DNA of 64,000 nt from Streptomyces sp. SID13031 (lineage in GTDB: Bacteria; Actinomycetota; Actinomycetes; Propionibacteriales; Kribbellaceae). Within the stretch, counting starts at the first letter, position 1; every line of letters starts with the position of its first letter. Location: NCBI RefSeq assembly GCF_010548305.1, contig NZ_JAAGLV010000001.1, forward strand, positions 620,001 through 684,000, in the 5' to 3' direction. This document shows, in pieces, positions 1-64,000 of this stretch. A model generated the notes under the pieces. That model had not been told where the DNA came from and searched no databases. It saw nothing but the letters and a program-made list of their open reading frames with translations. The position numbers and the translations under genes were made by a program.

Positions 1-54
1 TTCCGCGAGTCGTTCGGCATGTCCCCGCGCGAATGGCGCGCTCTCCACAACTGA
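1..54 (+). CDS. AraC-family transcriptional regulator, C-terminal end only
   Basis: Reading from base 1 the frame gives FRESFGMSPREWRALHN and then TGA. This is the usual end of the second helix-turn-helix of AraC/XylS proteins (F-x-G-x-SP-x-x-W/Y-R). Everything upstream is outside the window, so effector and targets are unknown. The stop lies 26 bases before the next start, so the two genes may be cotranscribed. Confidence 0.75.
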   Translation, partial: FRESFGMSPREWRALHN

Positions 55-80
55 GCAAGACCAAACAAGGAGGTTCGATG

Positions 81-635
81 ATGTTCTCTTCCGTCTCGTC
101 GTCACTGGTGTGGCGTGGCCTGCTGGCCGTCGCGATCGGCGTGGTGTCCGTTGCCTGGCCGGACGTCACCGTCGGCGCGCTCGTGATTCTCTTCGCGGTG
201 TACGCCTTCGTCGCGGCCGCCGCCGATGGCGCCCGCGCGTTCGCGGGCCGCAGCGCCGGCCCGGTGGTCGGCTATCTCTTGCTTGCCCTGCTCGACATCG
301 TCGCCGGCATCGCCGCGCTGGCCTGGCCGGGTATCACGGCGCTCGTGCTGACGATCTGGATCGCCGCCTGGGCCTTCGTCTCCGGTGTGATCGAGGTGGC
401 GATGGCGTTCCGGCAGGGCGAGAACGCCGGGGAGCGGGCGATGTGGGCGCTGACCGGGCTCGTCTCGATCGCCCTCGGTGTCGTGCTGGGGATCCGGCCG
501 GACCTCGGCGCGGTCAGCCTGGCCACGGTCTTCGGTCTGTTCAGCATCGTGTACGGCATCTCCACAGTCGTGCTGTCAGCGCAGCTCCGGCGGGCCGGGT
601 CTGCCGCCCACGCGCTGGCTCAGCCGGCCCACTGA
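81..635 (+). CDS. DUF308 / HdeD-family membrane protein
   Basis: A 184-residue, very hydrophobic protein with about six membrane segments, each containing an A/V/L run followed by Gly-Ala pairs. The repeated pattern 'A-x-WPG/D-x-T' (AWPDVT near residue 22, AWPGIT near 80) is typical of the DUF308/HdeD family, whose enteric member is linked to acid resistance; no biochemical role is established for actinobacterial members. A perfect AAGGAGG at 67-73 is 7 bases from the ATG at 81; an adjacent ATG at 78 is the alternative start. The gene ends 5 bases before the next start, so the pair is probably one transcript. Confidence 0.85.
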   Translation: MFSSVSSSLVWRGLLAVAIGVVSVAWPDVTVGALVILFAVYAFVAAAADGARAFAGRSAGPVVGYLLLALLDIVAGIAALAWPGITALVLTIWIAAWAFVSGVIEVAMAFRQGENAGERAMWALTGLVSIALGVVLGIRPDLGAVSLATVFGLFSIVYGISTVVLSAQLRRAGSAAHALAQPAH

Positions 636-640
636 CAGCC

Positions 641-3325
641 ATGGCAGACGATGAGCGCCGGCGGCTCGCCGAGCCGTCCGGCTCACCTTCGGAGTGGGCG
701 CTGTGGGGCCCGTACCTCAGCGAGCGCCAGTGGGGGACGGTGCGCGAGGACTACAGCGCAGACGGCTCCGCGTGGACCTACTTGCCGCACGACCACGCGA
801 GGTCTCGGGCGTACCGGTGGGGCGAGGACGGTCTGGCGGGTTTCAGCGACCAGGAGCAGCGACTGTGTTTGGGGATCGCCTTGTGGAACGGACGCGACCC
901 GATCCTCAAGGAGCGGGCGTTCGGTCTGACCGGACCGGAGGGCAACCATGGCGAGGACGTCAAGGACTACTGGTGGTACCTGGACGCGGTACCCAGCCAC
1001 GCGTGGAACCGGTGGCGCTATCACTACCCCCAGAACGAGTTCCCGTACGCCGAACTGGTGGCCGAGAACGGGCGCCGCGGCCGTGACGATCCGGAGTACG
1101 AACTGCTCGACACCGGCGTCTTCGACCAGGACCGGTTCTGGATCGTCGACGTGACGTATGCCAAGGGGAGCCCGACGGACCTGCTGATGACCGTACGGGT
1201 CACCAACGCGGGGCCGGAGCGGGCAGAGGTGCACGTCCTCCCGACGGCTTGGTTCCGCAACACCTGGAGCTGGACTCCGGACGCGCCGCGACCAGAGCTG
1301 GTCGCGATCGGGAACGCCGCCGTCGGCATCAGCCATCCAGTGCTCGGCGAACTGGAGCTGCTCGTCGCCCCGGGATCGGACGGTACGCAGCCGGCACTGC
1401 TCTTCTGCGAGAACGAGACCGACCTGGATCGCCTGTACGGCGTGCCATCCTCGACGCAGTACCCGAAGGACGGCATCAACGACCATGTCGTGTCAGGCGC
1501 CTGCTCGGTCAATCCGGCCCGGGTAGGGACCAAGTGTGCCGCGTGGTACCGCCTGCGAGTGGACCCCGGCTCGGCCGTCGAGCTGCGGTTGCGGCTGCAG
1601 CCCACGGCGTCGGGCTCCGATCCGCGGACCGCGCTCGGGACGGACTTCGACCGGGTCATCGCGACCAGGCAGGCCGAGGCCGACGACTTCTACGCCGACC
1701 TGACCCCACCGGCCGCGTCGGCCGACGAGGCGATGGTGATGCGGCAGGCGTTCGCCGGGATGCTGTGGAGCAAGCAGTTGTACGCCTTCACCGTGGCCGA
1801 CTGGCTGGACGGCGATCCCGGACAGCCGGTACCCCCGGCTTCCCGGCGTACCGGCCGGAACAACCGGTGGCGCAGCTTCGATGCCTTCGACATCATGTCC
1901 GTGCCGGACAAGTGGGAGTACCCGTGGTTCGCGGCCTGGGACCTGGCGTTCCACTGTGTCGCGCTGGCTCACGTGGATCCCGGGTTCGCGAAGAACCAGT
2001 TGCTGCTGATCTGCCGCGAGTGGTTCCAGCACCCGAACGGCGCGCTACCGGCGTACGAGTGGGACTTCGGTGACGTCAATCCACCGGTGCAGGCATGGGC
2101 CGCGCTGGAGGTCTTCGCGATCGACGGCGGCCGCGACCTCGACTTCCTCGGCCGGGTGTTCGACAAGTTGATGGTGAACTTCACCTGGTGGATCAACCGG
2201 GAGGATGCCGACGGCTCCAACGTGTTCGAGGGCGGCTTCCTCGGGCTGGACAACATCGGGCCGCTGGATCGATCGCACCTGCCGGTCGGCGGCCTGCTGG
2301 AGCAGGCGGACGCCACGGGGTGGATGGCCGGCTACGCCTTGTCGATGGCCACCATCGCGGCCATCCTGTACCGCACCGGGCAGCGGCCGGGACTGGACCT
2401 GACGATCGAGTACCTCGAGCACTTCGCCGCCATCCGCGGCGCCTTGGAGCGGCAAGGGCTGTGGGACGACGCTGACGGCCTCTTCTACGACCGACTCGTC
2501 ACGCCGGGCGGTACCGCGGTGCCGCTGAAGGCGCAGTCGATGGTGGGCATCATCCCGATGCTCGCGGCGGCCGTCGTCGACGGGCCGGCGCTTGACCAGG
2601 CGGTTGCTCTGGGCAAGCAGTTCGCCGGGTTGCTGGAGCGGCACCTGGATCCCACTGCGGCGTCCGGGTCGCTGCGAGGGGGTCCGGGCGATCGGCGGCT
2701 CCTGGTGGGGGCCGTCGGGGTGGATCGGGTCACGCGGTTGTTCCGCAGGCTGTTCGACCCGGAGGAGTTCCTCTCGCCGTACGGGCTGCGGTCGTTGTCG
2801 GCGTACCACCGCGATCACCCTTATGCGGTTGACGTCGAGGGGGTCCGGGCCGGCGTCGACTACGAGCCGGCCGAGTCCACCACGGGGATGTTCGGTGGCA
2901 ACTCCAACTGGCGCGGACCGGTGTGGTTCCCGCTGAACTACCTCGCCACCAGTGCGCTGCAGCGCTATCACCGCTTCTTCGGCGAGGACTTCCGGGTCGA
3001 GTACCCGACCGGCTCGGGGAATCTGCTGACGCTGGACACCGTGGTCGCCGACCTGTGGGACAGATCGGTAGCGATCTTCCTCGTCGGCCCGGACCGGCGC
3101 CGGCCGTGCTTCGGCTGGGTCGAGCGCCTCCAGCAGGATCCGAACTGGCAGCACAACCTGCTGTTCCACGAGTACTTCCACGGCGACAACGGAGCCGGCC
3201 TGGGCGCCTCGCACCAGACCGGCTGGACAGGACTGGTTGCCGACGTCATCCGTCGGCGGCACGGCGTGGTGCCGTCCGTCGATGACGTCATCAGCCGCAT
3301 CCAGAGATCGAACCAACCAAGATGA
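641..3325 (+). CDS. GH63-type (MGH1-like) glycoside hydrolase
   Basis: An 894-residue protein without signal peptide, so probably cytoplasmic. The N-terminal half looks like a beta-sandwich domain. The C-terminal half is an (alpha/alpha)6 barrel with the family landmarks: [12 protein letters not shown] near residue 424, [12 protein letters not shown] near 471, [18 protein letters not shown] near 750 and [10 protein letters not shown] near 845. The Asp in WDFGD and the Glu in EYFHGD are the likely acid/base pair by analogy to GH63/GH37 enzymes. Eukaryotic GH63 enzymes are glucosidases; bacterial members hydrolyse alpha-glucosides or mannosylglycerate-type substrates, and which applies here cannot be told. 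There is no clear ribosome site, and the ATG is 5 bases after the preceding stop, so translational coupling is likely. Confidence 0.85.
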
Positions 3326-3336
3326 AGGAGGACATC

Positions 3337-3768
3337 ATGTCCTGGGACGACGATGTAGTGCGCGGCCTCGTCCTGCAGGCGCTGATGCTGGACAGCCTGG
3401 TACCGGCGACGGTCGACGCCAGGGTGGTGGACGGATTCGTCACGCTGTCCGGCACGGTGAACTGGCAGTACCGGCGCGACGAGGCCGACCTGGTCGCCTC
3501 GAACATCGCCGGCGCGCTCGACGTCTTCAACGACCTCGAGGTCGCGCCGCCGCTGCCGAGTGCCGCGGACGCCGAGGATTCGATCAGGAAGGCCTTCGTG
3601 CGCAACGCCGCCCTGGATGCTGACGGATTGCTGGTCTCGACCTTCGAGGGTGCCGTGACCGTCAGGGGTGCGGTCCGTTCGTGGGCCGAGCGCAACGAGG
3701 CGGTCGCCGCTGCCTGGGCGGCACCGGGGGTCACCTCGGTCCGTGACGAGTTGACGATCAAGTACTGA
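3337..3768 (+). CDS. BON-domain protein
   Basis: A 143-residue protein made of two BON (OsmY/nodulation) modules, about residues 4-68 and 75-142. Each has the 'V-x-x-G-x-V-T-L-x-G-x-V' strand pattern (VVDGFVTLSGTVNW near 30, TFEGAVTVRGAVRSW near 108). BON domains bind phospholipid or act as small stress-related adaptors. No signal peptide is seen. AAGGAGG at 3325-3331 sits 5 bases before the ATG at 3337 and overlaps the stop of the glycosidase gene, so translation is coupled. Confidence 0.85.
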   Translation: MSWDDDVVRGLVLQALMLDSLVPATVDARVVDGFVTLSGTVNWQYRRDEADLVASNIAGALDVFNDLEVAPPLPSAADAEDSIRKAFVRNAALDADGLLVSTFEGAVTVRGAVRSWAERNEAVAAAWAAPGVTSVRDELTIKY

Positions 3769-4382
3769 TGGACGGCCCAGGCGTGGTTTCGCGGTTACGC
3801 CGCGGGCGTCCGCGGCTGGGCCGCCGGCCACCTCCCGGGCTGGGGCTCCCGGTCCGGTCGTGCTCGATCCTGGTGTCCGTGACCGGGCTGATCGGGCGGT
3901 CGGTCTATGACCGGAGGGGGTGTCCGGTCGGCCGGGTGTCCGACCTTGTTGTTGCTTTGGGCAATGGTGGGCGGCCGCCGTTGCACGGGATCCTGGTCCG
4001 CAGTCGCGGCAAGGTCGCCTTCATCCCGTACACGGCGATCGCGGGGATCTGTCGCTGGGAGGTGTATCTCACCACTTCAGGACTCCAGCCGCACCGGCCT
4101 CCGCAGGGCGGCGGGTTCATGGCCCTCGCCGGTGAACTGCTCGATCGCCGGATCCTGACTGTCGGTGGCGTCAGGATCGCGCGGGTGTCGGATCTCGTCC
4201 TGGCCTGCCTGGTCGACGAGATCCAACTGGTCGGCGCCGACGTCAGCATCCGTACTGCGCTCCGCCGGGCCGGCACTCCCTGGTTGAGGCGTCGGGTCGC
4301 CGCTCGCCACGTCTACGACTGGCAGGTCGTGAGCGTGAACCCTCGGGCTTGCACTGTCGCACCGCTACCTGACGCCGGTTGA
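3768..4382 (+). CDS. PRC-barrel repeat protein
   Basis: A 204-residue protein with two PRC-barrel-like repeats, starting LIGRSVYDRRGCPVGRVSDL near residue 41 and LLDRRILTVGGVRIARVSDL near 124. Both have the G/R-V-x-x-x-x-G-x-x-x-G-R-V-S-D-L-V signature. In actinobacteria similar tandem PRC regions precede MgtE-type magnesium-channel modules, but no transporter domain is present here. The start ATG overlaps the BON gene stop (TGATG). A GTG near 3877 would remove the Arg/Pro-rich first 36 residues and is a reasonable alternative. Its 3' end overlaps the convergent regulator gene by 18 bases. Confidence 0.65.
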   Translation: MDGPGVVSRLRRGRPRLGRRPPPGLGLPVRSCSILVSVTGLIGRSVYDRRGCPVGRVSDLVVALGNGGRPPLHGILVRSRGKVAFIPYTAIAGICRWEVYLTTSGLQPHRPPQGGGFMALAGELLDRRILTVGGVRIARVSDLVLACLVDEIQLVGADVSIRTALRRAGTPWLRRRVAARHVYDWQVVSVNPRACTVAPLPDAG

Positions 4383-6962
4383 GAGTAGACGGAGGTCGCG
4401 GCCGCGCTGGACGGCCGACGAGCGGTCGGTGGCGCCGAGCTTGGCGTAGATGTGGCGGATGTGGGTGTTGACGGTGTTCACAGAGACCGACAGCTCGCCG
4501 GCGATCTCCGGGCGGGTGAGGTTGGTCGGCAGGTAGCGAAGTACGCGGAGCTCGCTGGGGCTCAGGGCTTCGGACGGTCCTGGTACGACGGTGTGGTCAT
4601 TGCCGTGGATGGCGTCGAGGATGTCGCTGACCAGGGCGGCGTGCGACGTACTGTGCGGTGGCAGGGCTTCGAGCAACTGCCGGCCACCGGTGATCGCGAA
4701 GGGGAGGATCAGCCGGTCTGGTTCGGCCAGTTGGAGTGCGCGTTCTACGGCTGCCTGCGCTGCGCTCTCGTCACCGAGGTCATGGCAGGCGAGTGCGTCC
4801 AGCAGGTTGGCCTCGACCAGGGTGATCGGAGCACCGCCAGCGGCAGGGCGGAGTACGTCGCGGGCTCCGGTGGGGTCATGCTCGGCGAGGCGGAGCACGG
4901 CGGTCGCGTTGCGGACCTCGTCGGTGCCGGCCAGCTGATCGTCGACGGCGGCGAGGGCAGCTCGGGCCTGGTCGAGCTCCCCGAGGCGGACGTGGGTTGC
5001 GATCGTCAAGCCGGTGATCCGGGGCGTCAGCGCGTGGTTGCCGGCGATCCGGGCGTTGAGATCGCCGGCGGCTGCGAGCTCGGCCAGCGCCTCGTCGTAC
5101 CGGCCGCGGACCGCCCCGAGGGTCGCGGTGACCAGGTGGATGAGTAGGCGGATGCCCGGCTCCGCGCCGGCCTGGGTGGCGTGCCTGGCGCGGTTCAGCC
5201 ATTGCTCGCCGTGGTCGAACTCGCCCGTCCGGATGAGGATCCAGGCAAGTGTCGCCTGCGCGGGTGCGATGACTGGTTCGGTGTCCCAGCCGTGGTGGGT
5301 CGCTTCCTCGATGGCGTTCTCGCAGTACTGCCGGGCGAGGGCGAACGAGTGACCGGTGGCGGTGAATCCGAGGTGGGCGAGGCAGGCGACCTCGACGTAC
5401 GGCCGCCCGATGTCGCGAGCGAGGGTCGCGCCCTCCAGCAGGTACTTCTCGCTCTCCGGCAGCCGCAGCGACCATGCTTCGGTGACGCCGAGGTTCAGCA
5501 GTGAGAGGGCCCGCAGGTCGTTGCTGATGGCAACATCTGCGGTGGACTGCCCGGACGCTGCCGAGGGCAGCGCGTCCACCTGCTCGAAGACGCCCTCGAA
5601 GTTGCCGCGCAGCCGTGCCGACAGCAGGTCCAGGGATGCGATGGCCGTCCGGAGCCGGTACTGCCGGCCGGGCGGTGTCGTCGCGGCGTACGCCCTGACC
5701 ACGTCAAGGTGCGCGTCGGCCTGGTCGAGGTGGAGCTGGTCGAGGTCGGCGATCGCGTGCACCAGGGCCAGCCCGGGGGAGTCCTCGCCGATCCGGGCCG
5801 GAAACGTGCGCAGCAGGACCGCGACGGTCCCGGCCTGGCCGTCGAGGGTGAGGCTGAGGGCGTGGTCGGTGAGGAGCTGGGCCGCCTCGGTCCAGTCACC
5901 GGCGGCCTGCAGATGGCGGATGGCGTCGGCGGTGTCCGAGTGGTCGGCAGACCAGCGCGCTGCGATCCGGTGCAGGTCGGGGACGTCTCCGGGGGCAGTG
6001 CGACGGAGCTCCAGTCGCAGCAGGTCGCCGAACAGGTGGTGGTAGCGGAACCAGCTGCGAGCCGGGTCGAGTGAGACGACGAAAGCGTTGGCGTCCTCGA
6101 GGTCCAGCAGGATCCGTTCCGATCCGGTGGCGCCGGTGAGCAGGTCGGCCAGCTCGCCATTGACCCGGTCCAGCAGGGCAGTACGCAGGAGCAGGCGTCG
6201 TACCTCTGACGATTGCCGGTCGAGCATCTCGGCCATCAGATACTCGGCGACCGTGCGGTCGCTGCCGGAGAACTCGGCGACGAACCGTTCCGGCTGCGGG
6301 TGCCCGGTGAGAGACAGGACTGCCAGCCGGAGCCCCGCCGCCCAGCCCTCGGTCCGCTCGTACAGCGTGGTGACCACTTGGTCCGGCAGTCTGATCCCGG
6401 CGGCGGTGAGCAGCTTGCGCGTCTCGTCCTCGGTGAAGCGCAACTGCGGCGCCCGGATCTCGGCCAGCTCTCCGGCCAGCCGGAGCTGGTGAAGGCGCAG
6501 CGCGGGGTCACGGCGGGTGGCGACGACCGCGTGGACCTCCGCGGGGAGGCTGGTCAACAGGGCTGCAAGCTGCTCGTTGGCCTCACTGGACGTCAGCTCA
6601 TGCAGGTCGTCGATGATCAGGACGGTCGGTTCGCCGGATGCCGAAAGCTCGGTCAGCACCTTGTCGACCATGGCCTGCCCGTCGTACCCGGGTGCCGGAG
6701 CCGGCGGCTCGGTGCCGCGGATCACGCCCAGCAGGGTGAGCCAGAACAACTGCGCGTCGTACTGGCCGGGCTTGACGGACAGGAAGACGATCCGGCGGTC
6801 CCGGCGCCGCCGATCGGCCCACAGGCGCAGCAGCGAAGTCTTGCCACTGCCGGCCGGCGCCGAGACGACCGTCACTCGCTTCTCGGCCGCGTGATCCAGC
6901 GCGGCCATCAGGTCGCGGCGGTCGACCAGTCCAGGCCGTGCCGCGCCATCGTCTCCAGGCAC
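4365..6962 (-). CDS. MalT-type LuxR-family ATPase regulator (LAL)
   Basis: An 865-residue STAND-class regulator. The N-terminal NTPase has Walker A APAGSGKTS at residues 35-43 and a Walker B-like VLIIDDLHEL near 120. A middle region of about 400 residues is rich in Ala/Leu helices, as in the TPR-like sensor of MalT. The C-terminal LuxR helix-turn-helix begins LSPSELRVLRYL near 800 and continues with NTVNTHIRHIYAKL. The family uses ATP and an inducer to form an active oligomer that activates transcription. The start is GTG at 6962 with a weak ribosome site. It is divergent from the MBL-fold/aldo-keto reductase pair across about 120 bases, and those are its most obvious candidate targets (inference). 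Confidence 0.88.
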   Translation of the reverse strand: MPGDDGAARPGLVDRRDLMAALDHAAEKRVTVVSAPAGSGKTSLLRLWADRRRRDRRIVFLSVKPGQYDAQLFWLTLLGVIRGTEPPAPAPGYDGQAMVDKVLTELSASGEPTVLIIDDLHELTSSEANEQLAALLTSLPAEVHAVVATRRDPALRLHQLRLAGELAEIRAPQLRFTEDETRKLLTAAGIRLPDQVVTTLYERTEGWAAGLRLAVLSLTGHPQPERFVAEFSGSDRTVAEYLMAEMLDRQSSEVRRLLLRTALLDRVNGELADLLTGATGSERILLDLEDANAFVVSLDPARSWFRYHHLFGDLLRLELRRTAPGDVPDLHRIAARWSADHSDTADAIRHLQAAGDWTEAAQLLTDHALSLTLDGQAGTVAVLLRTFPARIGEDSPGLALVHAIADLDQLHLDQADAHLDVVRAYAATTPPGRQYRLRTAIASLDLLSARLRGNFEGVFEQVDALPSAASGQSTADVAISNDLRALSLLNLGVTEAWSLRLPESEKYLLEGATLARDIGRPYVEVACLAHLGFTATGHSFALARQYCENAIEEATHHGWDTEPVIAPAQATLAWILIRTGEFDHGEQWLNRARHATQAGAEPGIRLLIHLVTATLGAVRGRYDEALAELAAAGDLNARIAGNHALTPRITGLTIATHVRLGELDQARAALAAVDDQLAGTDEVRNATAVLRLAEHDPTGARDVLRPAAGGAPITLVEANLLDALACHDLGDESAAQAAVERALQLAEPDRLILPFAITGGRQLLEALPPHSTSHAALVSDILDAIHGNDHTVVPGPSEALSPSELRVLRYLPTNLTRPEIAGELSVSVNTVNTHIRHIYAKLGATDRSSAVQRGRDLRLLSTGVR

Positions 6963-7084
6963 CCGCTCAGCCTACTCGCGAAGATCACCGGAATCAGGTG
7001 ACGACCGCTCACCGGGCACGCGGCGATGCTGAATGCGTTCGGATGCCGCAGCCGTGAGTGCCGAAATCTCCCGAAAGGTCTGTC

Positions 7085-8134
7085 ATGTCATCAACCTCGA
7101 ACCGCCGGTCCTTCCTCGCCAAAGGCGCGGCGCTCGCCGCAGTACCGGCCGTGGCCGCGATGGCGGGCGTCGCTGAGCCGGCGTACGCCGATGACGCGTT
7201 GCCCGACTACGCGCCGATCCCGCCGTCCGCTCTCGGGCCGGCGCTCAATGCGCAGGGGTACTACGTCGGACGGCTGGAGAGGAACCTGTACTGGGTCACC
7301 GACGGCACGTACCAGGCCGCGTTCCTGACCACCAGGGACGGGGTGGTGCTGTTCGACGCACCGCCCACCATCGGCCACAACCTGCAGCGCGCGATCGACG
7401 AGATCGCCTCCGCCAACGGCGTGTCCAACAAGGTGACCCACCTCGTCTACTCGCACCACCACGCCGACCACGTCGGGGCCTCGTCCTTGTTCGGCCGGCA
7501 TGTGGTCCGGGTCGGCCATACCGAGACGAAGCGGTTGCTTGCCCGGGACAACGATCCGGCGAGGCCGGTCCCCGATCTGACCTTCGAGACCCAGCGCACG
7601 CTCCGGGTTGGTGGCGAGCGGATCGAGCTGGCCTGGCATGGGACGAACCACACGCCCGACAACATCTACATCCACCTGCCGAATCACAACACGCTGATGC
7701 TGGTCGACATCAACCTGCCCGGCTGGGTTCCGTTCGCCAGCCTCAATATCGCCGAGGATGTTCCCGGCACCATCGCGGCCCCCGCGAAGGCTCTGAGCTA
7801 CCCGTGGAAGCACTACATCGGTGGTCACATGGGCCGGCCTGGCACCCGGCGCGACATGGTTGTCTACCAGCAGTATGTGACCGACCTCGTCGACGGCGTG
7901 AAGAAGGCGCTGGTCGCCGTCGATCCGACGCCCTTCTTCGCGAAGTACGGGAACAACACGTGGGCCGCGGTCAAGCTGTACCAGGACGCGCAGGCGGAGT
8001 ACGCGGCCGCACCGGTGATCAAGAAGTACACCGGCATCCTCGCCGCTGCCGACGTCTACACGGCCAGCACCGCGTTCCTCATCCTCGAGTCGGTCCGCCT
8101 CGACCTCGGCGTCGGCTCGCAGGTCCACCCGTGA
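7085..8134 (+). CDS. Tat-exported metallo-beta-lactamase-fold hydrolase
   Basis: A 349-residue protein beginning with a twin-arginine signal (SNRRSFLAKGAAL, then AVAAMAGVAEPAYA), with cleavage likely after AYA near residue 36. The mature domain has the metal-binding motif SHHHADHV at 123-130 and further His residues near 175 and 238, as in two-zinc MBL enzymes. Related proteins are annotated as MBL-fold hydrolases of unknown substrate. AAAGG at 7073-7077 supports ATG 7085; an upstream in-frame ATG lacks a ribosome site. Its stop overlaps the GTG of the following aldo/keto reductase (GTGA), so the two are coupled. Confidence 0.85.
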   Translation: MSSTSNRRSFLAKGAALAAVPAVAAMAGVAEPAYADDALPDYAPIPPSALGPALNAQGYYVGRLERNLYWVTDGTYQAAFLTTRDGVVLFDAPPTIGHNLQRAIDEIASANGVSNKVTHLVYSHHHADHVGASSLFGRHVVRVGHTETKRLLARDNDPARPVPDLTFETQRTLRVGGERIELAWHGTNHTPDNIYIHLPNHNTLMLVDINLPGWVPFASLNIAEDVPGTIAAPAKALSYPWKHYIGGHMGRPGTRRDMVVYQQYVTDLVDGVKKALVAVDPTPFFAKYGNNTWAAVKLYQDAQAEYAAAPVIKKYTGILAAADVYTASTAFLILESVRLDLGVGSQVHP

Positions 8135-8988
8135 CCGGAGCGCTCGGCGGCTCCTTCGCGCTCGGCCCGTTGCGTGTGCAGCGGGCCGGGTACGGCGCGA
8201 TGCAGCTGGCCGGCGACGGGGTCTTCGGGCCGCCGGGAGACCACGACGAGGCGTTGCTCGTACTACGCACGGCTGTTGCGGCCGGCGTGAGCCACATCGA
8301 CACCGCGCAGTACTACGGACCTGGCACGGTGAATCGGCTCATCCGCGAGGCGCTGCACCCTTACCCGGACGACCTGGCGATCGTGAGCAAGGTTGCCGCC
8401 GGCCCTGGCACCGATGGGGCAGTGCTTCGTCAAGGCATCGAGGACAATCTCATTGCGCTCGGCACCGACCGGCTGGCGGCGGTAAACCTGCGAGTGGCGG
8501 ATCCGTCCGAGCCGCCGGGCAAGGAGTTCGACGCGCAGCTCGCGGCAATGGTCCGGGCCCGCGAGGAAGGCCTGATCGACGGCATCGGGCTCAGCAACAT
8601 TTCCCGCCGGCACCTGTTGCATGCGGTCGCCCGAACCGAGATCGTCTGCGTGCAGAATCTCTTCAACCTGGCCGACCGGAGATCCCTCGACGTCCTCACC
8701 GAATGCGAGACCCGCACCATCGCGTTCGTCCCGTACTGTCCACTGGGCCTGTCCGGCGACCAACGGCGCCGCCTGCTCACCAACCCCACGCTCGTCACCC
8801 TGGGCGCCGAACTCAACGCATCGCCCGCCCGGCTGGCACTCGCCTGGCTGCTCGACCTGGCACCGAACATCCTCCTCATCCCAGGTACCCGCATCCGGGC
8901 CCACCTCACCGAGAACCTCGCTGCCGCCGACCTCAGCCTCGACGACGCGATTCGCACCGAGCTGAGCCGGTTCGTCCTCAGCTCATAG
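8131..8988 (+). CDS. aldo/keto reductase
   Basis: A 285-residue NADPH-dependent oxidoreductase of the AKR barrel fold. Landmarks are GYGAMQLAG near residue 21, HIDTAQYYG near 55 (catalytic Asp and Tyr), IVSKVAAGPG near 85 (catalytic Lys) and GLSNISRRHL near 150. The strand that usually carries the fourth catalytic residue reads VNLRVADP, so the classical His is replaced, as in a recognisable actinobacterial AKR subgroup. The start is GTG 8131, overlapping the previous stop; a longer frame upstream runs inside the MBL gene and is not credible. The substrate is unknown. Confidence 0.85.
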   Translation: MTGALGGSFALGPLRVQRAGYGAMQLAGDGVFGPPGDHDEALLVLRTAVAAGVSHIDTAQYYGPGTVNRLIREALHPYPDDLAIVSKVAAGPGTDGAVLRQGIEDNLIALGTDRLAAVNLRVADPSEPPGKEFDAQLAAMVRAREEGLIDGIGLSNISRRHLLHAVARTEIVCVQNLFNLADRRSLDVLTECETRTIAFVPYCPLGLSGDQRRRLLTNPTLVTLGAELNASPARLALAWLLDLAPNILLIPGTRIRAHLTENLAAADLSLDDAIRTELSRFVLSS

Positions 8989-9084
8989 ATGTGAAAGGAA
9001 CCAGTCGCGGGCTGCCTGGGAGGCCACGCGACCACGAGTTCGTCCGGTAGCCGGGGTTTCAGTAGGCGGTACAGGCGGGTCTCG

Positions 9085-9588
9085 TCAGCGGCCGTGGGTG
9101 CGGTCGTCGCGTTCTGGTTTGTGGTGGGTGGCGGCTGGTTGGGTTGAAGCAGGTATCGCAGTGGGGGACCGGAGGCCTGCTGGGTAGTTGGTCGCGGCAA
9201 GGGACTGGAGTTTGCGGAGTTCGGGGTCGAGGGTCTGCTCGGGGCCGGCGCCTGGGCGGCGGTAGACCTCGTCGCCGGTCTTGCGGCTGAGGATGCTCGT
9301 CGTACCGTCGGGGGAGATGTCGATCTGGTTCCCGCGGGTGGTGGCTCGTAGGCCGCCGTCCGCGGTGCGTTCGGTGAAGTCCTCCCGCGGCGGATACATC
9401 CGGCCGTCGAACTTCAAGCCAGGGTTGGGATCTCGCGGTACGCCGCTGTACTGCTCCTCGACCTCGTCCAACGTCGTGGCCAGCTGGGTGAACGCTTCGC
9501 TGGCGGTCCGAGCCGGCGGGAGTTGGTCCAGCCGTTCGTAGACGAGGGCCAGTCGCTCCGGCAGGGACAGTGGTTGCTCATCGGGCAC
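9085..9588 (-). CDS. hypothetical protein
   Basis: 167 residues, function not recognised. The N-terminal third is helical and charged (LSLPERLALVYERLDQLPPA), the middle has a YPPREDFTERTADGGLRATT stretch with alternating charged and Gly/Thr residues, and the C-terminus is Pro/Thr/His-rich and probably disordered. No signal or membrane segment is seen. GAAGGAG about 10 bases before the GTG at 9588 sets the start; the longer open frame above it runs through another gene. It lies 32 bases downstream of the 88-residue gene on the same strand, so the two probably form an operon. Confidence 0.6.
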   Translation of the reverse strand: MPDEQPLSLPERLALVYERLDQLPPARTASEAFTQLATTLDEVEEQYSGVPRDPNPGLKFDGRMYPPREDFTERTADGGLRATTRGNQIDISPDGTTSILSRKTGDEVYRRPGAGPEQTLDPELRKLQSLAATNYPAGLRSPTAIPASTQPAATHHKPERDDRTHGR

Positions 9589-9620
9589 GTCGGCGGTGCT
9601 CCTTCGCAGGGTGGCGGCGG

Positions 9621-9887
9621 TCAGCCGTCGAGGCCGGCGCGCGCCGTGCGCAGGGCTTCGGCGAAGGAGGCGACGGTCACCGAATGGCCGGTGAAGGCTT
9701 CGTCGTCGCTGGGGTCGACGGAGACTCCCCATTCGGTGCTCGTCCCATCGATCAGGACGACGCGCTCGGCGGCCCGGAGGACGATGGACACGGCGCCGGA
9801 GGAATGGACGGTCACAGTCCGCGGCGTACCGGCCCCGAAGGTTTCGTCGATGGCCTGGCCGATGTCGTGCTGGCTGACATTGGTCAT
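9621..9887 (-). CDS. small hypothetical protein
   Basis: 88 residues, no recognised family. Its pattern is alternating short strands (TVTVHSSGAVSIVL, RVVLIDG, WGVSVDPSD) followed by a C-terminal helix (VASFAEALRTARAGL), so a small alpha/beta fold is likely. GGAGGGG about 10 bases upstream of the ATG at 9887 is a convincing ribosome site. It is the first gene of a two-gene unit with the 167-residue protein. Confidence 0.6.
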   Translation of the reverse strand: MTNVSQHDIGQAIDETFGAGTPRTVTVHSSGAVSIVLRAAERVVLIDGTSTEWGVSVDPSDDEAFTGHSVTVASFAEALRTARAGLDG

Positions 9888-9961
9888 CCTGAGTTCCCCT
9901 CCATGGTCCGATCGAACGAGTGACGAGTATAGATAGGCCGAAGCTCAGCAGCCCCCGTGGC

Positions 9962-10522
9962 CTGATCCGGACATCAGGGCAGCCGGATCTTGACGGGCTG
10001 AACAGGGCGCACCTACGGCTTCCCGTCGTACTGATGGGCGGTATCCGCAATTGCCCGAGGCGGTCAGCGTCGGCATCGACGACCTGTCCGGCGCGGCAGG
10101 TGACCGACCATCTGATCACCGCACACCAGCGCCGGCGGCTGGTCCATCTCGGCGGTCCGTTGGGGCACCAGGTCACGATCGAGCGCCGCGAAGGCTTCCG
10201 TCAGGCGCTGACCGCCGCTGGTATCGCGCCATCGGATGAGGAGTGGACGGGAGACTTCAGCGAGGAGTCCGGTCGCGATCTCACCCGTCAACTGCTTGAG
10301 AAGGGCGACGTACCGGGTGACGTGGCCATCGTCGGATTCGATGACTTCGGGCTCGCGCGGGTGACCACGCCAGGCATCACCACGGTGCGCATCCCCGCCG
10401 AGGAGCTCGCCCGCGCGGCCACCGAGAGGCTCTTCGACCTGATCGGCGGAGCCCGTCCACTGGAAGCTCACCTGACCCTGCCCCTGGAGATCGTCATCCG
10501 AGGGTCCTGCGGCTGCTTGTGA
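9962..10522 (+). pseudogene. LacI-family regulator remnant
   Basis: Only the sugar-binding domain survives; the N-terminal DNA-binding helix-turn-helix is absent. The text shifts frame twice: LPVVLMGG in one frame (to about 10045), LPEAVSVGIDDLSGA in the next frame (about 10048-10095), then ARQVTDHLI back in the first. After RQLLEKG (about 10310) the sequence jumps directly to DVPGDVAIVGFDDFGLARVTTPGI, skipping the stretch of about 25 residues that normally holds the A-x-N-D-x-x-A-x-G-A segment. The C-terminus, LEIVIRGSCGC, is intact. Two compensating frameshifts, one deletion and a missing head together mark it as dead. Confidence 0.8.
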
Positions 10523-10569
10523 ATTAAATCTCAAGAGTTGGGAGTCGGGTCATGCCTCACGTAGGGTGA

Positions 10570-10588
10570 TTAGGTAAGGCTTGCCTAA
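10570..10588 (+). promoter_or_regulatory. iron box (DmdR/IdeR-type operator)
   Basis: TTAGGTAAGGCTTGCCTAA is a 19-base imperfect palindrome that matches the actinobacterial iron-box consensus TTAGGTTAGGCTAACCTAA at 15-16 positions. It lies 16 bases upstream of the fprA start, where a bound iron-loaded DmdR/IdeR repressor would block transcription. Expected behaviour, inferred from the family: fprA rises in iron starvation. Confidence 0.85.
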
Positions 10589-10604
10589 TTCAACTGGGGA
10601 GATC

Positions 10605-11945
10605 GTGACAGACCTCCGAGTCGCCGTCATCGGCGCCGGGCCTGCGGGAATCTACGCGGCCGACATCCTGACCAAAGAGCACGATACGGCCCGCGTCGAT
10701 CTGATCGAGCGGCTACCCGCCCCGTTCGGGCTGGTCCGGTACGGCGTCGCGCCGGACCATCCGCGGATCAAGGAGATCATCAAGGCGCTGCACCGGGTGG
10801 TCGGCCGGGACCGGATCAGGTTCCTCGGCAACGTCGAGTACGGCGTCGACCTCAAGCTCGAGGACCTGCGCCGGCACTACGACGCCGTCATCTTCGCCAC
10901 CGGCGCGATCACCGACCGCGAGCTCGCCATCCCGGGCGTCGACCTGCCCGGCAACCACGGCGCCGCCGACTTCGTCAGCTGGTACGCCGGCCATCCCGAC
11001 GTACCGCGTGACTGGCCGTTGGACGCGCGCCACATCGCGGTCATCGGAGCCGGCAATGTCGCGCTCGACGTCGCCCGGATGCTGGCCAAGCCCGCCGACG
11101 AGCAGCTCACCACCGAGATCGCGGACAACGTCTACCAGGGGCTGAAGGCCAACCAGGCCACGGATGTGCACGTGTTCGCCCGGCGCGGTCCGGCGCAGAT
11201 CAAGTTCACCCCGATGGAGCTGCGCGAGCTCTCGCACTCGCCGTCGGTGGATGTGATCGTGCACCCGGAGGGCTTCGAGATCGACGAGGCGAGCCAGCGC
11301 GCGATCAACTCCAACAAGGGCACGCGGCTGATGGTCGACACGCTGCTCAAGTACCTCGAAGCCGAGCCCACCGGCGCGGAGCACCGCATCCACATCCACC
11401 TGTGCCATGCGCCGGTAGAGGTGCTGGGGACCGACCGGGTCGAGGGGCTGCGGACCGAGCGCACTGAGCTGCAGGGCGACGGAACGGTTCGGGGCACCGG
11501 CGAGTACGTCGATACGCCTGTGGAGGCGGTCTATCGTGCGGTCGGCTACCTGTCGTCGCACCTGCCCGGCCTGCCGTTCGACCACCAGGCCGGGGTGATG
11601 ACCAACGATCGCGGCCGGGTCCTCGATATGGACGACGTACCGCTGGTCGGCCTGTATGTCACCGGCTGGATCAAGCGCGGCCCGATCGGCCTGATCGGCC
11701 ACACCAAGTCGGACGCCGCCGAAACGATCGCCAGCCTCCTGAACGACCTCGACGGGCTGCCGCGTCCAGAGGTGTCTGATCCGGATGCGATCCTCAGGCA
11801 TCTCGCCGACCGGGGCGCGACCGTCGTCGATGCCGAAGGCTGGTCGCGACTGGATGCGCATGAGATTGCCCTCGGTCAGGACCAGGGCCGCGAGCGGGTC
11901 AAGGTCGTGCCCCGCGAGGGGATGATCCGGGCCGCCAAGGGCTGA
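10605..11945 (+). CDS. fprA: ferredoxin/flavodoxin-NADP+ reductase (FprA-type)
   Basis: 446 residues, close to the adrenodoxin-reductase-like FprA of mycobacteria. FAD binding is shown by VIGAGPAGIYAADIL at residues 8-22 and the RLPAPFGLVRYGVAPDHP segment; the NADP site is VIGAGNVALDVARMLA near 147; the C-terminal FAD closure is GWIKRGPIGLIGHTKSDA near 352. It moves electrons between NADPH and ferredoxins, for example for P450s such as those in this window, or for iron release. The start is GTG 10605 with GGGGAG at 10597-10602. The iron box directly upstream indicates iron-dependent control. Confidence 0.92.
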   Translation: MTDLRVAVIGAGPAGIYAADILTKEHDTARVDLIERLPAPFGLVRYGVAPDHPRIKEIIKALHRVVGRDRIRFLGNVEYGVDLKLEDLRRHYDAVIFATGAITDRELAIPGVDLPGNHGAADFVSWYAGHPDVPRDWPLDARHIAVIGAGNVALDVARMLAKPADEQLTTEIADNVYQGLKANQATDVHVFARRGPAQIKFTPMELRELSHSPSVDVIVHPEGFEIDEASQRAINSNKGTRLMVDTLLKYLEAEPTGAEHRIHIHLCHAPVEVLGTDRVEGLRTERTELQGDGTVRGTGEYVDTPVEAVYRAVGYLSSHLPGLPFDHQAGVMTNDRGRVLDMDDVPLVGLYVTGWIKRGPIGLIGHTKSDAAETIASLLNDLDGLPRPEVSDPDAILRHLADRGATVVDAEGWSRLDAHEIALGQDQGRERVKVVPREGMIRAAKG

Positions 11946-12004
11946 CGGCCGGCCGGCGGCGACCGCTGCGACCCGCGTCCGGAATGAACCGGGCACCGAT
12001 CTGT

Positions 12005-12018
12005 GTTGACATGTCAAC
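12005..12018. promoter_or_regulatory. perfect 14-base palindrome, probable operator
   Basis: GTTGACATGTCAAC is a perfect dyad containing a -35-like TTGACA, 45 bases upstream of the flavin oxidoreductase start. TTGACATGTCAA-type dyads are commonly MarR/PadR- or TetR-type sites. No cognate regulator gene is adjacent, so the binding protein is unknown. Confidence 0.55.
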
Positions 12019-12062
12019 CAAGACTTTGATTGATTGACAGAGCAGATGGGAAGGGACGCGTG

Positions 12063-13106
12063 ATGAGCGAGCTGTTGTTCGGTCTCGACACCTTCGGGGA
12101 CATTCCGGAGGATGACGAGGGCCGGCTGATGTCCGGTGCGGCGGCGATCCGCCAGGTGATCGAAGAGGCGGTGCTCGCCGACCAGCTGGGCGTCGACGCG
12201 GTCGCGCTCGGCGAGCACCACCGGCCGGAGTACTCGATCTCCACTCCGGAGACGGTGCTGGCCGCGATCGCCGCCCGTACCTCGCGGATCAAGCTCGGGT
12301 CCGGCGTGACCGTGCTGAGCTCGGACGACCCGGTCCGGGTGTTCCAGCGGTTCGCGACGGTGGACGCGATCTCGCAGGGGCGGGCGGAGGTCATCCTCGG
12401 CCGCGGTTCGTTCACCGAGTCGTTCCCGTTGTTCGGCTACGACCTGCAGGACTACGACGTTCTGTTCGAGGAGAAGCTGCAGCTGTTCGCCCGGTTGCTG
12501 GACGAGAAGCCGGTCACCTGGAGCGGGACCACCCGGGCCTCGCTGGAGGACGCCGACGTCTTCCCCAAGACCGAGTCGGGCCGCCTGACGACGTGGGTCG
12601 GGGTCGGCGGAACGCCGCAGTCAGTGGTCCGTACGGCGTTCTACGGTCTCCCGCTGATGCTCGCCATCATCGGTGGATCGCCGGAGCGGTTCGCGTCGTA
12701 CGTTGATCTGTACCGGCGGGCGTCCGAGCAGTTCGGTACCACCGCGCAGCCGGTGGGGATGCACTCGCCGGGCTTCGTCGCCGACACCGACGAGGAGGCG
12801 AAGGAGGTGTACTGGCCGCGGTACAAGGTCATGCGGGACCGGATCGGGGCGTTGCGTGGCTGGCCGCCGGTGAAGCGGGCGGAGTTCGACGCCGAGGTCG
12901 CCAACGGTTCGATGTACGTCGGTTCGCCCGACACGGTGGCGCGCCGGATCGCCGACGCGGTGCGGAAGCTGGACGTCGGCCGCTTCGACCTGATCTACAC
13001 GGCCGGTTCGCTGCCGGTCAGTGCTCGCCTGAAGGCGGTCGAGCTGTACGGCGCGAAGGTGGTCCCGATGGTTCGCGAGTTGCTCGAGTCGGAGCCGGCG
13101 CAATGA
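12063..13106 (+). CDS. LLM-class (luciferase-like) flavin-dependent oxidoreductase
   Basis: 347 residues of the bacterial luciferase-like barrel. Typical motifs are [17 protein letters not shown] near residue 43 (the D-x-x-x-x-x-E-H-H motif), [27 protein letters not shown] spanning 80-107 and [12 protein letters not shown] near 112. Family members use FMN or F420. The following gene is an F420/NADP-type reductase whose start overlaps this stop, which suggests that the cofactor is supplied by its neighbour (inference). GGGAAGGG lies about 10 bases before ATG 12063. Confidence 0.88.
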
Positions 13107-13804
13107 CGAAACCGGTGATCGGCATCCTCGGCGCCGGCAAGGTCGGCACCGTCCTCGCCCGGCTGGCGGTGGCCGCGGGGTATCGCGTCCTGCTGGCCGG
13201 CTCGGGTGAGGTGTCGAAGATCGCGCTGATCGTCGAGGTCGTCACGCCCGGAGCAGTGGCGACCACGGCGGCCGAGGTCGCGGCGCAGGCTGACGTAGTG
13301 ATCCTCGCGCTCCCACTCGGCAAGTACCGCAACGTCCCGGCGGAGGCACTGGACGGCAAGCTCGTGATCGACGCGATGAACTACTGGTGGGAGATCGACG
13401 GCCACCGCGACGACCTGACCGATCCACGGACGTCCTCCAGCGAGATCGTCCAGGACTTCCTGTCCGGGGCACGCGTGGTGAAGGCGTTCAACCACATGGG
13501 CTACCACGATCTCGAGGGCGGCGCCCGCCCAGCCGGTACGCCGGATCGCAAGGCGATCGCCATCGCGGGGGAGGCCGACGATGCCGCGCAGGTCGCGACG
13601 ATCGTCGACGCGCTCGGGTTCGACCCGGTGCTGGCTGGGCCACTCGCGGAGGGCGTGCGGTTCGGACCCGACACCGAGCTCTTCGGCGCCAACGTCGACG
13701 CCGCAGCGGTCCGCGCCATGCTCGCCTGTTTCCCGGAAACCCCACGCGGTCAGCTCATCGCGGGCACGCGATCATCCGAAGACGAAGACGAAGATGCGGC
13801 CTAG
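13103..13804 (+). CDS. F420-dependent NADP reductase-like / NAD(P)-binding protein
   Basis: 233 residues with an N-terminal Rossmann fold ([21 protein letters not shown] at the start), a [11 protein letters not shown] segment near 70 and a [13 protein letters not shown] segment near 127 that is typical of the F420H2:NADP oxidoreductase (Fno-like) family. It would exchange hydride between NADP and F420 or reduce flavin for the neighbour. ATGA overlap with the upstream gene shows coupling. The acidic tail [10 protein letters not shown] is unusual. Its 3' end overlaps the convergent antiporter gene by 4 bases. Confidence 0.8.
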
Positions 13805-15033
13805 GTCTGCCTGGATGGTTCGGGCGGCAAAGGACTGACAGCGACGGGCTCCTTCCTGCGCAGGAGCAGGGTGAGCAAGGGGCCTGTCATGGCGGTTGTG
13901 ACCAGTGCCATCACGACCAGCAGTGAGTAGAGACGGGTATCGAGAATGCCGAGCTGGAGGCCGAGGGCGAGGACGATCAGTTCGGTCAGCCCACGGGTGT
14001 TCATCAGGACGGCCAGCATCGCGGCTGGGTGGCGCGGCTGACGGCCGAGCCGGGCACCGAGATAGACGCCAACGAGCTTTCCGCCGATGGCAGCGGCCAG
14101 GATGAGAGCCAGTTCGCCGATGCCCTCGGCTGTCAGCCCGGACAGGTTCACCTGCAGTCCCGCGGTGACGAAGAAGATCGGCAGCAACAGCGTGGTGCTG
14201 AAGGTGTCGACCCGCTCGTGGATGACCTGGTGCAGCCGTTCGGCACCGGCGCGCGGCATCAGGACGCCGAAGAAGAAGGCGCCGAAGATGAAGTGCAGTC
14301 CCAGCCACTCGGTGGCGGCCGCGGAGAACATCAGGCCGGCGACGACGACCACGAGCCCGGTCGCGCCGGGGTCCTGGCTCGACGCGAGCCTGCGCAGCAG
14401 CGGCCGGACGACGAACAGCATCACCGCCACGTACGGGACGGCCAGTAGGAGACGCCACTGGTGCTGACCTGCGCCGAGGGTGGCGACGACCGCGGCCAGG
14501 ATCGTCCAGGCGGCGATGTCGGCGATGGCAGCGCAGGTCAGGGCGAGTCCGCCGACGGTCGTCCGGTGCAGCTCGCGGTCGCGCAGGATCCTCGCCAGGA
14601 CGGGGAAGGCGGTGATGGACAGCGCCGTACCGATGAACAAGGCGAAACCGGGCATCGAGTTGTTCGGGCCGCGGAGGACGAAGGCGATGCCGAAGCCGAG
14701 CGCGAAGGGCACCACGATCGCACCGGCCGAGGTGGTCAGGGCCGCCGTCGAGTTGCCGCGCAGCAACCGGTGGTCGATCTCCGTGCCGACCAGGAACATG
14801 AACACCGCCACGCCCAGATTCGCCAGCGCGGACAGCAAGGGACGGGTATCAGCCGGGAACAACGCGGTGGAGACGGCACCGTGGAACAGCGTCGGCCCGA
14901 GCAGGATGCCGGCCGCCATCTCACCGATCACCCGCGGCTGACCGAGGCGCTCGGCCAGGCTGCCGACCAGCCTGGTGAACACCAGGATGACGGCGAGACC
15001 GACGAGCAGAAAGAAGGCCTGATGTGTGGTCAC
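13801..15033 (-). CDS. cation/proton antiporter (CPA2, KefB/NapA-like)
   Basis: 410 residues with 11-13 membrane helices covering the whole length. [20 protein letters not shown] near residue 32 and [20 protein letters not shown] near 70 are hallmark CPA2 segments, as are the conserved [14 protein letters not shown] near 140 and [16 protein letters not shown] near 340. There is no C-terminal RCK/TrkA-N domain, so no nucleotide gating. The start is GTG 15033, preceded by GTGAGG. An open frame continues upstream but has no membrane character. Neighbouring genes do not indicate which cation is moved. Confidence 0.88.
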
Positions 15034-15246
15034 AGGGCATCGACCATCCTCACGTGACTCAGCCGGGAAGGCGGGGCGGAATTCCGTTGCGACAGCTGCC
15101 GAAGTACGGCGTCCGGCAGCGTAACCAGGGCCGGCCGGGGGATGGAAAAGTATCGCGTTACGTAATTCCCCCGTTCGGCCGCCGAAGTGGCTGTCCAGGA
15201 GTTTCGATGACGTTCGGATGACGATTGAATTCCACCACGGTGACCG
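15034..15246. other. divergent intergenic region, antiporter / cluster regulator
   Basis: 213 bases shared by two outward-facing promoters. It contains TTACGTAA at 15158-15165, flanked by GGGGGA at about 15137 and TTCCCCC at about 15165, which together form a loose dyad. No clear -35/-10 pair was identified. It is the obvious place for control of the biosynthetic-cluster regulator. Confidence 0.4.
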
Positions 15247-17775
15247 ATGTCCGGCGCGGAAGGCAATTCCCCGGAAAGGACCCGGGCCCGGCTCGCCGAT
15301 GGGTTCCCGAGCCCCGTGCCGGGTTGCAACACTGGACGTGTGCGACCCGATGCGGCGAGCGACCAAACCTGCCTGATGTGCGGGAACGCGCTCCCGCCTG
15401 CCCGGCAGAACGGACCGCGTGCGGGCCGGCCCGCCAGGTACTGCTCGAACGCGTGCAGGCAACGGGCCTTCCGGCACCGCACCGGTACTCGCGATCGGAT
15501 CGGCCGGTGGGACGCGGACGCCGTGGACGAGCCCGGCGACCGGTTCGTCGGTCGCCGGCGCGAGCTCACGCTGCTGAACCGGCAGTTGCGCGCGTCCCGG
15601 CTGGTCACCCTGACCGGGCCGGCCGGTGTCGGCAAGACCCGGACCGCGCGCGAGTTCGTCGGCTCGCTCGGGACCGTGCCTTTCTACCTGGTGCCCTTGG
15701 ATTCCGTCAGCCAGCCGGCCCAGGTGCTCGCGGCCGTGGCCGCCGCGATCGGCGTCGACGGCCGGCGGCAGGCGATGCTGGACGCGGTGGTCGAACAGCT
15801 CGCGGTGAACCGGAGTCTGCTCGTCCTGGACAACTGCGAGCACCTGCCCGAGGCGTGTGCCGAGTTGATCGAGCGGTTGCTCGGCCGCTGCCCGCGCCTG
15901 CGCGTGCTCACCACCAGCCGCGAGCCGCTCCGCGCTCGGGGTGAGGTGGTGGTCCGGCTCGGTGTCCTGTCGCTGCCGAAGTCCGGTCAGGCGCTCGGCA
16001 AGGAGAAGGTGCTGGCGACCGAGGCCGCCAAACTGTTCGTCGACCGGGCATTGGCCGTCGATCCGGGTTTCGCGGTGACCGAGGAGAACGCGGCCCTGGT
16101 CGCGCAGATCTGTTGCCGGGTCGACGGTTTGCCGTTGGCCATCGAGCTGGCCGCCCGCCGCGTCAGCGCGGTGCCGCTCGCCGAGGTGCTCGCCGGGCTG
16201 ACGGATCAGCTCGGTCTGCTCACCGATGGCATCCGCACCGGGCCACCGAGGCACCGGGAGTTGCGGGCCGCGATCGCCTGGAGCTATCGGCTGCTGACCG
16301 CGGGGGAGCGGTTGGTGTTCCGGCGGATCTGCGTGCTGGAGAGTGACTTCGACGTACCGGCGGCCGCCGATGTGGTGGGGGTGGAAGCGGCATCCCTCGC
16401 GACCACCCAGCGCGTGCTGTGGTCGCTCGAAGCGAAGTCGCTGATCCAGCGTGTACTTCCCGCGGAACCGGACGAGCCGCGGTTCCGGCTGCTCAACACC
16501 GTGCGCAACTACGGGCTCGAGCGGCTGGCCGCGGATGCTGAACTGATGGCGGCCCGTGATCGCCTGGCCGAGCGGCTGGCGCGGATCGCGGGCCCGGCCG
16601 TGAGCAGCTTCTTCTTCGGTGGCTCGGCATCGGTCGAGGTTCTGCGCGAGCGCGACAATCTGGTCGCGGCGGCCGAGCACACCGCGCACAGCGCCGACGA
16701 ACGCCACACCGTACTGGCGGTCGCGCTGGCCCGGATGTCGTGGCACCTGCAGCAGACCTCCGCAGGAACGGACCTGCTACGGCGGGCGATCGCACTCGAT
16801 CCGGACCGCCGTACCGCGCACCACTGCGACCTGTTGTCCACGCTGGCTTGGCTGACGGCCTTGAATCGCGACTACACCGAGGCTTTCCGGCTGGCGATCG
16901 AGGCCGTCGGACTGGCTGCGCGGCGCGACGTACCGGCGCAGCTGACCCGGGCACTGGATGTGCTCGGCCGGATCCATCTGTTCCGCGACGAGTTCGGCCA
17001 GGCCGTCGAGGCATACCGGGGGTGCGTCCGGCACGCGCCCGCCGAGGACCGGCCGATGTGCCTGCGAAACCTCGCGTGGGCGCTGGTGCTGGCCGGCGAG
17101 GTGGGGGAGGCAGCCACGTTGATGACGCAGACGTCGTCCGAGGATCCCGTGGTCTCGCTGCGGATGCGGGGTGCGCTGATGCACACCTCGGGCCTGCTCC
17201 AGCTCGCGGAAGGCGACATCGCGGCCGCGGAGAAGACCTTCGCCGCTGCCCTCAAGGCCACCGCGGCGCACAGCTACTACGCGGCGTACTCGATCGAGGC
17301 GATGGCGCTGGTGGCTGCCCGGCAGGACGACAACTACCGGGCGTCGATCCTCTTCGCCGGTGCGGCTGCCACCCGGGAGACGCTCGGTCTGGATGCGGAA
17401 CCCGCGTGGCAGCGGCAACTCGACGCGGCCACCGGGCGGGTGCTGGTCGCGCTCGGGCACCCCAGGGCCGGCGCGTCGGTGGCCTATGGCAACGACCTCA
17501 AACTCGATCAGCTGGTGGCGTACGCGTTGCGCCGGTACCGCGAGGACGACGTACCGGCGGCCGCCGGCGAACCCACCGACCACCCGTTGACCGATCGCGA
17601 GCTGCAGGTCGTCGCGCTGGTCGCGGCCGGGCTGACCAACCCGCAGATCGCCGGCCGCCTGCACATCTCGGCGAGCACCGTGAAGACGCATCTGGCCGGC
17701 ATCCGGAACAAGCTGGAGTTGCGCTCGCGGACCCAGATCGCGGTCTGGTACACCGCCGTCCGCCAGGTTTCGTAA
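15247..17775 (+). CDS. LuxR-family ATPase regulator with N-terminal zinc finger, probable cluster regulator
   Basis: 842 residues. A C-x2-C ... C-x3-C finger uses Cys42, Cys45, Cys66 and Cys70 (CLMCG ... YCSNACRQRAF). It is followed by a STAND ATPase with Walker A TGPAGVGKT at about 123-131, Walker B LLVLDNCEHLP near 193 and TTSREPLRARGEV near 226, a helical repeat region, and a C-terminal LuxR helix-turn-helix (LTDRELQVVALVAAGLTNPQ near 778, then STVKTHLAGIRNKLEL). GTG 15340 is an alternative start that would keep the finger. It sits just before the biosynthetic operon on the same strand and is the likely pathway-specific activator (inference). Confidence 0.88.
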   Translation: MSGAEGNSPERTRARLADGFPSPVPGCNTGRVRPDAASDQTCLMCGNALPPARQNGPRAGRPARYCSNACRQRAFRHRTGTRDRIGRWDADAVDEPGDRFVGRRRELTLLNRQLRASRLVTLTGPAGVGKTRTAREFVGSLGTVPFYLVPLDSVSQPAQVLAAVAAAIGVDGRRQAMLDAVVEQLAVNRSLLVLDNCEHLPEACAELIERLLGRCPRLRVLTTSREPLRARGEVVVRLGVLSLPKSGQALGKEKVLATEAAKLFVDRALAVDPGFAVTEENAALVAQICCRVDGLPLAIELAARRVSAVPLAEVLAGLTDQLGLLTDGIRTGPPRHRELRAAIAWSYRLLTAGERLVFRRICVLESDFDVPAAADVVGVEAASLATTQRVLWSLEAKSLIQRVLPAEPDEPRFRLLNTVRNYGLERLAADAELMAARDRLAERLARIAGPAVSSFFFGGSASVEVLRERDNLVAAAEHTAHSADERHTVLAVALARMSWHLQQTSAGTDLLRRAIALDPDRRTAHHCDLLSTLAWLTALNRDYTEAFRLAIEAVGLAARRDVPAQLTRALDVLGRIHLFRDEFGQAVEAYRGCVRHAPAEDRPMCLRNLAWALVLAGEVGEAATLMTQTSSEDPVVSLRMRGALMHTSGLLQLAEGDIAAAEKTFAAALKATAAHSYYAAYSIEAMALVAARQDDNYRASILFAGAAATRETLGLDAEPAWQRQLDAATGRVLVALGHPRAGASVAYGNDLKLDQLVAYALRRYREDDVPAAAGEPTDHPLTDRELQVVALVAAGLTNPQIAGRLHISASTVKTHLAGIRNKLELRSRTQIAVWYTAVRQVS

Positions 17776-17893
17776 CGCCGCTTCCACCCGCGCCCGGTTG
17801 GTCGATACCGGTGGTCGCGCAGATCGGTGAAGATCATTTCTGTTCGCTGAAAAGCGCCTTCTCCGAATCAGCGGAAGCACGCCATCTGTTGTT

Positions 17894-17915
17894 ATCCCGG
17901 AATTAACTCCGGGAT
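17894..17915. promoter_or_regulatory. 8+8 inverted repeat before the biosynthetic operon
   Basis: ATCCCGGA at 17894-17901 and TCCGGGAT at 17908-17915 are perfect arms around six AT-rich bases. The dyad ends 6 bases before the P450 ribosome site in a region of lower GC than its surroundings. A second, weaker dyad (CGCTGA ... TCAGCG) lies about 40 bases upstream. It could be an operator for the upstream LuxR regulator or a 5'-leader hairpin. Confidence 0.5.
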
Positions 17916-17933
17916 CCAATGAAAGGCGAATCG

Positions 17934-19184
17934 ATGACGTCGCAGAAGACGGCAGAATTACGGGACAAGCGGGCCGCGGCCTGCCCGCGCGAGCTCAGCA
18001 TCTACTCGCTGACCACCGGCGACGGCGCCGGCCGGGCGCGGGAACTGTTCGGCGCGCTGGCCGAGCGAGGACCGGTGCACTGGGACCCGTACGTCGCCGC
18101 CTGGCTGATCTGCGGCGTGACCGAGGTGACGGCGGTACTGGCCGACGACCGCTTCTCGTCGTACCGGTCGGCCTACTCCCACGGCGAGGCCCCGGCGGCC
18201 GGCGAGACCGATCTGAACGCGGTCGCCGCCCGGATGCTGCTGCTGAAGGACGGCGCCGACCATCTACGCCTCAAGCGGGTCGTCCAAGCGGTGCTGTCGC
18301 CACGCCGGATCAAGGCGCTGGAGCCATGGATGCGCGAGCTGGCCGCCGAGTTGCTGCCCGCCGGGTCCGGGCCGATGGACTTCGCCGGTACGGTCGCCCG
18401 CGACTTCCCGCTACGGGTGCTCGCGAAGCTGCTCGGCATCCCGGCGGCCGACCTGCCGATGGTGCTGGCCGGTTCCGACGCGATGACCGAGATCGTCGGC
18501 GGGCTGAACCCGACACTGGACGAAGAAGTCCATCGCAAGGCCAGGCGGCTGCACGACTACGCCCTCCGGATGGTCCGGGAGGCTCGCGCCAACCCACGCG
18601 ATGACGGCACGACGGATTTCGTTGCCGCCGCTGATGCAGCCGGTGGGTTCGACGACGCCGACATCGCGGCGAACCTGGTGATGCTGATCGCTTCCGGCCA
18701 TCAGACCCTTCCCGGCTTCCTCACGCTGTCCCTGCAGGACGCGTTCGCCCAACCGGACAAGGCGCTCCGGCCAGTACCGGACGCGCTTGCCCATGTGACC
18801 CCGTCGCGCTTTGTCGGCCGGGTCGTCACCGAGCGGGTGGAGCTCGGCGGCTGCCTGCTCGAGACTGGGGACGCGGTCGTCGTACTGCTCGCCGCAGCGA
18901 ACTGGTCGCTTCCGCCCGCCGAACCGGGCAAGCCGCTCAGGCATCTCGCCTTCGGGCACGGACGCCACCGGTGCGCTGGCGCGGCGATGGCCGAGCTGGA
19001 GGCAGCTGTGATGTTCGACCGCCTCGCCGCCGTCTGCCCGGTGACCGGGTCCGGCACGCCGACCCTCAACACCGACGTCAACCTGCCGGCTCTGACCAGC
19101 CAGCCGATCGAACTGCCCGCCACGACCGGGTGCCCGACACATCCCGTCATCTCATCGGAGGACATAGACCATGGACACCAGTGA
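17934..19184 (+). CDS. cytochrome P450 with degenerate K-helix (first gene of operon)
   Basis: 416 residues, bacterial class I size. The haem motif [10 protein letters not shown] is intact (Cys347). The I-helix reads IASGHQT at 252-258, so the Thr is kept but the acidic residue of the usual AGxET motif is Gln257. The K-helix ExxR is not present: the aligned segment is PDALAH at 282-287, with Asp283 for Glu and Ala286 for Arg. GAAAGG at 17921-17926 sets the ATG at 17934. In clusters with carrier-bound amino acids such P450s often hydroxylate the beta-carbon or couple aromatic rings. The 3' end overlaps the halogenase gene by 14 bases. Confidence 0.88.
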
Positions 19185-20781
19185 TCTCACCGACAACCGG
19201 ATCAAGCACGTCGTCATCCTCGGCGGCGGTACCGCAGGCTGGATGACGGCCGCCTACCTGGGCAAGGCCTTGCAGGGCACCACCAAGATCACCGTGCTGG
19301 AGGCGCCCGCGGTGCCCCGGATCGGGGTCGGCGAGGCGACCATCCCGAACCTGCAGTCGGCCTTCTTCGACTTCCTCGGCATCCCCGAGGACGAGTGGAT
19401 GCGGGAGTGCAACGCGAGTTTCAAGGAGTCGATCAAGTTCGTCAACTGGCGCACGCCGGGCGCCGGGCAGGCCACGCCGCGGCTGCGGCCCGATGGTCGC
19501 GAGGACTACTTCTACCACGCGTTCGGAGTGCTGCCGAACCACGATCAGGTGCCGCTGTCGCACTACTGGTTCAACGACCACCACCAGGGCCGCACCGATC
19601 AGGACTTCGCTTTTGCCTGCTTCCCGGTGACCCCGGCGATGGACGCGCACAAGTCTCCGCGCCGGCTCGACGGGACCCGGGTGGCCAGCTACGCCTGGCA
19701 CTTCGACGCGAACCTGGTGGCGGCCTTCCTGTGCAGGTTCGCCGTCCAGAAGCAGGGCGTGAACCACATCAGCGACCAGATGACGGAGGCGGTCCAGGAC
19801 GAGCGCGGCTTCGTCACCGCGCTGAAGACCAAGGGCGGCCGGACGATCGAGGGCGACCTGTTCGTCGACTGCTCGGGCTTCCGTGGGTTGCTGATCAACC
19901 AGGCGATGGCCGAGCCGTTCATCGACATGAGCGACCACCTGCTCAACGACTCCGCGGTCGCGGCCCAGGTCCCGCACGACGACGAGGCCGACGGGATCGA
20001 GCCGTTCACCTCGTCGATCGCGATGTCATCCGGCTGGACCTGGAAGATCCCGATGCTCGGCCGGTTCGGCAGCGGCTACGTGTACTCCTCGAAGTACGCC
20101 GGTGAGGACGAGGCGATCGCCGAGTTCAGCGCGCTGTGGGGGCTGGACCCGAAGAACACCGACTTCAACAAGATCCGGTTCCGGGTCGGCCGCAACGAGC
20201 GGGCCTGGGTGAAGAACGTGGTCAGCGTCGGGCTGGCGTCCTGCTTCGTCGAGCCGCTGGAGTCGACCGGGATCTACTTCATCACCGGCGCGCTCTTCCA
20301 GCTGGCCAAGAACTTCCCGAACCTCGGCTTCGACCCGGTCCTGATCGAGCAGTTCAACGCCGAGATCGAGACGATGTTCGACGACACCCGGGACTTCATC
20401 CAGGCGCACTTCTACTACTCGCCGCGCACCGACACCCCGTTCTGGCGGGCGAACAAGGAGCTGTATCTGGCGGAGGGGTTCCAGGAGAAGGTGCAGATGT
20501 ACAAGTCCGGGATGGTCGTGAACATGCCGATCATCGAGGAGACCGGCTACTACAAGAACTTCGAGGCCGAGTTCCGCAACTTCTGGACCAACAACAACTA
20601 CTACTGCGTACTGGCCGGGCTCGGCGTCCTTCCGGACCAGCCGCTGCCGTCGCTGGCCTATCGGCCCGAATCGGTGGCAGGTGCGGAGTCGGTGTTCGCC
20701 GACCTGCGCCGGCAGCAGGAGGAGCTGCTCTCGTCGCTGCCGTCGACCTACGAATACCTGAAGCAGTTCCACGGAAAGTGA
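19171..20781 (+). CDS. flavin-dependent (tryptophan-type) halogenase
   Basis: 536 residues, the usual length. The FAD motif is [17 protein letters not shown] at 14-30. The halogenase fingerprint W-x-W-x-I-P appears as GWTWKIP at 288-294. The Lys of [13 protein letters not shown] (Lys85) corresponds to the catalytic lysine that forms the chloramine/HOCl relay in PrnA and RebH, and [11 protein letters not shown] near 360 carries the active-site Glu. It should chlorinate or brominate an electron-rich ring, either a free indole or a ring on the neighbouring carrier protein; which one cannot be read from sequence. GGAGG at 19157-19161. Reduced flavin is presumably supplied by the reductase at 24669. 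Confidence 0.93.
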
Positions 20782-20810
20782 CTCGGGCCGGGGACAGGAA
20801 GGCGGAGCCA

Positions 20811-22220
20811 ATGCGGATCGGGATCGTAGGGGCCGGGGCGACCGGGACCAGTGTGCTCGACACGCTGGCCCGGCTGTTGCCGGACGGAGCGGCGGTGACC
20901 GTCTTCGAGGGTGACCGCTACTTCGGTCCGGGGCGCGCTTATCGCCCGGGCAGTGGAGCTGCGTTGGTGAACCTGACCGCACCGAAGATGTCGCTGCGGC
21001 CCGACCAGCCGGGACACTTCCAGGACTGGCTCCCCGCGGACCACCCCGAGTTCGTGTCCCGCGAGCTGTACGGCCGCTATCTCACCGAACTCTTCACCGA
21101 CGCAGCTGATCGGCTCGGCGCCACCCTCATCGGCGAGTATGTGGTGGCGATCGCGCGAGTCGATGGGTCGTACGTGGTCCGAACCGGCCAGGCGGCGTTC
21201 ACCTTCGACGCGGTCTTCCTCTGTGTCGGTGCGGCCACGCCATCGGACGTCTACGAGCTGGCCGGTACGCCGGGCTTCGTGGCCGACCCGTACCCGCTCG
21301 ACACGATGCCGAGCCTCTCGCCGGAAGCCTCGGTGACAGTGCTCGGTACCGGGTTGTCGGCAGTGGATGCAGTACTGGAGCTGATCCAGCGTGGGCATCG
21401 CGGCCGGCTGCGGATGGTCTCGCGCAGCGGATACCTCCCCGGTGTCCGGGACACCCGCACGAAGCCTGTCCTTCGCAGCACCGGCGCGGAGGTGACCAAA
21501 GAACTGTCCCTGCTCGACCTCTACCGGATGGTCAGCGGCGAGTTCCGGGCACAGAAGATCCCGATGACCGAACTCTGGCAGGAGTTCCAGTCAGGCGAGG
21601 ACCCAGCTGCCAGATTGCGACGGCAGTACGGCCAGGTGCTTGCAGGCGCACCGGCGCTGCCGGTGTTCCTGGCGGTGGCCGGACACCTGCTGGAGCACCA
21701 GGCCTGGCGGCTTTTCGGCGACGAGACCCGAGCGGTCTTCCTGCGAGACTGGCATGGTCTGGTCGCCACGCTCTGCGCACCGATGCCCGCCAGGACGGCG
21801 AGACGACTGGTCGGCCTGCTCGACGACGGCCTGCTGCGGGTGTCGGCCGGCCTGACCGGGATTCATGCGCACCACAACGGCTACACGGTCAGCACCGGCC
21901 AAGGTGACTTCGAGACGTCGTACGTCGTCAACACCATCCGTCCCAACCCCGTACCGCTGCCCGGCCGCGCCGCCGAGCTGATCGGCAGCTTGCTGGCCGG
22001 TGAGCTCGCTGACACCCATCCACTCGGCGGGCTGCGACTCGACGCCGAAACTGCCACGGCGCTGGACGGCACTGGGATGCCCAGTCCCGGCCTGTACGTG
22101 CTCGGCGAGCTCGCCATCGGTGAGCTGTACGTCGAGACGACAGTTCTGACCGCGATCACCCACCGCGTCGGGCAGGCGGTCCACCACCTGCTCGGCCGCT
22201 CTTCGAAGGGGGCAGCATGA
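20811..22220 (+). CDS. FAD/NAD(P)-binding oxidoreductase (NAD_binding_9 type)
   Basis: 469 residues. It starts with a dinucleotide fold, MRIGIVGAGATGTSVLDTL, continues with GPGRAYRPGSGAALVNLTAP near 42 and has a second nucleotide-binding segment VTVLGTGLSAVDAVLEL near 175. The 'FGPGxAY...N..A' pattern is characteristic of the FAD-NAD(P)-binding family (PF13454), whose members are poorly characterised and recur in natural-product clusters. It probably oxidises or reduces an intermediate of this pathway. GGAAGGCGGAG precedes ATG 20811. The stop overlaps the next start (ATGA). Confidence 0.75.
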   Translation: MRIGIVGAGATGTSVLDTLARLLPDGAAVTVFEGDRYFGPGRAYRPGSGAALVNLTAPKMSLRPDQPGHFQDWLPADHPEFVSRELYGRYLTELFTDAADRLGATLIGEYVVAIARVDGSYVVRTGQAAFTFDAVFLCVGAATPSDVYELAGTPGFVADPYPLDTMPSLSPEASVTVLGTGLSAVDAVLELIQRGHRGRLRMVSRSGYLPGVRDTRTKPVLRSTGAEVTKELSLLDLYRMVSGEFRAQKIPMTELWQEFQSGEDPAARLRRQYGQVLAGAPALPVFLAVAGHLLEHQAWRLFGDETRAVFLRDWHGLVATLCAPMPARTARRLVGLLDDGLLRVSAGLTGIHAHHNGYTVSTGQGDFETSYVVNTIRPNPVPLPGRAAELIGSLLAGELADTHPLGGLRLDAETATALDGTGMPSPGLYVLGELAIGELYVETTVLTAITHRVGQAVHHLLGRSSKGAA

Positions 22221-23911
22221 CCAGCCTGATTCCCGCGCTGATCGAGGACCGGATCCGCCGGACCCCGGACCGGTTGTGCCTCAGCGGTCCCGACGGCGAC
22301 CTGACCTATCAGCAGGTCGGCGACCTGACCGCCGTCCTGGCCGAGGACCTCGTAGCCCAAGGTGTCGAGCCCGGTGAGATCGTCGCGGTCGACGCGCCCC
22401 GGTCGACCTTGGGCGTATGCCTGGCGCTGGCCGTCTGGCGGGCCGGCGCGGCGTTCCTGCTGTTCGATCCGATGCAGCCGGAGTTGCGCCGCCAGGAACT
22501 GCTGACCGACGCCGGCGTCCGGTTCCGGATGGGTGCTGTCGGCAACGAGGCGACGGTCGACGTGGTGAGCGAACAGGACCCGACTGTGGTCGACGACCTG
22601 GCCTACGTCGTCTACACGTCCGGCTCGACCGGTACGCCGAAGGGCGTGCTGTGCCGGCACAGGTCGCTGCCGCCGATCGTCGAGATGGCGATCGAGGGGT
22701 TCGGGATCGCCGACACCGACCGGGTGGCGATGCTGGCGCCGTACCACGTCGAGGGTGTCGTCTTCGAGTTGATGGCGGCGCTCGCGATCGGTGGCAGCCT
22801 GCACATCCCCGGACCGGACGAGCGGCAGGGTGCTGTCGAGCTGACGAAGTTCCTGCGCGAGCACGAGGTCAGCGTTCTGGTCGGTACGCCGACCCGGCTC
22901 GGGGATCTCGATCCGCTGCGGCTGCCGGCGCTGCGCGTGGTGATCAGTGCGGGGGAGGACCTCGCGCCTGAGCTGGCGCGCCGGTGGGCTGATGGGCGGC
23001 GGCTGATCAACAGCTATGGCGTGACTGAGGCGACGATCGCGAGCACCTTTGTGGTCATCTCGCCGGATGTCGAGCGGGTGCCGATCGGGCGGCCGATCGC
23101 GCACAACACTGTGCTGCTGCTGGATGCGGAGCGGCGGCCGGTCGCGGCGGGCTCGGCTGGCGAGTTGTATCTCGGTGGTGCCGGGGTTGCGGCTGCTTAT
23201 CTGAACCAGCCTGAGCTCACCGCCGAACGGTTTGTCGAGGTGGACGGTGCCCGGATGTACCGGACCGGCGACTTTGCGGAGGCTGACGAGAACGGACTGC
23301 TGTACTTCGCCGGGCGGCGCGATGCGCAGGTGCAGCTGGGCGGGTTCCGGGTCGAGCCGGGGGAGGTGCGGGCGATGTTGCATGGTCATCCAGGGGTGCA
23401 TGACTGCGCTGTTGTCGCGCGGGATCAGCGGTTGGTCGCGTACGTCGTGTCGGTGGGTGAGGCTGTGGCGCCGGCGGAGTTGCGGGAGTGGCTTGTTGAG
23501 CGGTTGCCCGCTTACCTGGTGCCCTCTCGGTACGTCGTACTCGACGAACTACCGCGGACCGCGTGGGGGAAGGTGGATCTTCAGGCGTTGCCGGACATTG
23601 CGTCGGTCAAGCAGGGCGATCAGCTCACCTTGGGCAGCGCGGCGGGTCAGGATGCGGCAGGCGGGCAGGGGCGGCCGGTGCAGGTTGCGATGGCTGTTGC
23701 TGTGGGCAACCTGTTGGAGCTGGGAGAGATCGGGGTTGATCAGTACGACGAGGACCTGTTCCTGCTCGGGCTGACGTCGATCCTGGTCGCCAAGCTGATC
23801 CGCCGGATCGAGGCGGAGCTCGGCGTCCAGCTGAGCCCGGTCGACGTGTTCGAGCACCCGACGATCGGCGAGCTGGCCGAGGTCGTCGAGCTGCTCAGGT
23901 TCGCGGCATGA
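22217..23911 (+). CDS. NRPS-like adenylation domain fused to a carrier protein (A-PCP)
   Basis: 564 residues. Adenylation motifs are A3 VVYTSGSTGTPKG at 131-143, A5 NSYGVTEATIAS near 265, A7 YRTGD at 348, A8 GRRDAQVQLGGFRVEPGEV near 366 and the A10 lysine at 452 (AWGKVD). The carrier domain follows at about 490-560 with the phosphopantetheine site Ser521 in LLGLTSI. No condensation or C-terminal thioesterase domain is present, so it loads one acid and holds it for tailoring enzymes, as NovH-type A-PCP proteins do for tyrosine. By hand alignment the A4 segment gives Glu179 where alpha-amino-acid domains have Asp235, so an unusual substrate is possible. Confidence 0.9.
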   Translation: MTSLIPALIEDRIRRTPDRLCLSGPDGDLTYQQVGDLTAVLAEDLVAQGVEPGEIVAVDAPRSTLGVCLALAVWRAGAAFLLFDPMQPELRRQELLTDAGVRFRMGAVGNEATVDVVSEQDPTVVDDLAYVVYTSGSTGTPKGVLCRHRSLPPIVEMAIEGFGIADTDRVAMLAPYHVEGVVFELMAALAIGGSLHIPGPDERQGAVELTKFLREHEVSVLVGTPTRLGDLDPLRLPALRVVISAGEDLAPELARRWADGRRLINSYGVTEATIASTFVVISPDVERVPIGRPIAHNTVLLLDAERRPVAAGSAGELYLGGAGVAAAYLNQPELTAERFVEVDGARMYRTGDFAEADENGLLYFAGRRDAQVQLGGFRVEPGEVRAMLHGHPGVHDCAVVARDQRLVAYVVSVGEAVAPAELREWLVERLPAYLVPSRYVVLDELPRTAWGKVDLQALPDIASVKQGDQLTLGSAAGQDAAGGQGRPVQVAMAVAVGNLLELGEIGVDQYDEDLFLLGLTSILVAKLIRRIEAELGVQLSPVDVFEHPTIGELAEVVELLRFAA

Positions 23912-24669
23912 CCGCCGTCCGGAGTCTGTGGTTCCCGCGGCTCGCGCGAAGTGAGGCGACCCGGGTCCGGCTCGTGTGCTTCGGCGGTGCTGGTACCGGG
24001 TCGACCGAGTTCGCGACCTGGCAGGCCGGATTGCCTTCTACTGTTGAGGTTTGGGCCGCTCAGTTGCCCGGGCGCGAACGGCGGATCCGGGAGGCCCCGG
24101 CGGCGAGCATGGCCGAGTTGGCCGATCCGCTGGCCGCTGAGCTGCGGCTGGAGGACGACGGCACCCCCTGGGCGTTCTTCGGGCACAGTTTCGGCGCGCT
24201 GATCGCCTACGAGGTCGCGCGGCGGCTCGCCGGTCAGGTAGCACTGGCCGGGGTGGTCGCCGCCTCCAGCGTCGTACCGCACCTGCAAGCCACTCGATTG
24301 CCCGTCACGTCCGATGACGACGAGACCTTGCTCGCCTGGGCCGCCGCTGCCAACGGCACCGAGGCGGGCCTGCTTTCGGATGCCCGGTTCGCTCGCTGGC
24401 TGGCGGAAGACCTCCGGGTGACCCTGCGAATCCGGCGCGAGTATCCGTCCACGGCGCCAGAGCCGCTGCCCTGTCCGGTGCTGGCGATCGGCGGCGCGGG
24501 CGACGCCGACGCCACCGCGACGGACCTCGCGCAGTGGCAGCAGTACACCGCCGTCGGCCTCGACCAGCTCGAGCTCGGCCAAGGCCATTTCTTCCTGCGT
24601 GACGACCGCACCTCCTTGCTGACAGCCCTTTCCAGCCACCTCGCCAACTGGACACTAGGGAGTACCTGA
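23908..24669 (+). CDS. type II thioesterase
   Basis: 253 residues of the alpha/beta-hydrolase fold. The nucleophile elbow is FGHSFGA with Ser94, the acid is in GGAGDAD near 194 and the histidine is in GQGHFFL near 228. The LVCFGGAGTG and QLPGRERR segments are typical of RifR/GrsT-type editing thioesterases. It would free misloaded carriers, or release the tailored product from the A-PCP, since no other releasing domain is encoded here. It overlaps both neighbours by 1-4 bases. Confidence 0.88.
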   Translation: MTAVRSLWFPRLARSEATRVRLVCFGGAGTGSTEFATWQAGLPSTVEVWAAQLPGRERRIREAPAASMAELADPLAAELRLEDDGTPWAFFGHSFGALIAYEVARRLAGQVALAGVVAASSVVPHLQATRLPVTSDDDETLLAWAAAANGTEAGLLSDARFARWLAEDLRVTLRIRREYPSTAPEPLPCPVLAIGGAGDADATATDLAQWQQYTAVGLDQLELGQGHFFLRDDRTSLLTALSSHLANWTLGST

Positions 24670-25205
24670 TGTCTCTCGAACTCACCACCTATGCAGACCA
24701 AGGAGTCACCGCGGCTGTCTCGCCAACGGACTTCCGGATGATGATGGCGAACTTCCCCACCGGGGTATCGATCGTGACAGCGATCGGCAACGGCGGGGCG
24801 CCGATCGGGATGACGTGCTCGTCGGTGTGCAGTGTCTCCGTCTCGCCGCCGACCCTGATCGTCTGCCTGCGCAGGGAGAGCCCGACGCTGGCCGCAGTAC
24901 TGGCCCGCGGTTCGTTCGCGGTGAACCTGCTGCACGAGGGCTCCCGGTCCAAGGCGGAGCTGTTCGCCTCGGGGCAGTCCGATCGCTTCGACCAGGTCCG
25001 CTGGCGGCACGAACCGGGGTACGGGGGACCGCATCTCGTCGAGGACGCGCACGTGGTCGGTCATTGCCGGGTCGGGCAGACCGCGTTCGTCGGCGATCAT
25101 GCCGTCGTGTTCGGCGAGGTCCGGCAGGTCGGCAGCCATCCGGAGGAACGCCGGCCGCTGCTCTACGGCCTGCGCGACTACGCGGCCTGGCCGGTGCCGG
25201 AATGA
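24669..25205 (+). CDS. flavin reductase (HpaC/RebF-like)
   Basis: 178 residues of the flavin-reductase split-barrel family. FPTGVSIVTAIG near 29, GMTCSSVCSVSVSPPTLIVCL near 47, FAVNLLHEGS near 83 and the Asp-His-x-x-x-x-G-E-V segment (GDHAVVFGEV near 142) are the usual marks. It reduces FAD or FMN with NAD(P)H and should feed FADH2 to the halogenase encoded in the same operon. The start overlaps the thioesterase stop by one base (TGATG). Confidence 0.9.
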   Translation: MSLELTTYADQGVTAAVSPTDFRMMMANFPTGVSIVTAIGNGGAPIGMTCSSVCSVSVSPPTLIVCLRRESPTLAAVLARGSFAVNLLHEGSRSKAELFASGQSDRFDQVRWRHEPGYGGPHLVEDAHVVGHCRVGQTAFVGDHAVVFGEVRQVGSHPEERRPLLYGLRDYAAWPVPE

Positions 25206-26548
25206 CGACCACGCGCCCGCAGGTGCCGACCGCCCCCCGGCGCCTGCCGGGTGCTTTGCCCTTGATCGGGCACGGCCTGGCGATGCGGCGCGAAGCGTTG
25301 GACTTCATCGCCGGAGCCCGCGAGCACGGCGAGGTGGTCGAGCTGCGGTTGGGCCCCAAGCCCGCCTATCTCGTCACCTCGCCGGCTGGCGTTCGGGACT
25401 TGCTGGTCAACCACAGCCAGGTGACGGCCAACGGTGTCCTGTTCGAGAAGCTCAAGATCCTTGGCGGCGACGGGATCGGCAGCATCTACGGCCCGCCGCA
25501 CCGCCGACGGCGAAGACTGCTCACCCCGCTGTTCAGCCAGCAGCAGGCGGCCGGGTACGGCGAGGTCGCCGCCGCGGTGACCGCGGAGAAGGCTGACTCC
25601 TGGTCAGACGGCCAGCAGATCCGGCTGGACGAGCACCTGCACGAGATGGCGGCGGCCATCGTCGTCCGCAGCCTCTTTCCCGGCGGCGGAGTCGCCGCGG
25701 TCGCCCGCGCGGCCCAGGATCTGCCAGTCGTCTTCAAGGGCGTCGCCAAACGCGCCTACGCGCCGACTGAGCTGCTGTTCGCTCTGCCGACACCGGACAA
25801 CCAGCGCTTCGCCGCGGCCAATCGGCGATTGCACGGGTTGGTCGACGACATCATCGAGGAGTGCCGGCGCGACCCCAGCGAGACCGGCATGCTCGCGGCG
25901 CTGCTCGCCGCCCGGGACGAGGAGACCCAGGAGCCGCTGACCCACGCGCAGGTGCACGACGAGGTGATGACGATGTTCTTCGTCGGCACCGAAGCGTCGG
26001 CGGCGGCGTTCGGCTGGATCTTCCACCTGCTGGATCGCCACCCCGAGGTGGCTTCCCGGGTACACGCCGAGCTGGACGAGGTGGTCGGCAAACGACCGGT
26101 CGGGTACGCCGACGTCCAGCGGCTCGGCTACCTGCGGCAGGTGACGCACGAGGCGCTGCGGATGTACCCGCCGGGTTGGTTGTTCCCGCGGATTCCGCAA
26201 CAGGATCTGGTCATCGCCGGCTACCGGATCCCGGCCGGTACCAACGTGTTCTACAGTCCCTACGCGCTGCATCGTGATCCGGCCTCCTTCGCCGAGCCGG
26301 ACCGGTTCGACCCGGACCGCTGGTCGGCCGACCGGGCTGCGGCGATCCCGCGGGATGCCTATCTGCCGTTCGGCGAAGGGGCTCGGACGTGTATCGGCGG
26401 TGCCTTCGCCTTGTCGGAGGCGATGATCGTGGCCGCCGGGCTGCTGTCGCGCTGGCGGCTGATCGGCGTCGACGGCCACCGGGTCACTCCCGTCGCGGCG
26501 ACGACTCTGCATCCGGATCGGCTCGACATGGTCGTCCGGGCCCACTGA
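25202..26548 (+). CDS. cytochrome P450, second of the cluster
   Basis: 448 residues, longer than the first and of a different type: the N-terminal PRRLPGALPLIGHGL proline-rich segment and the E-x-x-R (HEALRMYPP, Glu317/Arg320), FDPDRW and FGEGARTCIGG (Cys397) motifs are those of CYP4/CYP102-like or terpene-associated bacterial P450s. The I-helix reads FFVGTEAS, with Ala-Ser in place of the usual Thr. No membrane anchor is seen. The start overlaps the reductase stop (ATGA). It is the last gene of the operon, followed at once by a strong hairpin. Confidence 0.9.
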   Translation: MTTTRPQVPTAPRRLPGALPLIGHGLAMRREALDFIAGAREHGEVVELRLGPKPAYLVTSPAGVRDLLVNHSQVTANGVLFEKLKILGGDGIGSIYGPPHRRRRRLLTPLFSQQQAAGYGEVAAAVTAEKADSWSDGQQIRLDEHLHEMAAAIVVRSLFPGGGVAAVARAAQDLPVVFKGVAKRAYAPTELLFALPTPDNQRFAAANRRLHGLVDDIIEECRRDPSETGMLAALLAARDEETQEPLTHAQVHDEVMTMFFVGTEASAAAFGWIFHLLDRHPEVASRVHAELDEVVGKRPVGYADVQRLGYLRQVTHEALRMYPPGWLFPRIPQQDLVIAGYRIPAGTNVFYSPYALHRDPASFAEPDRFDPDRWSADRAAAIPRDAYLPFGEGARTCIGGAFALSEAMIVAAGLLSRWRLIGVDGHRVTPVAATTLHPDRLDMVVRAH

Positions 26549-26603
26549 CGGTTGCTGCCAAGGCCGCCCGGCGATCAACTGCGGCAGGCCTTGGCAGCAA
26601 CCG
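26549..26603. terminator. bidirectional terminator between convergent genes
   Basis: CGGTTGCTGCCAAGGCC at 26549-26565 is an exact inverted copy of 26587-26603; the loop is 21 bases. It begins on the base after the P450 stop and ends 4 bases before the stop of the opposing methyltransferase gene. No T-run follows, as is common in high-GC actinomycetes. It marks the 3' boundary of the biosynthetic operon. Confidence 0.9.
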
Positions 26604-26607
26604 ATGA

Positions 26608-27402
26608 TCAGGGTTTGCGGCCGATCCCCGCGTAGTGGCCGGACCGATCGGGATCGTCGGCGCCGACGCCACCGGGCTCGGGTCGCCAGCGGGCGGTGAA
26701 GACCACGCCGGGGTCGACCAGTTCGAGCCCGCCGAACAGCGCGGTCACGGCGGTCGCGTCGCGGGGAAACATCGGGGCGGCGGTACCGGCGAAGAACTCG
26801 ACCGCGGCGGCCATCTCGGTCTCGAAATTGTCGGCCGTGAAATGAGTCAGGGCAAGGTGGCTGCCGGTACTCAGAGCGGTCAAATAGCGGTTGATCAATC
26901 CGGCCGGATCATTGCCGTCCGGGAGATATTGAACAACGCCCAGAAAGAGCAATCCGATGGGTTTCTCGAAATCCAGCACCGCGCGGGTGCCCGGATGGTC
27001 GAGAATGCTTTCCGGGGCCCGGAGATCGGCCTCGACGACGCCGATTCCGGTGGTTCCGTCGAGGAGCCGCAGGCTGTGCTCGACGGCAGTCGGGTCGTTG
27101 TCGACGTAGACCACCCGGCAGCCCGGATCGAGCGCGCGGGCGGTCTCGTGCACGCTCCCAGCGGTGGGAATGCCGGAGCCGATGTCGAGGAACTGGGTCA
27201 CCCCCGACGTCACCAGATACCGCACTGCCTTGACCAGGAACTCCCGGTTCAGCAACGCCATCCGGCGAAACGGGGCGACCGCGTTGAGGCGGTCGCCGAC
27301 CGCCCGGTCATCGGCGGAGTTCTGCGTTCCGCCGAGCATATAGTCGTAGATCCGGGCCGAGGTCGGCTTGCCGGTGTCGAGCCATTGCGTGGATTCACTC
27401 AC
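26608..27402 (-). CDS. SAM-dependent methyltransferase-like protein (DUF574)
   Basis: 264 residues of the actinobacterial DUF574/Methyltransf_19 family. It shows PTSARIYDYMLGG near 11, VAPFRRMALLNREFLVKAVR near 36, the SAM motif FLDIGSGIPT near 63 and VVYVDNDPTAVEHS near 88. Members occur in many copies in actinomycetes; substrates are mostly unknown, and some resemble O-methyltransferases. AGGAGG 5 bases before the GTG at 27402 sets the start. It faces the biosynthetic operon across a terminator, so membership of that pathway is unproved. Confidence 0.85.
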   Translation of the reverse strand: MSESTQWLDTGKPTSARIYDYMLGGTQNSADDRAVGDRLNAVAPFRRMALLNREFLVKAVRYLVTSGVTQFLDIGSGIPTAGSVHETARALDPGCRVVYVDNDPTAVEHSLRLLDGTTGIGVVEADLRAPESILDHPGTRAVLDFEKPIGLLFLGVVQYLPDGNDPAGLINRYLTALSTGSHLALTHFTADNFETEMAAAVEFFAGTAAPMFPRDATAVTALFGGLELVDPGVVFTARWRPEPGGVGADDPDRSGHYAGIGRKP

Positions 27403-27620
27403 TCGAACCTCCTGGACGGCAGAAGAATGCTGCTCGAAGAAATATAGCAGCGGAATCCGCCGATGAATATCCGTCCTATTAAGCTGCGGCCGATGGCCCG
27501 GGAATGACGGGTATCGGTCATGGAGACCAGGTGAGCGGCGGATGAATTCGCCGTCGAGCACGTGGCCGGGCGGCGACCGGCGGCTACTCTCTGCTCAGGG
27601 CCGTACCTGGGGGAGTGATG
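27403..27620. other. divergent intergenic region, methyltransferase / phn genes
   Basis: 218 bases with the start-side signals of both genes: AGGAGG for the methyltransferase near 27408 and GGGGGAG at 27609-27615 for the lipoprotein. A short GCTGC ... GCAGC dyad spans about 27429-27451 in an AT-richer patch (AAATATAG). No recognised operator. Confidence 0.35.
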
Positions 27621-28514
27621 ATGGTGTTCGGGCGAGCGCGCGCCTGCTGGGCGCTGCTGGTCGCGGCGGCGCTGGTCGCCGTCGCCGGCTGCGGTGGTGG
27701 TACCGGATCCGGCGATCCGGACAAGCTCGTGCTGGGGGTGATCCCGTACGAGAACTCCAGCTCGGTGGCCGACGACTGGAAGCCGTTCGCCGCAATGCTC
27801 GAACGGGAGAGCGGCCGGCCGGTCGAGCTGACCGTGCTGACCGACTACGCAGCCCTGATCGAGGGGCAACGCGCCGGGACGATCCAGCTGGCGATCTACG
27901 GCCCGCTGTCCTACGTGCTCGCACACGACAGCGGCGCCGGCATCGAACCGCTCGGCGTCGAGATCGTCAGCAAGGGCGCCAAACCGGAGTACCGCTCGTA
28001 CCTGGTGACCAAGGCCGACTCGCCGCTCCGCACGCTGGCGGACCTGCGCGGCAAGCGGATCTGCTTCGTCGACCCGAACTCGACCTCCGGCTACCTCTAC
28101 CCGGCCGCCGCCCTGCTCGCCAGCGGCATCGGTGCCGACGGGTACATCGCCCGGTACGCCGGCGGGCACGACGCCACCGTACTGGGCGTCCGCGACGGCG
28201 ACTGCGACGCCGGTGCCGTCCAGGACCGGCTGTTCGACCACGCGCTGCCCGCCGAGGGCCGGATCGAGCCGGGCGGGTTCAAGAAGATCTGGACCTCGGG
28301 CCCGATCGCGAACGGGCCGCTGGCGGTGTCGACCCGGCTGGATCCCGAGCTGCGCAAGACGCTGGCCCGGGCGGTCACCGAAAACGGCAACGCGGACGCG
28401 CTCGGCATACCGGAGCTGGCTGGGGTGTGGGGGTTCGCGCCGGTGTCCGACGCGTTCTACGACTCGGTCCGGGCGGTCTGCAAGGCGACGAAGGTCAAGC
28501 TCTGTGGCGGCTGA
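27621..28514 (+). CDS. phnD: phosphonate/phosphite-type ABC transporter substrate-binding lipoprotein
   Basis: 297 residues. A lipoprotein signal ends at VAVAGCGGG, Cys near residue 24. The mature protein has the PhnD/PtxB pattern: LVLGVIPYENSSS near 38, YGPLSYVLA near 93, DLRGKRICFVDPNSTSGYLYP near 136-156 and GAVQDRLFDHAL near 200. It would capture phosphonate, phosphite or a related anion outside the membrane. Several starts are possible (GTG 27615, ATG 27618, ATG 27621); the third has the best distance from GGGGGAG. It is the first gene of a three-gene overlapping transporter operon. Confidence 0.85.
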   Translation: MVFGRARACWALLVAAALVAVAGCGGGTGSGDPDKLVLGVIPYENSSSVADDWKPFAAMLERESGRPVELTVLTDYAALIEGQRAGTIQLAIYGPLSYVLAHDSGAGIEPLGVEIVSKGAKPEYRSYLVTKADSPLRTLADLRGKRICFVDPNSTSGYLYPAAALLASGIGADGYIARYAGGHDATVLGVRDGDCDAGAVQDRLFDHALPAEGRIEPGGFKKIWTSGPIANGPLAVSTRLDPELRKTLARAVTENGNADALGIPELAGVWGFAPVSDAFYDSVRAVCKATKVKLCGG

Positions 28515-29259
28515 GCCGCCCGTCGTTCGGTTCAGTGCGGTGACGAAGACCTACCGGGCCGTCCCGGCGCTCGACGACATCGACCTGGAGGTACGACGCG
28601 GCGAGGTGGTCGTGTTGCTCGGGCCGTCGGGCTCCGGCAAGTCGACGCTGCTGCAGCACGTCGACGGGCTTCAGGCGGCCACCTCCGGGCAAGTGACCGT
28701 GTTGGGCATCGATCCGGCTGCGGCGGGCGAACGCGAGTTGCGCCGGTTGCGGCGCCGGATCGGGTTCGTCTTCCAGGGGTTCCAGCTCGTTGGCCGGTTG
28801 TCGGCCCTGGAGAACGCGTGCAGCGGAGCGTTGGGCAGACTGAGCGGACCGCGCCTTGGCCTGGCGACTTACCCCCGGTCGATCCGTCGGGAGGCGACTG
28901 AGCAACTCGCTCGGGTCGGACTGGGGGATCAGTTGCTCCAGCGGGCCGACACGCTCTCGGGCGGACAGCGGCAGCGGGTGGCGCTGGCTCGGGCGTTGGT
29001 GCAGCGGCCGGAGATCCTGCTGGCGGACGAGCCGGTTGCCTCGCTCGACCCGGCGTCGGCCGAGACCGTGCTCGGCCTCCTCCGGGAGATCGCGCGGGAG
29101 GACGGGCTCACCGTGCTGTGCAGCCTGCACCAAGTCGCCCCGGCACTGTCCCTGGCAACCAGACTGATCGGCCTGCGCGATGGGCGCGTGGTCGCCGACA
29201 AGCCGGTGGCCGAGGTCGACGAAGCGACGCTTGCCCTCGTCTACACGGCGGCCGAGTGA
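28504..29259 (+). CDS. phnC: phosphonate-type ABC transporter ATPase
   Basis: 251 residues. Walker A LLGPSGSGKST near 37, Q-loop FVFQGFQLVGRLSALENA near 88, signature LSGGQRQRVALARAL near 151 and Walker B ILLADEPVASLDP near 173. The PhnC-like 'LVGRLSALENxxxGALGRL' segment links it to phosphonate importers. GTG 28504 overlaps the lipoprotein gene by 11 bases, and its own stop overlaps the permease start (GTGA). Confidence 0.87.
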   Translation: MAAEPPVVRFSAVTKTYRAVPALDDIDLEVRRGEVVVLLGPSGSGKSTLLQHVDGLQAATSGQVTVLGIDPAAAGERELRRLRRRIGFVFQGFQLVGRLSALENACSGALGRLSGPRLGLATYPRSIRREATEQLARVGLGDQLLQRADTLSGGQRQRVALARALVQRPEILLADEPVASLDPASAETVLGLLREIAREDGLTVLCSLHQVAPALSLATRLIGLRDGRVVADKPVAEVDEATLALVYTAAE

Positions 29260-30764
29260 GCAGAGGGGACCGAACAGCGAGGACGATCCTGGCCGTTCTC
29301 GCTGTGCTCGGCGCATGGTCACTCCTCGCCCTGGCCGCTGAGGCCGGGCCGACGCTGAGCGGTTTCTCGAACGCGGGCAACTTCCTGCGCCGGGCCTGGC
29401 CGCTGGACTTCCCTCCGATGGCGGAGATCCTGCGGCAGACGGGCAAGACGCTGGCTGTGGTCCTGCTGGCAACTCTGTTGTCCGTCGTACTGGGCATCGT
29501 GCTCGCGACCGCGGCCACCACCTTCGGCCGGCCGGTCGGCTTGATCGCACGAGCTGCTGCGACGGCGGCCAGAGCAGCACCCGACGTCGTCCTCGCGGTG
29601 ATCCTCATCCGCTTCCTCGGCCTCGGCGCGCTGCCCGCGGTACTAGCCATGGGACTGCACTCTGCGGGGATGGTCGGCCGGCTCTACGCGGAGGCGATCG
29701 ACCAGGCCGATCCTCAACCCCAGCAGGCGTTGCGGGCCGTGGGTGCCGGGCGGTCGCAGGTCTTCTGTACCGCCGTGCTGCCGCAGGTGACGCCGGCGTT
29801 CATCGCGATCGGCCTGCACCGGTTCGACATCAACCTGCGCATCTCCGCGATCCTCGGCTACGTCGGTGCGACCGGTATCGGCACCGAGCTGGCGTTGTCC
29901 TTCGGTCGCCTCGACTACGCCCGTGGGATGGCCTGGGCCTGCATTCTGTTCGTCCTGTGCGCGCTGACCGAACTCTTGTCCGGCGCGATCCGCAAAGCGG
30001 TACTCGAAGACACCGGCGGCTCATCGCCGCTGGGCCGCAGGTTGTTCCTCGTCGCGACCCTGCTCCTGATCGGCTGGTCCGTCGCGAGCAGCGGTGTGCT
30101 CGACCTCGACCCGGCCGGCGGTTGGTTCGAGACGCTGAAGCTGTTCTGGCCACCCGGTACGGCGGGTGCCGACCTCGGCCAGGCCTTGCTCACCACCGTC
30201 CAAGTCGCCTTCGCCGCGACCCTCCTCGGCTCCGTCCTCGCCGTCCCGCTCGGCTCGTTGGCCGCGCGCAACATCGCGCCCAACCGCTTCGTCTACCTCG
30301 TGTCCCGCACCCTCGTACTGATCGTCCGTGGTCTGCCGGAGCTGGTGCTCGCCATCGTGTTCGTGGTGATCACCGGTCCCGGTCCGGTTGCCGGCACCCT
30401 CGCACTCGCCCTGGGCGCCTCCGGGTTGCTGGGCAAGCTCGTCGCCGACTCGCTCGAACACGTTCCGCCGGGGCCGGCGCTCGCGCTGCGTAGTACGGGC
30501 GCTTCCCGTGCACAGACGTACGTCGGCGCCACCTTCCCTCAGGCGGCGCCGACGATCGTGGGCAACATGCTCTATCAACTGGACGCCAACCTCCGAGCCG
30601 CGACGCTGCTCGGTATCGTCGGTGGCGGTGGGATCGGCCTCTACCTTCTGCAGGCCATGCGAACGCGCGAGTACGAGGTCGTCACGATGATCCTGCTGCT
30701 CCTCTTCGCTGTCGTCCTCGCACTCGAGCTCCTGGCCGGCTGGCTGACCCGCCACCTGCGCTGA
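29256..30764 (+). CDS. phnE: fused double PhnE-type permease
   Basis: 502 residues carrying two tandem binding-protein-dependent permease domains. The first has its EAA-type loop near residues 150-175 (QALRAVGAGRSQVF) and the second near 402-425 (LALRSTGASRAQTY). Each is preceded by 3-4 membrane helices and followed by the LGxVGxxGIG segment (ILGYVGATGIG, LLGIVGGGGIG). Usually PhnE is a single domain that pairs with itself or a second gene; here both halves are one protein. No C-P lyase or phosphite dehydrogenase gene is nearby, so the ligand is uncertain. Confidence 0.87.
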   Translation: MSRGDRTARTILAVLAVLGAWSLLALAAEAGPTLSGFSNAGNFLRRAWPLDFPPMAEILRQTGKTLAVVLLATLLSVVLGIVLATAATTFGRPVGLIARAAATAARAAPDVVLAVILIRFLGLGALPAVLAMGLHSAGMVGRLYAEAIDQADPQPQQALRAVGAGRSQVFCTAVLPQVTPAFIAIGLHRFDINLRISAILGYVGATGIGTELALSFGRLDYARGMAWACILFVLCALTELLSGAIRKAVLEDTGGSSPLGRRLFLVATLLLIGWSVASSGVLDLDPAGGWFETLKLFWPPGTAGADLGQALLTTVQVAFAATLLGSVLAVPLGSLAARNIAPNRFVYLVSRTLVLIVRGLPELVLAIVFVVITGPGPVAGTLALALGASGLLGKLVADSLEHVPPGPALALRSTGASRAQTYVGATFPQAAPTIVGNMLYQLDANLRAATLLGIVGGGGIGLYLLQAMRTREYEVVTMILLLLFAVVLALELLAGWLTRHLR

Positions 30765-30781
30765 GGATCACTGCCTGAGAC

Positions 30782-32035
30782 TTACTGCTGGTGCGGTGCC
30801 TTGTAGTTCTTCGCCAGGTCGGCTTCGAAGAGCTGTTGCACGTACTTCGTCCCGCCGGCCGCCGAGGCATCCGGCTGGGCGACGTACACCTGGCGCGTCG
30901 CCGGCGACCCGGACTTGGTGAAGTCGAGGGGAGCGACCAGGTTGCCGGTGTCGGCCGAGGTGGTCTGCTGCATCGCCTTGTGGATGCCGTCGCGGGTCAG
31001 ATCCTTGTTGTCACAGGCCTTCTTCAGGACCGATCCCCAGACCTCGGCCACCGCGTAGCCGTACGGGACACCGGCGTTCGGAGGCTCCTTGTAGCCGGCC
31101 GACTGGTACTTCTGGGCGATCTCCTTGGCCTTGGGGATGTCCGCGGAGTACGGCACGGTGCTCGCCACGATGTAGAGCTTGTCCAGCGCGTTCGCCGCCG
31201 GGCTCTGCAGCAGGACCGGGTCGAAGCTCGGGTTGTTGCCGAGGATCGGCACGTTCAGCCCGAGCGCCTTGTTGGCCGCGGCGGCCGAGCCCGTCTGCTT
31301 CGGCGTGGTGGTCAGCAGGATCGCCTTGACGCCCTTGCCCTTGAGGCCGGTGACGACGTTCGTGAGGTCGGTGTCGGTGGAGGTGATCTTGACCTCGGAC
31401 AGGTTCAGCTTGTGCTGCTCGGCGTAGTACTTCGACCCGCGCAGCCCGTTCGCGCCGTACTCGCCGTCGACGTAGATGTGCCCGACCGAGTCACCGTCCT
31501 TGATCATCCCCTTCTCCTGCAGGTAGCTGAGACCGTCGATCATCTCCACGTCGTACGTCGTGCCGACGATCATCACGTACGGGTTGCCGAGCAGCTCCGA
31601 CGACCAGGACGCGGGCGTCGTGGTCACCTTGTCCGCCACGATGTTCTTGCCGAGCGCGGCCATGATCGGCGAACCGGTCAGCTGCACGAACCCGAGCACC
31701 TTCGGCTCGATCTGCGGATAGAGCGTCTTGGCGGTGTCCGCCTTGTAGCCGTGGTCGACGACCTCCAGTTTCACCTGCCGGCCGCACACCCCGCCGGCCG
31801 CGTTGAAGTCCTTGGCCCACAGCTCGTTCCCGTGGGTGATACCGGTCGACAGGCTCTTGAACGCGCCGGACAGGTCGGCCATCACCCCCAGGGTGATCTG
31901 GTCACCGGTCACGCCGACACCCGTCTGGACGCCGTCGGCCGAGCTCGTGTTCGTCTCGGCGCCACCCTTCGTACTGCACGCGGTGAGGGACAGTGGCAGC
32001 ACCAGTGCCAGTGTCACGGTCAGCAGACGCTTCAT
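30782..32035 (-). CDS. livK: branched-chain amino acid-type ABC transporter substrate-binding lipoprotein
   Basis: 417 residues. The lipoprotein signal ends LSLTAC with Cys20. The mature part is a type I periplasmic binding fold: GDQITLGVMADLSGAFKSLS near 44, VCGRQVKLEVVDHGY near 84 and GHIYVDGEYGANGL near 165. CAAGGAG lies 8 bases before ATG 32035. The next gene starts by an ATGA overlap, so this is one operon with the two permeases and two ATPases upstream. In that strand order this is the last gene (livF-G-H-M-K). Similar receptors also bind amides or urea-like ligands, so the ligand is only probable. Confidence 0.87.
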   Translation of the reverse strand: MKRLLTVTLALVLPLSLTACSTKGGAETNTSSADGVQTGVGVTGDQITLGVMADLSGAFKSLSTGITHGNELWAKDFNAAGGVCGRQVKLEVVDHGYKADTAKTLYPQIEPKVLGFVQLTGSPIMAALGKNIVADKVTTTPASWSSELLGNPYVMIVGTTYDVEMIDGLSYLQEKGMIKDGDSVGHIYVDGEYGANGLRGSKYYAEQHKLNLSEVKITSTDTDLTNVVTGLKGKGVKAILLTTTPKQTGSAAAANKALGLNVPILGNNPSFDPVLLQSPAANALDKLYIVASTVPYSADIPKAKEIAQKYQSAGYKEPPNAGVPYGYAVAEVWGSVLKKACDNKDLTRDGIHKAMQQTTSADTGNLVAPLDFTKSGSPATRQVYVAQPDASAAGGTKYVQQLFEADLAKNYKAPHQQ

Positions 32036-33066
32036 GGTCTCAGCTCCTTGATTCTGCGGCCGAGCGCGGCCAGACCGCCGGGTTCGAACAGGACGACGAG
32101 CACGATCGCTGCGCCGTAGACGAATGAACTGACCAGCACCGGCGTGACGGAACCGGTGAACCAGCCGAGGTCGGTGGAGTACAGGGTGAGGACCTGGGGG
32201 AGTCCGTAGACGACCAGCGCGCCGACCACCGCGCCGGTGACCGAGCCGAGCCCGCCGATGATGACCATCGCCAGGAAAGCGATCGACGTGTTCACGCCGT
32301 AGGTGCCGAACTCGTTCTCGTCGGGCTTGAGGATGTCGAACCAGAGCACGGTCATCACCCCGGCCAGGCCGGCGTACGCAGACGAGACGGCGAAGACGGT
32401 CGCCTTGGTACGCCGGACGTCGACCCCCATCGCGGCGGCCGCGGCCTCGTTGTCGCGTACTGCCCGCCACGAGCGGCCGACGCGGGCTCCGACCGCTCCA
32501 CGAGCCAGCCAGTACGCCAGTGCGAGCAGTGCGAGGAACAGGTACCAGAGCCGTTCGGTACCGCGCAGTGGTACGCCGGCGATGACGAGCTCGCCTTCGT
32601 TGGAGAAGGAGAACCCGAACAGCTCGAAGGTCGCCGGAGCCCGCCCGGTCGACGTACCGCCCGTGAAGCTCTCGACCGCCTGACCCAGGTACAGGCCAAG
32701 GAACACCAGCGAAAGCGACGCGACTCCCAGATAGATCCCGCGGAGCCGGCCCGCCACCGGGCCGAATGCCATCCCGGCCAGCGCGCTGATCACGACGGCG
32801 CCGACCAGCGACAGCAACGGATCGAGCCCCAGCCCGACGAGCTCGCCCGTCGGCCCCGACAAGACCGTGTATGACGTTGCGCCGACCAGCAGGAAGAAGC
32901 CATGGGCCAGGGACAGCTGCCCGGCCTGGCCGCTGAGCAGCGTCAAGCCGATCGCGCCGACCGCTCCGATCATCATGTACTGCCCGGCCTTGAGCCAGGA
33001 CGCATCGAGGTAGAGCGGCAAGGCGAGCAGCACGATCGCGACCGGGATCCACAGGAGCCTAGACAC
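32032..33066 (-). CDS. livM: branched-chain amino acid ABC transporter permease (LivM)
   Basis: 344 residues, 9-10 membrane helices. Family segments are GLTLLSGQAGQLSLAHGFFL near 40, RLRGIYLGVASLSLVFLGLY near 107, SWRAVRDNEAAAAAMGVDV near 197 (the EAA-type loop contacting the ATPases) and AMVIIGGLGSVTGAVVGA near 265. The start is GTG 33066, overlapping livH by 8 bases. Confidence 0.9.
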   Translation of the reverse strand: MSRLLWIPVAIVLLALPLYLDASWLKAGQYMMIGAVGAIGLTLLSGQAGQLSLAHGFFLLVGATSYTVLSGPTGELVGLGLDPLLSLVGAVVISALAGMAFGPVAGRLRGIYLGVASLSLVFLGLYLGQAVESFTGGTSTGRAPATFELFGFSFSNEGELVIAGVPLRGTERLWYLFLALLALAYWLARGAVGARVGRSWRAVRDNEAAAAAMGVDVRRTKATVFAVSSAYAGLAGVMTVLWFDILKPDENEFGTYGVNTSIAFLAMVIIGGLGSVTGAVVGALVVYGLPQVLTLYSTDLGWFTGSVTPVLVSSFVYGAAIVLVVLFEPGGLAALGRRIKELRP

Positions 33067-33937
33067 GAGTCGTCTCCCTGGTACCGAACAACCCAGCGGG
33101 CCTGATGACGAGGACGACGAGCATCACGAGGAAGACGGCGCTCTTGGCGAAGGCGAACGAGAGGTAGTACGTGGACAGCGCGTCCACCAGGCCGACCGTG
33201 ATGCCACCGACGATCGCACCGACCGTCGAGTCGAGCCCGCCGATGATCGCGGCGGGGAAGGCGGCCAGCGCGATCGAGTGCGTACCCCGGGACAGCCCGG
33301 CGCCGGAGAAGTCCTGGGTGGCGATGAACAGCACCGAGACCCCGGCCAGCAGACCGGCCAGCAGCCAGACCGATGCGGTGACCCGCGAGCTGCGGATGCC
33401 CACCAGAGCAGCCGCCTCGGAGTTCTCCGCCTGCGCTCGCATCGCGATTCCCCAGTTGGTGTAGCGGGAGGCGAGGAAGAACGCGGTGATCAGCACGGTC
33501 GCGACCACCAGCGCCAGCAGGTGGGTACGGAACAGCGTGATCCCACCGACCTGGAGGGGTTTCGCGTCCCACGCGTCACCGATGAACGGGAGCGAGACGC
33601 CCAGCCGCCGGACCACCTCCTCGGTGATGATCACGTCCACCCCGATGGTCAGCAGCGCCAGGCTGAAGGGGTCGGCGAGCCGGGAACGGGCCAGCAGCAA
33701 CCTTTCGATCGCCAGCGCCAGTACGCCGGCGCCGATGATCCCGACGACTGCGCCGCCGGCCCACCCGAGAGTGTCCTTGGTGACCAGGACCAGGTAGCCG
33801 CCGAACAAGACGAGTGAGCCGTGCGCGAAGTTGACCACCTCGGTGGCCTTGAAGATCACCACGAATCCCAGGGCCAGCATCGCGAACACCGCGCCCTTGC
33901 CGAGGCCGTTGACCATCAACTGCAGGAAGGTCGTCAT
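33059..33937 (-). CDS. livH: branched-chain amino acid ABC transporter permease (LivH)
   Basis: 292 residues, 7-8 membrane helices. GLGKGAVFAMLALGFVVIFK near 11, VVNFAHGSLVLFGGY near 34, GIAMRAQAENSEAAALVGI near 163 and AFPAAIIGGLDSTVGAIVGG near 226 are typical of LivH. ATGA overlap with livG upstream. Confidence 0.9.
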   Translation of the reverse strand: MTTFLQLMVNGLGKGAVFAMLALGFVVIFKATEVVNFAHGSLVLFGGYLVLVTKDTLGWAGGAVVGIIGAGVLALAIERLLLARSRLADPFSLALLTIGVDVIITEEVVRRLGVSLPFIGDAWDAKPLQVGGITLFRTHLLALVVATVLITAFFLASRYTNWGIAMRAQAENSEAAALVGIRSSRVTASVWLLAGLLAGVSVLFIATQDFSGAGLSRGTHSIALAAFPAAIIGGLDSTVGAIVGGITVGLVDALSTYYLSFAFAKSAVFLVMLVVLVIRPAGLFGTRETTRV

Positions 33938-34692
33938 GCTGTCACTCCGAGATAGGCCTTGATCACGTCGGGATTCGTCTGTACTTCGGCCGGCGTACCG
34001 TCGGCGATCACCCGGCCGAAGTCGAGCACCGTGACCTGGTCGGCGATCCCCATCACCAGGTCCATGTCGTGCTCGACGAGCAGGACGGCGATCCCGAGAT
34101 CGGACCGGATCTGCCCGATCGTCGCGGCCAGCTCGGCCGTCTCCTCGGTGTTCAGCCCCGCGGCCGGCTCATCGAGCAGGAGCAGTTTCGGCTCCAGGGC
34201 CAGGGCGCGGGCGATGTCGACCTTCTTCGCGACGCCGTACGGCAAGGCGCCGAGCGGTTGATCGACAGTCGCTCCGATGCCGAGGAAGTCGCAGATCTCC
34301 TGGGCACGCAGGGCGTGCCGTCGTTCCTCGCGGCGGGTCAGCCGGAGCCCGCAGGCGATGAAACCGCCACGGGTGAGCGTGTACCGGCCGAGCATCACGT
34401 TGTCGAGGACGGTGGAGTGCGCGGACAGGGCAGTGTTCTGGAACGCCCGCCCGACGCCGAGCCTGGCCACTCGATGCGGACGGAGCCGCAGCAGGTCATG
34501 CTCGCCCAGCCTCACGTTGCCGGACGCCGGTCGGTACAGGCCGCTGATGACGTTGAAACAGCTGGACTTCCCGGCGCCGTTCGGACCGATCAGCGCATGC
34601 AGCGAACCGGGCGCCACGGTGAACGAGACGTCGTCGAGCGCGTGCAGTCCACCGAAGCGCAGGGTGACCTGATCCACAACCAGCGAGGTCAT
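33934..34692 (-). CDS. livG: branched-chain amino acid ABC transporter ATPase (LivG)
   Basis: 252 residues. Walker A ALIGPNGAGKSSCFNVISG near 32 and the Q-loop GRAFQNTALSAHSTVLDNVM near 82. The signature loop is unusual, LGALPYGVAKKVDIARALA near 147 in place of LSxGxQRRxEIAR, as in a recognised LivG subgroup. Walker B is LLLLDEPAAGLN near 170. ATG 34692 overlaps the livF stop by one base (TGATG). Confidence 0.9.
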   Translation of the reverse strand: MTSLVVDQVTLRFGGLHALDDVSFTVAPGSLHALIGPNGAGKSSCFNVISGLYRPASGNVRLGEHDLLRLRPHRVARLGVGRAFQNTALSAHSTVLDNVMLGRYTLTRGGFIACGLRLTRREERRHALRAQEICDFLGIGATVDQPLGALPYGVAKKVDIARALALEPKLLLLDEPAAGLNTEETAELAATIGQIRSDLGIAVLLVEHDMDLVMGIADQVTVLDFGRVIADGTPAEVQTNPDVIKAYLGVTA

Positions 34693-35444
34693 CAAGACCA
34701 CCTGGCCAGGGATTTGTGCTCCTGCGCGGGAGCACCGAGATAGTGCTGGTGTACGCCGTCCGCGACGTCGGCCGCAGCTCCGGACAGGGCGACCGAGCCG
34801 ACTGCGAGCACGACGGCCTGGTCGGCCACCTCGAGTGCCATCGCGGCGTTCTGCTCGACGAGGACGACGGCCGTGCCCTGGGCGTGGATCTCGCGGATGG
34901 CCTCGCCGATCCGCTCCACCAGCTTCGGTGCCAAGCCCAGTGACGGTTCGTCGAGCAGTAGGAGTTTCGGCCCGGCCATCAGCGCGCGGCCGATGGCGAG
35001 CATCTGCTGCTCCCCGCCGGACAGCAGGCCGGCCCGCTGGTTCGCGCGTTCGGTGAGCAAGGGAAAGAGGGCGTCCACCCGCCGGCGAGCGGCTGCTCGG
35101 TCAGCGGCCGACTTGACCGCGATGCCACCGGCCCGCAGGTTCTCGGCCACCGTCATCCGGGCGAAGATCTGCCGCCCTTCCGGTACGCCGACGACGCCGT
35201 GCCGGACGATCTGGGCGGCATCGAGCCGGTCGAGCCGGGTCTCGCCGTACTGGATCGTCCCCGCGGTCACCAGGCCGCGGTGCAGCCGGAGCGTTCCGGA
35301 GATGGCTCGGAGCAGGGTGGACTTTCCCGCGCCGTTGGCACCCAGGACGGCCAGGACACCGTCGTCGGGGACGTCGAGATCGACACCGTGCAAGGCGTTC
35401 ATCGAACGGCCGTAGCGCACACGCAGCTTCCGGATGGTCAGCAC
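34692..35444 (-). CDS. livF: branched-chain amino acid ABC transporter ATPase (LivF), first gene of liv operon
   Basis: 250 residues. Walker A VLGANGAGKSTLLRAISG near 32, signature LLSGGEQQMLAIGRAL near 139 and Walker B LLLLDEPSLGLAP near 159. The GTG at 35444 has GGAGG 8 bases upstream; the open frame extends 24 codons further but that part is unlike LivF. About 77 bases upstream lies the 13-base motif shared with the kinase/DUF6351 promoter region. Confidence 0.9.
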   Translation of the reverse strand: MLTIRKLRVRYGRSMNALHGVDLDVPDDGVLAVLGANGAGKSTLLRAISGTLRLHRGLVTAGTIQYGETRLDRLDAAQIVRHGVVGVPEGRQIFARMTVAENLRAGGIAVKSAADRAAARRRVDALFPLLTERANQRAGLLSGGEQQMLAIGRALMAGPKLLLLDEPSLGLAPKLVERIGEAIREIHAQGTAVVLVEQNAAMALEVADQAVVLAVGSVALSGAAADVADGVHQHYLGAPAQEHKSLARWS

Positions 35445-35520
35445 TGACGGGTCCTCCGCATCTCCGGCCGCTTCGCCGGTGGCGGACAGTCTGCGAGTTT
35501 GACCCGTCGGCCCCACACCC

Positions 35521-35533
35521 CCATCTGGAGAGG
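35521..35533. promoter_or_regulatory. copy 1 of a 13-base repeated motif, upstream of liv operon
   Basis: CCATCTGGAGAGG, identical to 37343-37355. It lies between the stop of the response-regulator gene and the start of livF. Its core CCA-TC-TGG is a short dyad. Two exact copies next to a two-component system suggest a response-regulator site (inference). Confidence 0.5.
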
Positions 35534-35537
35534 TGGG

Positions 35538-36158
35538 CTATAACAACCCGGCCTCGCTTGCCTTGACGATCGCCTCGACCCGGTTGCGCGCGCCCAGTTT
35601 GTGCAACGCGGACTGGAGATAGGTCTTCACCGTGTTGCGGGTCAGTCCGGTGGACTCGGCGATCTCGGGATTGGTCCGGCCCTGGGCGGCGTACCGGATC
35701 ACTTCGTACTCCCGCCGGGTCAGGCCACTGCGGGCCAGGGCGTCCGAGCGTTCGATGTGGTGTGGCTCGATCCGCGGGTCGATGACGCGTTCGCCGCGCA
35801 GTACCTGTCGCAGGGCCGCTGACAGGTCGGTGCCGGCGACATCCTTGACCAGGGCCCCGTTGGCGCCGGCGTCGAGGGAGGCGGTGATGCCGTGGTGGTC
35901 GGCGTGCGCGGTGAACACGACGATCTTGCCGGCCGGGTGCACCTTGCGCAGCTCGCAGATCACCTCGGGGGCCAGCATGTCCGGTAACCGCAGATCGAGC
36001 AGGATGAGATCGGGGCGCAGCTGGGCGATCTGGCCGACCGCCGCCTGGCCGGACTCGGCCGAGCCGATGACGGTCAGCGTCGGGTCCGATCGCAGCAGCA
36101 GGGTCACGCCGTCGCGGACGACCGGGTGATCGTCCACCACGAACACGGTCGACATCAT
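35538..36158 (-). CDS. NarL/LuxR-type response regulator
   Basis: 206 residues. The receiver domain has DD at 9-10, the phospho-acceptor Asp55 in LILLDLRLPD and the Lys in ALVKDVAG near 105. The C-terminal LuxR helix-turn-helix has LTRREYEVIRYAAQGRTNPE near 146 and NTVKTYLQSALHKLGARNR near 173. It is encoded immediately after the kinase with overlapping stop and start, so the two form a cognate pair. Confidence 0.92.
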   Translation of the reverse strand: MMSTVFVVDDHPVVRDGVTLLLRSDPTLTVIGSAESGQAAVGQIAQLRPDLILLDLRLPDMLAPEVICELRKVHPAGKIVVFTAHADHHGITASLDAGANGALVKDVAGTDLSAALRQVLRGERVIDPRIEPHHIERSDALARSGLTRREYEVIRYAAQGRTNPEIAESTGLTRNTVKTYLQSALHKLGARNRVEAIVKASEAGLL

Positions 36159-37303
36159 CGCGGCAACCAGCAGCGCAGCGTGCAGCCGCCGTCCTCGTCG
36201 CGGACCAGGCTCACGTCGCCTCCCAATCGGATCGCCCGCTCGGCCAGCGACCGGACGCCGAGCCCGCTGCTCGGACTGCTCTCGACCTCCGCGGTGCTGT
36301 CGTCGGCGACGACCACGTGGATGCCGCCGTCGTCGGCGGCGCCCAGGCTCACGATCACCGACTGTGGGTCGGCGTGCTTCTCGACGTTCAGCAGGCCTTC
36401 GCGGACGACGGCGACCAGCAACGCGGTGCGTTCGGCGTCCAGTGGTGCCACGGTGGCGAGCTGGACGAAGCGCGCCGGTACGCCGGTCCGCGCCTCGAAC
36501 GAACGGGTGTACTCGGCGATCTCGACCGGGAGAGCGCGCTCCGGGGTGGTGTCGGCCATCACCAGCAACGACTCCCGCAGCGCGGCCGACGCGGCGGAGA
36601 CGTCGGACTCCAGCCGGCGCAACCGGTCGACCAGAGTGGGGTTGTCCTGCACCGATTGGTGGAGATCACGCACCTGGACGCCGATCATGAACAGCAAGGC
36701 GCCGACCGAGTCGTGCAGGGCACTCTGCACCCGCAGCCGTTCCGCGGCGATCGCGTCGACCTTGCCGGCCTCGGCCACGTCGGCGATCCGCAACGCCGTC
36801 GAGGCTTGATCGGCGATCTCCTGCATCTTGCCGACGGCGGTGTCGCCGAACGACCCGGCGGTCCGCATCGCCGCGTAGGCGAGGGCGATCGTCCGGCCGT
36901 CAGCGCCGATGATCGGCACGGCGAGCATCCCGCCGATGCCTTCGTTGCGGACCTGGGCGTCGAAGTGGTGCGTGATGGACGCCGAGCTGATGTAGTCGTC
37001 GACCCGGACGGCCGTCCCCAGCGCAAGGACCCGCCCGCCGATGCCCTGACCGACCGGGACGACGAGATTCTGCAGCTGATTGGTCCGGGTGCCAGACATC
37101 CACCGGACGACGGCCTGGTCCGGCGCTTCCAGATCGGCGACGAAGCCGGAGTCGGCTCCCGCCGAGACCCGGATGAGGCGCGCGGTGCCCTGCAGCGCCA
37201 CCACCCGGTCCATCACGGTCAGCAGGCCGTCGCGCTGACGCAGTAGCTCGTCGAGCGCAGTGAGCCGCTCGGCCACCTGGTCAGCAGCACGCTCGGTACT
37301 CAC
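36155..37303 (-). CDS. GAF-domain sensor histidine kinase
   Basis: 382 residues, soluble. Residues 30-175 form a GAF sensor domain (VPVGQGIGGRVLALGTAVRV near 83). The HisKA_3 phospho-acceptor is His197 in SALHDSVGALLF, and the HATPase domain includes VVREGLLNVEKHA near 310, VVADDSTAE near 345 and GLGVRSLAERAIRLGG near 362. The start is GTG 37303 with a weak ribosome site. It shares a 90-base intergenic region with the divergent DUF6351 gene. Confidence 0.88.
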   Translation of the reverse strand: MSTERAADQVAERLTALDELLRQRDGLLTVMDRVVALQGTARLIRVSAGADSGFVADLEAPDQAVVRWMSGTRTNQLQNLVVPVGQGIGGRVLALGTAVRVDDYISSASITHHFDAQVRNEGIGGMLAVPIIGADGRTIALAYAAMRTAGSFGDTAVGKMQEIADQASTALRIADVAEAGKVDAIAAERLRVQSALHDSVGALLFMIGVQVRDLHQSVQDNPTLVDRLRRLESDVSAASAALRESLLVMADTTPERALPVEIAEYTRSFEARTGVPARFVQLATVAPLDAERTALLVAVVREGLLNVEKHADPQSVIVSLGAADDGGIHVVVADDSTAEVESSPSSGLGVRSLAERAIRLGGDVSLVRDEDGGCTLRCWLPR

Positions 37304-37340
37304 CTTGTCACTCTCGCACACAGGATCACAGGCACGGTAT

Positions 37341-37355
37341 CTCCATCTGGAGAGG
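37341..37355. promoter_or_regulatory. copy 2 of the 13-base motif, between kinase and DUF6351 genes
   Basis: CTCCATCTGGAGAGG contains CCATCTGGAGAGG, identical to 35521-35533, inside a dyad CTCCA-TC-TGGAG. It lies 37 bases from the kinase start and 38 from the DUF6351 start, almost exactly midway, which is where a shared regulator would act on both. Confidence 0.55.
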
Positions 37356-37393
37356 ATTGTGCGCATACTCGGGTCTGCCTAAGGTACGTGAAA

Positions 37394-39472
37394 ATGAGGT
37401 CAAATTCATTATTGTCCGTACTGCGGGCGGCCGGGCTGGCCACCTTGCTGGTGGCCGTCGGGCTGCCGGCGTCGGCGGCGATGTCGTCGGCCCCGGTGGC
37501 CATCAGCGTCGTGTCGAACACCAAACCCGAGTACGTCAGCGGTGCTGACGTGCTGGTCAGGGTCAGCCGGGCGGGGAAGGTCCGGCTCAACGGGACTGAC
37601 GTCACGGCGAGCTTCGCCGTTCAGCCGGACAAGTCGCTGCTCGGCCTGGTGACCGGGTTGCGCACCGGGGCGAACGTGCTCACCGCCGGGGACGCGTCGG
37701 TGCGGGTGACGTCCCATCCGCTGTCCGGTCCGGTGTTCGCCGGCCCGCAGCAGGTCCCGTTCTACTGTGAGACGACCGCGTTCGGGCTGGCACCGGCGTC
37801 GCAGCCGTTGTGCGAGGCGCCGACGAAGGTGTCCTACCTGTACCGGACCAAGGCGGGAGCCTTCCTGCCTCTGGCGGATCCAGCCGGCCGACCGGTCGAT
37901 CTCGCGACGACCACTCTCGATGGGCGCTCGGTGCCGTACATCGTCCGGCTGGAGACCGGCACGATCGATCGCGCTGTCTACCAGTTCGCCGCGCTGTACG
38001 ACGGTACCGAGCCCTCACCGGTACGGTCCCAGCAGAACTGGAACCGGAAGCTCGTCTACACCTTCGGCGGCGGATGCAACGCCGGGTACCACCAGGGGAG
38101 CCAGACGGGCAATGTCGTCAACGACCTGTTCCTGTCCCAGGGGTACGCGGTCGCGTCGTCCACGCTGAACGTGCCGGAGACGAACTGCAGCATCGTCATC
38201 TCCGCTGAGGCCGCGATGATGGTCAAGGAGCACTTCACCGAGACCTACGGTCCGGTGCGGTACACGATCGGCTGGGGTGGCTCGGGCGGCAGCGTCAACC
38301 AGCACGACATCGCGGACGGGTATCCGGGAATCCTCGACGGCATCATCCCGGGGGTGTCCTTCCCGGACATGCTCACGGCCTTCACCTCGGCGGCCGACTG
38401 CAGCGCGCTCAACCGGTACTTCGCGACCAGTTCGCTCACCGAAGTACAGAAGACCGCGATCACCGGCTTCGTCAGCAGCAGTCCTTGTACGTCGTGGCAG
38501 GCGGGCTTCGGGCCCAAGATGACGCCGACCGGGAGCTGTGACCGGAGGCCGGGCGCGCCGATCCCGCCGACGGCGTTCTGGGATCCGGTCCTGAACCCGA
38601 CGGGCATCAGGTGCATGGGGTCCGAGCAGTGGGTCAACCAGCTCGGTCGCGATCCGGAGACCGGGTTGGTGCGGAGTACTCGGGACAATGTCGGCGTCCA
38701 GTACGGACTGCAGGCTTTGCGGTCGGGGGTGATCTCGGCTGCTCAGTTCGCGGATCTCAACGCGAAGGTCGGCGGCGTGGACGAGGCCGGCCGGCTGGTC
38801 GACCAGCGGTCAGTGGCGGACCCGGTGGCGCTCGGGATCGCCTATCGCGACAATCTGCTGGCCCGCGGTGGGCTGGGGCTCCGGTCGACGCCGATCATCG
38901 ACCAGCGCACCTACGCGGACCGGGCCGGGTTCGGCATCGACATCCATACGACGGAGCAGTCCTTCGTCACCCGGGATCGGTTGCTCAAGGCAAACGGTAC
39001 GGCGGCGAACCAGGTGATCATCATGTCGTCGCTGGATCCGGCCCAGGCCGGCGCGGCCGCGCAGTACGAGCTGGCTGCCATGGATCGGTGGCTGGCCGCG
39101 ATCACGGCTGACACCTCGCAGCGCAGTGCGCAGGAGAAAGTGATCGCCAACAAGCCCGCGGTTCTGAGCGACGGCTGCTACCTGTCCGCCACGCAACGGA
39201 TCCAGGAGAAGCTGGTCTACCCGCCTGCGGGCAAGTGCGGCGCGGCCTACCCGGTGGCGGCGAACCCGAGGATCGCGGCAGGGTCGGACGTGGGGATGTC
39301 GAAGCTGAAGTGTTCCCTGAGGGCACCGAACCCACGTGAGTACGGGGTGGTCTTCTCACCGGTAGACCTGGCGAAGCTGCGCCAGGCCTTCCCTTCGGGT
39401 GTTTGCGACTACAGCCGGCCCGGAGTCGGGCAGCAGCCGGCGTCGGGGACCTGGATCGACTACACCCAGTAG
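37394..39472 (+). CDS. secreted DUF6351-family protein, probable alpha/beta-hydrolase
   Basis: 692 residues with a Sec signal (LRAAGLATLLVAVGLPASAA). An N-terminal beta-rich domain of about 100 residues includes PEYVSGADVLVRVSRAGKV. The remainder resembles tannase/hydrolase folds: KLVYTFGGGCNAGYHQGSQ near 217, GWGGSGGSVNQHDIADGYPG near 295 with Ser in the G-x-S-G-G elbow, and DIHTTEQSF near 515. Many Cys pairs fit an extracellular protein. Its substrate is unknown. AAGG at 37381-37384 favours ATG 37394. It is divergent from the kinase gene and may be controlled by that system. Confidence 0.8.
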   Translation: MRSNSLLSVLRAAGLATLLVAVGLPASAAMSSAPVAISVVSNTKPEYVSGADVLVRVSRAGKVRLNGTDVTASFAVQPDKSLLGLVTGLRTGANVLTAGDASVRVTSHPLSGPVFAGPQQVPFYCETTAFGLAPASQPLCEAPTKVSYLYRTKAGAFLPLADPAGRPVDLATTTLDGRSVPYIVRLETGTIDRAVYQFAALYDGTEPSPVRSQQNWNRKLVYTFGGGCNAGYHQGSQTGNVVNDLFLSQGYAVASSTLNVPETNCSIVISAEAAMMVKEHFTETYGPVRYTIGWGGSGGSVNQHDIADGYPGILDGIIPGVSFPDMLTAFTSAADCSALNRYFATSSLTEVQKTAITGFVSSSPCTSWQAGFGPKMTPTGSCDRRPGAPIPPTAFWDPVLNPTGIRCMGSEQWVNQLGRDPETGLVRSTRDNVGVQYGLQALRSGVISAAQFADLNAKVGGVDEAGRLVDQRSVADPVALGIAYRDNLLARGGLGLRSTPIIDQRTYADRAGFGIDIHTTEQSFVTRDRLLKANGTAANQVIIMSSLDPAQAGAAAQYELAAMDRWLAAITADTSQRSAQEKVIANKPAVLSDGCYLSATQRIQEKLVYPPAGKCGAAYPVAANPRIAAGSDVGMSKLKCSLRAPNPREYGVVFSPVDLAKLRQAFPSGVCDYSRPGVGQQPASGTWIDYTQ

Positions 39473-39475
39473 AGC

Positions 39476-40060
39476 TCAGGCCGTGATCCCGCCGTAGACG
39501 AACCCGACGAGGGTGTTCAGGTTGCGGCGGGATCCGGCCGCGCTCAGGTGCGCCGTGGTGTAGCAGTGGTTCTCCAGCAGGCCCACCACCATCTGGGCCA
39601 AGGCGGCGGACTCGGCGACCGGTTTGCCGAGCTGGGTCCGGAGCTCCTTGATGTGGGCGCGCCAGATGGCGACGTCGTTGGCCCTGACCCGGCCGTGGAT
39701 CTCGGCGAACTCGGGGTCGGAGACGGCGGCGTCGAAGATCGCGACCATCTCGGGCAGGTACTCGCGATAGGACCGGCAATAAGCCTGTACGTGCTCGCGC
39801 ACATCCTGCTCGGTGGCCATCGTGTGTTCGTGGCCGGACGCGTGCGCGACCCGGTCGTGCCGCGCCTGCAGGAACTCGTCGGCGAGCGCCTTCAGGACGG
39901 CAGCCTTGGAGGGGAAGTACCGGTAGATGCCACCGGTCGCCCGACCGGCCTCCTCGGTGATGTCGACGATCTTGGTCGCCGCATAGCCCTGGCGGGCGAA
40001 GACCCGCCGGGCCGCCGCCTTGAACTCCTCGGCAGTCCGGTCCGACTTCGTCATAGCCAT
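39476..40060 (-). CDS. TetR-family transcriptional regulator
   Basis: 194 residues. The helix-turn-helix is at about 12-56 (AARRVFARQGYAATKIVDI, then AGRATGGIYRYFPSKAAVL). The C-terminal ligand domain is longer than average and shows EMVAIFDAAVSDPEFAEIHG near 105. The ATG at 40060 and another at 40054 are both possible. A perfect 9+9 dyad in the intergenic region is its likely operator, controlling itself and the divergent reductase gene. Confidence 0.9.
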   Translation of the reverse strand: MAMTKSDRTAEEFKAAARRVFARQGYAATKIVDITEEAGRATGGIYRYFPSKAAVLKALADEFLQARHDRVAHASGHEHTMATEQDVREHVQAYCRSYREYLPEMVAIFDAAVSDPEFAEIHGRVRANDVAIWRAHIKELRTQLGKPVAESAALAQMVVGLLENHCYTTAHLSAAGSRRNLNTLVGFVYGGITA

Positions 40061-40080
40061 GGCTTCATCCTTAGCGCCGA

Positions 40081-40100
40081 TGAAAGTGACATCACTTTCA
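40081..40100. promoter_or_regulatory. TetR-type operator
   Basis: TGAAAGTGA-CA-TCACTTTCA: two perfect 9-base arms around CA. It lies 20 bases from the TetR start and 26 from the reductase start and overlaps the probable -35 region of the latter (a TAGATC -10-like hexamer follows at about 40105). Size, symmetry and position fit a TetR dimer site. Confidence 0.8.
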
Positions 40101-40126
40101 ACCCTAGATCATGGCACCCTTGGGTC

Positions 40127-41098
40127 GTGGCTTCTTCTGCGAATACCTCTGGTGAGTACAACCGGGACAGCGACTACATCTCCACCCGGATCACGGCTGA
40201 CGGCCGGGACGGCTATCCGGTCGAGCCCGGGCGGTACCGGCTCGTGGTCGCGCGGGCCTGTCCGTGGGCGAACCGGGCGATCATCGTCCGGCGGTTGCTC
40301 GGGCTGGAGGACGTGCTGTCGATCGGCTACTGCGGGCCGACGCATGACGAGCGCAGCTGGACGTTCGACCTCGACCCGGGTGGCCTCGACCCGGTACTGC
40401 GGATCCCGCGGCTCCAGGACGCGTACTTCAAGCGCGACCCGAAGTACCCGAAGGGCATCACGGTGCCGGCGATCGTCGACGTACCGACCGGTGCCGTGGT
40501 GACCAACGACTTCGCGCAGTTGACGCTGGACTTGTCGACCGAGTGGACGGAGTACCACCGGGAGGGAGCGCCGCAGCTGTATCCGGAGCCGTTGCGAGCG
40601 GAGATCGATGAGGTTGCCAAGCGCATCTATACCGAGATCAACAACGGTGTGTACCGCTGTGGTTTCGCCGGCTCGCAGGAGGCCTACGAAGCGGCGTACG
40701 ACCGCCTGTTCATCACGCTCGACTGGGTGTCCGACCGGTTGCGTGACCGGCGGTACCTGGTGGGCGAGACGATCACCGAGGCCGACGTCCGGCTGTTCAC
40801 GACGCTGGCGCGCTTCGACGCCGTCTACCACGGGCACTTCAAGTGCAACCGCAACAAGCTCACCGAGCTGCCGGTGCTGTGGGCGTATGCCCGGGACCTG
40901 TTCCAGACCCCGGGCTTCGGCGACACCGTCGACTTCGCCCAGATCAAAGAGCACTACTACGTAGTGCACACCGGCATCAACCCGACCCAGATCATCCCCA
41001 AGGGGCCGGACTTGTCGGGCTGGGTCACCCCGCACGGCCGCGAGGCACTGGGCGGCAAACCTTTCGGCGACGGCACCCCTCCTGCGGCCGAGCGGTGA
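40127..41098 (+). CDS. glutathione S-transferase family, glutathionyl-hydroquinone reductase type
   Basis: 323 residues of the Xi-class GST/PcpF-YqjG family. The catalytic cysteine is Cys45 in RACPWANRAIIVRRLLGL. The family also shows GGLDPVLRIPRLQDAYFK near 86, PAIVDVPTGAVVTNDFAQLT near 116 and the C-terminal ADVRLFTTLARFDAVYHGHFKCN near 220. Such enzymes remove glutathione from glutathionyl-quinones; actinomycetes make mycothiol instead, so the thiol partner may differ. The start is GTG 40127 with no ribosome site, possibly near-leaderless from the -10-like hexamer at 40105. It is divergent from TetR. Confidence 0.87.
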   Translation: MASSANTSGEYNRDSDYISTRITADGRDGYPVEPGRYRLVVARACPWANRAIIVRRLLGLEDVLSIGYCGPTHDERSWTFDLDPGGLDPVLRIPRLQDAYFKRDPKYPKGITVPAIVDVPTGAVVTNDFAQLTLDLSTEWTEYHREGAPQLYPEPLRAEIDEVAKRIYTEINNGVYRCGFAGSQEAYEAAYDRLFITLDWVSDRLRDRRYLVGETITEADVRLFTTLARFDAVYHGHFKCNRNKLTELPVLWAYARDLFQTPGFGDTVDFAQIKEHYYVVHTGINPTQIIPKGPDLSGWVTPHGREALGGKPFGDGTPPAAER

Positions 41099-41109
41099 CA
41101 AGCGGTCAC

Positions 41110-41115
41110 TATGAT
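41110..41115 (+). promoter_or_regulatory. candidate -10 for leaderless uvrA-like mRNA
   Basis: TATGAT ends 6 bases before the ATG at 41122 and no Shine-Dalgarno sequence is present. This spacing is typical of leaderless transcripts in actinomycetes. No convincing -35 was found at the proper distance. Confidence 0.4.
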
Positions 41116-41121
41116 GACCGT

Positions 41122-43605
41122 ATGCATTGGGGTGAGCAGGTCGCGGTACGGGGTGCCCGGGTTCACAACCTGAAGAATGTTGATGTCGACGTGCCGCTGC
41201 GGCAGCTCGTGGGGTTGACCGGGGTGTCCGGGTCGGGGAAGTCGTCGCTTGCGCTCGGTGTGCTCTACGCGGAGGGCTCGCGGCGGTACCTGGAGGCGCT
41301 CTCGGCATACACGCGTCGGCGCCTGTCGCAGGCTGCTCGGGCGGATGTGGATGCCGTGGACGGCGTACCGGCTGCGATCGCGCTGCACCAGCGACCCGCA
41401 GTACCGGGGGTTCGCAGCACGTTCGGCACGGCGACGGAGCTGCTCAACTCGCTGCGGCTGATGTACTCGCGGCTGGGGGAGCACCTGTGTCCCAATGGGC
41501 ATCGTGTCTCGCCGACGCTCGAGATCGCCTCGACAGCGCATCTCACCTGCCCTACCTGCGGAGAGCGGTTCGCCGTGCCCGGGGCGGAGTCGTTCGCCTT
41601 CAACAGCGACGGCGCCTGCGAGACCTGCGCGGGCACCGGTGAGACGCGGCAGATCGACCAGCAGACGCTCGTACCGGACGAGTCGCTCACGATCGACGAA
41701 GGTGCGGTGGCGTCCTGGGGATCGTTCGGCGCGGGCCTTCTGCCACAGGTGGTCGCCCTGCTGGACGTGCGGACCGACGTGCCGTTCGAGGACCTGACGC
41801 CGGCCGAACGCGAGATCGTGTTCAACGGTCCGGAGACGAAGCGGACGGTCGTTGTCGCGAGCAAGAAAGGCAACGCCTTCGAGCTCAACGCGACCTATCG
41901 CAACGCCAATCGGGTGATCGAGGACGCGCTCGGCAACGCGCAGAGCGAGAAGGCGGTGGCCCGGCTCGACCGCTTCGTCCACGTCGCCGAGTGCCCGGCC
42001 TGCGGCGGCTCCCGGCTGAACGAGCGGGCGCGATCGGTGCGGCTGAACGGCGTCACGCTCGACGTGATCTCGACCTGGAGCCTCGACCGCACCACTGACT
42101 TCGTCCGGAAGTTGCCGTCGAGCGCACCGGCGGAGCTCAGCTTGATGGCCGCGCGGATCGTGGAGGCGTTCACGACGACGGCTGAGCACCTGCTCGGGCT
42201 CGGACTCGGCTATCTGTCGCTCGGCCGGGCCTCGCGCACCCTGTCGACGGGTGAGTTGCAGCGTGTGCAGCTCAGCCGGACCCTGCGGAGCAGCGCGACG
42301 GGTCTCCTGTACGTCCTCGACGAGCCGTCCATCGGGCTGCACCCGAGCAACATCGACGCGCTGATGGACGTCGCGCGCCGCCTGGTCGAGACGGGCAACT
42401 CCGTGGTGCTCGTCGATCACGACGTCCGCGTACTACGGCATGCGGACTGGCTCATCGAGATCGGCCCGGGCGCCGGTTCGCACGGCGGCCAGATCGTTGC
42501 CACCGGCACCGTCTCGGACCTCGAGTCGACGCCTGACTCGCTGATCGGCGGCTTCCTCAGTGGCCGGGAGCCGTCGGTCGTCCGCCCGCGCGTGCCGGTG
42601 GACGATATCTTCAGGCACGGCCGGATCCGGATCGAGACCGGCCCGCGCTTCACTCTGCAGGCCCTCGAGGCCGAGTTCCCGCTACGGCGGCTCACGGCCG
42701 TGACCGGGGTGTCCGGGTCGGGGAAGACCACCCTCATACTGGACAGCCTCGCCGCGGCTTTGGTTGCGCAAGGCAATAGACCCAAGCACGTACGTCAGCT
42801 GGATGCCGGCGGGATCGAGCGGACCGTCATCGTTGATGCCGTTCCGATCGGCCGGAACGTACGGTCGACCGTGGCGACGTACAGCGGTGTCCTCGACGAA
42901 CTCCGGCGAGCCTTCGCCGGTACCGAGGAGGCGGCAGCCCGCGGGCTGAAGGCGGCCGATTTCTCGTACAACACGGGAAGTCTGCGCTGCCCGCAGTGCG
43001 ATGGAACCGGGCAGGTCTCACTGGACGTGCAGTTTCTCCCCGATGTGGAGATCCCTTGCCCGCTGTGCGAAGGCAGCCGGTACAGCCCGGATGCGGAGGC
43101 CGTGACCCTCGATGGCTTGAGCATGGCCGCCGCTCTCACCTTGACCGTCGAGCAGGCTCGGACGAAGTTCACCGGCCTGCGCAAGATGCAGGCGCGGCTG
43201 CGGACGCTCGACGAGGTCGGGCTCGGCTACCTCCTTCTCGGTGAGGCGACACCTGCGCTGTCCGGGGGCGAGGCGCAACGCCTCAAGCTGGTCGCGGACC
43301 TCGAGAAGCGCCAGCAGGGCACGCTGTTCATCTTCGACGAGCCGAGCGTCGGCCTGCACCCGGCCGACATCCGGGTCCTGCTGAGTGTCTTCGATCGCCT
43401 CATCGACGCGGGCGCGACGGTCATCGTGATCGAGCACGACCTCGACATGATCGCCAACGCCGACTATGTCGTCGACCTGGGCCCGGGTGCCGGTGCCGAC
43501 GGCGGCCGCGTGGTCGCCGCCACCAGCCCGGCGCTCCTCCCAGACTTCCCCGAAAGCGTCACTGGCCGGTACCTACGGGCTGCCCTTTCGGGCTCACCTG
43601 ATTAA
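41122..43605 (+). CDS. UvrA-like ABC ATPase (UvrA2 / drug-resistance class)
   Basis: 827 residues, about 130 shorter than canonical UvrA because the UvrB-binding/insertion region is reduced. Two ABC modules: Walker A TGVSGSGKSS near 33 and TGVSGSGKTT near 530, signatures LSTGELQRVQLSR near 373 and LSGGEAQRLKL near 713, and Walker B LYVLDEPSIGLHP and LFIFDEPSVGLHP. Zinc-type C-x2-C pairs occur at CPTCG, CETCAGTGE, CPACGGSR, CPQCDGTG and CPLCEGS. Proteins of this class give self-resistance to DNA-binding drugs in producers or act in DNA damage tolerance. It is not linked to uvrB or uvrC here. Confidence 0.88.
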   Translation: MHWGEQVAVRGARVHNLKNVDVDVPLRQLVGLTGVSGSGKSSLALGVLYAEGSRRYLEALSAYTRRRLSQAARADVDAVDGVPAAIALHQRPAVPGVRSTFGTATELLNSLRLMYSRLGEHLCPNGHRVSPTLEIASTAHLTCPTCGERFAVPGAESFAFNSDGACETCAGTGETRQIDQQTLVPDESLTIDEGAVASWGSFGAGLLPQVVALLDVRTDVPFEDLTPAEREIVFNGPETKRTVVVASKKGNAFELNATYRNANRVIEDALGNAQSEKAVARLDRFVHVAECPACGGSRLNERARSVRLNGVTLDVISTWSLDRTTDFVRKLPSSAPAELSLMAARIVEAFTTTAEHLLGLGLGYLSLGRASRTLSTGELQRVQLSRTLRSSATGLLYVLDEPSIGLHPSNIDALMDVARRLVETGNSVVLVDHDVRVLRHADWLIEIGPGAGSHGGQIVATGTVSDLESTPDSLIGGFLSGREPSVVRPRVPVDDIFRHGRIRIETGPRFTLQALEAEFPLRRLTAVTGVSGSGKTTLILDSLAAALVAQGNRPKHVRQLDAGGIERTVIVDAVPIGRNVRSTVATYSGVLDELRRAFAGTEEAAARGLKAADFSYNTGSLRCPQCDGTGQVSLDVQFLPDVEIPCPLCEGSRYSPDAEAVTLDGLSMAAALTLTVEQARTKFTGLRKMQARLRTLDEVGLGYLLLGEATPALSGGEAQRLKLVADLEKRQQGTLFIFDEPSVGLHPADIRVLLSVFDRLIDAGATVIVIEHDLDMIANADYVVDLGPGAGADGGRVVAATSPALLPDFPESVTGRYLRAALSGSPD

Positions 43606-43615
43606 CTCGCTGAAG

Positions 43616-43634
43616 TTAGGGCAGGCTAGCCTTA
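43616..43634 (+). promoter_or_regulatory. iron box (DmdR/IdeR-type operator)
   Basis: TTAGGGCAGGCTAGCCTTA matches the iron-box consensus at 15 of 19 positions, including the AGGCTA core and both TTAGG/CCT-A flanks. It ends 4 bases before the ATG of the siderophore-binding lipoprotein, so the transcript is probably leaderless or starts inside the box. Confidence 0.75.
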
Positions 43635-43638
43635 GTTC

Positions 43639-44607
43639 ATGCGACTTCATCCTCTGATCCGTTCGTCAGCTCTGGTGGTGGCCGTGATGGTCGCCTTGGC
43701 CGGATGTGGGGGTGGGAGCGAGAAGGACGACACCGCGGTCGCCTTCGCCAAGGTGTCGACCAAGTTCGGGGAGATCTCGATCCCGGCCGAGCCGAAGCGG
43801 GTGGTGGCCCTGGGGTGGGGCGATGCCGAGACGGTGTTGGCGCTCGGGGTCGAGCCGGTCGGCGCGAGCGACTGGCTCGCCTTCGGTGGCGAGGGGGTCG
43901 GGCCGTGGGCCACCGGCCGGTACAAGCAGGCGCCGCAGAAGATCGGCACGCTGGAGCCGGAGTTCGAGAAGATCGCGGCGTTGAAGCCCGATCTGATCCT
44001 GGACACCAAGTCGAGCGGGGACCAGACGCGGTACGACACGTTGAAGGCGATCGCGCCGACCGTCGGCGTACCGACCGGCGGCGATGCGTACAAGGTGTCC
44101 TGGGAGAAGCAGACCGAGCTGGTCGCCGCGGCGCTCGGGCGGGTGGATCAGGGGCGCCAGCTGATCGCCGCGACCAAGGCGAAGGTCAGCCAGACGGTTG
44201 CTCAGCATCCTGAGTTCGCCGGCAAGACGATCACGCTCGGATCGCGGACGAGCGAGGGGTACGGCGCGTATGTGAGCGGTACCGGGCGGGTCGATTTCGT
44301 GCAGCGGCTGGGGTTCGAGAACAACCCCAAGGTGGAGGCGCTGGCGACCGAGGGGTTCGCGATCAAGGTGTCGCAGGAGAAGCTCGACCTGCTGGACGCC
44401 GACCTGACGGTGATGGCTCCGATCGGGGTCGACGCGGCGAAGATCAGCGACGATCCGCTGTTCAAGGCGGTCCCGTCGGTGAAGGCCGGACACGTGGTGG
44501 TCTTCACCGACAAGACGCTGAGCAGCGCCTTCGCGACCGACTCGATCCTGTCCATCGGCTACGCGCTGGACAAGGTCGTCCCGCTGTTCGCGGCCGCGTT
44601 GCGCTGA
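43639..44607 (+). CDS. ferric-siderophore ABC transporter substrate-binding lipoprotein
   Basis: 322 residues. The lipoprotein signal ends VALAGC, Cys23. The FecB/FepB-type receptor fold follows: RVVALGWGDAETVLALGVEP near 54, KIGTLEPEFEKIAALKPDLI near 101-120 and GRVDFVQRLGFENN near 217. Two lobes joined by a helix are expected. It would deliver ferric siderophore to a permease encoded elsewhere, since none is next to it. The iron box covers its start region, predicting iron repression. Confidence 0.9.
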   Translation: MRLHPLIRSSALVVAVMVALAGCGGGSEKDDTAVAFAKVSTKFGEISIPAEPKRVVALGWGDAETVLALGVEPVGASDWLAFGGEGVGPWATGRYKQAPQKIGTLEPEFEKIAALKPDLILDTKSSGDQTRYDTLKAIAPTVGVPTGGDAYKVSWEKQTELVAAALGRVDQGRQLIAATKAKVSQTVAQHPEFAGKTITLGSRTSEGYGAYVSGTGRVDFVQRLGFENNPKVEALATEGFAIKVSQEKLDLLDADLTVMAPIGVDAAKISDDPLFKAVPSVKAGHVVVFTDKTLSSAFATDSILSIGYALDKVVPLFAAALR

Positions 44608-44609
44608 CC

Positions 44610-45938
44610 TCAGGAATCCCAGATCGGCCCCAAGGCCGGGATGCCCAATCGCTCCATTCCGTGCACGACCGACCAGGTCAGCTTCTTGTTCGACACACAG
44701 ATGACGGCCTCGGCGGCAGAGGACTCGTACGCCGAGTAGGTCAGCTTCACCATGTCGGGTTTGCCGTGCTGGTCGGTGTCCCAGATCAGGGCGTCGGGCT
44801 GGGCGGCGACGATCTCGTCGACGATTTCCTGCCCGTAGGTCTTCACCGGGTCACGAGTCACCCACACCAGCTTGCTTGGCACCCGGGACGCGAGGATGTG
44901 CGCCAGTACGGGCCCGATGCCGCTGCCGGTCACCACGTAGACGACCCGGTTGAAGACCGTGCCGTAGTTGGCCATCCCGGCAGTCGCGACGCCCCGCACC
45001 CAGACGTGCGTCGGGGGATTGTCGATGAACTCGCTGGTCCAGTCGCCGGCCCGGGAGATCGCCATCCGGAAACCTGGCGCGCCCGGCGTCGGGATCACCG
45101 CGAAGCTGTGCCACTGCTTCAGCGGGTGCCGCGAGATCGACCGGGTCGACCCGGCCATCGGCCGGCTCTGCCTGGCCTTGACCAGCGCGACGTGGGATGA
45201 CGGGCTGGTGACCTCGATCGGGATCCGGCGCAGCAACATCCACGGCACCAGCGAGCTGATCGTCGTCAAGGCGAGCACCCACACTGTCGGCGTACCGGCG
45301 ATTGCTGCCGGCAACGACTCGGCGCCGCGTCGCTCGGACACGAGCAGCACTGCGCCGATCCAGAAGAGGGCCGAGAGCCCCCATCCGCCGAACCGGTGAA
45401 CGCGCTCGAACAGGTCGTGGTGCTTGGTACGGAAGCTTGGCCGCGAGGTCATCACGATCGCCAGCAGGAGGAGCGACTGTCCGTAGTACACGGACTGCAG
45501 CCCGAGGCCTACTTGCCCGATGGCGACGACGGTCAGGCCCAGGAACCACAACGTCCCGCAGACGGCGCCGCCGACGTGCAATCCGCCCAGGTGATATCCC
45601 TTCGCCAAGGCCCATCGCAGCCGCAGCGGCCACGATTTGGGCACCTGCATCACCACGCGGGAAAGTGCGTTCACGAAGAACTGCTGGCGGATGAGAATCC
45701 CCAGCGCGAAGTTCACCTGGGCGATCAGCGCGACGTTGGTGACCTCGGCCCACCAGTGATTGCCCAGCCCCCAAGCGAACACCACCCCGTTGCTCAGCAG
45801 GACGTACAAGGCCAGCCGATGGCTCTGCATCAGCCGTGGATGCTTCATGATCCGCCGCCGCCACGGCAGCACTGCCGGTAGGACGACCTCCTCCGGTACC
45901 GTTTCGACCGGACGCGACAAAACCCCTGCTGTACTCAT
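44610..45938 (-). CDS. TmpA-like membrane oxidoreductase
   Basis: 442 residues. The first 230 carry about six membrane helices with several His residues (ALAKGYHLGGLHVGG near 131, RTKHHDLFERVHRFGG near 187) that could bind haem. The last 190 form a ferredoxin-reductase-like nucleotide fold: VVYVVTGSGIGPVLAHILAS near 345, KLVWVTRDP and AVICVSNKKLTWSVVHGMER near 410. The combination matches fungal TmpA, and the poorly studied bacterial homologues, rather than classical FRE/NOX ferric reductases. The start has GGGGGA 5 bases before ATG 45938. It is convergent with the iron-regulated lipoprotein gene. Confidence 0.7.
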   Translation of the reverse strand: MSTAGVLSRPVETVPEEVVLPAVLPWRRRIMKHPRLMQSHRLALYVLLSNGVVFAWGLGNHWWAEVTNVALIAQVNFALGILIRQQFFVNALSRVVMQVPKSWPLRLRWALAKGYHLGGLHVGGAVCGTLWFLGLTVVAIGQVGLGLQSVYYGQSLLLLAIVMTSRPSFRTKHHDLFERVHRFGGWGLSALFWIGAVLLVSERRGAESLPAAIAGTPTVWVLALTTISSLVPWMLLRRIPIEVTSPSSHVALVKARQSRPMAGSTRSISRHPLKQWHSFAVIPTPGAPGFRMAISRAGDWTSEFIDNPPTHVWVRGVATAGMANYGTVFNRVVYVVTGSGIGPVLAHILASRVPSKLVWVTRDPVKTYGQEIVDEIVAAQPDALIWDTDQHGKPDMVKLTYSAYESSAAEAVICVSNKKLTWSVVHGMERLGIPALGPIWDS

Positions 45939-46088
45939 GAAAATTCCCCCAGAATTTCCAGACCCACCCCGATGCCGGGCCGATTCAGCCCGTATGGAAG
46001 CTGAGACGCCTCGGCACCCCACCCCGGTTGAGACCCACCCCTGTGTCGAACCCCACTGCAACCAATCCGCGCCCGGAGCGTCCTGGAT

Positions 46089-46117
46089 GCAACCGGACCG
46101 GTCGGGGCTTCCGTCTT
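46089..46117 (+). promoter_or_regulatory. ECF-type promoter candidate for the sigma factor gene
   Basis: GCAACC at 46089-46094, a 17-base spacer, then CGTCTT at 46112-46117. The AACC/CGTC pairing is the usual ECF sigma pattern, so the gene may be autoregulated. Transcription would start near 46123, leaving GGAGG at 46139-46143 in the leader and favouring translation from ATG 46148. Confidence 0.5.
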
Positions 46118-46147
46118 GAGGGGGACATGGAGAGAGTCGGAGGCGGT

Positions 46148-46657
46148 ATGGCTGAGCGGGACCGGGAGTATGTGGAGTTCGTCGAGGCGACGAGTGCGTC
46201 GCTGCGGCGGACGGCGTTCCTGGTATGCGGGGATCGGCATCGGGCGGACGACATCGTCCAAGACGCGTTGTACAAGCTGTATCTGTCTTGGCCGAAGGTG
46301 CAGCGAGTGGCGAATCCGTTCGCGTACGTCCGCCGGATGGTGGTCAACGCGGCGTACGACGGGGGCCGCCGGCCGTGGCGACGGGAGGTCTCGATCGCCG
46401 AACTGCCGGACCGGGTCGACCGGCACGACTTCGTCAGCGGGCATGCCGAGCGCGACGAAGTACTCGATGCCCTTCGCGGCCTGGCGCCACGACAACGTGC
46501 CTGTGTGGTCCTGAGGTACTACGAGGATCTGTCCGTCGAGCAGACGGCGGAGATCCTCGGGTGCTCTGCAGGCACGGTGAAGAGCCAGGCGGCACGAGGT
46601 CTCGACACTCTCCGGCAGGCCATCGACAAGACGCGGCGAACGAGCCGGGCGCAGTGA
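46148..46657 (+). CDS. SigE-family RNA polymerase sigma-70 factor
   Basis: 169 residues. Region 2 has VEFVEATSASLRRTAFLVCG near 10 and DDIVQDALYKLYLSW near 39; region 4 has LAPRQRACVVLRYYEDLSVE near 111 and ILGCSAGTVKSQAARGLDTL near 135. This is the compact SigE/SigK-like group of actinobacterial extracytoplasmic-function factors. ATG 46148 has GGAGG 4 bases upstream; ATG 46127 would add 7 residues. The stop overlaps the ribosome site of the following membrane protein, its probable partner. Confidence 0.9.
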   Translation: MAERDREYVEFVEATSASLRRTAFLVCGDRHRADDIVQDALYKLYLSWPKVQRVANPFAYVRRMVVNAAYDGGRRPWRREVSIAELPDRVDRHDFVSGHAERDEVLDALRGLAPRQRACVVLRYYEDLSVEQTAEILGCSAGTVKSQAARGLDTLRQAIDKTRRTSRAQ

Positions 46658-46668
46658 AGGAGAACGAG

Positions 46669-47697
46669 ATGGACGACGTACGTGAGGTCGGCGCAGAACT
46701 GCACCGCCTGGCCGAGGCCGAGGAGCTGGATGCGTTCGACTCGGGGGCACTGGTTCAGCGGGGCCGGCGGGGAAGACGGCGCCGCAAGCTGCTCACCGCG
46801 GGTGGCGCGGTAGCAGGTGTTGCCGTGGTCGCGCTCGCCGCTTCAGTGCTTCCCAACCTCGGCGGCGAGGGAAACCAGGTAGGAGTCGCCGGCCACCCCG
46901 GGCAGAGCTCGCTGTTTGAGCCGGTGCCCGGTGTTCCGAGCGGTGAGGCCGGCGCCGGTCAGACGATAACGAAGGCGGAGGCCGCGCGCCGCTGCGCGCT
47001 GCGGTACCCCAAGGAGAAGCGACCGCTGCAAGGGGAAGGCGACCACCCCAAGTCGGGGCAGGTGGCGATGTACAAGACCGCGATCGGCGAGAAGTACGCG
47101 GTGTGCACGATTCCCGGCGGAGACAAGCCGACGGCCGCGCTGGTCGCGGCCGCGGCGAAGGATCCGCTGCCGACCACTGCCGCCGGTCAGTTGCGGAACT
47201 GTTCGGTGGAGACGTGGGTGGACCTGACCGGCTGGCAGTTGATGGCAGTCGACCAGTCGAAGCGTCTCGCCACCACGTCCCTGGTCGCGGTCTCCCCCTC
47301 GGGGCGGAAGGCGGTCGCCTGTCAGCTCGGGTCGAAGGAGGAGTGGACGGAGGTCGGTGACTTCCAGTTCCTGACGCTGGGCTCGCTCGATCCGAACGAG
47401 CCAGTCCTCGCTCCCGCCAAGGGTTCCCAGCACGCGGACCTGTATGCCGGGGGCGGTGGTGGCGGCGGTTTCTGCCCCGGAACACCTTGTACGAACGACT
47501 ACCACTTCACCGGCTGGGGTCGAGTGTCCTCGAAGGCGACCAAGGTCGTGCTGCAACTGAGCCCGGGCGCGACCCATACGGTGCCGGTCAAGGACGGTTG
47601 GTTCGCCGTCTCCTGGCTGACCCCGGGCGTGGGCAAGTTCGCCACCAAGCTCACGGCCTATGACAAGACAGGAAAGATCGTCAAGGTCATCAACTAG
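46669..47697 (+). CDS. membrane-anchored partner of the sigma factor, unknown family
   Basis: 342 residues. A charged cytoplasmic N-terminus of about 40 residues ends in RRGRRGRRRRK, followed by a single membrane helix at about 41-62 (TAGGAVAGVAVVALAASVL) and a long extracellular part containing four to five Cys and a Gly run (YAGGGGGGGF). No zinc anti-sigma motif is visible. The topology and the AAGGAG coupling to the sigma gene (46657-46662) suggest an anti-sigma or surface sensor role, which is inference. Confidence 0.7.
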   Translation: MDDVREVGAELHRLAEAEELDAFDSGALVQRGRRGRRRRKLLTAGGAVAGVAVVALAASVLPNLGGEGNQVGVAGHPGQSSLFEPVPGVPSGEAGAGQTITKAEAARRCALRYPKEKRPLQGEGDHPKSGQVAMYKTAIGEKYAVCTIPGGDKPTAALVAAAAKDPLPTTAAGQLRNCSVETWVDLTGWQLMAVDQSKRLATTSLVAVSPSGRKAVACQLGSKEEWTEVGDFQFLTLGSLDPNEPVLAPAKGSQHADLYAGGGGGGGFCPGTPCTNDYHFTGWGRVSSKATKVVLQLSPGATHTVPVKDGWFAVSWLTPGVGKFATKLTAYDKTGKIVKVIN

Positions 47698-47733
47698 CAC
47701 TTAGCGGCCCGGCGCGGGTGGAGACTGATCGCC

Positions 47734-48096
47734 ATGAGCGAGCTGACGAAATCCAGCGCCGTGGTGATCAATCGAGCCGACGGCAGGGACGATGGCGAGG
47801 ACTGGACCGAGGACTACCAGGAGCTGCCCGGTGGCGCGGGCATCTCGCTGATCCTCGAGTCCACCAGCCAGGCGGGCGTCGGTCCTCGCCTTCACCTGCA
47901 CCACTACCCGGAGACCTTCATCATCCGGCGCGGCTCGGCGACCTTCACCGTCGGTGACGAGCAGCTCGTCGGCAGGGCCGGGCAGATCCTGGTCGTGCCG
48001 GCGGAGACTCCGCACAAGTTCTCCACCGGGCCGGAGGGCTACGAGGCCATCCACATCCACGAGAGCTCCAGCTTCGAAACCATCTGGCTGGAGTGA
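47734..48096 (+). CDS. cupin-domain protein
   Basis: 120 residues forming one cupin barrel: LHLHHYPETFIIRRGSATFT near 52 (metal ligands His, His, Glu) and VVPAETPHKFSTGPEGYEAI near 88 (third His). Single-domain cupins of this size are small-molecule isomerases, dioxygenases or binding proteins; the substrate cannot be told. No ribosome site is obvious. It is followed by three hairpins. Confidence 0.85.
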   Translation: MSELTKSSAVVINRADGRDDGEDWTEDYQELPGGAGISLILESTSQAGVGPRLHLHHYPETFIIRRGSATFTVGDEQLVGRAGQILVVPAETPHKFSTGPEGYEAIHIHESSSFETIWLE

Positions 48097-48165
48097 TGTA
48101 GCTGTTCCTTCAACTGCGTGACGGCGGACATCGGCGTCTCCTCACTGGCATGGTGGTCATTGGAA

Positions 48166-48210
48166 CAGCGGGCGGGCGGCCGTCCTCGCTCGCCGTACGC
48201 CCGCCCGCTG
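48166..48210. repeat. perfect inverted repeat 1 (13 bp arms)
   Basis: CAGCGGGCGGGCG at 48166-48178 and its exact complement at 48198-48210, loop 19 bases. First of three successive hairpins between the cupin gene and the convergent mini-genes. Probably a terminator for the cupin transcript. Confidence 0.85.
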
Positions 48211-48219
48211 GTCTTTGAA

Positions 48220-48251
48220 GGAGCCTTCAGCCTCGGGAAACCGAAGGCTCC
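48220..48251. repeat. perfect inverted repeat 2 (9 bp arms)
   Basis: GGAGCCTTC at 48220-48228 and GAAGGCTCC at 48243-48251, loop 14 bases. Ten bases after hairpin 1 and ten before hairpin 3. Confidence 0.85.
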
Positions 48252-48261
48252 AGCTTGGGGT

Positions 48262-48320
48262 GACGGAACCGGCACCGGGCGGCAATCACTCCGCTCCAGA
48301 GGCTGGATGCCGGTTCCGTC
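48262..48320. repeat. perfect inverted repeat 3 (13 bp arms)
   Basis: GACGGAACCGGCA at 48262-48274 and TGCCGGTTCCGTC at 48308-48320, loop 33 bases. It ends 16 bases before the stop of the first opposing mini-gene and could terminate that transcript from the other side. Confidence 0.85.
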
Positions 48321-48336
48321 GGATCAGGTCCGCGAA

Positions 48337-48546
48337 CTAGTCGCGGGGGTCGTACGGACGTTGAGGCGGGTAGGCCAGTTCGTTCTCACTGAGCCGCTCG
48401 CAACGCAGTTCACGTCCGGGCAGTCCCTTGATGCGTAGCCGGATCACGTCGGCGTACCGCTGGGCCAGTTCGGTCGGCGCTACGTGCTCTTCGATCAGCA
48501 TGTCGCCGAGCCAGAGCTGCACCTTCCACCGGTCCGGTTCGGTCAT
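48337..48546 (-). CDS. small hypothetical protein (third of a coupled trio)
   Basis: 69 residues, unrecognised: an amphipathic protein with WKVQLWLGDMLIEEHVAPTE near 7 and AQRYADVIRLRIKGLPGREL near 28. It looks like a small alpha/beta domain. ATG 48546 overlaps the stop of the previous mini-gene (ATGA). The overlap, and the absence of an own ribosome site, support translation as a unit. Confidence 0.6.
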   Translation of the reverse strand: MTEPDRWKVQLWLGDMLIEEHVAPTELAQRYADVIRLRIKGLPGRELRCERLSENELAYPPQRPYDPRD

Positions 48547-48704
48547 CGCTTCGCCAGCGCCGCCCGTACCGGCTCGTTGGTCACCCGCAGGGATGGAAAC
48601 CGCTGCCGCATCAACGCCTCGTAGCGCCCGGCCCTGTCATCGCTGCCGGTGAAGTCCGCGATCGGACACGCTCCGAACCAGACTCGGACCCGTCGGCGGC
48701 TCAC
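48543..48704 (-). CDS. very small hypothetical protein (second of trio)
   Basis: 53 residues: MSRRRVRVWFGACPIADFTG, then SDDRAGRYEALMRQRFPSLR and VTNEPVRAALAKR. No family was recognised. It begins at GTG 48704, overlapping the stop of the gene before it (GTGA), and its TGA overlaps the ATG of the gene after it. Such overlaps on both sides are strong evidence that it is a real gene despite its size. Confidence 0.55.
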   Translation of the reverse strand: MSRRRVRVWFGACPIADFTGSDDRAGRYEALMRQRFPSLRVTNEPVRAALAKR

Positions 48705-48880
48705 TCCGGATCCTCGATCAGATCACCTGCGAGGTCCCGCTCACCGCGCAGATAAGGACCGAATGCCCAGCGGTGCTCCTGCGGGCAGCGGGCCATCAGG
48801 TCGTCGAACTCGGCCTCGGAGAGCGCGTGCTGGCTCCGGAGTAGGTGATCCCTGCGATCGCGCTTGAGGCTGGCGACCAC
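48701..48880 (-). CDS. small hypothetical protein, 5' end uncertain (first of trio)
   Basis: The credible part is LSEAEFDDLMARCPQEHRWA, continuing FGPYLRGERDLAGDLIEDPE, ending at 48701. In-frame upstream sequence overlaps, on the other strand, the surviving end of an XRE regulator, so the original start of this gene may have been lost at a junction near 48840. GTG 48880 is the nearest usable start; an internal ATG would give only 31 residues. Function unknown. Confidence 0.4.
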   Translation of the reverse strand: MVASLKRDRRDHLLRSQHALSEAEFDDLMARCPQEHRWAFGPYLRGERDLAGDLIEDPE

Positions 48881-49171
48881 ATCAAGGCCGCCGAGATCGC
48901 TGCCCTTGTACGCCCCTCGGACATCCCCACGACGGGACGTCGCATCCGCTTCCTGATCGACCACGCACGAGCCCTGCACGGACTCAGGGGACGAGACGAC
49001 GATGTCACCCACCTGTTGCGCCAAGCCGAGAAGCTGGGCGCAACCAGGACCCGCCACAGCGTCTGGGCGCGTGAGATCGTGAGCGAGATGGTGCTCCGCG
49101 CACGCCGCGACGCTGGCGGGCGAGAACTACGCGGACTGGCCGACCGCATGGGTCTGCTGTCCGCTCTCTGA
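48845..49171 (+). pseudogene. XRE-family regulator remnant (C-terminal part)
   Basis: About 108 codons ending VLRARRDAGGRELRGLADRM, then GLLSAL and TGA. ALEAGDHIKAAEIAALVRPS, PTTGRRIRFLIDHARALHGL and DDVTHLLRQAEKLGATRTRH form the helical sensor tail found at the C-terminus of many actinobacterial XRE regulators. The N-terminal helix-turn-helix and the first 150 or so residues are missing; upstream bases belong to opposite-strand mini-genes. A good terminator follows. It is a truncated leftover, not a functional regulator. Confidence 0.65.
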
Positions 49172-49184
49172 CTCCGACCAGCAA

Positions 49185-49214
49185 GCGACCCCGGCGCATC
49201 AGCGCCGGGGTCGC
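49185..49214. terminator. strong hairpin after XRE remnant
   Basis: GCGACCCCGGCGC at 49185-49197 pairs exactly with 49202-49214 around a 4-base loop ATCA. A 13-bp GC stem with a tetraloop is a very stable intrinsic-type terminator, though no T-run follows. It starts 14 bases after the remnant's stop. Confidence 0.85.
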
Positions 49215-49332
49215 CTGTCGAGGCGCGCGCTGCCTCGATCACTGCTGATTCCTGACGAAAGCCTGGCGTTCGGGCCGGATTTGCGCTGAGATCGGGGGCT
49301 GCGGGACGCCCGGTCCCGGTTACGGAGGCATA

Positions 49333-49920
49333 GTGAAACCCATCGCCCGGCTGGTCATGGCTCTTTTCGCGGCAACCGTCCTCATCGGACCCGCGAGTCT
49401 GGCAGCAGCCGCTCCGGTGGCCCCGGCCGCTCAGCACCGGCCGACTTGCTCCGTGGTCTGGTTCGACCTCGGCAACACCCTGGTGGACACCAGAGTGCCT
49501 GGGAAGACCACCTGGATGCCCGGCGCATTGCGCCACTTGTGGCTGCTGCGGAGCGTTGGCGTGCCGATCGGCCTGATCACCAATGTGCCGCCGGAGTGGG
49601 GTGCGACCGACGCCGAGCGCGCCGCCGCGACCAAGGCCTTCGTCAACTCGACCTGGTCCGAGTCCCAGCCGTTCCCGTGGGAGTGGTTCGGCGACCGGAT
49701 CCTGACCCCGCGGACCAAGGCCGAGTCCAAGCCGGCACCCGCGTTGTTCGAGCGTGGCCGGGACTCGGCGGCGCCGTGCCGGTCGTTCTACGAAGGTGAG
49801 ACGCCCGGTGAGATCACGGTGGCGGAGCAGTCGGGGCTGACCGGGTATCTGATCGGTCAGCCGGACCGCCCCGCCTACCTTCCGGTGTGGCGCGTGCTGG
49901 TGCCGTTTCTAGCTGGGTAG
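49333..49920 (+). CDS. secreted HAD-superfamily-like protein
   Basis: 195 residues. A Sec signal covers about residues 1-27 (LVMALFAATVLIGPASLAAA). The mature part starts with a HAD motif I variant VVWFDLGNTLVDT: Asp45 is kept but the second catalytic Asp is Gly47 (DLGNT). A KPAPALFERG segment near 136 fits motif III (Lys), and YEGETPGEITVAEQSGLTGY near 156 fits motif IV. Loss of the acid Asp suggests altered or no phosphatase activity. GTG 49333 has GGAGG 4-5 bases upstream. It is convergent with the ATP-grasp gene. Confidence 0.7.
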   Translation: MKPIARLVMALFAATVLIGPASLAAAAPVAPAAQHRPTCSVVWFDLGNTLVDTRVPGKTTWMPGALRHLWLLRSVGVPIGLITNVPPEWGATDAERAAATKAFVNSTWSESQPFPWEWFGDRILTPRTKAESKPAPALFERGRDSAAPCRSFYEGETPGEITVAEQSGLTGYLIGQPDRPAYLPVWRVLVPFLAG

Positions 49921-51258
49921 GGCAGCTTCCAACCCGTCGAGGACGGCGCGGCAGTCGCGGAGGAGCGTCGGCGCATCCGCGGCGGTCAGCAGGAAGACAC
50001 CCAGCCAGTTGCGGGATCCGCCCGACGGGTCGAACTCGGGGACCCGAGTCCCGGCGGGCAGCATGAAGGCGGGCACGGGCTCGACGGTGCTGCTGGGGGA
50101 GAGCAGGGTCGACCAGTCCACCTTCTCGGGGTGCCACAGCGGCTGGGTCTGCCACGGGGTACCGGCGGAGTCGGCGGGCACCACGGCGACGGAAGCAGCG
50201 GCGCGCCCGCCGTCCACCAGCATGGCCGGCGGGTAGTCGACCTGCTCGCCGAGTTGCTCGCGGATCAGCATGCCGATCGGGTCCAGGTCGAAGACGACCT
50301 CGACCTGCCGGGTGGTCAGCAGGCCGCCGAAGCGGGCTCCTACCTCGATCACCACGAGCTCGCCGTCCGCGCGCAGCTTGAGCTCCGTGTGGGTGCCGCA
50401 GGTGTCCAGCCCGAGGGCGTCGACCGCACGCCGGGAGACCTCCTCGATCCGCCGCTGCAGCTCCTCGGGCAGGACGCAGGGCGACGTACTGGCGACCTCG
50501 ATGTACGGCGGTACGGTCGGCAGCTTGGCGGTGATCGCCAGGGCGTGGTACTTGCCCTTGGCAACGATGCCCTCGACGCTCAGGTAGTCGCCGTAGCCGG
50601 GCTCCGGGTACCAGCCCTCGGTGGTGCCGTCCATGATCTCTTCGACCAGCCGGTCGGCATCGGTGTTCTGCTCGTACAGCTCGTTCATGCCGACCTGGCC
50701 GCCCCGCTCCAGCGCCTGCTCGATCTCCGACCAGGCGTCAGCGACCTGGTCCTGCGAGGTCAGTACGAGCTGGGCCACGGAACCGGCGCCCCAGGCCGGC
50801 TTGAGCAGCAGCGGCGGGGTCAACGCGGCCAGCGCGCCGTGTAGGTCGGCGGCGGAGTCCACCCGGCGGAACCGGGGGATCGGCACCCCCGCGGCCTGCC
50901 AGGCCTGTCGCATCAGTCGCTTGTCCCGGGCGACCCGGATGCCCGGGCCCGCACCGGCCAGGCCGAGCCGGTCCGCAGCGTTGGCCACGGCCAGTACTGC
51001 GAACTCGGACAGCGTGAACAGCGCGTCCGCGCCGAGCTCACTGGCGTGCGTGACGATCGCCTCGACCACCGGCTCACCCGGCGTCAACCCGCCGGGGTGC
51101 ACGGTGATGCTCGTGCAGCACGGCTCCCAGATCTCCTTGCCGGCTTCGGGCAGCGGCGACAGCGCGAGCACGTGCAGCTCGCCGCAGGCTGCGATCCGGG
51201 GGAACGCGGTCTCCAGCGGAGCGCCGCCCTTGACGTAGACGTAGAGGATCTTCTTCAC
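49909..51258 (-). CDS. ATP-grasp ligase
   Basis: 449 residues. N-terminal pre-ATP-grasp fold (MKKILYVYVKGGAPLETAFP), then the ATP-grasp core: DKRLMRQAWQAAGVPIPRFR near 116, LLLKPAWGAGSVAQLVL near 152 (ATP-binding Lys and Gly loop), TELKLRADGELVVIEVGARF near 298 (Mg-binding Glu residues) and GGLLTTRQ near 319. This is the BacD/carnosine-synthase-like class that joins a carboxylate to an amine through an acyl phosphate. GTG 51258 overlaps the MFS stop (GTGA), making it the last gene of a three-gene operon. Confidence 0.85.
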   Translation of the reverse strand: MKKILYVYVKGGAPLETAFPRIAACGELHVLALSPLPEAGKEIWEPCCTSITVHPGGLTPGEPVVEAIVTHASELGADALFTLSEFAVLAVANAADRLGLAGAGPGIRVARDKRLMRQAWQAAGVPIPRFRRVDSAADLHGALAALTPPLLLKPAWGAGSVAQLVLTSQDQVADAWSEIEQALERGGQVGMNELYEQNTDADRLVEEIMDGTTEGWYPEPGYGDYLSVEGIVAKGKYHALAITAKLPTVPPYIEVASTSPCVLPEELQRRIEEVSRRAVDALGLDTCGTHTELKLRADGELVVIEVGARFGGLLTTRQVEVVFDLDPIGMLIREQLGEQVDYPPAMLVDGGRAAASVAVVPADSAGTPWQTQPLWHPEKVDWSTLLSPSSTVEPVPAFMLPAGTRVPEFDPSGGSRNWLGVFLLTAADAPTLLRDCRAVLDGLEAALPS

Positions 51259-52478
51259 GCGACGCTCTCCTTGGTGGCCGCGCGGTCGCGGCTTCGAATG
51301 ATGAATAGGGCGAGGGCGATCATCGCCACGGTGACGGCTGCGGCCAGCAGGACCAGGAAGCCCGACATCGCGCCCCGGGCGAGGAATCCGCCCAGCACGA
51401 AGACGACGAGCGCGCAGACGGCGCGGTCGGCGAGCGACTCGACGGACAGCAGCGTGGCCCGGCGGGCGGGTTCGGTGATGGCCTGGTTGACCAGCTTGCG
51501 CTGCACGGGGAACGCGAGTCCGGACGCGAGCGAGAACACCGCGAGGCAGGCCATCGTGCCGACCAGGCCTAGCGGGATGACCGCGGCCAGCGCGACAGCC
51601 ATCAGCACGGTCAGCACCAGCACCACCCGGAGCTGTCCGAACCGGGCCAGTACTTTGGAACGCGCGGCGCCGGCCACCTCGAACACGGTCGTCGCGGCCA
51701 TCAGCACGCCGAACCAGTGCAGCGGGAGGTCCTTCGACTCCAGGATCGGCTGGAACAGATTGGCCTGCCCGATCCGGACCAGCGTGAAGATCGCGATGCC
51801 TTGGGCCATCAGCAGCATCAGCCGCTTCGACGAGCGCAGCGACCGCAGCGCACCGGCGAGCGCGGGTAGTACCGGCTCGACCGTCGCCGGGTCCTCGGCT
51901 GTCTTCGGGAGAGCGGGGAAGCCCAGTGCGATCACGGCCGCGATCGCGCACGTCACCGCGGACAGCAGGTAGGGCGATGGGCCGTACCACTGCATCAGGA
52001 ACCCGGCGGCGGGTAGACACGCGATCCGGCCGATCAGGGTCCAGGCGCGGGCCGATCCCTCGGCGCCCTGGTACGCCGTGTCGTTGCCGGTCCGGTGCAA
52101 GTACTCATATAAATAAGCACTGCCCGCACCCGAGAACAGCGAGTGGGCCAACGCGATCAACAGGAACTGGGCGAGGAACCCGCCGAAGGTGGCGTGCCAG
52201 ACCGGGATCACGTTCGCCACGACGAGGATGACGGCGCCACCCTGCAAGCACCGGCGGTAGTCGAACCGGTCGGCGATCATCCCGGTCGGGATGTCGAGCA
52301 GGCAGAACGCCAGGTAGAAGATGCTCTGGATGGAGAAGATCTCCTGGTCCGACAGACCGGCGGTCCGCTGGAAGACGTAGAAGACGGGCAACCACCACAG
52401 CAGTCCGGCGAACAACTGGAAGGCGTTGTAGCGGCGGATCACCCGCGCCGCGTCGGGGCTCGTCGAGACCTTGCTCAT
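51255..52478 (-). CDS. MFS transporter
   Basis: 407 residues with 12 predicted membrane helices. The loop after helix 2 reads DIPTGMIADRFDYRRCLQGG near 59-78, a form of the MFS motif A (D-x-x-G/DRF). No large loops or domains are added. By position between a dikinase-like gene and an ATP-grasp ligase it probably exports their product (inference). ATG 52478 overlaps the preceding stop (ATGA). Confidence 0.85.
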   Translation of the reverse strand: MSKVSTSPDAARVIRRYNAFQLFAGLLWWLPVFYVFQRTAGLSDQEIFSIQSIFYLAFCLLDIPTGMIADRFDYRRCLQGGAVILVVANVIPVWHATFGGFLAQFLLIALAHSLFSGAGSAYLYEYLHRTGNDTAYQGAEGSARAWTLIGRIACLPAAGFLMQWYGPSPYLLSAVTCAIAAVIALGFPALPKTAEDPATVEPVLPALAGALRSLRSSKRLMLLMAQGIAIFTLVRIGQANLFQPILESKDLPLHWFGVLMAATTVFEVAGAARSKVLARFGQLRVVLVLTVLMAVALAAVIPLGLVGTMACLAVFSLASGLAFPVQRKLVNQAITEPARRATLLSVESLADRAVCALVVFVLGGFLARGAMSGFLVLLAAAVTVAMIALALFIIRSRDRAATKESVA

Positions 52479-54475
52479 GCGGCGAGCTGGTACGGACGGC
52501 ACTGCAGCAGCACGATCCGGTCGCCGTCGACGAGCCACTCGACGTCAACGGGAGCGTCGACGGATCCGTCGGCACCCGCGAAATGGGCCTGGAGCAACCG
52601 TCCGATCAGGGCGAGCCGGCCGAGGGTGGCCTTCGCCTGGTCGTCCACGTCGGATGGTTCGGCGCCCATCGCCACCGTGCGGCTGCCGCCCTCCATCGTG
52701 TTGTAGAGGTGCTGCAGCGGGTCCCGGGTACCGGATACGACGTCGTCGACCGAGTTGCGGGCGAGGTTCAGCAGGACGGAGCGGAAGTCGGTCCGGTCGA
52801 GCGGGTTGGTGGTGACCATGACGCCACCGAGCTCGCCGTCGAGCTGCTGCTGGATGACGACGCCCATGAAGCAGTCGGACAGCCCGATCCCGGCTTCGTC
52901 GCGGAGCAGTACGCCGCGGGTGGTGACGAGGGAGGCCCAGACCCGTTGGATCGCGTGGATCACGTCCTCGATCGACTTGACCTCGGGGACCGACTCGTAG
53001 ATCCCGGCGGCGGAGAAGCCGATCAGGTCCTCGGCGTTGGACGAGCTGCGGACGACGACGCGGCCGGCGCCGGTGAGGTGGCGTAGTACCGAGTCCTCGA
53101 TCAGGGTGCGCAGCTCGGCCGGCAGCGGGGTGTCGCGGATCAGGCCGCCGAGTTCGGCGCACAGGCCGTCGATCTCGCCGCCGAGGGCGAGGGCCATCTT
53201 CAGTTTGCCGATGGTCTGCTGGATCGCCGGCGACGACTCCAGGAACTGCTGCTGCAACGCGAACGGCAGAGCGATACCGCGCGGCACGACCGCGTGCTCG
53301 GTGACCATCCGCTGGGCCGCCTGGTCCAGTACGCCGGCATCCGTGCCGGTGGTCTCGAGCTGACGGGCGAGGTACTCGAGCAGGTGCGGTCGCGGCGGCC
53401 GCGGCGCCTGGTAGAAGCCAAGCCAGTAAGGGGATCCGTCGCGCAGTACCGCCGTCAGCTCGCCGAGATTCGCGGCCTTGGTGCCGAAGCGGTGGGCGTC
53501 GGTGGACCTCAGGTGTTCCAGCGGAAGGATCTGGGCGGCGGCCAGGTCGGGCTTGCCGATGTCGACCTGGGTGGTGGCCCACGGCGGGCCGTCGTCGATC
53601 GAGTCGGGCCGGGACACCGTTCGTACGGCCAGCTCCGGGGCAGCCTGGTCGACGGTCACCTCGACCCAGTCGCCGTCCAGCTCGGCAAGGTTGGTCAGCG
53701 CGCCCTGCTGGATGGCGTTCGGGATACCCCAGCCGGCCGCGAGCACGTTGGTGTGCGACAGGGGGGTGGTGTGCCGGGCATTGATCAGCCCGGACAGCCG
53801 CGGGATGTCGTCGGGCATCCGCTCCATCACCAGGATGTCGTGCCAGCGCACGGGGTCGGTGGTGGTTCGGTAGGCGGCCTCGTCGGCGAACACGCGCAGG
53901 CGGCCGATCGTCGTACCGGGGTTGAGCGGGACGTACGGCGCGGTGGAGTACAGCTCGTGCGCGAGGATCAGGGGCAGCTGCTCGGCCGACTCCCGCAGGA
54001 AGCTTTCCTGCAGGTGGTTGGCGGGCTTCAGCAAGACCGGGACCGCGTCGTCGACGAGGGTGCGGACCGTGCGGTAGAAGGAGCGCAGCAGGTCGGGGCC
54101 CATCGTGTCGACCTCGACGGTCTCCAGCGAGACGAACAGACCGCCGTACTCCGGACGGTCGTGCAGCGCGAGCGTCCCGAGCAGGAAGCGCCGGTCATCG
54201 GCGCGGTAGACGGAGTCGTTGAACGCATCCAGATTCCGGGCCAGCTCGGCCCGCGTCATGCCGAGGATCCGCTCGGCGACGTACTGGACGTGCAGCATCC
54301 GCTCGGCGCCGTCGATCAGGTGGACGGTCGAGGTCTCCTGGTCGAGGACGAGCTTCACATAGGGGTAGCCGGCGACCGTGGTCGCGAGGCCCGAGAAGTC
54401 GGCCAGCGTAAGGCGATCACCGGGCAGCGGGGGAACGATGGCGGTCAGGTCAGAGGGGGCGGGGGCGGTAGGCAC
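52475..54475 (-). CDS. PEP synthase/dikinase-like protein with swivel domain before the ATP domain
   Basis: 666 residues. Residues about 230-285 are a phosphohistidine swivel domain with INARHTTPLSHTNVLAAGWG, His241 aligning with the catalytic His. Residues about 325-664 are a complete PPDK/PEP-synthase ATP-binding domain: FGTKAANLGEL at 330-340, VVVRSSSNAEDLIGFSAAGI near 473-492 and VDVEWLVDGDRIVLLQCRPY at 643-662. The swivel-then-ATP order is that of glucan water dikinase, not of PEP synthase or rifampin phosphotransferase. The first 230 residues are unrecognised and may bind the acceptor. GTG 54475 has no ribosome site; TATTGT 8-13 bases upstream suggests a leaderless mRNA. Confidence 0.82.
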   Translation of the reverse strand: MPTAPAPSDLTAIVPPLPGDRLTLADFSGLATTVAGYPYVKLVLDQETSTVHLIDGAERMLHVQYVAERILGMTRAELARNLDAFNDSVYRADDRRFLLGTLALHDRPEYGGLFVSLETVEVDTMGPDLLRSFYRTVRTLVDDAVPVLLKPANHLQESFLRESAEQLPLILAHELYSTAPYVPLNPGTTIGRLRVFADEAAYRTTTDPVRWHDILVMERMPDDIPRLSGLINARHTTPLSHTNVLAAGWGIPNAIQQGALTNLAELDGDWVEVTVDQAAPELAVRTVSRPDSIDDGPPWATTQVDIGKPDLAAAQILPLEHLRSTDAHRFGTKAANLGELTAVLRDGSPYWLGFYQAPRPPRPHLLEYLARQLETTGTDAGVLDQAAQRMVTEHAVVPRGIALPFALQQQFLESSPAIQQTIGKLKMALALGGEIDGLCAELGGLIRDTPLPAELRTLIEDSVLRHLTGAGRVVVRSSSNAEDLIGFSAAGIYESVPEVKSIEDVIHAIQRVWASLVTTRGVLLRDEAGIGLSDCFMGVVIQQQLDGELGGVMVTTNPLDRTDFRSVLLNLARNSVDDVVSGTRDPLQHLYNTMEGGSRTVAMGAEPSDVDDQAKATLGRLALIGRLLQAHFAGADGSVDAPVDVEWLVDGDRIVLLQCRPYQLAA

Positions 54476-54535
54476 GAGAGATCACAATAAGGTAAAGGCT
54501 GCCACTCACGGTAGTTCGCGTAACCCTCTGTGAGC

Positions 54536-54558
54536 ACAATCACGCATAGCGAGATTGT
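54536..54558. promoter_or_regulatory. 6+6 inverted repeat upstream of the dikinase operon
   Basis: ACAATC at 54536-54541 and GATTGT at 54553-54558, 11-base spacer, about 60 bases from the dikinase GTG. AT-rich half-sites one helical turn and a half apart are typical of dimeric repressors (GntR/LacI-like). No linked regulator gene. Confidence 0.4.
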
Positions 54559-54681
54559 TGCTGGAGGCAACTGGTGTGGTACTTAATCGATTCACTAGGT
54601 TTGGGTGGATCGATGCGCGTTAGCGCACGGCAATCCATATATCTGTGCAGGTTATTGCAGCATTGTCTTGACGGGGCGGAG

Positions 54682-54709
54682 CGGGATAGCTTTACTTGGC
54701 GTTATCCCG
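54682..54709. promoter_or_regulatory. 7+7 inverted repeat upstream of BadF-type kinase
   Basis: CGGGATA at 54682-54688 and TATCCCG at 54703-54709 with a 14-base loop. Either an operator or a leader hairpin about 130 bases before the kinase start. Confidence 0.4.
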
Positions 54710-54835
54710 GGCGAGGTTCTGGGGTGAAATGCACCCAGCCGGTGCGGGCCTCTGTGGTGGCTCGGAGTCCGGTCGTCAGGCGCCAGGGCTCGCGGCCCGA
54801 GGCGGGGTCGCATGCTCGTGAGCGGCGGAGCGATT

Positions 54836-55852
54836 GTGTCCGAATCCCCTTTACTTTCGAGTGATCCAGGCGTTTTCCTGGGAGTTGACGGCGGGGGTAC
54901 GAAGACCGCGTTCGCCCTGGTGAGCAGTGCTGGTGAGTTGCTCGCCAGCGCGCTGGCGCCCAGTTCCTACTACCTCGGGCAGAGCATCGACCTGGTCGAG
55001 GAGGTGCTGCGCGAGGGCGTCGACTCCGTCTGCGGCTCGGCAGGGGTTCCGCCTGAGCAGCTTGCCTACGCTTTCGTCGCGCTCCCCGGTTATGGCGAGG
55101 TCAGCGGCGACGTCGAGACGCTGAACGCGATCCCCGGTCGCGTTCTCGGCCATCAGCGCTACAGCTGCGACAACGACATGGTCGCCGGCTGGGCCGGATC
55201 GCTGGGTGCCGTCGACGGGGTCAACGTCATCGGCGGTACCGGGTCTATGGCGTACGGCGAGAACAACGGCCGCGGGCTGCGGGTCGGTGGCTGGGGGGAA
55301 CTGTTCGACGACGAGGGGTCGGCGTACTGGATCGCGATCCGCGGGCTGAGCGCCTTCGCGAAGATGTCCGACGGCAGGCTGTCTCCAGGCCCGCTGCGCG
55401 AACACCTGATCGCGCACCTGCAGCTCGCCGCGGAGCTGGATCTGGTCGACGTCGTCCTGAATCGCTGGCAGGGCGATCGAGCCAAGATCGCGTCCTTGGC
55501 GCGACTGGTCTCCGCGGCTGCGGCGGACGGCGACGACACCTGTACTGCGATCCTCCGCGAGGCCGGGCAGGCCTTGGCCGGCTTGGTGATGTCCACGGTC
55601 GACCAGCTCGACTACGCCCCTGGTCAGGTAGTACCCGTGTCCTGGTCGGGCGGTGTCTTCACCAGCGACGAGGTTCGTACTACGTTCGAGAAGCAACTCG
55701 CCGATGCCCCGGTCGAGTTGCGCGATCCCATGCTCCCTCCGGTGGTCGGTGCTGCCTTGTATGCAGCTCGTTTGGCAGGCAGCCCGTTGAACGCCGAGAC
55801 CGTCGCCAAGCTGCGCACCGCCACCGTCGCCCAAAGTGCTAGTGATGAGTGA
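54836..55852 (+). CDS. BadF/BadG-type ATPase, N-acetylglucosamine kinase-like
   Basis: 338 residues of the ASKHA fold. Phosphate 1 loop FLGVDGGGTKTAFALVSS near 13-30, adenosine/phosphate 2 region GVNVIGGTGSMAYGENNGRG near 130, GWGELFDDEGSAYWIAIRGL near 154 and VSWSGGVFTSDEV near 270. These fit sugar-kinase-like BadF members (N-acetylglucosamine or related amino sugars). GTG 54836 has GGAG 5 bases before it; an earlier ATG at 54812 lacks one. No sugar transporter or isomerase is adjacent, so the substrate is open. Confidence 0.82.
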   Translation: MSESPLLSSDPGVFLGVDGGGTKTAFALVSSAGELLASALAPSSYYLGQSIDLVEEVLREGVDSVCGSAGVPPEQLAYAFVALPGYGEVSGDVETLNAIPGRVLGHQRYSCDNDMVAGWAGSLGAVDGVNVIGGTGSMAYGENNGRGLRVGGWGELFDDEGSAYWIAIRGLSAFAKMSDGRLSPGPLREHLIAHLQLAAELDLVDVVLNRWQGDRAKIASLARLVSAAAADGDDTCTAILREAGQALAGLVMSTVDQLDYAPGQVVPVSWSGGVFTSDEVRTTFEKQLADAPVELRDPMLPPVVGAALYAARLAGSPLNAETVAKLRTATVAQSASDE

Positions 55853-55933
55853 CCTCGCATCCACGGCGACAGCCTTGGCCCGCATCGCGGACATTGTCGA
55901 GTGGAGCGGTGGACATCGACGAGAATCGGTGGC

Positions 55934-56758
55934 GTGACCATATCCCCCGAGGCGTCGTATCGGCTGCGCTACGGAGCCGGGGCGTCGTTCGACGTACCGG
56001 CTCAGTGGAGCGAGGTGCTCGAGCAGCAGTTGGCTCATCGGTCGGTGCGCAGTTATCGCCCGGACGCCGTTTCCGATCAGACGTTGGCCGCGCTGATCGC
56101 GGCGGCGCAGTCGGCGCCGACGTCGGGGAATCTTCAGTTGTGGAGTGTGGTCGCCGTTCGGGACGACGAGCGGCGGGCCCGGCTTGCGCAGCTTGCCGGT
56201 GATCAGCAGTTCATCGTCGAGGCTCCGGTACTGCTGGTCTGGCTGGCCGATCTCGCGCGGGCGCGTCAGGTGACCACGGCGCTCGGCTCGGCGACCGCCG
56301 AGGGCGCCGACTTCGTCGAGGCTGCGTTGCTGTCCTTCATCGACGTCGCTCTCGCGGCCCAGAACGCTTCGCTGGCTGCCGAATCGCTCGGTCTGGGCAC
56401 GGTGTTCGTCGGAGCCATTCGCAACCGTCCGCTCGAGGTTGCTGCCGAGCTCGGCCTGCCCCCGAACGTCTTCCCGGTCTTCGGTCTCACGGTCGGCCAT
56501 CCCGATCGCCTCGATGAGACCGCCGTCAAACCACGGCTGCCGCAACAGGCGGTGCTGCACCACGAGCAGTACTCCCTGGAGCCGCAGGCGGCGCACGTCG
56601 AGGCATACGAGGAACTCCTCAACGCCTTCTACGCAACGGCCGGCCTTCCCAGCAGTTGGGTGAACCGAGTGGCCCATCGCTTCGGCAGCATCGCCGGCCT
56701 GAAAGGCCGCGAGCACCTCCGCACCGCCCTCAACACCCAGGGCTTCGAACTCCGCTGA
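55934..56758 (+). CDS. nitroreductase-family (NfsA/FRP-like) FMN oxidoreductase
   Basis: 274 residues. LAHRSVRSYRPDAVSDQTLA near 34 and AAAQSAPTSGNLQLWSVVAV near 57 carry the FMN-binding Arg/Ser residues. AALLSFIDVALAAQNASLAA near 125 and ESLGLGTVFVGAIRN near 146 are typical, and the C-terminal extension (PRLPQQAVLHHEQYS near 198) belongs to the NfsA/FRP type that uses NADPH. The start is uncertain: GTG 55934 is preferred, GTG 55901 is possible. Confidence 0.85.
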   Translation: MTISPEASYRLRYGAGASFDVPAQWSEVLEQQLAHRSVRSYRPDAVSDQTLAALIAAAQSAPTSGNLQLWSVVAVRDDERRARLAQLAGDQQFIVEAPVLLVWLADLARARQVTTALGSATAEGADFVEAALLSFIDVALAAQNASLAAESLGLGTVFVGAIRNRPLEVAAELGLPPNVFPVFGLTVGHPDRLDETAVKPRLPQQAVLHHEQYSLEPQAAHVEAYEELLNAFYATAGLPSSWVNRVAHRFGSIAGLKGREHLRTALNTQGFELR

Positions 56759-56761
56759 CGC

Positions 56762-57844
56762 TCAGGTAGCCAGGCTCCGCAGCTGGGCTTCACGGACGCC
56801 GGGGGTTTGGCCTTGGACCAGAAGGAAGAGGGCTGAGCGGGCGTGGAGCTGTGCGGTGTCGTCGTCGACCAGACCTCGGCCGGCACGGGAGATCAGCAGC
56901 GCGCGAGTGAGGGTGCCGAGGGCCTCGCCGATGGCGACCTTGAGGACGACCCTTTCCTCGACACGCAGTGGGGCTCCGGGGCCTGCCGCTGCGACTTCGT
57001 CGGTCAGTGAGTAGGCCTGCTGGCGGATCTGGGCGATCCGAGGCGCCCAGACCTCGGCCACCTTCTGCGCTGCTGGATGTGGGGAGGCGCGAAGCTCGTC
57101 GAGAACGGTCGCGGCCAGTCCGAAGTGATGTGCCCGGGCGTCGGCCGCGCCGGCGACATCTGCCGTTCGCCAGGCGTCGAGATCCTGTACGGCGATGACG
57201 TGGCTCTCCGGCACTTTCACGCCGGTCAGCGTGACGCGCTCGGTACGGCTGCCGGTTGCGGCGCTGAGCCGGAGCGGAGTACCGACGGCACCCGCGCCGA
57301 TGGGGAGTAGCGCGTAGACCACGCGTGGCCGGCCGGGATCGCCGTTGTCGACCCCGGCGACGCCGATCCACTGGTTGAGGCCCCAGCCGCTGACCCACGA
57401 GATGGTGCCTTCGAAGACCCAGCCGTCGCCGGTACGCCGGGCCGCGATGTACCGGTCGGGATAGCGCCGTACGTCGCTGAGTGCCACCCCGAGGAGCGCC
57501 TCGCCGCGGAGCACACGACCGGCCAGCTCCGGATCGAAGCTGGACCCCGGTTGCTCGACGGCCTGCCGGATCCGGGCCACCTGTGGCGCATGCTGCGCCC
57601 AGACCAGCCAGGTGTTGTAGCAGCCCGCGGCGATCAGTTCGTGCAGGCGACGATCGGCGGCACGATCGAGATCGGCACCGCCGTACTCCGCCGGCGCGAG
57701 ATGGTTGAGGGCTCCCATCCTGGCCAGGTCGCGCACGGTCTGCTCGCTTACGCCGGTCCGGTCGGTCTCCAGGGCGCGGGGCCGGAGTACGTCGGTCGCA
57801 TACTCCTCGATCCGCGCGACCAAAGGGTCGATCGTCCCCGTCAT
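56762..57844 (-). CDS. acyl-CoA dehydrogenase-family flavoprotein
   Basis: 360 residues with the three-part ACAD fold: helical N-terminus (VRDLARMGALNHLAPAEYGG near 37), middle beta domain (GWVFEGTISWVSGWGLNQWI near 140, with Trp-Val-Ser-Gly-Trp near the flavin) and C-terminal four-helix bundle. The C-terminal catalytic Glu of true acyl-CoA dehydrogenases is not evident and the domain is short, so it may be a flavin monooxygenase-like or sulfur-acquisition-type member. It ends 3 bases from the nitroreductase stop. Confidence 0.8.
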   Translation of the reverse strand: MTGTIDPLVARIEEYATDVLRPRALETDRTGVSEQTVRDLARMGALNHLAPAEYGGADLDRAADRRLHELIAAGCYNTWLVWAQHAPQVARIRQAVEQPGSSFDPELAGRVLRGEALLGVALSDVRRYPDRYIAARRTGDGWVFEGTISWVSGWGLNQWIGVAGVDNGDPGRPRVVYALLPIGAGAVGTPLRLSAATGSRTERVTLTGVKVPESHVIAVQDLDAWRTADVAGAADARAHHFGLAATVLDELRASPHPAAQKVAEVWAPRIAQIRQQAYSLTDEVAAAGPGAPLRVEERVVLKVAIGEALGTLTRALLISRAGRGLVDDDTAQLHARSALFLLVQGQTPGVREAQLRSLAT

Positions 57845-57860
57845 CTCTCGTCCTCCGGGC

Positions 57861-58766
57861 CTAGCTTCGGGAGAGTTGGGTGCCGGCGCTGCCTGCCAGT
57901 ACCGCGGTGGTGTCGTCCAGCGAGCCGATCGCGGCTCTGCCAGGGGTTTCGGTGACGAACTGGCGGGCGGCGGCGACCTTCGGGCCCATGGAGCCAGGTG
58001 GGAAGGCGAGGTCGTCGAGGTCGGCGATGGTGATGTCGTGAAGTGGCCGCTCGGACGCGGTGCCGTAGTCGACGTAGACCGCTGGTACGTCGGTGAGCAT
58101 GACGAGGAGGTCGGCCTTGAGCTGGGTCGCGATCAGGGCGGCGACGTAGTCCTTGTCGACGACCGCCTCGACGCCGGTCAGGCCGTGGGGTCCTTCGATG
58201 ACGGGCACGCCGCCTCCGCCGGCGAGGATCACGGTCGTCTGGTTCTGCAGGAGGATCTCGGCGGCGTCGAGCTCGACGATCCGTTGGGGTCTGGGGGACG
58301 CGACCACTCTTCGCCAGCTGTTGCCGTCGCGGCGGATGCTCCAGTTGTTCCGCTTGGCGAGCTGGTGGGCCTTGTCCTCGGCGTACCCGGTGCCGATGAA
58401 CTTGGTCGGGCTGTTGAAACCGGGGTCGTCGGCGGCCACCACGGTCTGGCTGACGAGGGCGACGATCGGGTGCACCAGGCCGGCGTTGGCGAGGGCTTGC
58501 TGGAGCCAGTAGCCGATCATGCCCTGGGTCTCGGCGACCAGGTCGCTGAGTGGGTACGAGCGGGACAGGCTCGGGTCGGCGATGCTTTCGAGGGCGAGCA
58601 GACCGACCTGCGGACCGTTGCCGTGGACAAGTACCAGCTCGTGTTCGGCGGCGATCTTGGCCAGCGCGGGTGCCGCTGAGACGAGATGCGCGAGCTGGAT
58701 GGCGGCATCGGGCTTCTCGCCGCGACGCAGGAGGGCGTTGCCGCCGAGTGCGATGACTATGCGCAT
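57861..58766 (-). CDS. arcC: carbamate kinase
   Basis: 301 residues with all family marks: MRIVIALGGNALLRRGE at the start, LVLVHGNGPQVGLLALE near 44, DLVAETQGMIGYWLQQAL near 74, VILAGGGGVPVIE near 179, GVEAVVDKDYVAALIATQL near 199 and FPPGSMGPKVAAARQFV near 255. It converts carbamoyl phosphate and ADP into ATP, CO2 and ammonia. The arginine deiminase (arcA) and ornithine transcarbamylase (arcB) genes are not next to it, so it may serve another carbamoyl-phosphate source. It lies beside a DevS-like oxygen/redox kinase. Confidence 0.93.
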   Translation of the reverse strand: MRIVIALGGNALLRRGEKPDAAIQLAHLVSAAPALAKIAAEHELVLVHGNGPQVGLLALESIADPSLSRSYPLSDLVAETQGMIGYWLQQALANAGLVHPIVALVSQTVVAADDPGFNSPTKFIGTGYAEDKAHQLAKRNNWSIRRDGNSWRRVVASPRPQRIVELDAAEILLQNQTTVILAGGGGVPVIEGPHGLTGVEAVVDKDYVAALIATQLKADLLVMLTDVPAVYVDYGTASERPLHDITIADLDDLAFPPGSMGPKVAAARQFVTETPGRAAIGSLDDTTAVLAGSAGTQLSRS

Positions 58767-58831
58767 GGTTTCAGCTTCCCACGGTGGCGGTCGTCGAGCG
58801 CTGTCCCTGGCTGTGTTGAGCCGGACCCTGA

Positions 58832-60604
58832 TCAGCTGGGGTGCACGTTGAGGGGCGCGCGTAACTCCAGCACGGTGCCATGCGGCTGGTTGGACTCCAG
58901 CCGTACGGCACCACCCAGCGAGGCGGCTCGTTCCTCCAGGTTGCGCAGACCACTGCGCCGGTCCGAGCCGCTGATGCCAATGCCGTCGTCGGAGATCCGG
59001 GCTGTGACCTCCGTGCCGGTCACAGTGATCTCGATCCTGACGGCACCGGCCTGAGCGTGCCGGACCACATTCGACAGCGACTCGCGCACCGCGGCGACGA
59101 TCTGCGGCCGCACCGACGCTGGGACGGCCGTGTCGATCGGCCCTGTGCAGAGCAACTCGGGCCGGAAACCCAACGGATCGGAGTACTCGCGGACAAGCGC
59201 TTGGAGGTCGGCGCGCAGCGAAGGCTTGCCGGGCTGGCTCTGCAACTCGAAGATCGCGGCGCGCAGATCGCGGATGGTGGCATCGATGTCCTCCACCGCC
59301 TTGGTGATGCGTTCCTGTACCTCCGGCTGGACCATCCGGTGCATGCCCTGCAGTTGCAGGCCGGTGGCGAACAGCCGCTGGATCACCAGGTCGTGCAGAT
59401 CCCTGGCGATCCGGTCACGATCCTCCAGTACTGCGAGGACCGATCGGTTCTGCTGAGCTTGCGCCCGGTCGAGCGCCAGCGTCGCCTGGCTGGCGAACAT
59501 CCGGACCAGATCGGTCCCGGCCGTCACGCCGAGAATGGCCCCGCGCGCGGCGGCCACCATCAGGATTCCGCCCGTACTGCCCTCGCTGCGCGGCAGCGGG
59601 ACGAAGATGGTCCGGCCGAGCTCGCCGAGTTCGGGGAAGTCCGCCAGCCGGCCGGTCTCCTTCGCGAGCGTGCAGAGGTCTTCCACCACCACCTGGTCCT
59701 CCCCGCCCAGGACGTCGCCGAGGATCGGCCGGTCGGCCGGAATCCGGCGGCCCAGATAGCTCTGGAAGGCCGGCGGTCCGTCGAGAACCTGAATCACCAG
59801 GTCGCCGTGTTCGAGCAGGAAGACCGCGCCGAGCACGGATCCGGAGACCTCGCGGGCCCGGGCGGCGATCAGCTGGAGCGCCTGCTGCGAATCGAACTCG
59901 CCGAGCATGAACTGGGTGATCTCGGCCGTGATCTCGTACCAGCGACGGCGGCGCTCGGTGTCGGCGTACAGCCGGGCGTTGTCGATCACCACGCCGGCCG
60001 CGGCCGCGAGCGCGGTCACGGCGCGCTCGTCGTCCGCGGTGAATTCGGCGCCGCCCGCCTTCTCGGTCAGGTAGAGGTTCCCGAAGGCGTGTTCGCGGGT
60101 CCGGATCGGTACGCCGAGGAAGCTGCTCATCGGCGGGTGGTTGGCGGGAAACCCGAAGGAGCGCGGGTGTTCGGCCAGGTCGGTGAGTCGCAGCGGGGTC
60201 GGGTGGTCGATCAGCAGGCCGAGGATGCCGTGACCTTCGGGGTACGGGCCGATGGCGGCGATCTCGTCGGCGGTGACGCCGTGGGTGATGAAGCGGACGA
60301 GGCGCTTGCCGTCGTGACCGACCACGCCCAACGCGCCGTACCGGGCTCCGGCCAGTTCGCAGGCGGCGGTGACGATCCGGTCCAGCGTGCTGGTGAGGTC
60401 GAGGTCGGCGCCGATGCCGACGACGGCGTCGAGGAGGGCCCGGAGGCGTTCCTGGGAGTCGATGATGTCGTCGACGCGGCCGAGGAGTTCCTGCAGCAGG
60501 GCGTCGAGACGGACTCGGGACAGACCGGTGAATTCGAGGGTTCCTTCGTCCCAGGTAGTGCGATTCTTGTCTTCTTTCCCGCCGGTACCGGCCATGCGGC
60601 CCAC
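58832..60604 (-). CDS. two-GAF-domain sensor histidine kinase, DevS/DosT-like
   Basis: 590 residues. GAF-A about 60-215, GAF-B about 225-385, HisKA_3 with His404 in RIARDLHDLVIQRLF, and HATPase with VVRHAQAGAVRIEI and GLRNLEERAASLGGAVRLES. GAF-A contains FPANHPPMSSFLGVPIRTRE near 152-171; the His of 'HPPM' (His156) is near the position of the haem-ligating His of mycobacterial DevS/DosT, so haem-based sensing of O2, NO or CO is plausible but needs alignment. No response regulator gene is adjacent. ATGs at 60604 and 60595 are both possible. Confidence 0.88.
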   Translation of the reverse strand: MGRMAGTGGKEDKNRTTWDEGTLEFTGLSRVRLDALLQELLGRVDDIIDSQERLRALLDAVVGIGADLDLTSTLDRIVTAACELAGARYGALGVVGHDGKRLVRFITHGVTADEIAAIGPYPEGHGILGLLIDHPTPLRLTDLAEHPRSFGFPANHPPMSSFLGVPIRTREHAFGNLYLTEKAGGAEFTADDERAVTALAAAAGVVIDNARLYADTERRRRWYEITAEITQFMLGEFDSQQALQLIAARAREVSGSVLGAVFLLEHGDLVIQVLDGPPAFQSYLGRRIPADRPILGDVLGGEDQVVVEDLCTLAKETGRLADFPELGELGRTIFVPLPRSEGSTGGILMVAAARGAILGVTAGTDLVRMFASQATLALDRAQAQQNRSVLAVLEDRDRIARDLHDLVIQRLFATGLQLQGMHRMVQPEVQERITKAVEDIDATIRDLRAAIFELQSQPGKPSLRADLQALVREYSDPLGFRPELLCTGPIDTAVPASVRPQIVAAVRESLSNVVRHAQAGAVRIEITVTGTEVTARISDDGIGISGSDRRSGLRNLEERAASLGGAVRLESNQPHGTVLELRAPLNVHPS

Positions 60605-60632
60605 CGTACGGAATACCGGCCCGATTAGATAC

Positions 60633-61085
60633 CTACGGTGACCGGTGCTCTGGTCGCTCGCCCCAGGCGACCAGGCGGCGGCCTTCGAGTACTTCGATGG
60701 CCAGCCGGATGAGATGGCGCTCGCGGTTGGGGGCCCAGGGTCGTACCGGCAGGACGCTTTGGATGACAGCCGCCTCCTCCGGGTCGATCAGGGAGAGGCG
60801 GCCGGTGGCGGTCACGGTCCAGCCCAGGTGTCGTTCGTGGTCGACGTCGTCCACCTCGAAGGCGACCACGTCGGCGCGCTGCGCGGCGCGGTACTTGTCA
60901 CCGTCCGAGGTGGCGAAGATGACCGCGCGATCGTCGAGGACGAAGTTCACCAGCCGGACGGCGGGAAGGCCTCCGCGGGTGAAGACCAGCCGGCCGAACG
61001 GTACTGAGGAAATGAGCTTCAGGGATTCCTGCTCGGCCAGGATCTGCAGACCGGTGTGGTCGAAGCGCCGCGGCGGGGTAGTCAT
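60633..61085 (-). CDS. pyridoxamine 5'-phosphate oxidase-fold protein
   Basis: 150 residues of the split-barrel flavin-binding family: ESLKLISSVPFGRLVFTRGG near 19, PAVRLVNFVLDDRAVIFATS near 40 and VVAFEVDDVDHERHLGWTVT near 68, with the VTATGR segment. Actinobacterial members bind F420 or FMN, and several belong to dormancy regulons. ATG 61085 is preceded by AAGGG. It lies 28 bases upstream of the DevS-like kinase on the same strand, so the two are probably cotranscribed. Confidence 0.85.
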   Translation of the reverse strand: MTTPPRRFDHTGLQILAEQESLKLISSVPFGRLVFTRGGLPAVRLVNFVLDDRAVIFATSDGDKYRAAQRADVVAFEVDDVDHERHLGWTVTATGRLSLIDPEEAAVIQSVLPVRPWAPNRERHLIRLAIEVLEGRRLVAWGERPEHRSP

Positions 61086-61271
61086 CTGGGCCCTTCTGGG
61101 AGATGGTGACGGCAGGGCCTCCGGTTGCCCTGCCGATGAGTCCATCGAACGTCAGGAGCACCGGATCAGCCCAGGGCCGGAGGCCCCGAATCGACGGGAC
61201 CTTCAGCGGGTGAGGTCTCGGATCAGACTCGGGATACGCGGATAGCCGGAGATAGGCGCATACTTGTGTTG

Positions 61272-61499
61272 ATGGAGCCCTCCCGCGCGACGACGCGTCG
61301 TCACCTGTCCACGAGTCCCTTCAAGCCCCGGGTGCCCGCCCCGATCAAGACGTTCGAGGTCGGCGACCGGGTGTCCCACGACAAGGAGGGCCTGGGCCGG
61401 ATCAACGCGGTCGAGGGCACTCACGCAGTCGTGGTCGACCTCGGCGACGGCAAGCTGCTGCGAGTCTTGTCCCCGTTCGACAAACTGCACACGCTCTGA
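61272..61499 (+). CDS. small conserved protein of unknown function
   Basis: 75 residues. After a basic N-terminus it has FEVGDRVSHDKEGLGRINAV and HAVVVDLGDGKLLRVLSPF, an SH3/KOW-like beta pattern seen in a common actinobacterial family of short proteins. It may bind nucleic acid or a protein partner; no function is established. ATG 61272 is the natural start; GTG 61266 and TTG 61269 are in frame. No ribosome site; a CATACT hexamer 8 bases before the ATG fits a leaderless transcript. Confidence 0.65.
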   Translation: MEPSRATTRRHLSTSPFKPRVPAPIKTFEVGDRVSHDKEGLGRINAVEGTHAVVVDLGDGKLLRVLSPFDKLHTL

Positions 61500-61797
61500 C
61501 CCGCCGACCGACGACGCCGCCCTGACGTCGTACGGTCAGCAGCGCGTTACCCAGAGTTTCGAGCCAGCGATGGCCGGCGTCTCACCGACGCTGCTGAGGT
61601 GATGCCCCCTTGTCTCCTGCACGGAGATTCGAGCGCGGCGCGGAAAACATCGGACCGGACTTGTATCACCGGCGGATCTTGTGACTCCGACCTGTCGAGA
61701 GCCGATGGGGTGGGGGATCGGTTCCAGCCCGGGGGGAGGGGCTGACGCGGTACGTGATGGTTCAGAGGGGGGACCACGTACCGCGTCAGCTTCCGGG
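61500..61797. other. intergenic region without recognised gene
   Basis: 298 bases between convergent transcription units. Apart from the strong hairpin at 61741-61790 it contains short direct and inverted GC-rich words and a G-rich run (GGGGTGGGGG near 61710), but no open frame with coding character and no RNA family was recognised. Confidence 0.5.
61741..61790. terminator. perfect 16-bp hairpin after subtilase gene
   Basis: GCTGACGCGGTACGTG at 61741-61756 pairs exactly with CACGTACCGCGTCAGC at 61775-61790 around 18 bases. It begins 8 bases beyond the subtilase stop on the minus strand. No T-run follows. Confidence 0.88.
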
Positions 61798-63075
61798 TTA
61801 GCGCAGCGCGTCCTCCGGTCGCAGGATCGCGCCGACGCCGGGGATCGACTGGGTCAGGCTGTAGGCGAGCAGCGAATCCGCGGCCTGCCGGGCGCTCTGG
61901 CCGGTGACGGACATCCTGGCGGCGATCAGCCCGGCGACCAGCGGCGTCGCGAACGACGTACCGCTCCAGGACGCCATCCCGTCGAAGGTACGGATCGTTC
62001 CCGTGTTCGGTCGTTCGGTGCACTCGTAGTCGCCGGTGAGAAACGCGTTGACGAGGTTCTCGCCGGGTGCGTACACATCGACCCAGGTGCCGAAGTTGCT
62101 GAACGACGCGCGGCTCTCCCCATCAGCTGCGAGGGCTCCGACCGAGACCACCTCCGGTGACGCCGCGGGCCAGAAGTACTCCCGATCGCCGTCGTTCCCG
62201 GCCGCCGCGACGAGCACCAGGCCGTTGACGCGGTTCAGCCTGGTCTGGATGAAGACGTCGAGGCCGACCGACGGGATGCCGAAGCGGGTCTTGGTACCGG
62301 CCGAGAGGCTGATGATGTCGGGTGACTCGGCCAGCGCCTCGGTCAGCTTCTCGGCCAGGTCGATCTCCCACATCGCGCCGGCCCGGTCGAAGTAGCTCTT
62401 CACGACCACCTCGGTCTTGGGCGCGATCAGCCGCAGCACACCGGCGATGAAGGTGCCATGACCGGCGTACGGCCGGATCAGCCCGGTGCCCGGGTCGAAC
62501 GCCACCTCGGGGTCGCCGGTGACGCCGTCCAGCCAGGAGGCGTGTGGCGCGTCCGTCCAGCCGACGTCGATCACGACCACCTTGACGCCGTTGCCATCGG
62601 CGTGGCCGTCACCCTTCGGCGCCGGGTCGATCCCCGCCGGGACCTCCTCGGGTTCCGTTGCAGGGCAGGGACTGACGCTGGGGGACACGAAGAAGAGATG
62701 CACCGGGGTCACGACGCCGACGCCGAGCCGCAGGTCGGCGTACCGGAGGAAGCGCTGGGTGTCGGTGCGGGCCCGTGGCGCCTCCTCAGGGACTTTGGCG
62801 GGAAGGTCGAGCTGGGTCACGCCGCTGATCCCGCCGTCGTGCGCCGTACCGCCGCCGAAGAGCCGGATCACGCGCGGAAGATCCTCGTCCCGGACCACCA
62901 CCGAGCCGGCCCGGTACAGATAGTCGACCCCTGCGGTGCGCCACTCCCGCGGCTCGATCTCGAGCTCCTTGCCGAACGCCTTGATCAGCAGGTCGACCTG
63001 GTCGACGAACTTCCAGCTGGCATCGTTGCCTTTCGGGTCCTCTTGCGGGTTGTCGTCCGGATTTTTGTCTGTCAC
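61798..63075 (-). CDS. subtilisin-like (S8) serine protease, no signal peptide
   Basis: 425 residues. Catalytic triad: Asp170 in VKVVVIDVGWTD, His206 in GHGTFIAGVL and Ser374 in WSGTSFATPLVAGLI. The oxyanion Asn is Asn294 in AAAGNDGD. An N-terminal region of about 160 residues resembles a prodomain or adaptor (LLIKAFGKELEIEPREWRTA). There is no signal peptide or transmembrane segment, so the enzyme is cytoplasmic, unlike most bacterial subtilisins. GGAGG 6 bases before GTG 63075 sets the start. It is divergent from a TPR protein; such pairs occur with CHAT-domain proteins in actinomycetes. Confidence 0.9.
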   Translation of the reverse strand: MTDKNPDDNPQEDPKGNDASWKFVDQVDLLIKAFGKELEIEPREWRTAGVDYLYRAGSVVVRDEDLPRVIRLFGGGTAHDGGISGVTQLDLPAKVPEEAPRARTDTQRFLRYADLRLGVGVVTPVHLFFVSPSVSPCPATEPEEVPAGIDPAPKGDGHADGNGVKVVVIDVGWTDAPHASWLDGVTGDPEVAFDPGTGLIRPYAGHGTFIAGVLRLIAPKTEVVVKSYFDRAGAMWEIDLAEKLTEALAESPDIISLSAGTKTRFGIPSVGLDVFIQTRLNRVNGLVLVAAAGNDGDREYFWPAASPEVVSVGALAADGESRASFSNFGTWVDVYAPGENLVNAFLTGDYECTERPNTGTIRTFDGMASWSGTSFATPLVAGLIAARMSVTGQSARQAADSLLAYSLTQSIPGVGAILRPEDALR

Positions 63076-63158
63076 GTGTTTCCTCCCCTGATGCCGCCGG
63101 AACACCCGGCAGGCCAGTTAGCATTTCACTCTGCCGACTACCGAGGGGGTATGTCGAG

Positions 63159-64000
63159 GTGGCGACGGTGCCGGAGCAGTTGTTGACGCTGGCTTTGGCG
63201 CGCCCGCACGAGGCGATCGCCGGGGCCCAGCGGCTGCTCGCGACCGATCCACCGGTGCTCGACGCGTCTATCGCCCGGCAGGCGAGTGGTATCGGCCTGC
63301 GCCAGCTGGGCGACATCGGCGGGGCGATCCGGGAGCTTCGGCTTTCGCTGCGGCTGGCCGAGCAGTCCGGGAGCGGGCAGCGTGAGCTCGACGCGCTGGC
63401 CACGCTCGGCGCGACCCTGGGACGCGCCGGCCAGGGCAAGCAGGGGCTTGCGTGCCTCGACCGCGCTGTCGCCGGTAGTACAGGGGCCTTCGCCGGCCGG
63501 GTGCTGATCCGGCGCGCTGACGTGCTGCTCGTGCTCGGGCGGCACCAGGAGGCGCTGGAGGACCTTCGCAACGCGGTGAGCCGGCTCCGGCGGGCCGGTG
63601 ACCAGGTCTGGGAGGCGCGGTCGCGGAACTACCGCGGCTTCGTCTACCTCACGCTGGGCCGGACGCGTCAGGCCGACGCGGACTTCGCCGTCGCCGAGCG
63701 CCTGTACGCCGCGAGCAGTCAAGCGTTCGAGTCGGCCGAGGTCGGTCAGAACAGGGGACTGGTCGCGTTCGCTCGGGGAGATCTGCCACTGGCGCTCGAG
63801 TATCTCGGCACCGCGGGGCAGCGGTTCGAGGCATTGGGTGTCGTCTGGCCGGAGCTGGCGATCGACCGCTGCGGGGTGCTCCTCGCGGCCGGGCTGATCG
63901 GCGAGGCGCGGGACGAGGCCGATCGAGCGGTAGCCCAGATGGACAAGGACGGCGGTCAGCCGACGAAGCGGGCCGAGTTGCTGTTCGCGGCCGCGACGGT
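63159..64000 (+). CDS. TPR-repeat protein, truncated by window end
   Basis: 280 codons from GTG 63159 with no stop. The sequence is a chain of helical repeats, for example LGDIGGAIRELRLSLRLAEQ, GKQGLACLDRAVAG, LGRHQEALEDLRNAVSRLRR, LGRTRQADADFAVAERLY and RGDLPLALEYLGTAGQRF, each with the TPR pattern of small residues. GAGGGGG at 63143-63149 is 9 bases before the GTG. Large actinobacterial proteins beginning this way often end in a CHAT protease domain, which would lie beyond the window. It is divergent from the subtilase across 83 bases. Confidence 0.75.
   Translation, partial: MATVPEQLLTLALARPHEAIAGAQRLLATDPPVLDASIARQASGIGLRQLGDIGGAIRELRLSLRLAEQSGSGQRELDALATLGATLGRAGQGKQGLACLDRAVAGSTGAFAGRVLIRRADVLLVLGRHQEALEDLRNAVSRLRRAGDQVWEARSRNYRGFVYLTLGRTRQADADFAVAERLYAASSQAFESAEVGQNRGLVAFARGDLPLALEYLGTAGQRFEALGVVWPELAIDRCGVLLAAGLIGEARDEADRAVAQMDKDGGQPTKRAELLFAAAT

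What the first reader, a model, noticed from the sequence alone, without database searches (positions are those of the whole stretch)
49909..54475. Dikinase-like / MFS / ATP-grasp operon: a possible undescribed small-molecule pathway
Three genes overlap by ATGA/GTGA: a protein with phosphohistidine swivel and PEP-synthase-type ATP domains, an exporter, and a BacD/carnosine-synthase-like ATP-grasp ligase. Dikinase-family enzymes phosphorylate rifampin, glucans and L-glutamine, and ATP-grasp ligases make dipeptides or amides. Together with an exporter, the set looks like activation or phosphorylation of a compound, peptide-like ligation and export, or self-protection by phosphorylation. I know of no described pathway with this trio.
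Basis: partly seen in the sequence, partly recalled or inferred. Interest (0 to 1): 0.72.

Follow-up and report, generated by a model that had tools for sequence, protein, structure and literature searches.

The report
Conserved phosphodipeptide-making operon with phosphatase
Three overlapping genes that recur as a unit in about one in nine Streptomyces and several other soil actinomycetes probably join two amino acids, attach a phosphate to the product and export it, and a secreted phosphatase-like protein follows them through genomes even when it is not next to them.

Summary
Window 54475-49909 (minus strand; a Kribbella) carries a dikinase-like phosphotransferase (DIK, 666 aa), an MFS transporter and a BacD-type ATP-grasp ligase (LIG), overlapping by ATGA and GTGA. 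The trio is a conserved unit: intact in 46 of 48 Streptomyces loci, in Kribbella, Labedaea and one Lentzea, in two gene orders with variable flanks; DIK occurs in 45 of 393 Streptomyces genomes. DIK keeps the phospho-histidine and ATP residues in 40 of 40 sequences, but the His domain precedes the ATP domain and there is no PEP-binding barrel. Best reading: LIG makes a dipeptide, DIK phosphorylates it (probably on nitrogen), MFS exports it, HAD acts on it outside. Closest described chemistry: phosphoramidon/talopeptin and phaseolotoxin. A thermolysin-type protease gene immediately follows the trio in three loci, and a deoxysugar glycosyltransferase flanks it in one, as a phosphoramidon-like metabolite would predict.

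The parts
52475..54475 (-). DIK: dikinase-like phosphotransferase, 666 aa. Layout: N-terminal domain of unknown fold (about 1-180), phospho-histidine swivel (about 184-290, His241), ATP-binding domain (about 320-663).
   Evidence: PPDK_N E 2.7e-32; His241, Lys333, Arg476, Glu482, Asp483, Glu646, Gln658, Arg660 in 40/40 homologues; Foldseek best matches rifampin phosphotransferase and PEP synthase (low TM-scores)
51255..52478 (-). MFS: major-facilitator transporter, 407 aa; start overlaps the DIK stop (ATGA)
   Evidence: MFS_1 E 3e-19; conserved directly after DIK
49909..51258 (-). LIG: BacD-type ATP-grasp amino-acid ligase, 449 aa; start overlaps the MFS stop (GTGA)
   Evidence: profile match to BacD 3wo1/3vmm E about 1e-73; Lys113, Lys153, Glu292, Glu305, Arg309 in 29/29; position of BacD Trp332 is Ala, Leu or Val
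49333..49920 (+). HAD-like hydrolase, 195 aa, with Sec-type signal peptide (by eye); convergent with LIG; co-occurs with the trio across genomes
   Evidence: Asp45, Thr83, Lys133, Glu156, Glu160 invariant; model pLDDT 83; Foldseek top hit HisB phosphatase domain (E 1e-5, prob 1.0)
54476..54811 (.). intergenic region between DIK and the divergent BadF/BadG-type ATPase gene (54812-55852 +); probable site of the operon promoter
   Evidence: no sigma-70-type consensus found, so the promoter is inferred only

Best explanation
The operon is a minimal pathway for an exported phosphorylated dipeptide, most likely an N-phosphoryl (phosphoramidate) dipeptide of the phosphoramidon/talopeptin kind. LIG activates one amino acid as an acyl phosphate and joins it to a second. 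Its pocket lacks the Trp that keeps the BacD N-terminal residue small, so the first residue is probably larger than alanine. DIK loads phosphate from ATP onto His241, swings the His domain, and passes the phosphoryl group to the free amine of the dipeptide. MFS exports the product. In about 60% of carriers a secreted HAD-like hydrolase acts on the product outside the cell, most simply by removing the phosphate and so switching it off. Shown: gene set, conservation, domain content, intact ATP and His residues, HAD co-occurrence. Inferred: dipeptide as product, nitrogen as acceptor, metalloprotease inhibition as use, dephosphorylation by HAD.
For: Conserved trio with translational overlaps in Streptomyces, Kribbella, Labedaea and one Lentzea, with variable flanks, so the trio itself is the unit. 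DIK: phospho-His and ATP residues in 40/40 and no PEP/pyruvate barrel, so the acceptor is not pyruvate. LIG is closest to a known dipeptide ligase; the BacD Trp332 position is Ala 19, Leu 6, Val 4 of 29, and PMC6920838 names Trp332 as a key pocket residue. Precedent: phtL deletion abolishes phaseolotoxin but not the peptide by-product, and agrocin 84 has homologues agnD1/agnD2 (PMC4530439); glutamine kinase makes an N-P bond (PMC6429109); phosphoramidon uses an N-P-bond-forming kinase (title cited in PMC9961378). A thermolysin-type M4 protease is the immediate downstream gene in L111, L119 and L120, in two DIK clades; naive binomial p about 1e-5; the phosphoramidon idea was formed before. An EryCIII-type deoxysugar glycosyltransferase diverges from DIK in L136. 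HAD-trio co-occurrence p about 8e-29, and 4e-11 outside linked pairs, both ignoring ancestry.
Against: No product is known, and O-phosphorylation is not excluded. Eleven Lentzea loci carry DIK+MFS without adjacent LIG, and 5 of 7 Lentzea genomes tested have no LIG homologue at all, so DIK can be kept without this ligase. HAD is absent from Labedaea, Lentzea and 17 of 45 DIK-positive Streptomyces. The HAD motif has Gly where many HAD phosphatases have the second Asp. M4 genes number 1-15 per genome, and three such neighbours among 47 loci is thin. The BacD His276 position is Ser or Gly here.
Confidence: 0.48

Rival explanations
1. Self-protection and reactivation: LIG makes a toxic small peptide or amide, DIK masks it with phosphate inside the cell, MFS exports the inactive form, and the secreted HAD removes the phosphate outside to release the active compound, as in the streptomycin logic (phosphotransferase plus secreted phosphatase, from memory).
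For: The secreted HAD-like hydrolase tracks the trio across genomes even when unlinked; the HAD model matches phosphatases; reverse chemistry outside the cell is the simplest link between a kinase and a secreted phosphatase.
Against: No gene for an unusual toxic amino acid is conserved near the trio, and dipeptides of ordinary amino acids are rarely toxic; 17 of 45 DIK-positive Streptomyces and Labedaea lack HAD; HAD activity is untested and its motifs are atypical.
Confidence: 0.25
2. DIK plus MFS is at heart a resistance pair against an outside compound (like rifampin phosphotransferase with an efflux pump), and LIG adds a second modification in some lineages.
For: Lentzea species keep DIK+MFS without LIG; the nearest solved relative of the ATP domain is rifampin phosphotransferase.
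Against: LIG is next to DIK in 47 of 48 Streptomyces loci (a remnant in the other) and in Kribbella and Labedaea, too constant for an add-on; the DIK layout differs from rifampin phosphotransferase (His domain before ATP domain); no NCBIfam rifamycin-phosphotransferase cut-off is reached.
Confidence: 0.12
3. DIK phosphorylates a hydroxyl group (or a single amino acid before ligation), so the exported product is an O-phospho-dipeptide or phospho-amino-acid conjugate used as signal or antimetabolite.
For: Dikinase-family enzymes are known on hydroxyls (rifampin, glucans; general knowledge); the unknown N-terminal domain could hold such a substrate.
Against: The described small-peptide precedents with a dikinase-like enzyme involve N-P bonds; a dipeptide from LIG always offers a free amine.
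Confidence: 0.12
4. DIK is a condensing enzyme like PigC/RedH, using a phosphoryl intermediate to form a bond without phosphate in the product.
For: NCBIfam hits to PigC (1.9e-20) and RedH (2.2e-15) over the ATP domain.
Against: These hits cover only the ATP domain common to the whole superfamily and lie far below cut-off; domain order differs.
Confidence: 0.03

Closest known systems
Phosphoramidon/talopeptin pathway of Streptomyces (TalE kinase, TalC glycosyltransferase; Baulig et al. 2019, doi 10.1039/C9SC00641A, text not held)
   Same: A dipeptide carrying an N-phosphoryl group made by a dedicated kinase in actinomycetes; inhibitors of thermolysin-type proteases (PMC6429109); a deoxysugar glycosyltransferase also flanks the trio in L136.
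   Different: No glycosyltransferase of this type in the window or the other trio loci examined; that TalE is PEP-synthase-like is my memory, and its sequence could not be compared.
Phaseolotoxin cluster (PhtL with ATP-grasp ligases PhtQ/PhtU)
   Same: Dikinase/PEP-synthase-like protein needed for a phosphoramidate peptide, together with ATP-grasp amino-acid ligases (PMC4530439, PMC11278893).
   Different: 23 genes against 3-4; sulfodiaminophosphinyl group on ornithine; different phylum; sequences not compared.
BacD/BacE of bacilysin
   Same: L-amino-acid ligase of the same ATP-grasp type; BacE is also an MFS exporter (memory).
   Different: No kinase; the Trp332 pocket residue of BacD is replaced here by Ala/Leu/Val; LIG scores 175 bits against an 850-bit NCBIfam cut-off.
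Rifampin phosphotransferase (RPH)
   Same: Best solved relative of the ATP domain; phospho-His swivel; no PEP barrel.
   Different: Order ATP-rifampin-His in RPH (memory), N-terminal-His-ATP here; sequence similarity only over the ATP domain.
L-glutamine kinase of Campylobacter capsule synthesis
   Same: N-phosphorylation of an amino-acid substrate, described as making an N-P bond (PMC6429109).
   Different: Substrate is the glutamine amide, for capsule modification rather than an exported peptide; sequence not compared.

Membership tests
PPDK/PEP-synthase dikinase superfamily | PPDK_N ATP-binding domain with intact ATP residues | tested here: met
   PF01326 E 2.7e-32, over cut-off; Lys333, Arg476, Glu646, Gln658, Arg660 in 40/40
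PPDK/PEP-synthase dikinase superfamily | Phospho-histidine swivel domain with catalytic His | tested here: met
   TPLSHTNV with His241 in 40/40; PF00391 only at E 0.021, below cut-off, so by motif rather than by score
PEP synthase / PPDK proper | C-terminal PEP/pyruvate-binding barrel | tested here: not met
   protein ends with the ATP domain; no match to the barrel family
Rifampin phosphotransferase | NCBIfam RIF_Ptrans_rph score and ATP-rifampin-His domain order | tested here: not met
   84 bits against cut-off 999; domain order differs
BacD-type L-amino-acid ligase | ATP-grasp fold with BacD-like core and Mg/ATP residues | tested here: met
   profile E about 1e-73 to BacD structures; Lys113, Lys153, Glu292, Glu305, Arg309 in 29/29
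Alanine--anticapsin ligase (BacD itself) | NCBIfam equivalog cut-off and Trp332 | tested here: not met
   174.8 bits against 850; Ala/Leu/Val at the Trp332 position
Phosphoramidon/talopeptin cluster | TalE-orthologous kinase | not testable with these tools
   paper and sequence not held; no named record found
Phosphoramidon/talopeptin cluster | glycosyltransferase for the deoxysugar next to the kinase | tested here: not met
   no homologue of the L136 enzyme beside the trio in the window or other loci; EryCIII-type GT only in L136
HAD superfamily | HAD fold with nucleophile Asp, motif II Thr, motif III Lys, motif IV acidic residues | tested here: met
   Foldseek hits are HAD proteins, prob 1.0; Asp45, Thr83, Lys133, Glu156/160 invariant; no Pfam match over cut-off
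HAD phosphatases with DxD motif | second Asp of motif I | tested here: not met
   DLG instead, as in YihX-like HADs (YihX motif from memory; its structure 8pno is among the hits)

The most novel reading that the evidence does not exclude
A widespread, undescribed extracellular phosphopeptide system of soil actinomycetes: three enzymes make and export an N-phosphoryl dipeptide that restrains thermolysin-type proteases, and a dedicated secreted HAD enzyme of a new family cleaves the N-P bond to end the inhibition, a make/export/erase circuit for a phosphoramidate.
Probability: 0.2. Interest if true: 0.85.

Novelty: new variant of a known kind. Interest (0 to 1): 0.6.

Why it matters
Natural phosphoramidates are rare and few enzymes that make N-P bonds are known. 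If the reading is right, about 11% of sampled Streptomyces species carry a three-gene route to such compounds that can be rebuilt in vitro from two soluble enzymes, ATP and amino acids. The secreted HAD-like partner, linked by co-occurrence rather than by position alone, makes the question of what happens to the phosphate outside the cell directly testable.

Tried and rejected
Trio as a one-strain accident: rejected. Defence system: no PADLOC match. DIK as PEP synthase or rifampin phosphotransferase: rejected by lack of barrel, domain order and cut-offs. BadF/BadG ATPase (54812-55852) as a further partner: seen beside DIK only in the window and one close Kribbella, L132. TTA (bldA) control: one TTA in the window MFS but not conserved. 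Promoter consensus: nothing found. Glycosyltransferase as a general partner: only L136. Neighbours of unlinked HAD genes: no shared context. Literature on TalE: the key paper is not held; the agrocin 84 plasmid is not in the collection; the leupeptin-inactivating-enzyme precedent (inhibitor plus secreted inactivator in Streptomyces, from memory) was not found in the library. DIK structure: the N-terminal domain gave no recognisable Foldseek match (model pLDDT 77, pTM 0.63).
Full report
Observation. The window lies in an 8.5 Mb Kribbella genome (close relatives named). A convergent gene at 49333-49920 (+) ends 12 bases inside the LIG end.

Conservation. Full-length DIK is in 7 of 38 Kribbella genomes, in Labedaea and Lentzea, and in 45 of 393 Streptomyces genomes. 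In a sample of 395 genomes across the class it was found only in Kribbella and in six genomes of one further genus, which is Streptomyces (locus L086 of that genus is the same place as the named Streptomyces plasmid). Neighbourhoods of 58 DIK loci (57 distinct; L050 and L086 coincide) show LIG-DIK-MFS in Streptomyces and DIK-MFS-LIG in Kribbella, Labedaea, one Streptomyces (L128) and one Lentzea (L136), at 42-63% identity between the distant groups. In Streptomyces the trio is complete in 46 of 48 loci; L121 is decayed and L122 lacks MFS. A PAS/LuxR-type regulator sits next to the trio in 45 loci. Other flanks vary, so the trio is the conserved unit.

Enzymes. DIK matches PPDK_N at 396-663, and the conserved GTKAANLGEL stretch with Lys333 marks the start of the ATP domain; the phospho-His motif TPLSHTNV lies at His241, ahead of it. 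There is no PEP-binding barrel. His241 and the ATP residues are the same in 40 of 40 sequences. The structure model is moderate (pLDDT 77) and matches rifampin phosphotransferase and PEP synthase, at low TM-scores; the N-terminal 180 residues match nothing. The same order of domains is known to me, from memory, in plant glucan water dikinases. LIG is closest to BacD. At the position of BacD Trp332, visible in the alignment where one BacD chain has Trp and the 3wo1 chain has Ala, this family has Ala, Leu or Val. PMC6920838 describes Trp332 as a key pocket residue and BacD as limited to small N-terminal residues. That a larger first residue is accepted is my inference.

The missed partner. The 49333-49920 product has an N-terminal signal sequence by eye, two conserved cysteines and HAD motifs with Asp45, Thr83, Lys133, Glu156 and Glu160 invariant. 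Its model (pLDDT 83) matches HAD phosphatases, HisB first. It is convergent with the trio in 24 other loci of Kribbella and Streptomyces. Across 393 Streptomyces genomes it is in 28 of 45 with DIK and 2 of 348 without; in Kribbella in 7 of 7 with and 1 of 31 without. In 10 Streptomyces and 2 Kribbella it lies elsewhere in the genome, in unrelated contexts; leaving out linked pairs the association stays (10 of 27 against 2 of 348, p about 4e-11). The p-values ignore shared ancestry and are therefore too small, but linked and unlinked cases occur in several DIK clades. Across the class it was found only in the same two genera. It was not found in Labedaea or in 10 Lentzea genomes, so it is an accessory, not a required part.

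Meaning. A BacD-type ligase plus a phospho-His kinase lacking a pyruvate site points to a phosphorylated dipeptide. Nitrogen is the likelier acceptor because related kinases in peptide pathways are tied to N-P bonds: phtL deletion abolishes phaseolotoxin but not the peptide by-product, and agrocin 84 carries homologues; glutamine kinase forms an N-P bond; phosphoramidon is made with an N-P-bond-forming kinase (title; further details from memory). Phosphoramidon inhibits thermolysin and other metalloproteases, and an M4 protease gene is the immediate downstream neighbour in L111, L119 and L120. The phosphoramidon hypothesis came first, but the count is small. The EryCIII-type glycosyltransferase beside the trio in L136 fits a phosphoramidon-like variant.

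What stays open. Lentzea DIK+MFS pairs without LIG allow a resistance reading. The secreted HAD-like protein allows a prodrug reading (phosphate on inside, off outside) as well as an off-switch reading; the present data do not decide, and HAD activity itself is inferred from fold and motifs. Whether the trio is orthologous to the talopeptin genes could not be tested.

Verdict. A real, widespread, minimal pathway of a known kind of chemistry, in an arrangement I found no description of, with a new secreted partner.

Noticed in passing
window 17919-26548 (+): Run of genes that by their first residues look like a flavin-dependent tryptophan-halogenase-type protein (19171-20781), an AMP-binding enzyme, a thioesterase-like protein, a flavin reductase and a P450: a possible halogenated-metabolite cluster.
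   Followed up: no
L158 (Kribbella G028): This genome lacks the trio but has the HAD gene at the syntenic site, between the same outer genes as in the window: trio lost there, or HAD older at this place.
   Followed up: partly
L093, L098, L099, L102 (about 12.2-13.0 kb, oriented) and L150:6296-7147: A SAM-dependent methyltransferase-like family directly downstream of MFS in four related Streptomyces; a homologue sits next to the unlinked HAD gene in G497.
   Followed up: no
L008-L016, L018, L019 (Lentzea): DIK+MFS pair in a fixed context downstream of a KDPG/KHG aldolase gene, without LIG.
   Followed up: partly
L121; G615:C3:22551-24827: Decayed operons: L121 keeps DIK but has truncated LIG and MFS; DIK of G615 matches in two pieces.
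   Followed up: no
window 52110-52112 (MFS codon 123): Single TTA codon in a short AT-rich stretch of the MFS gene; not conserved in homologues.
   Followed up: yes
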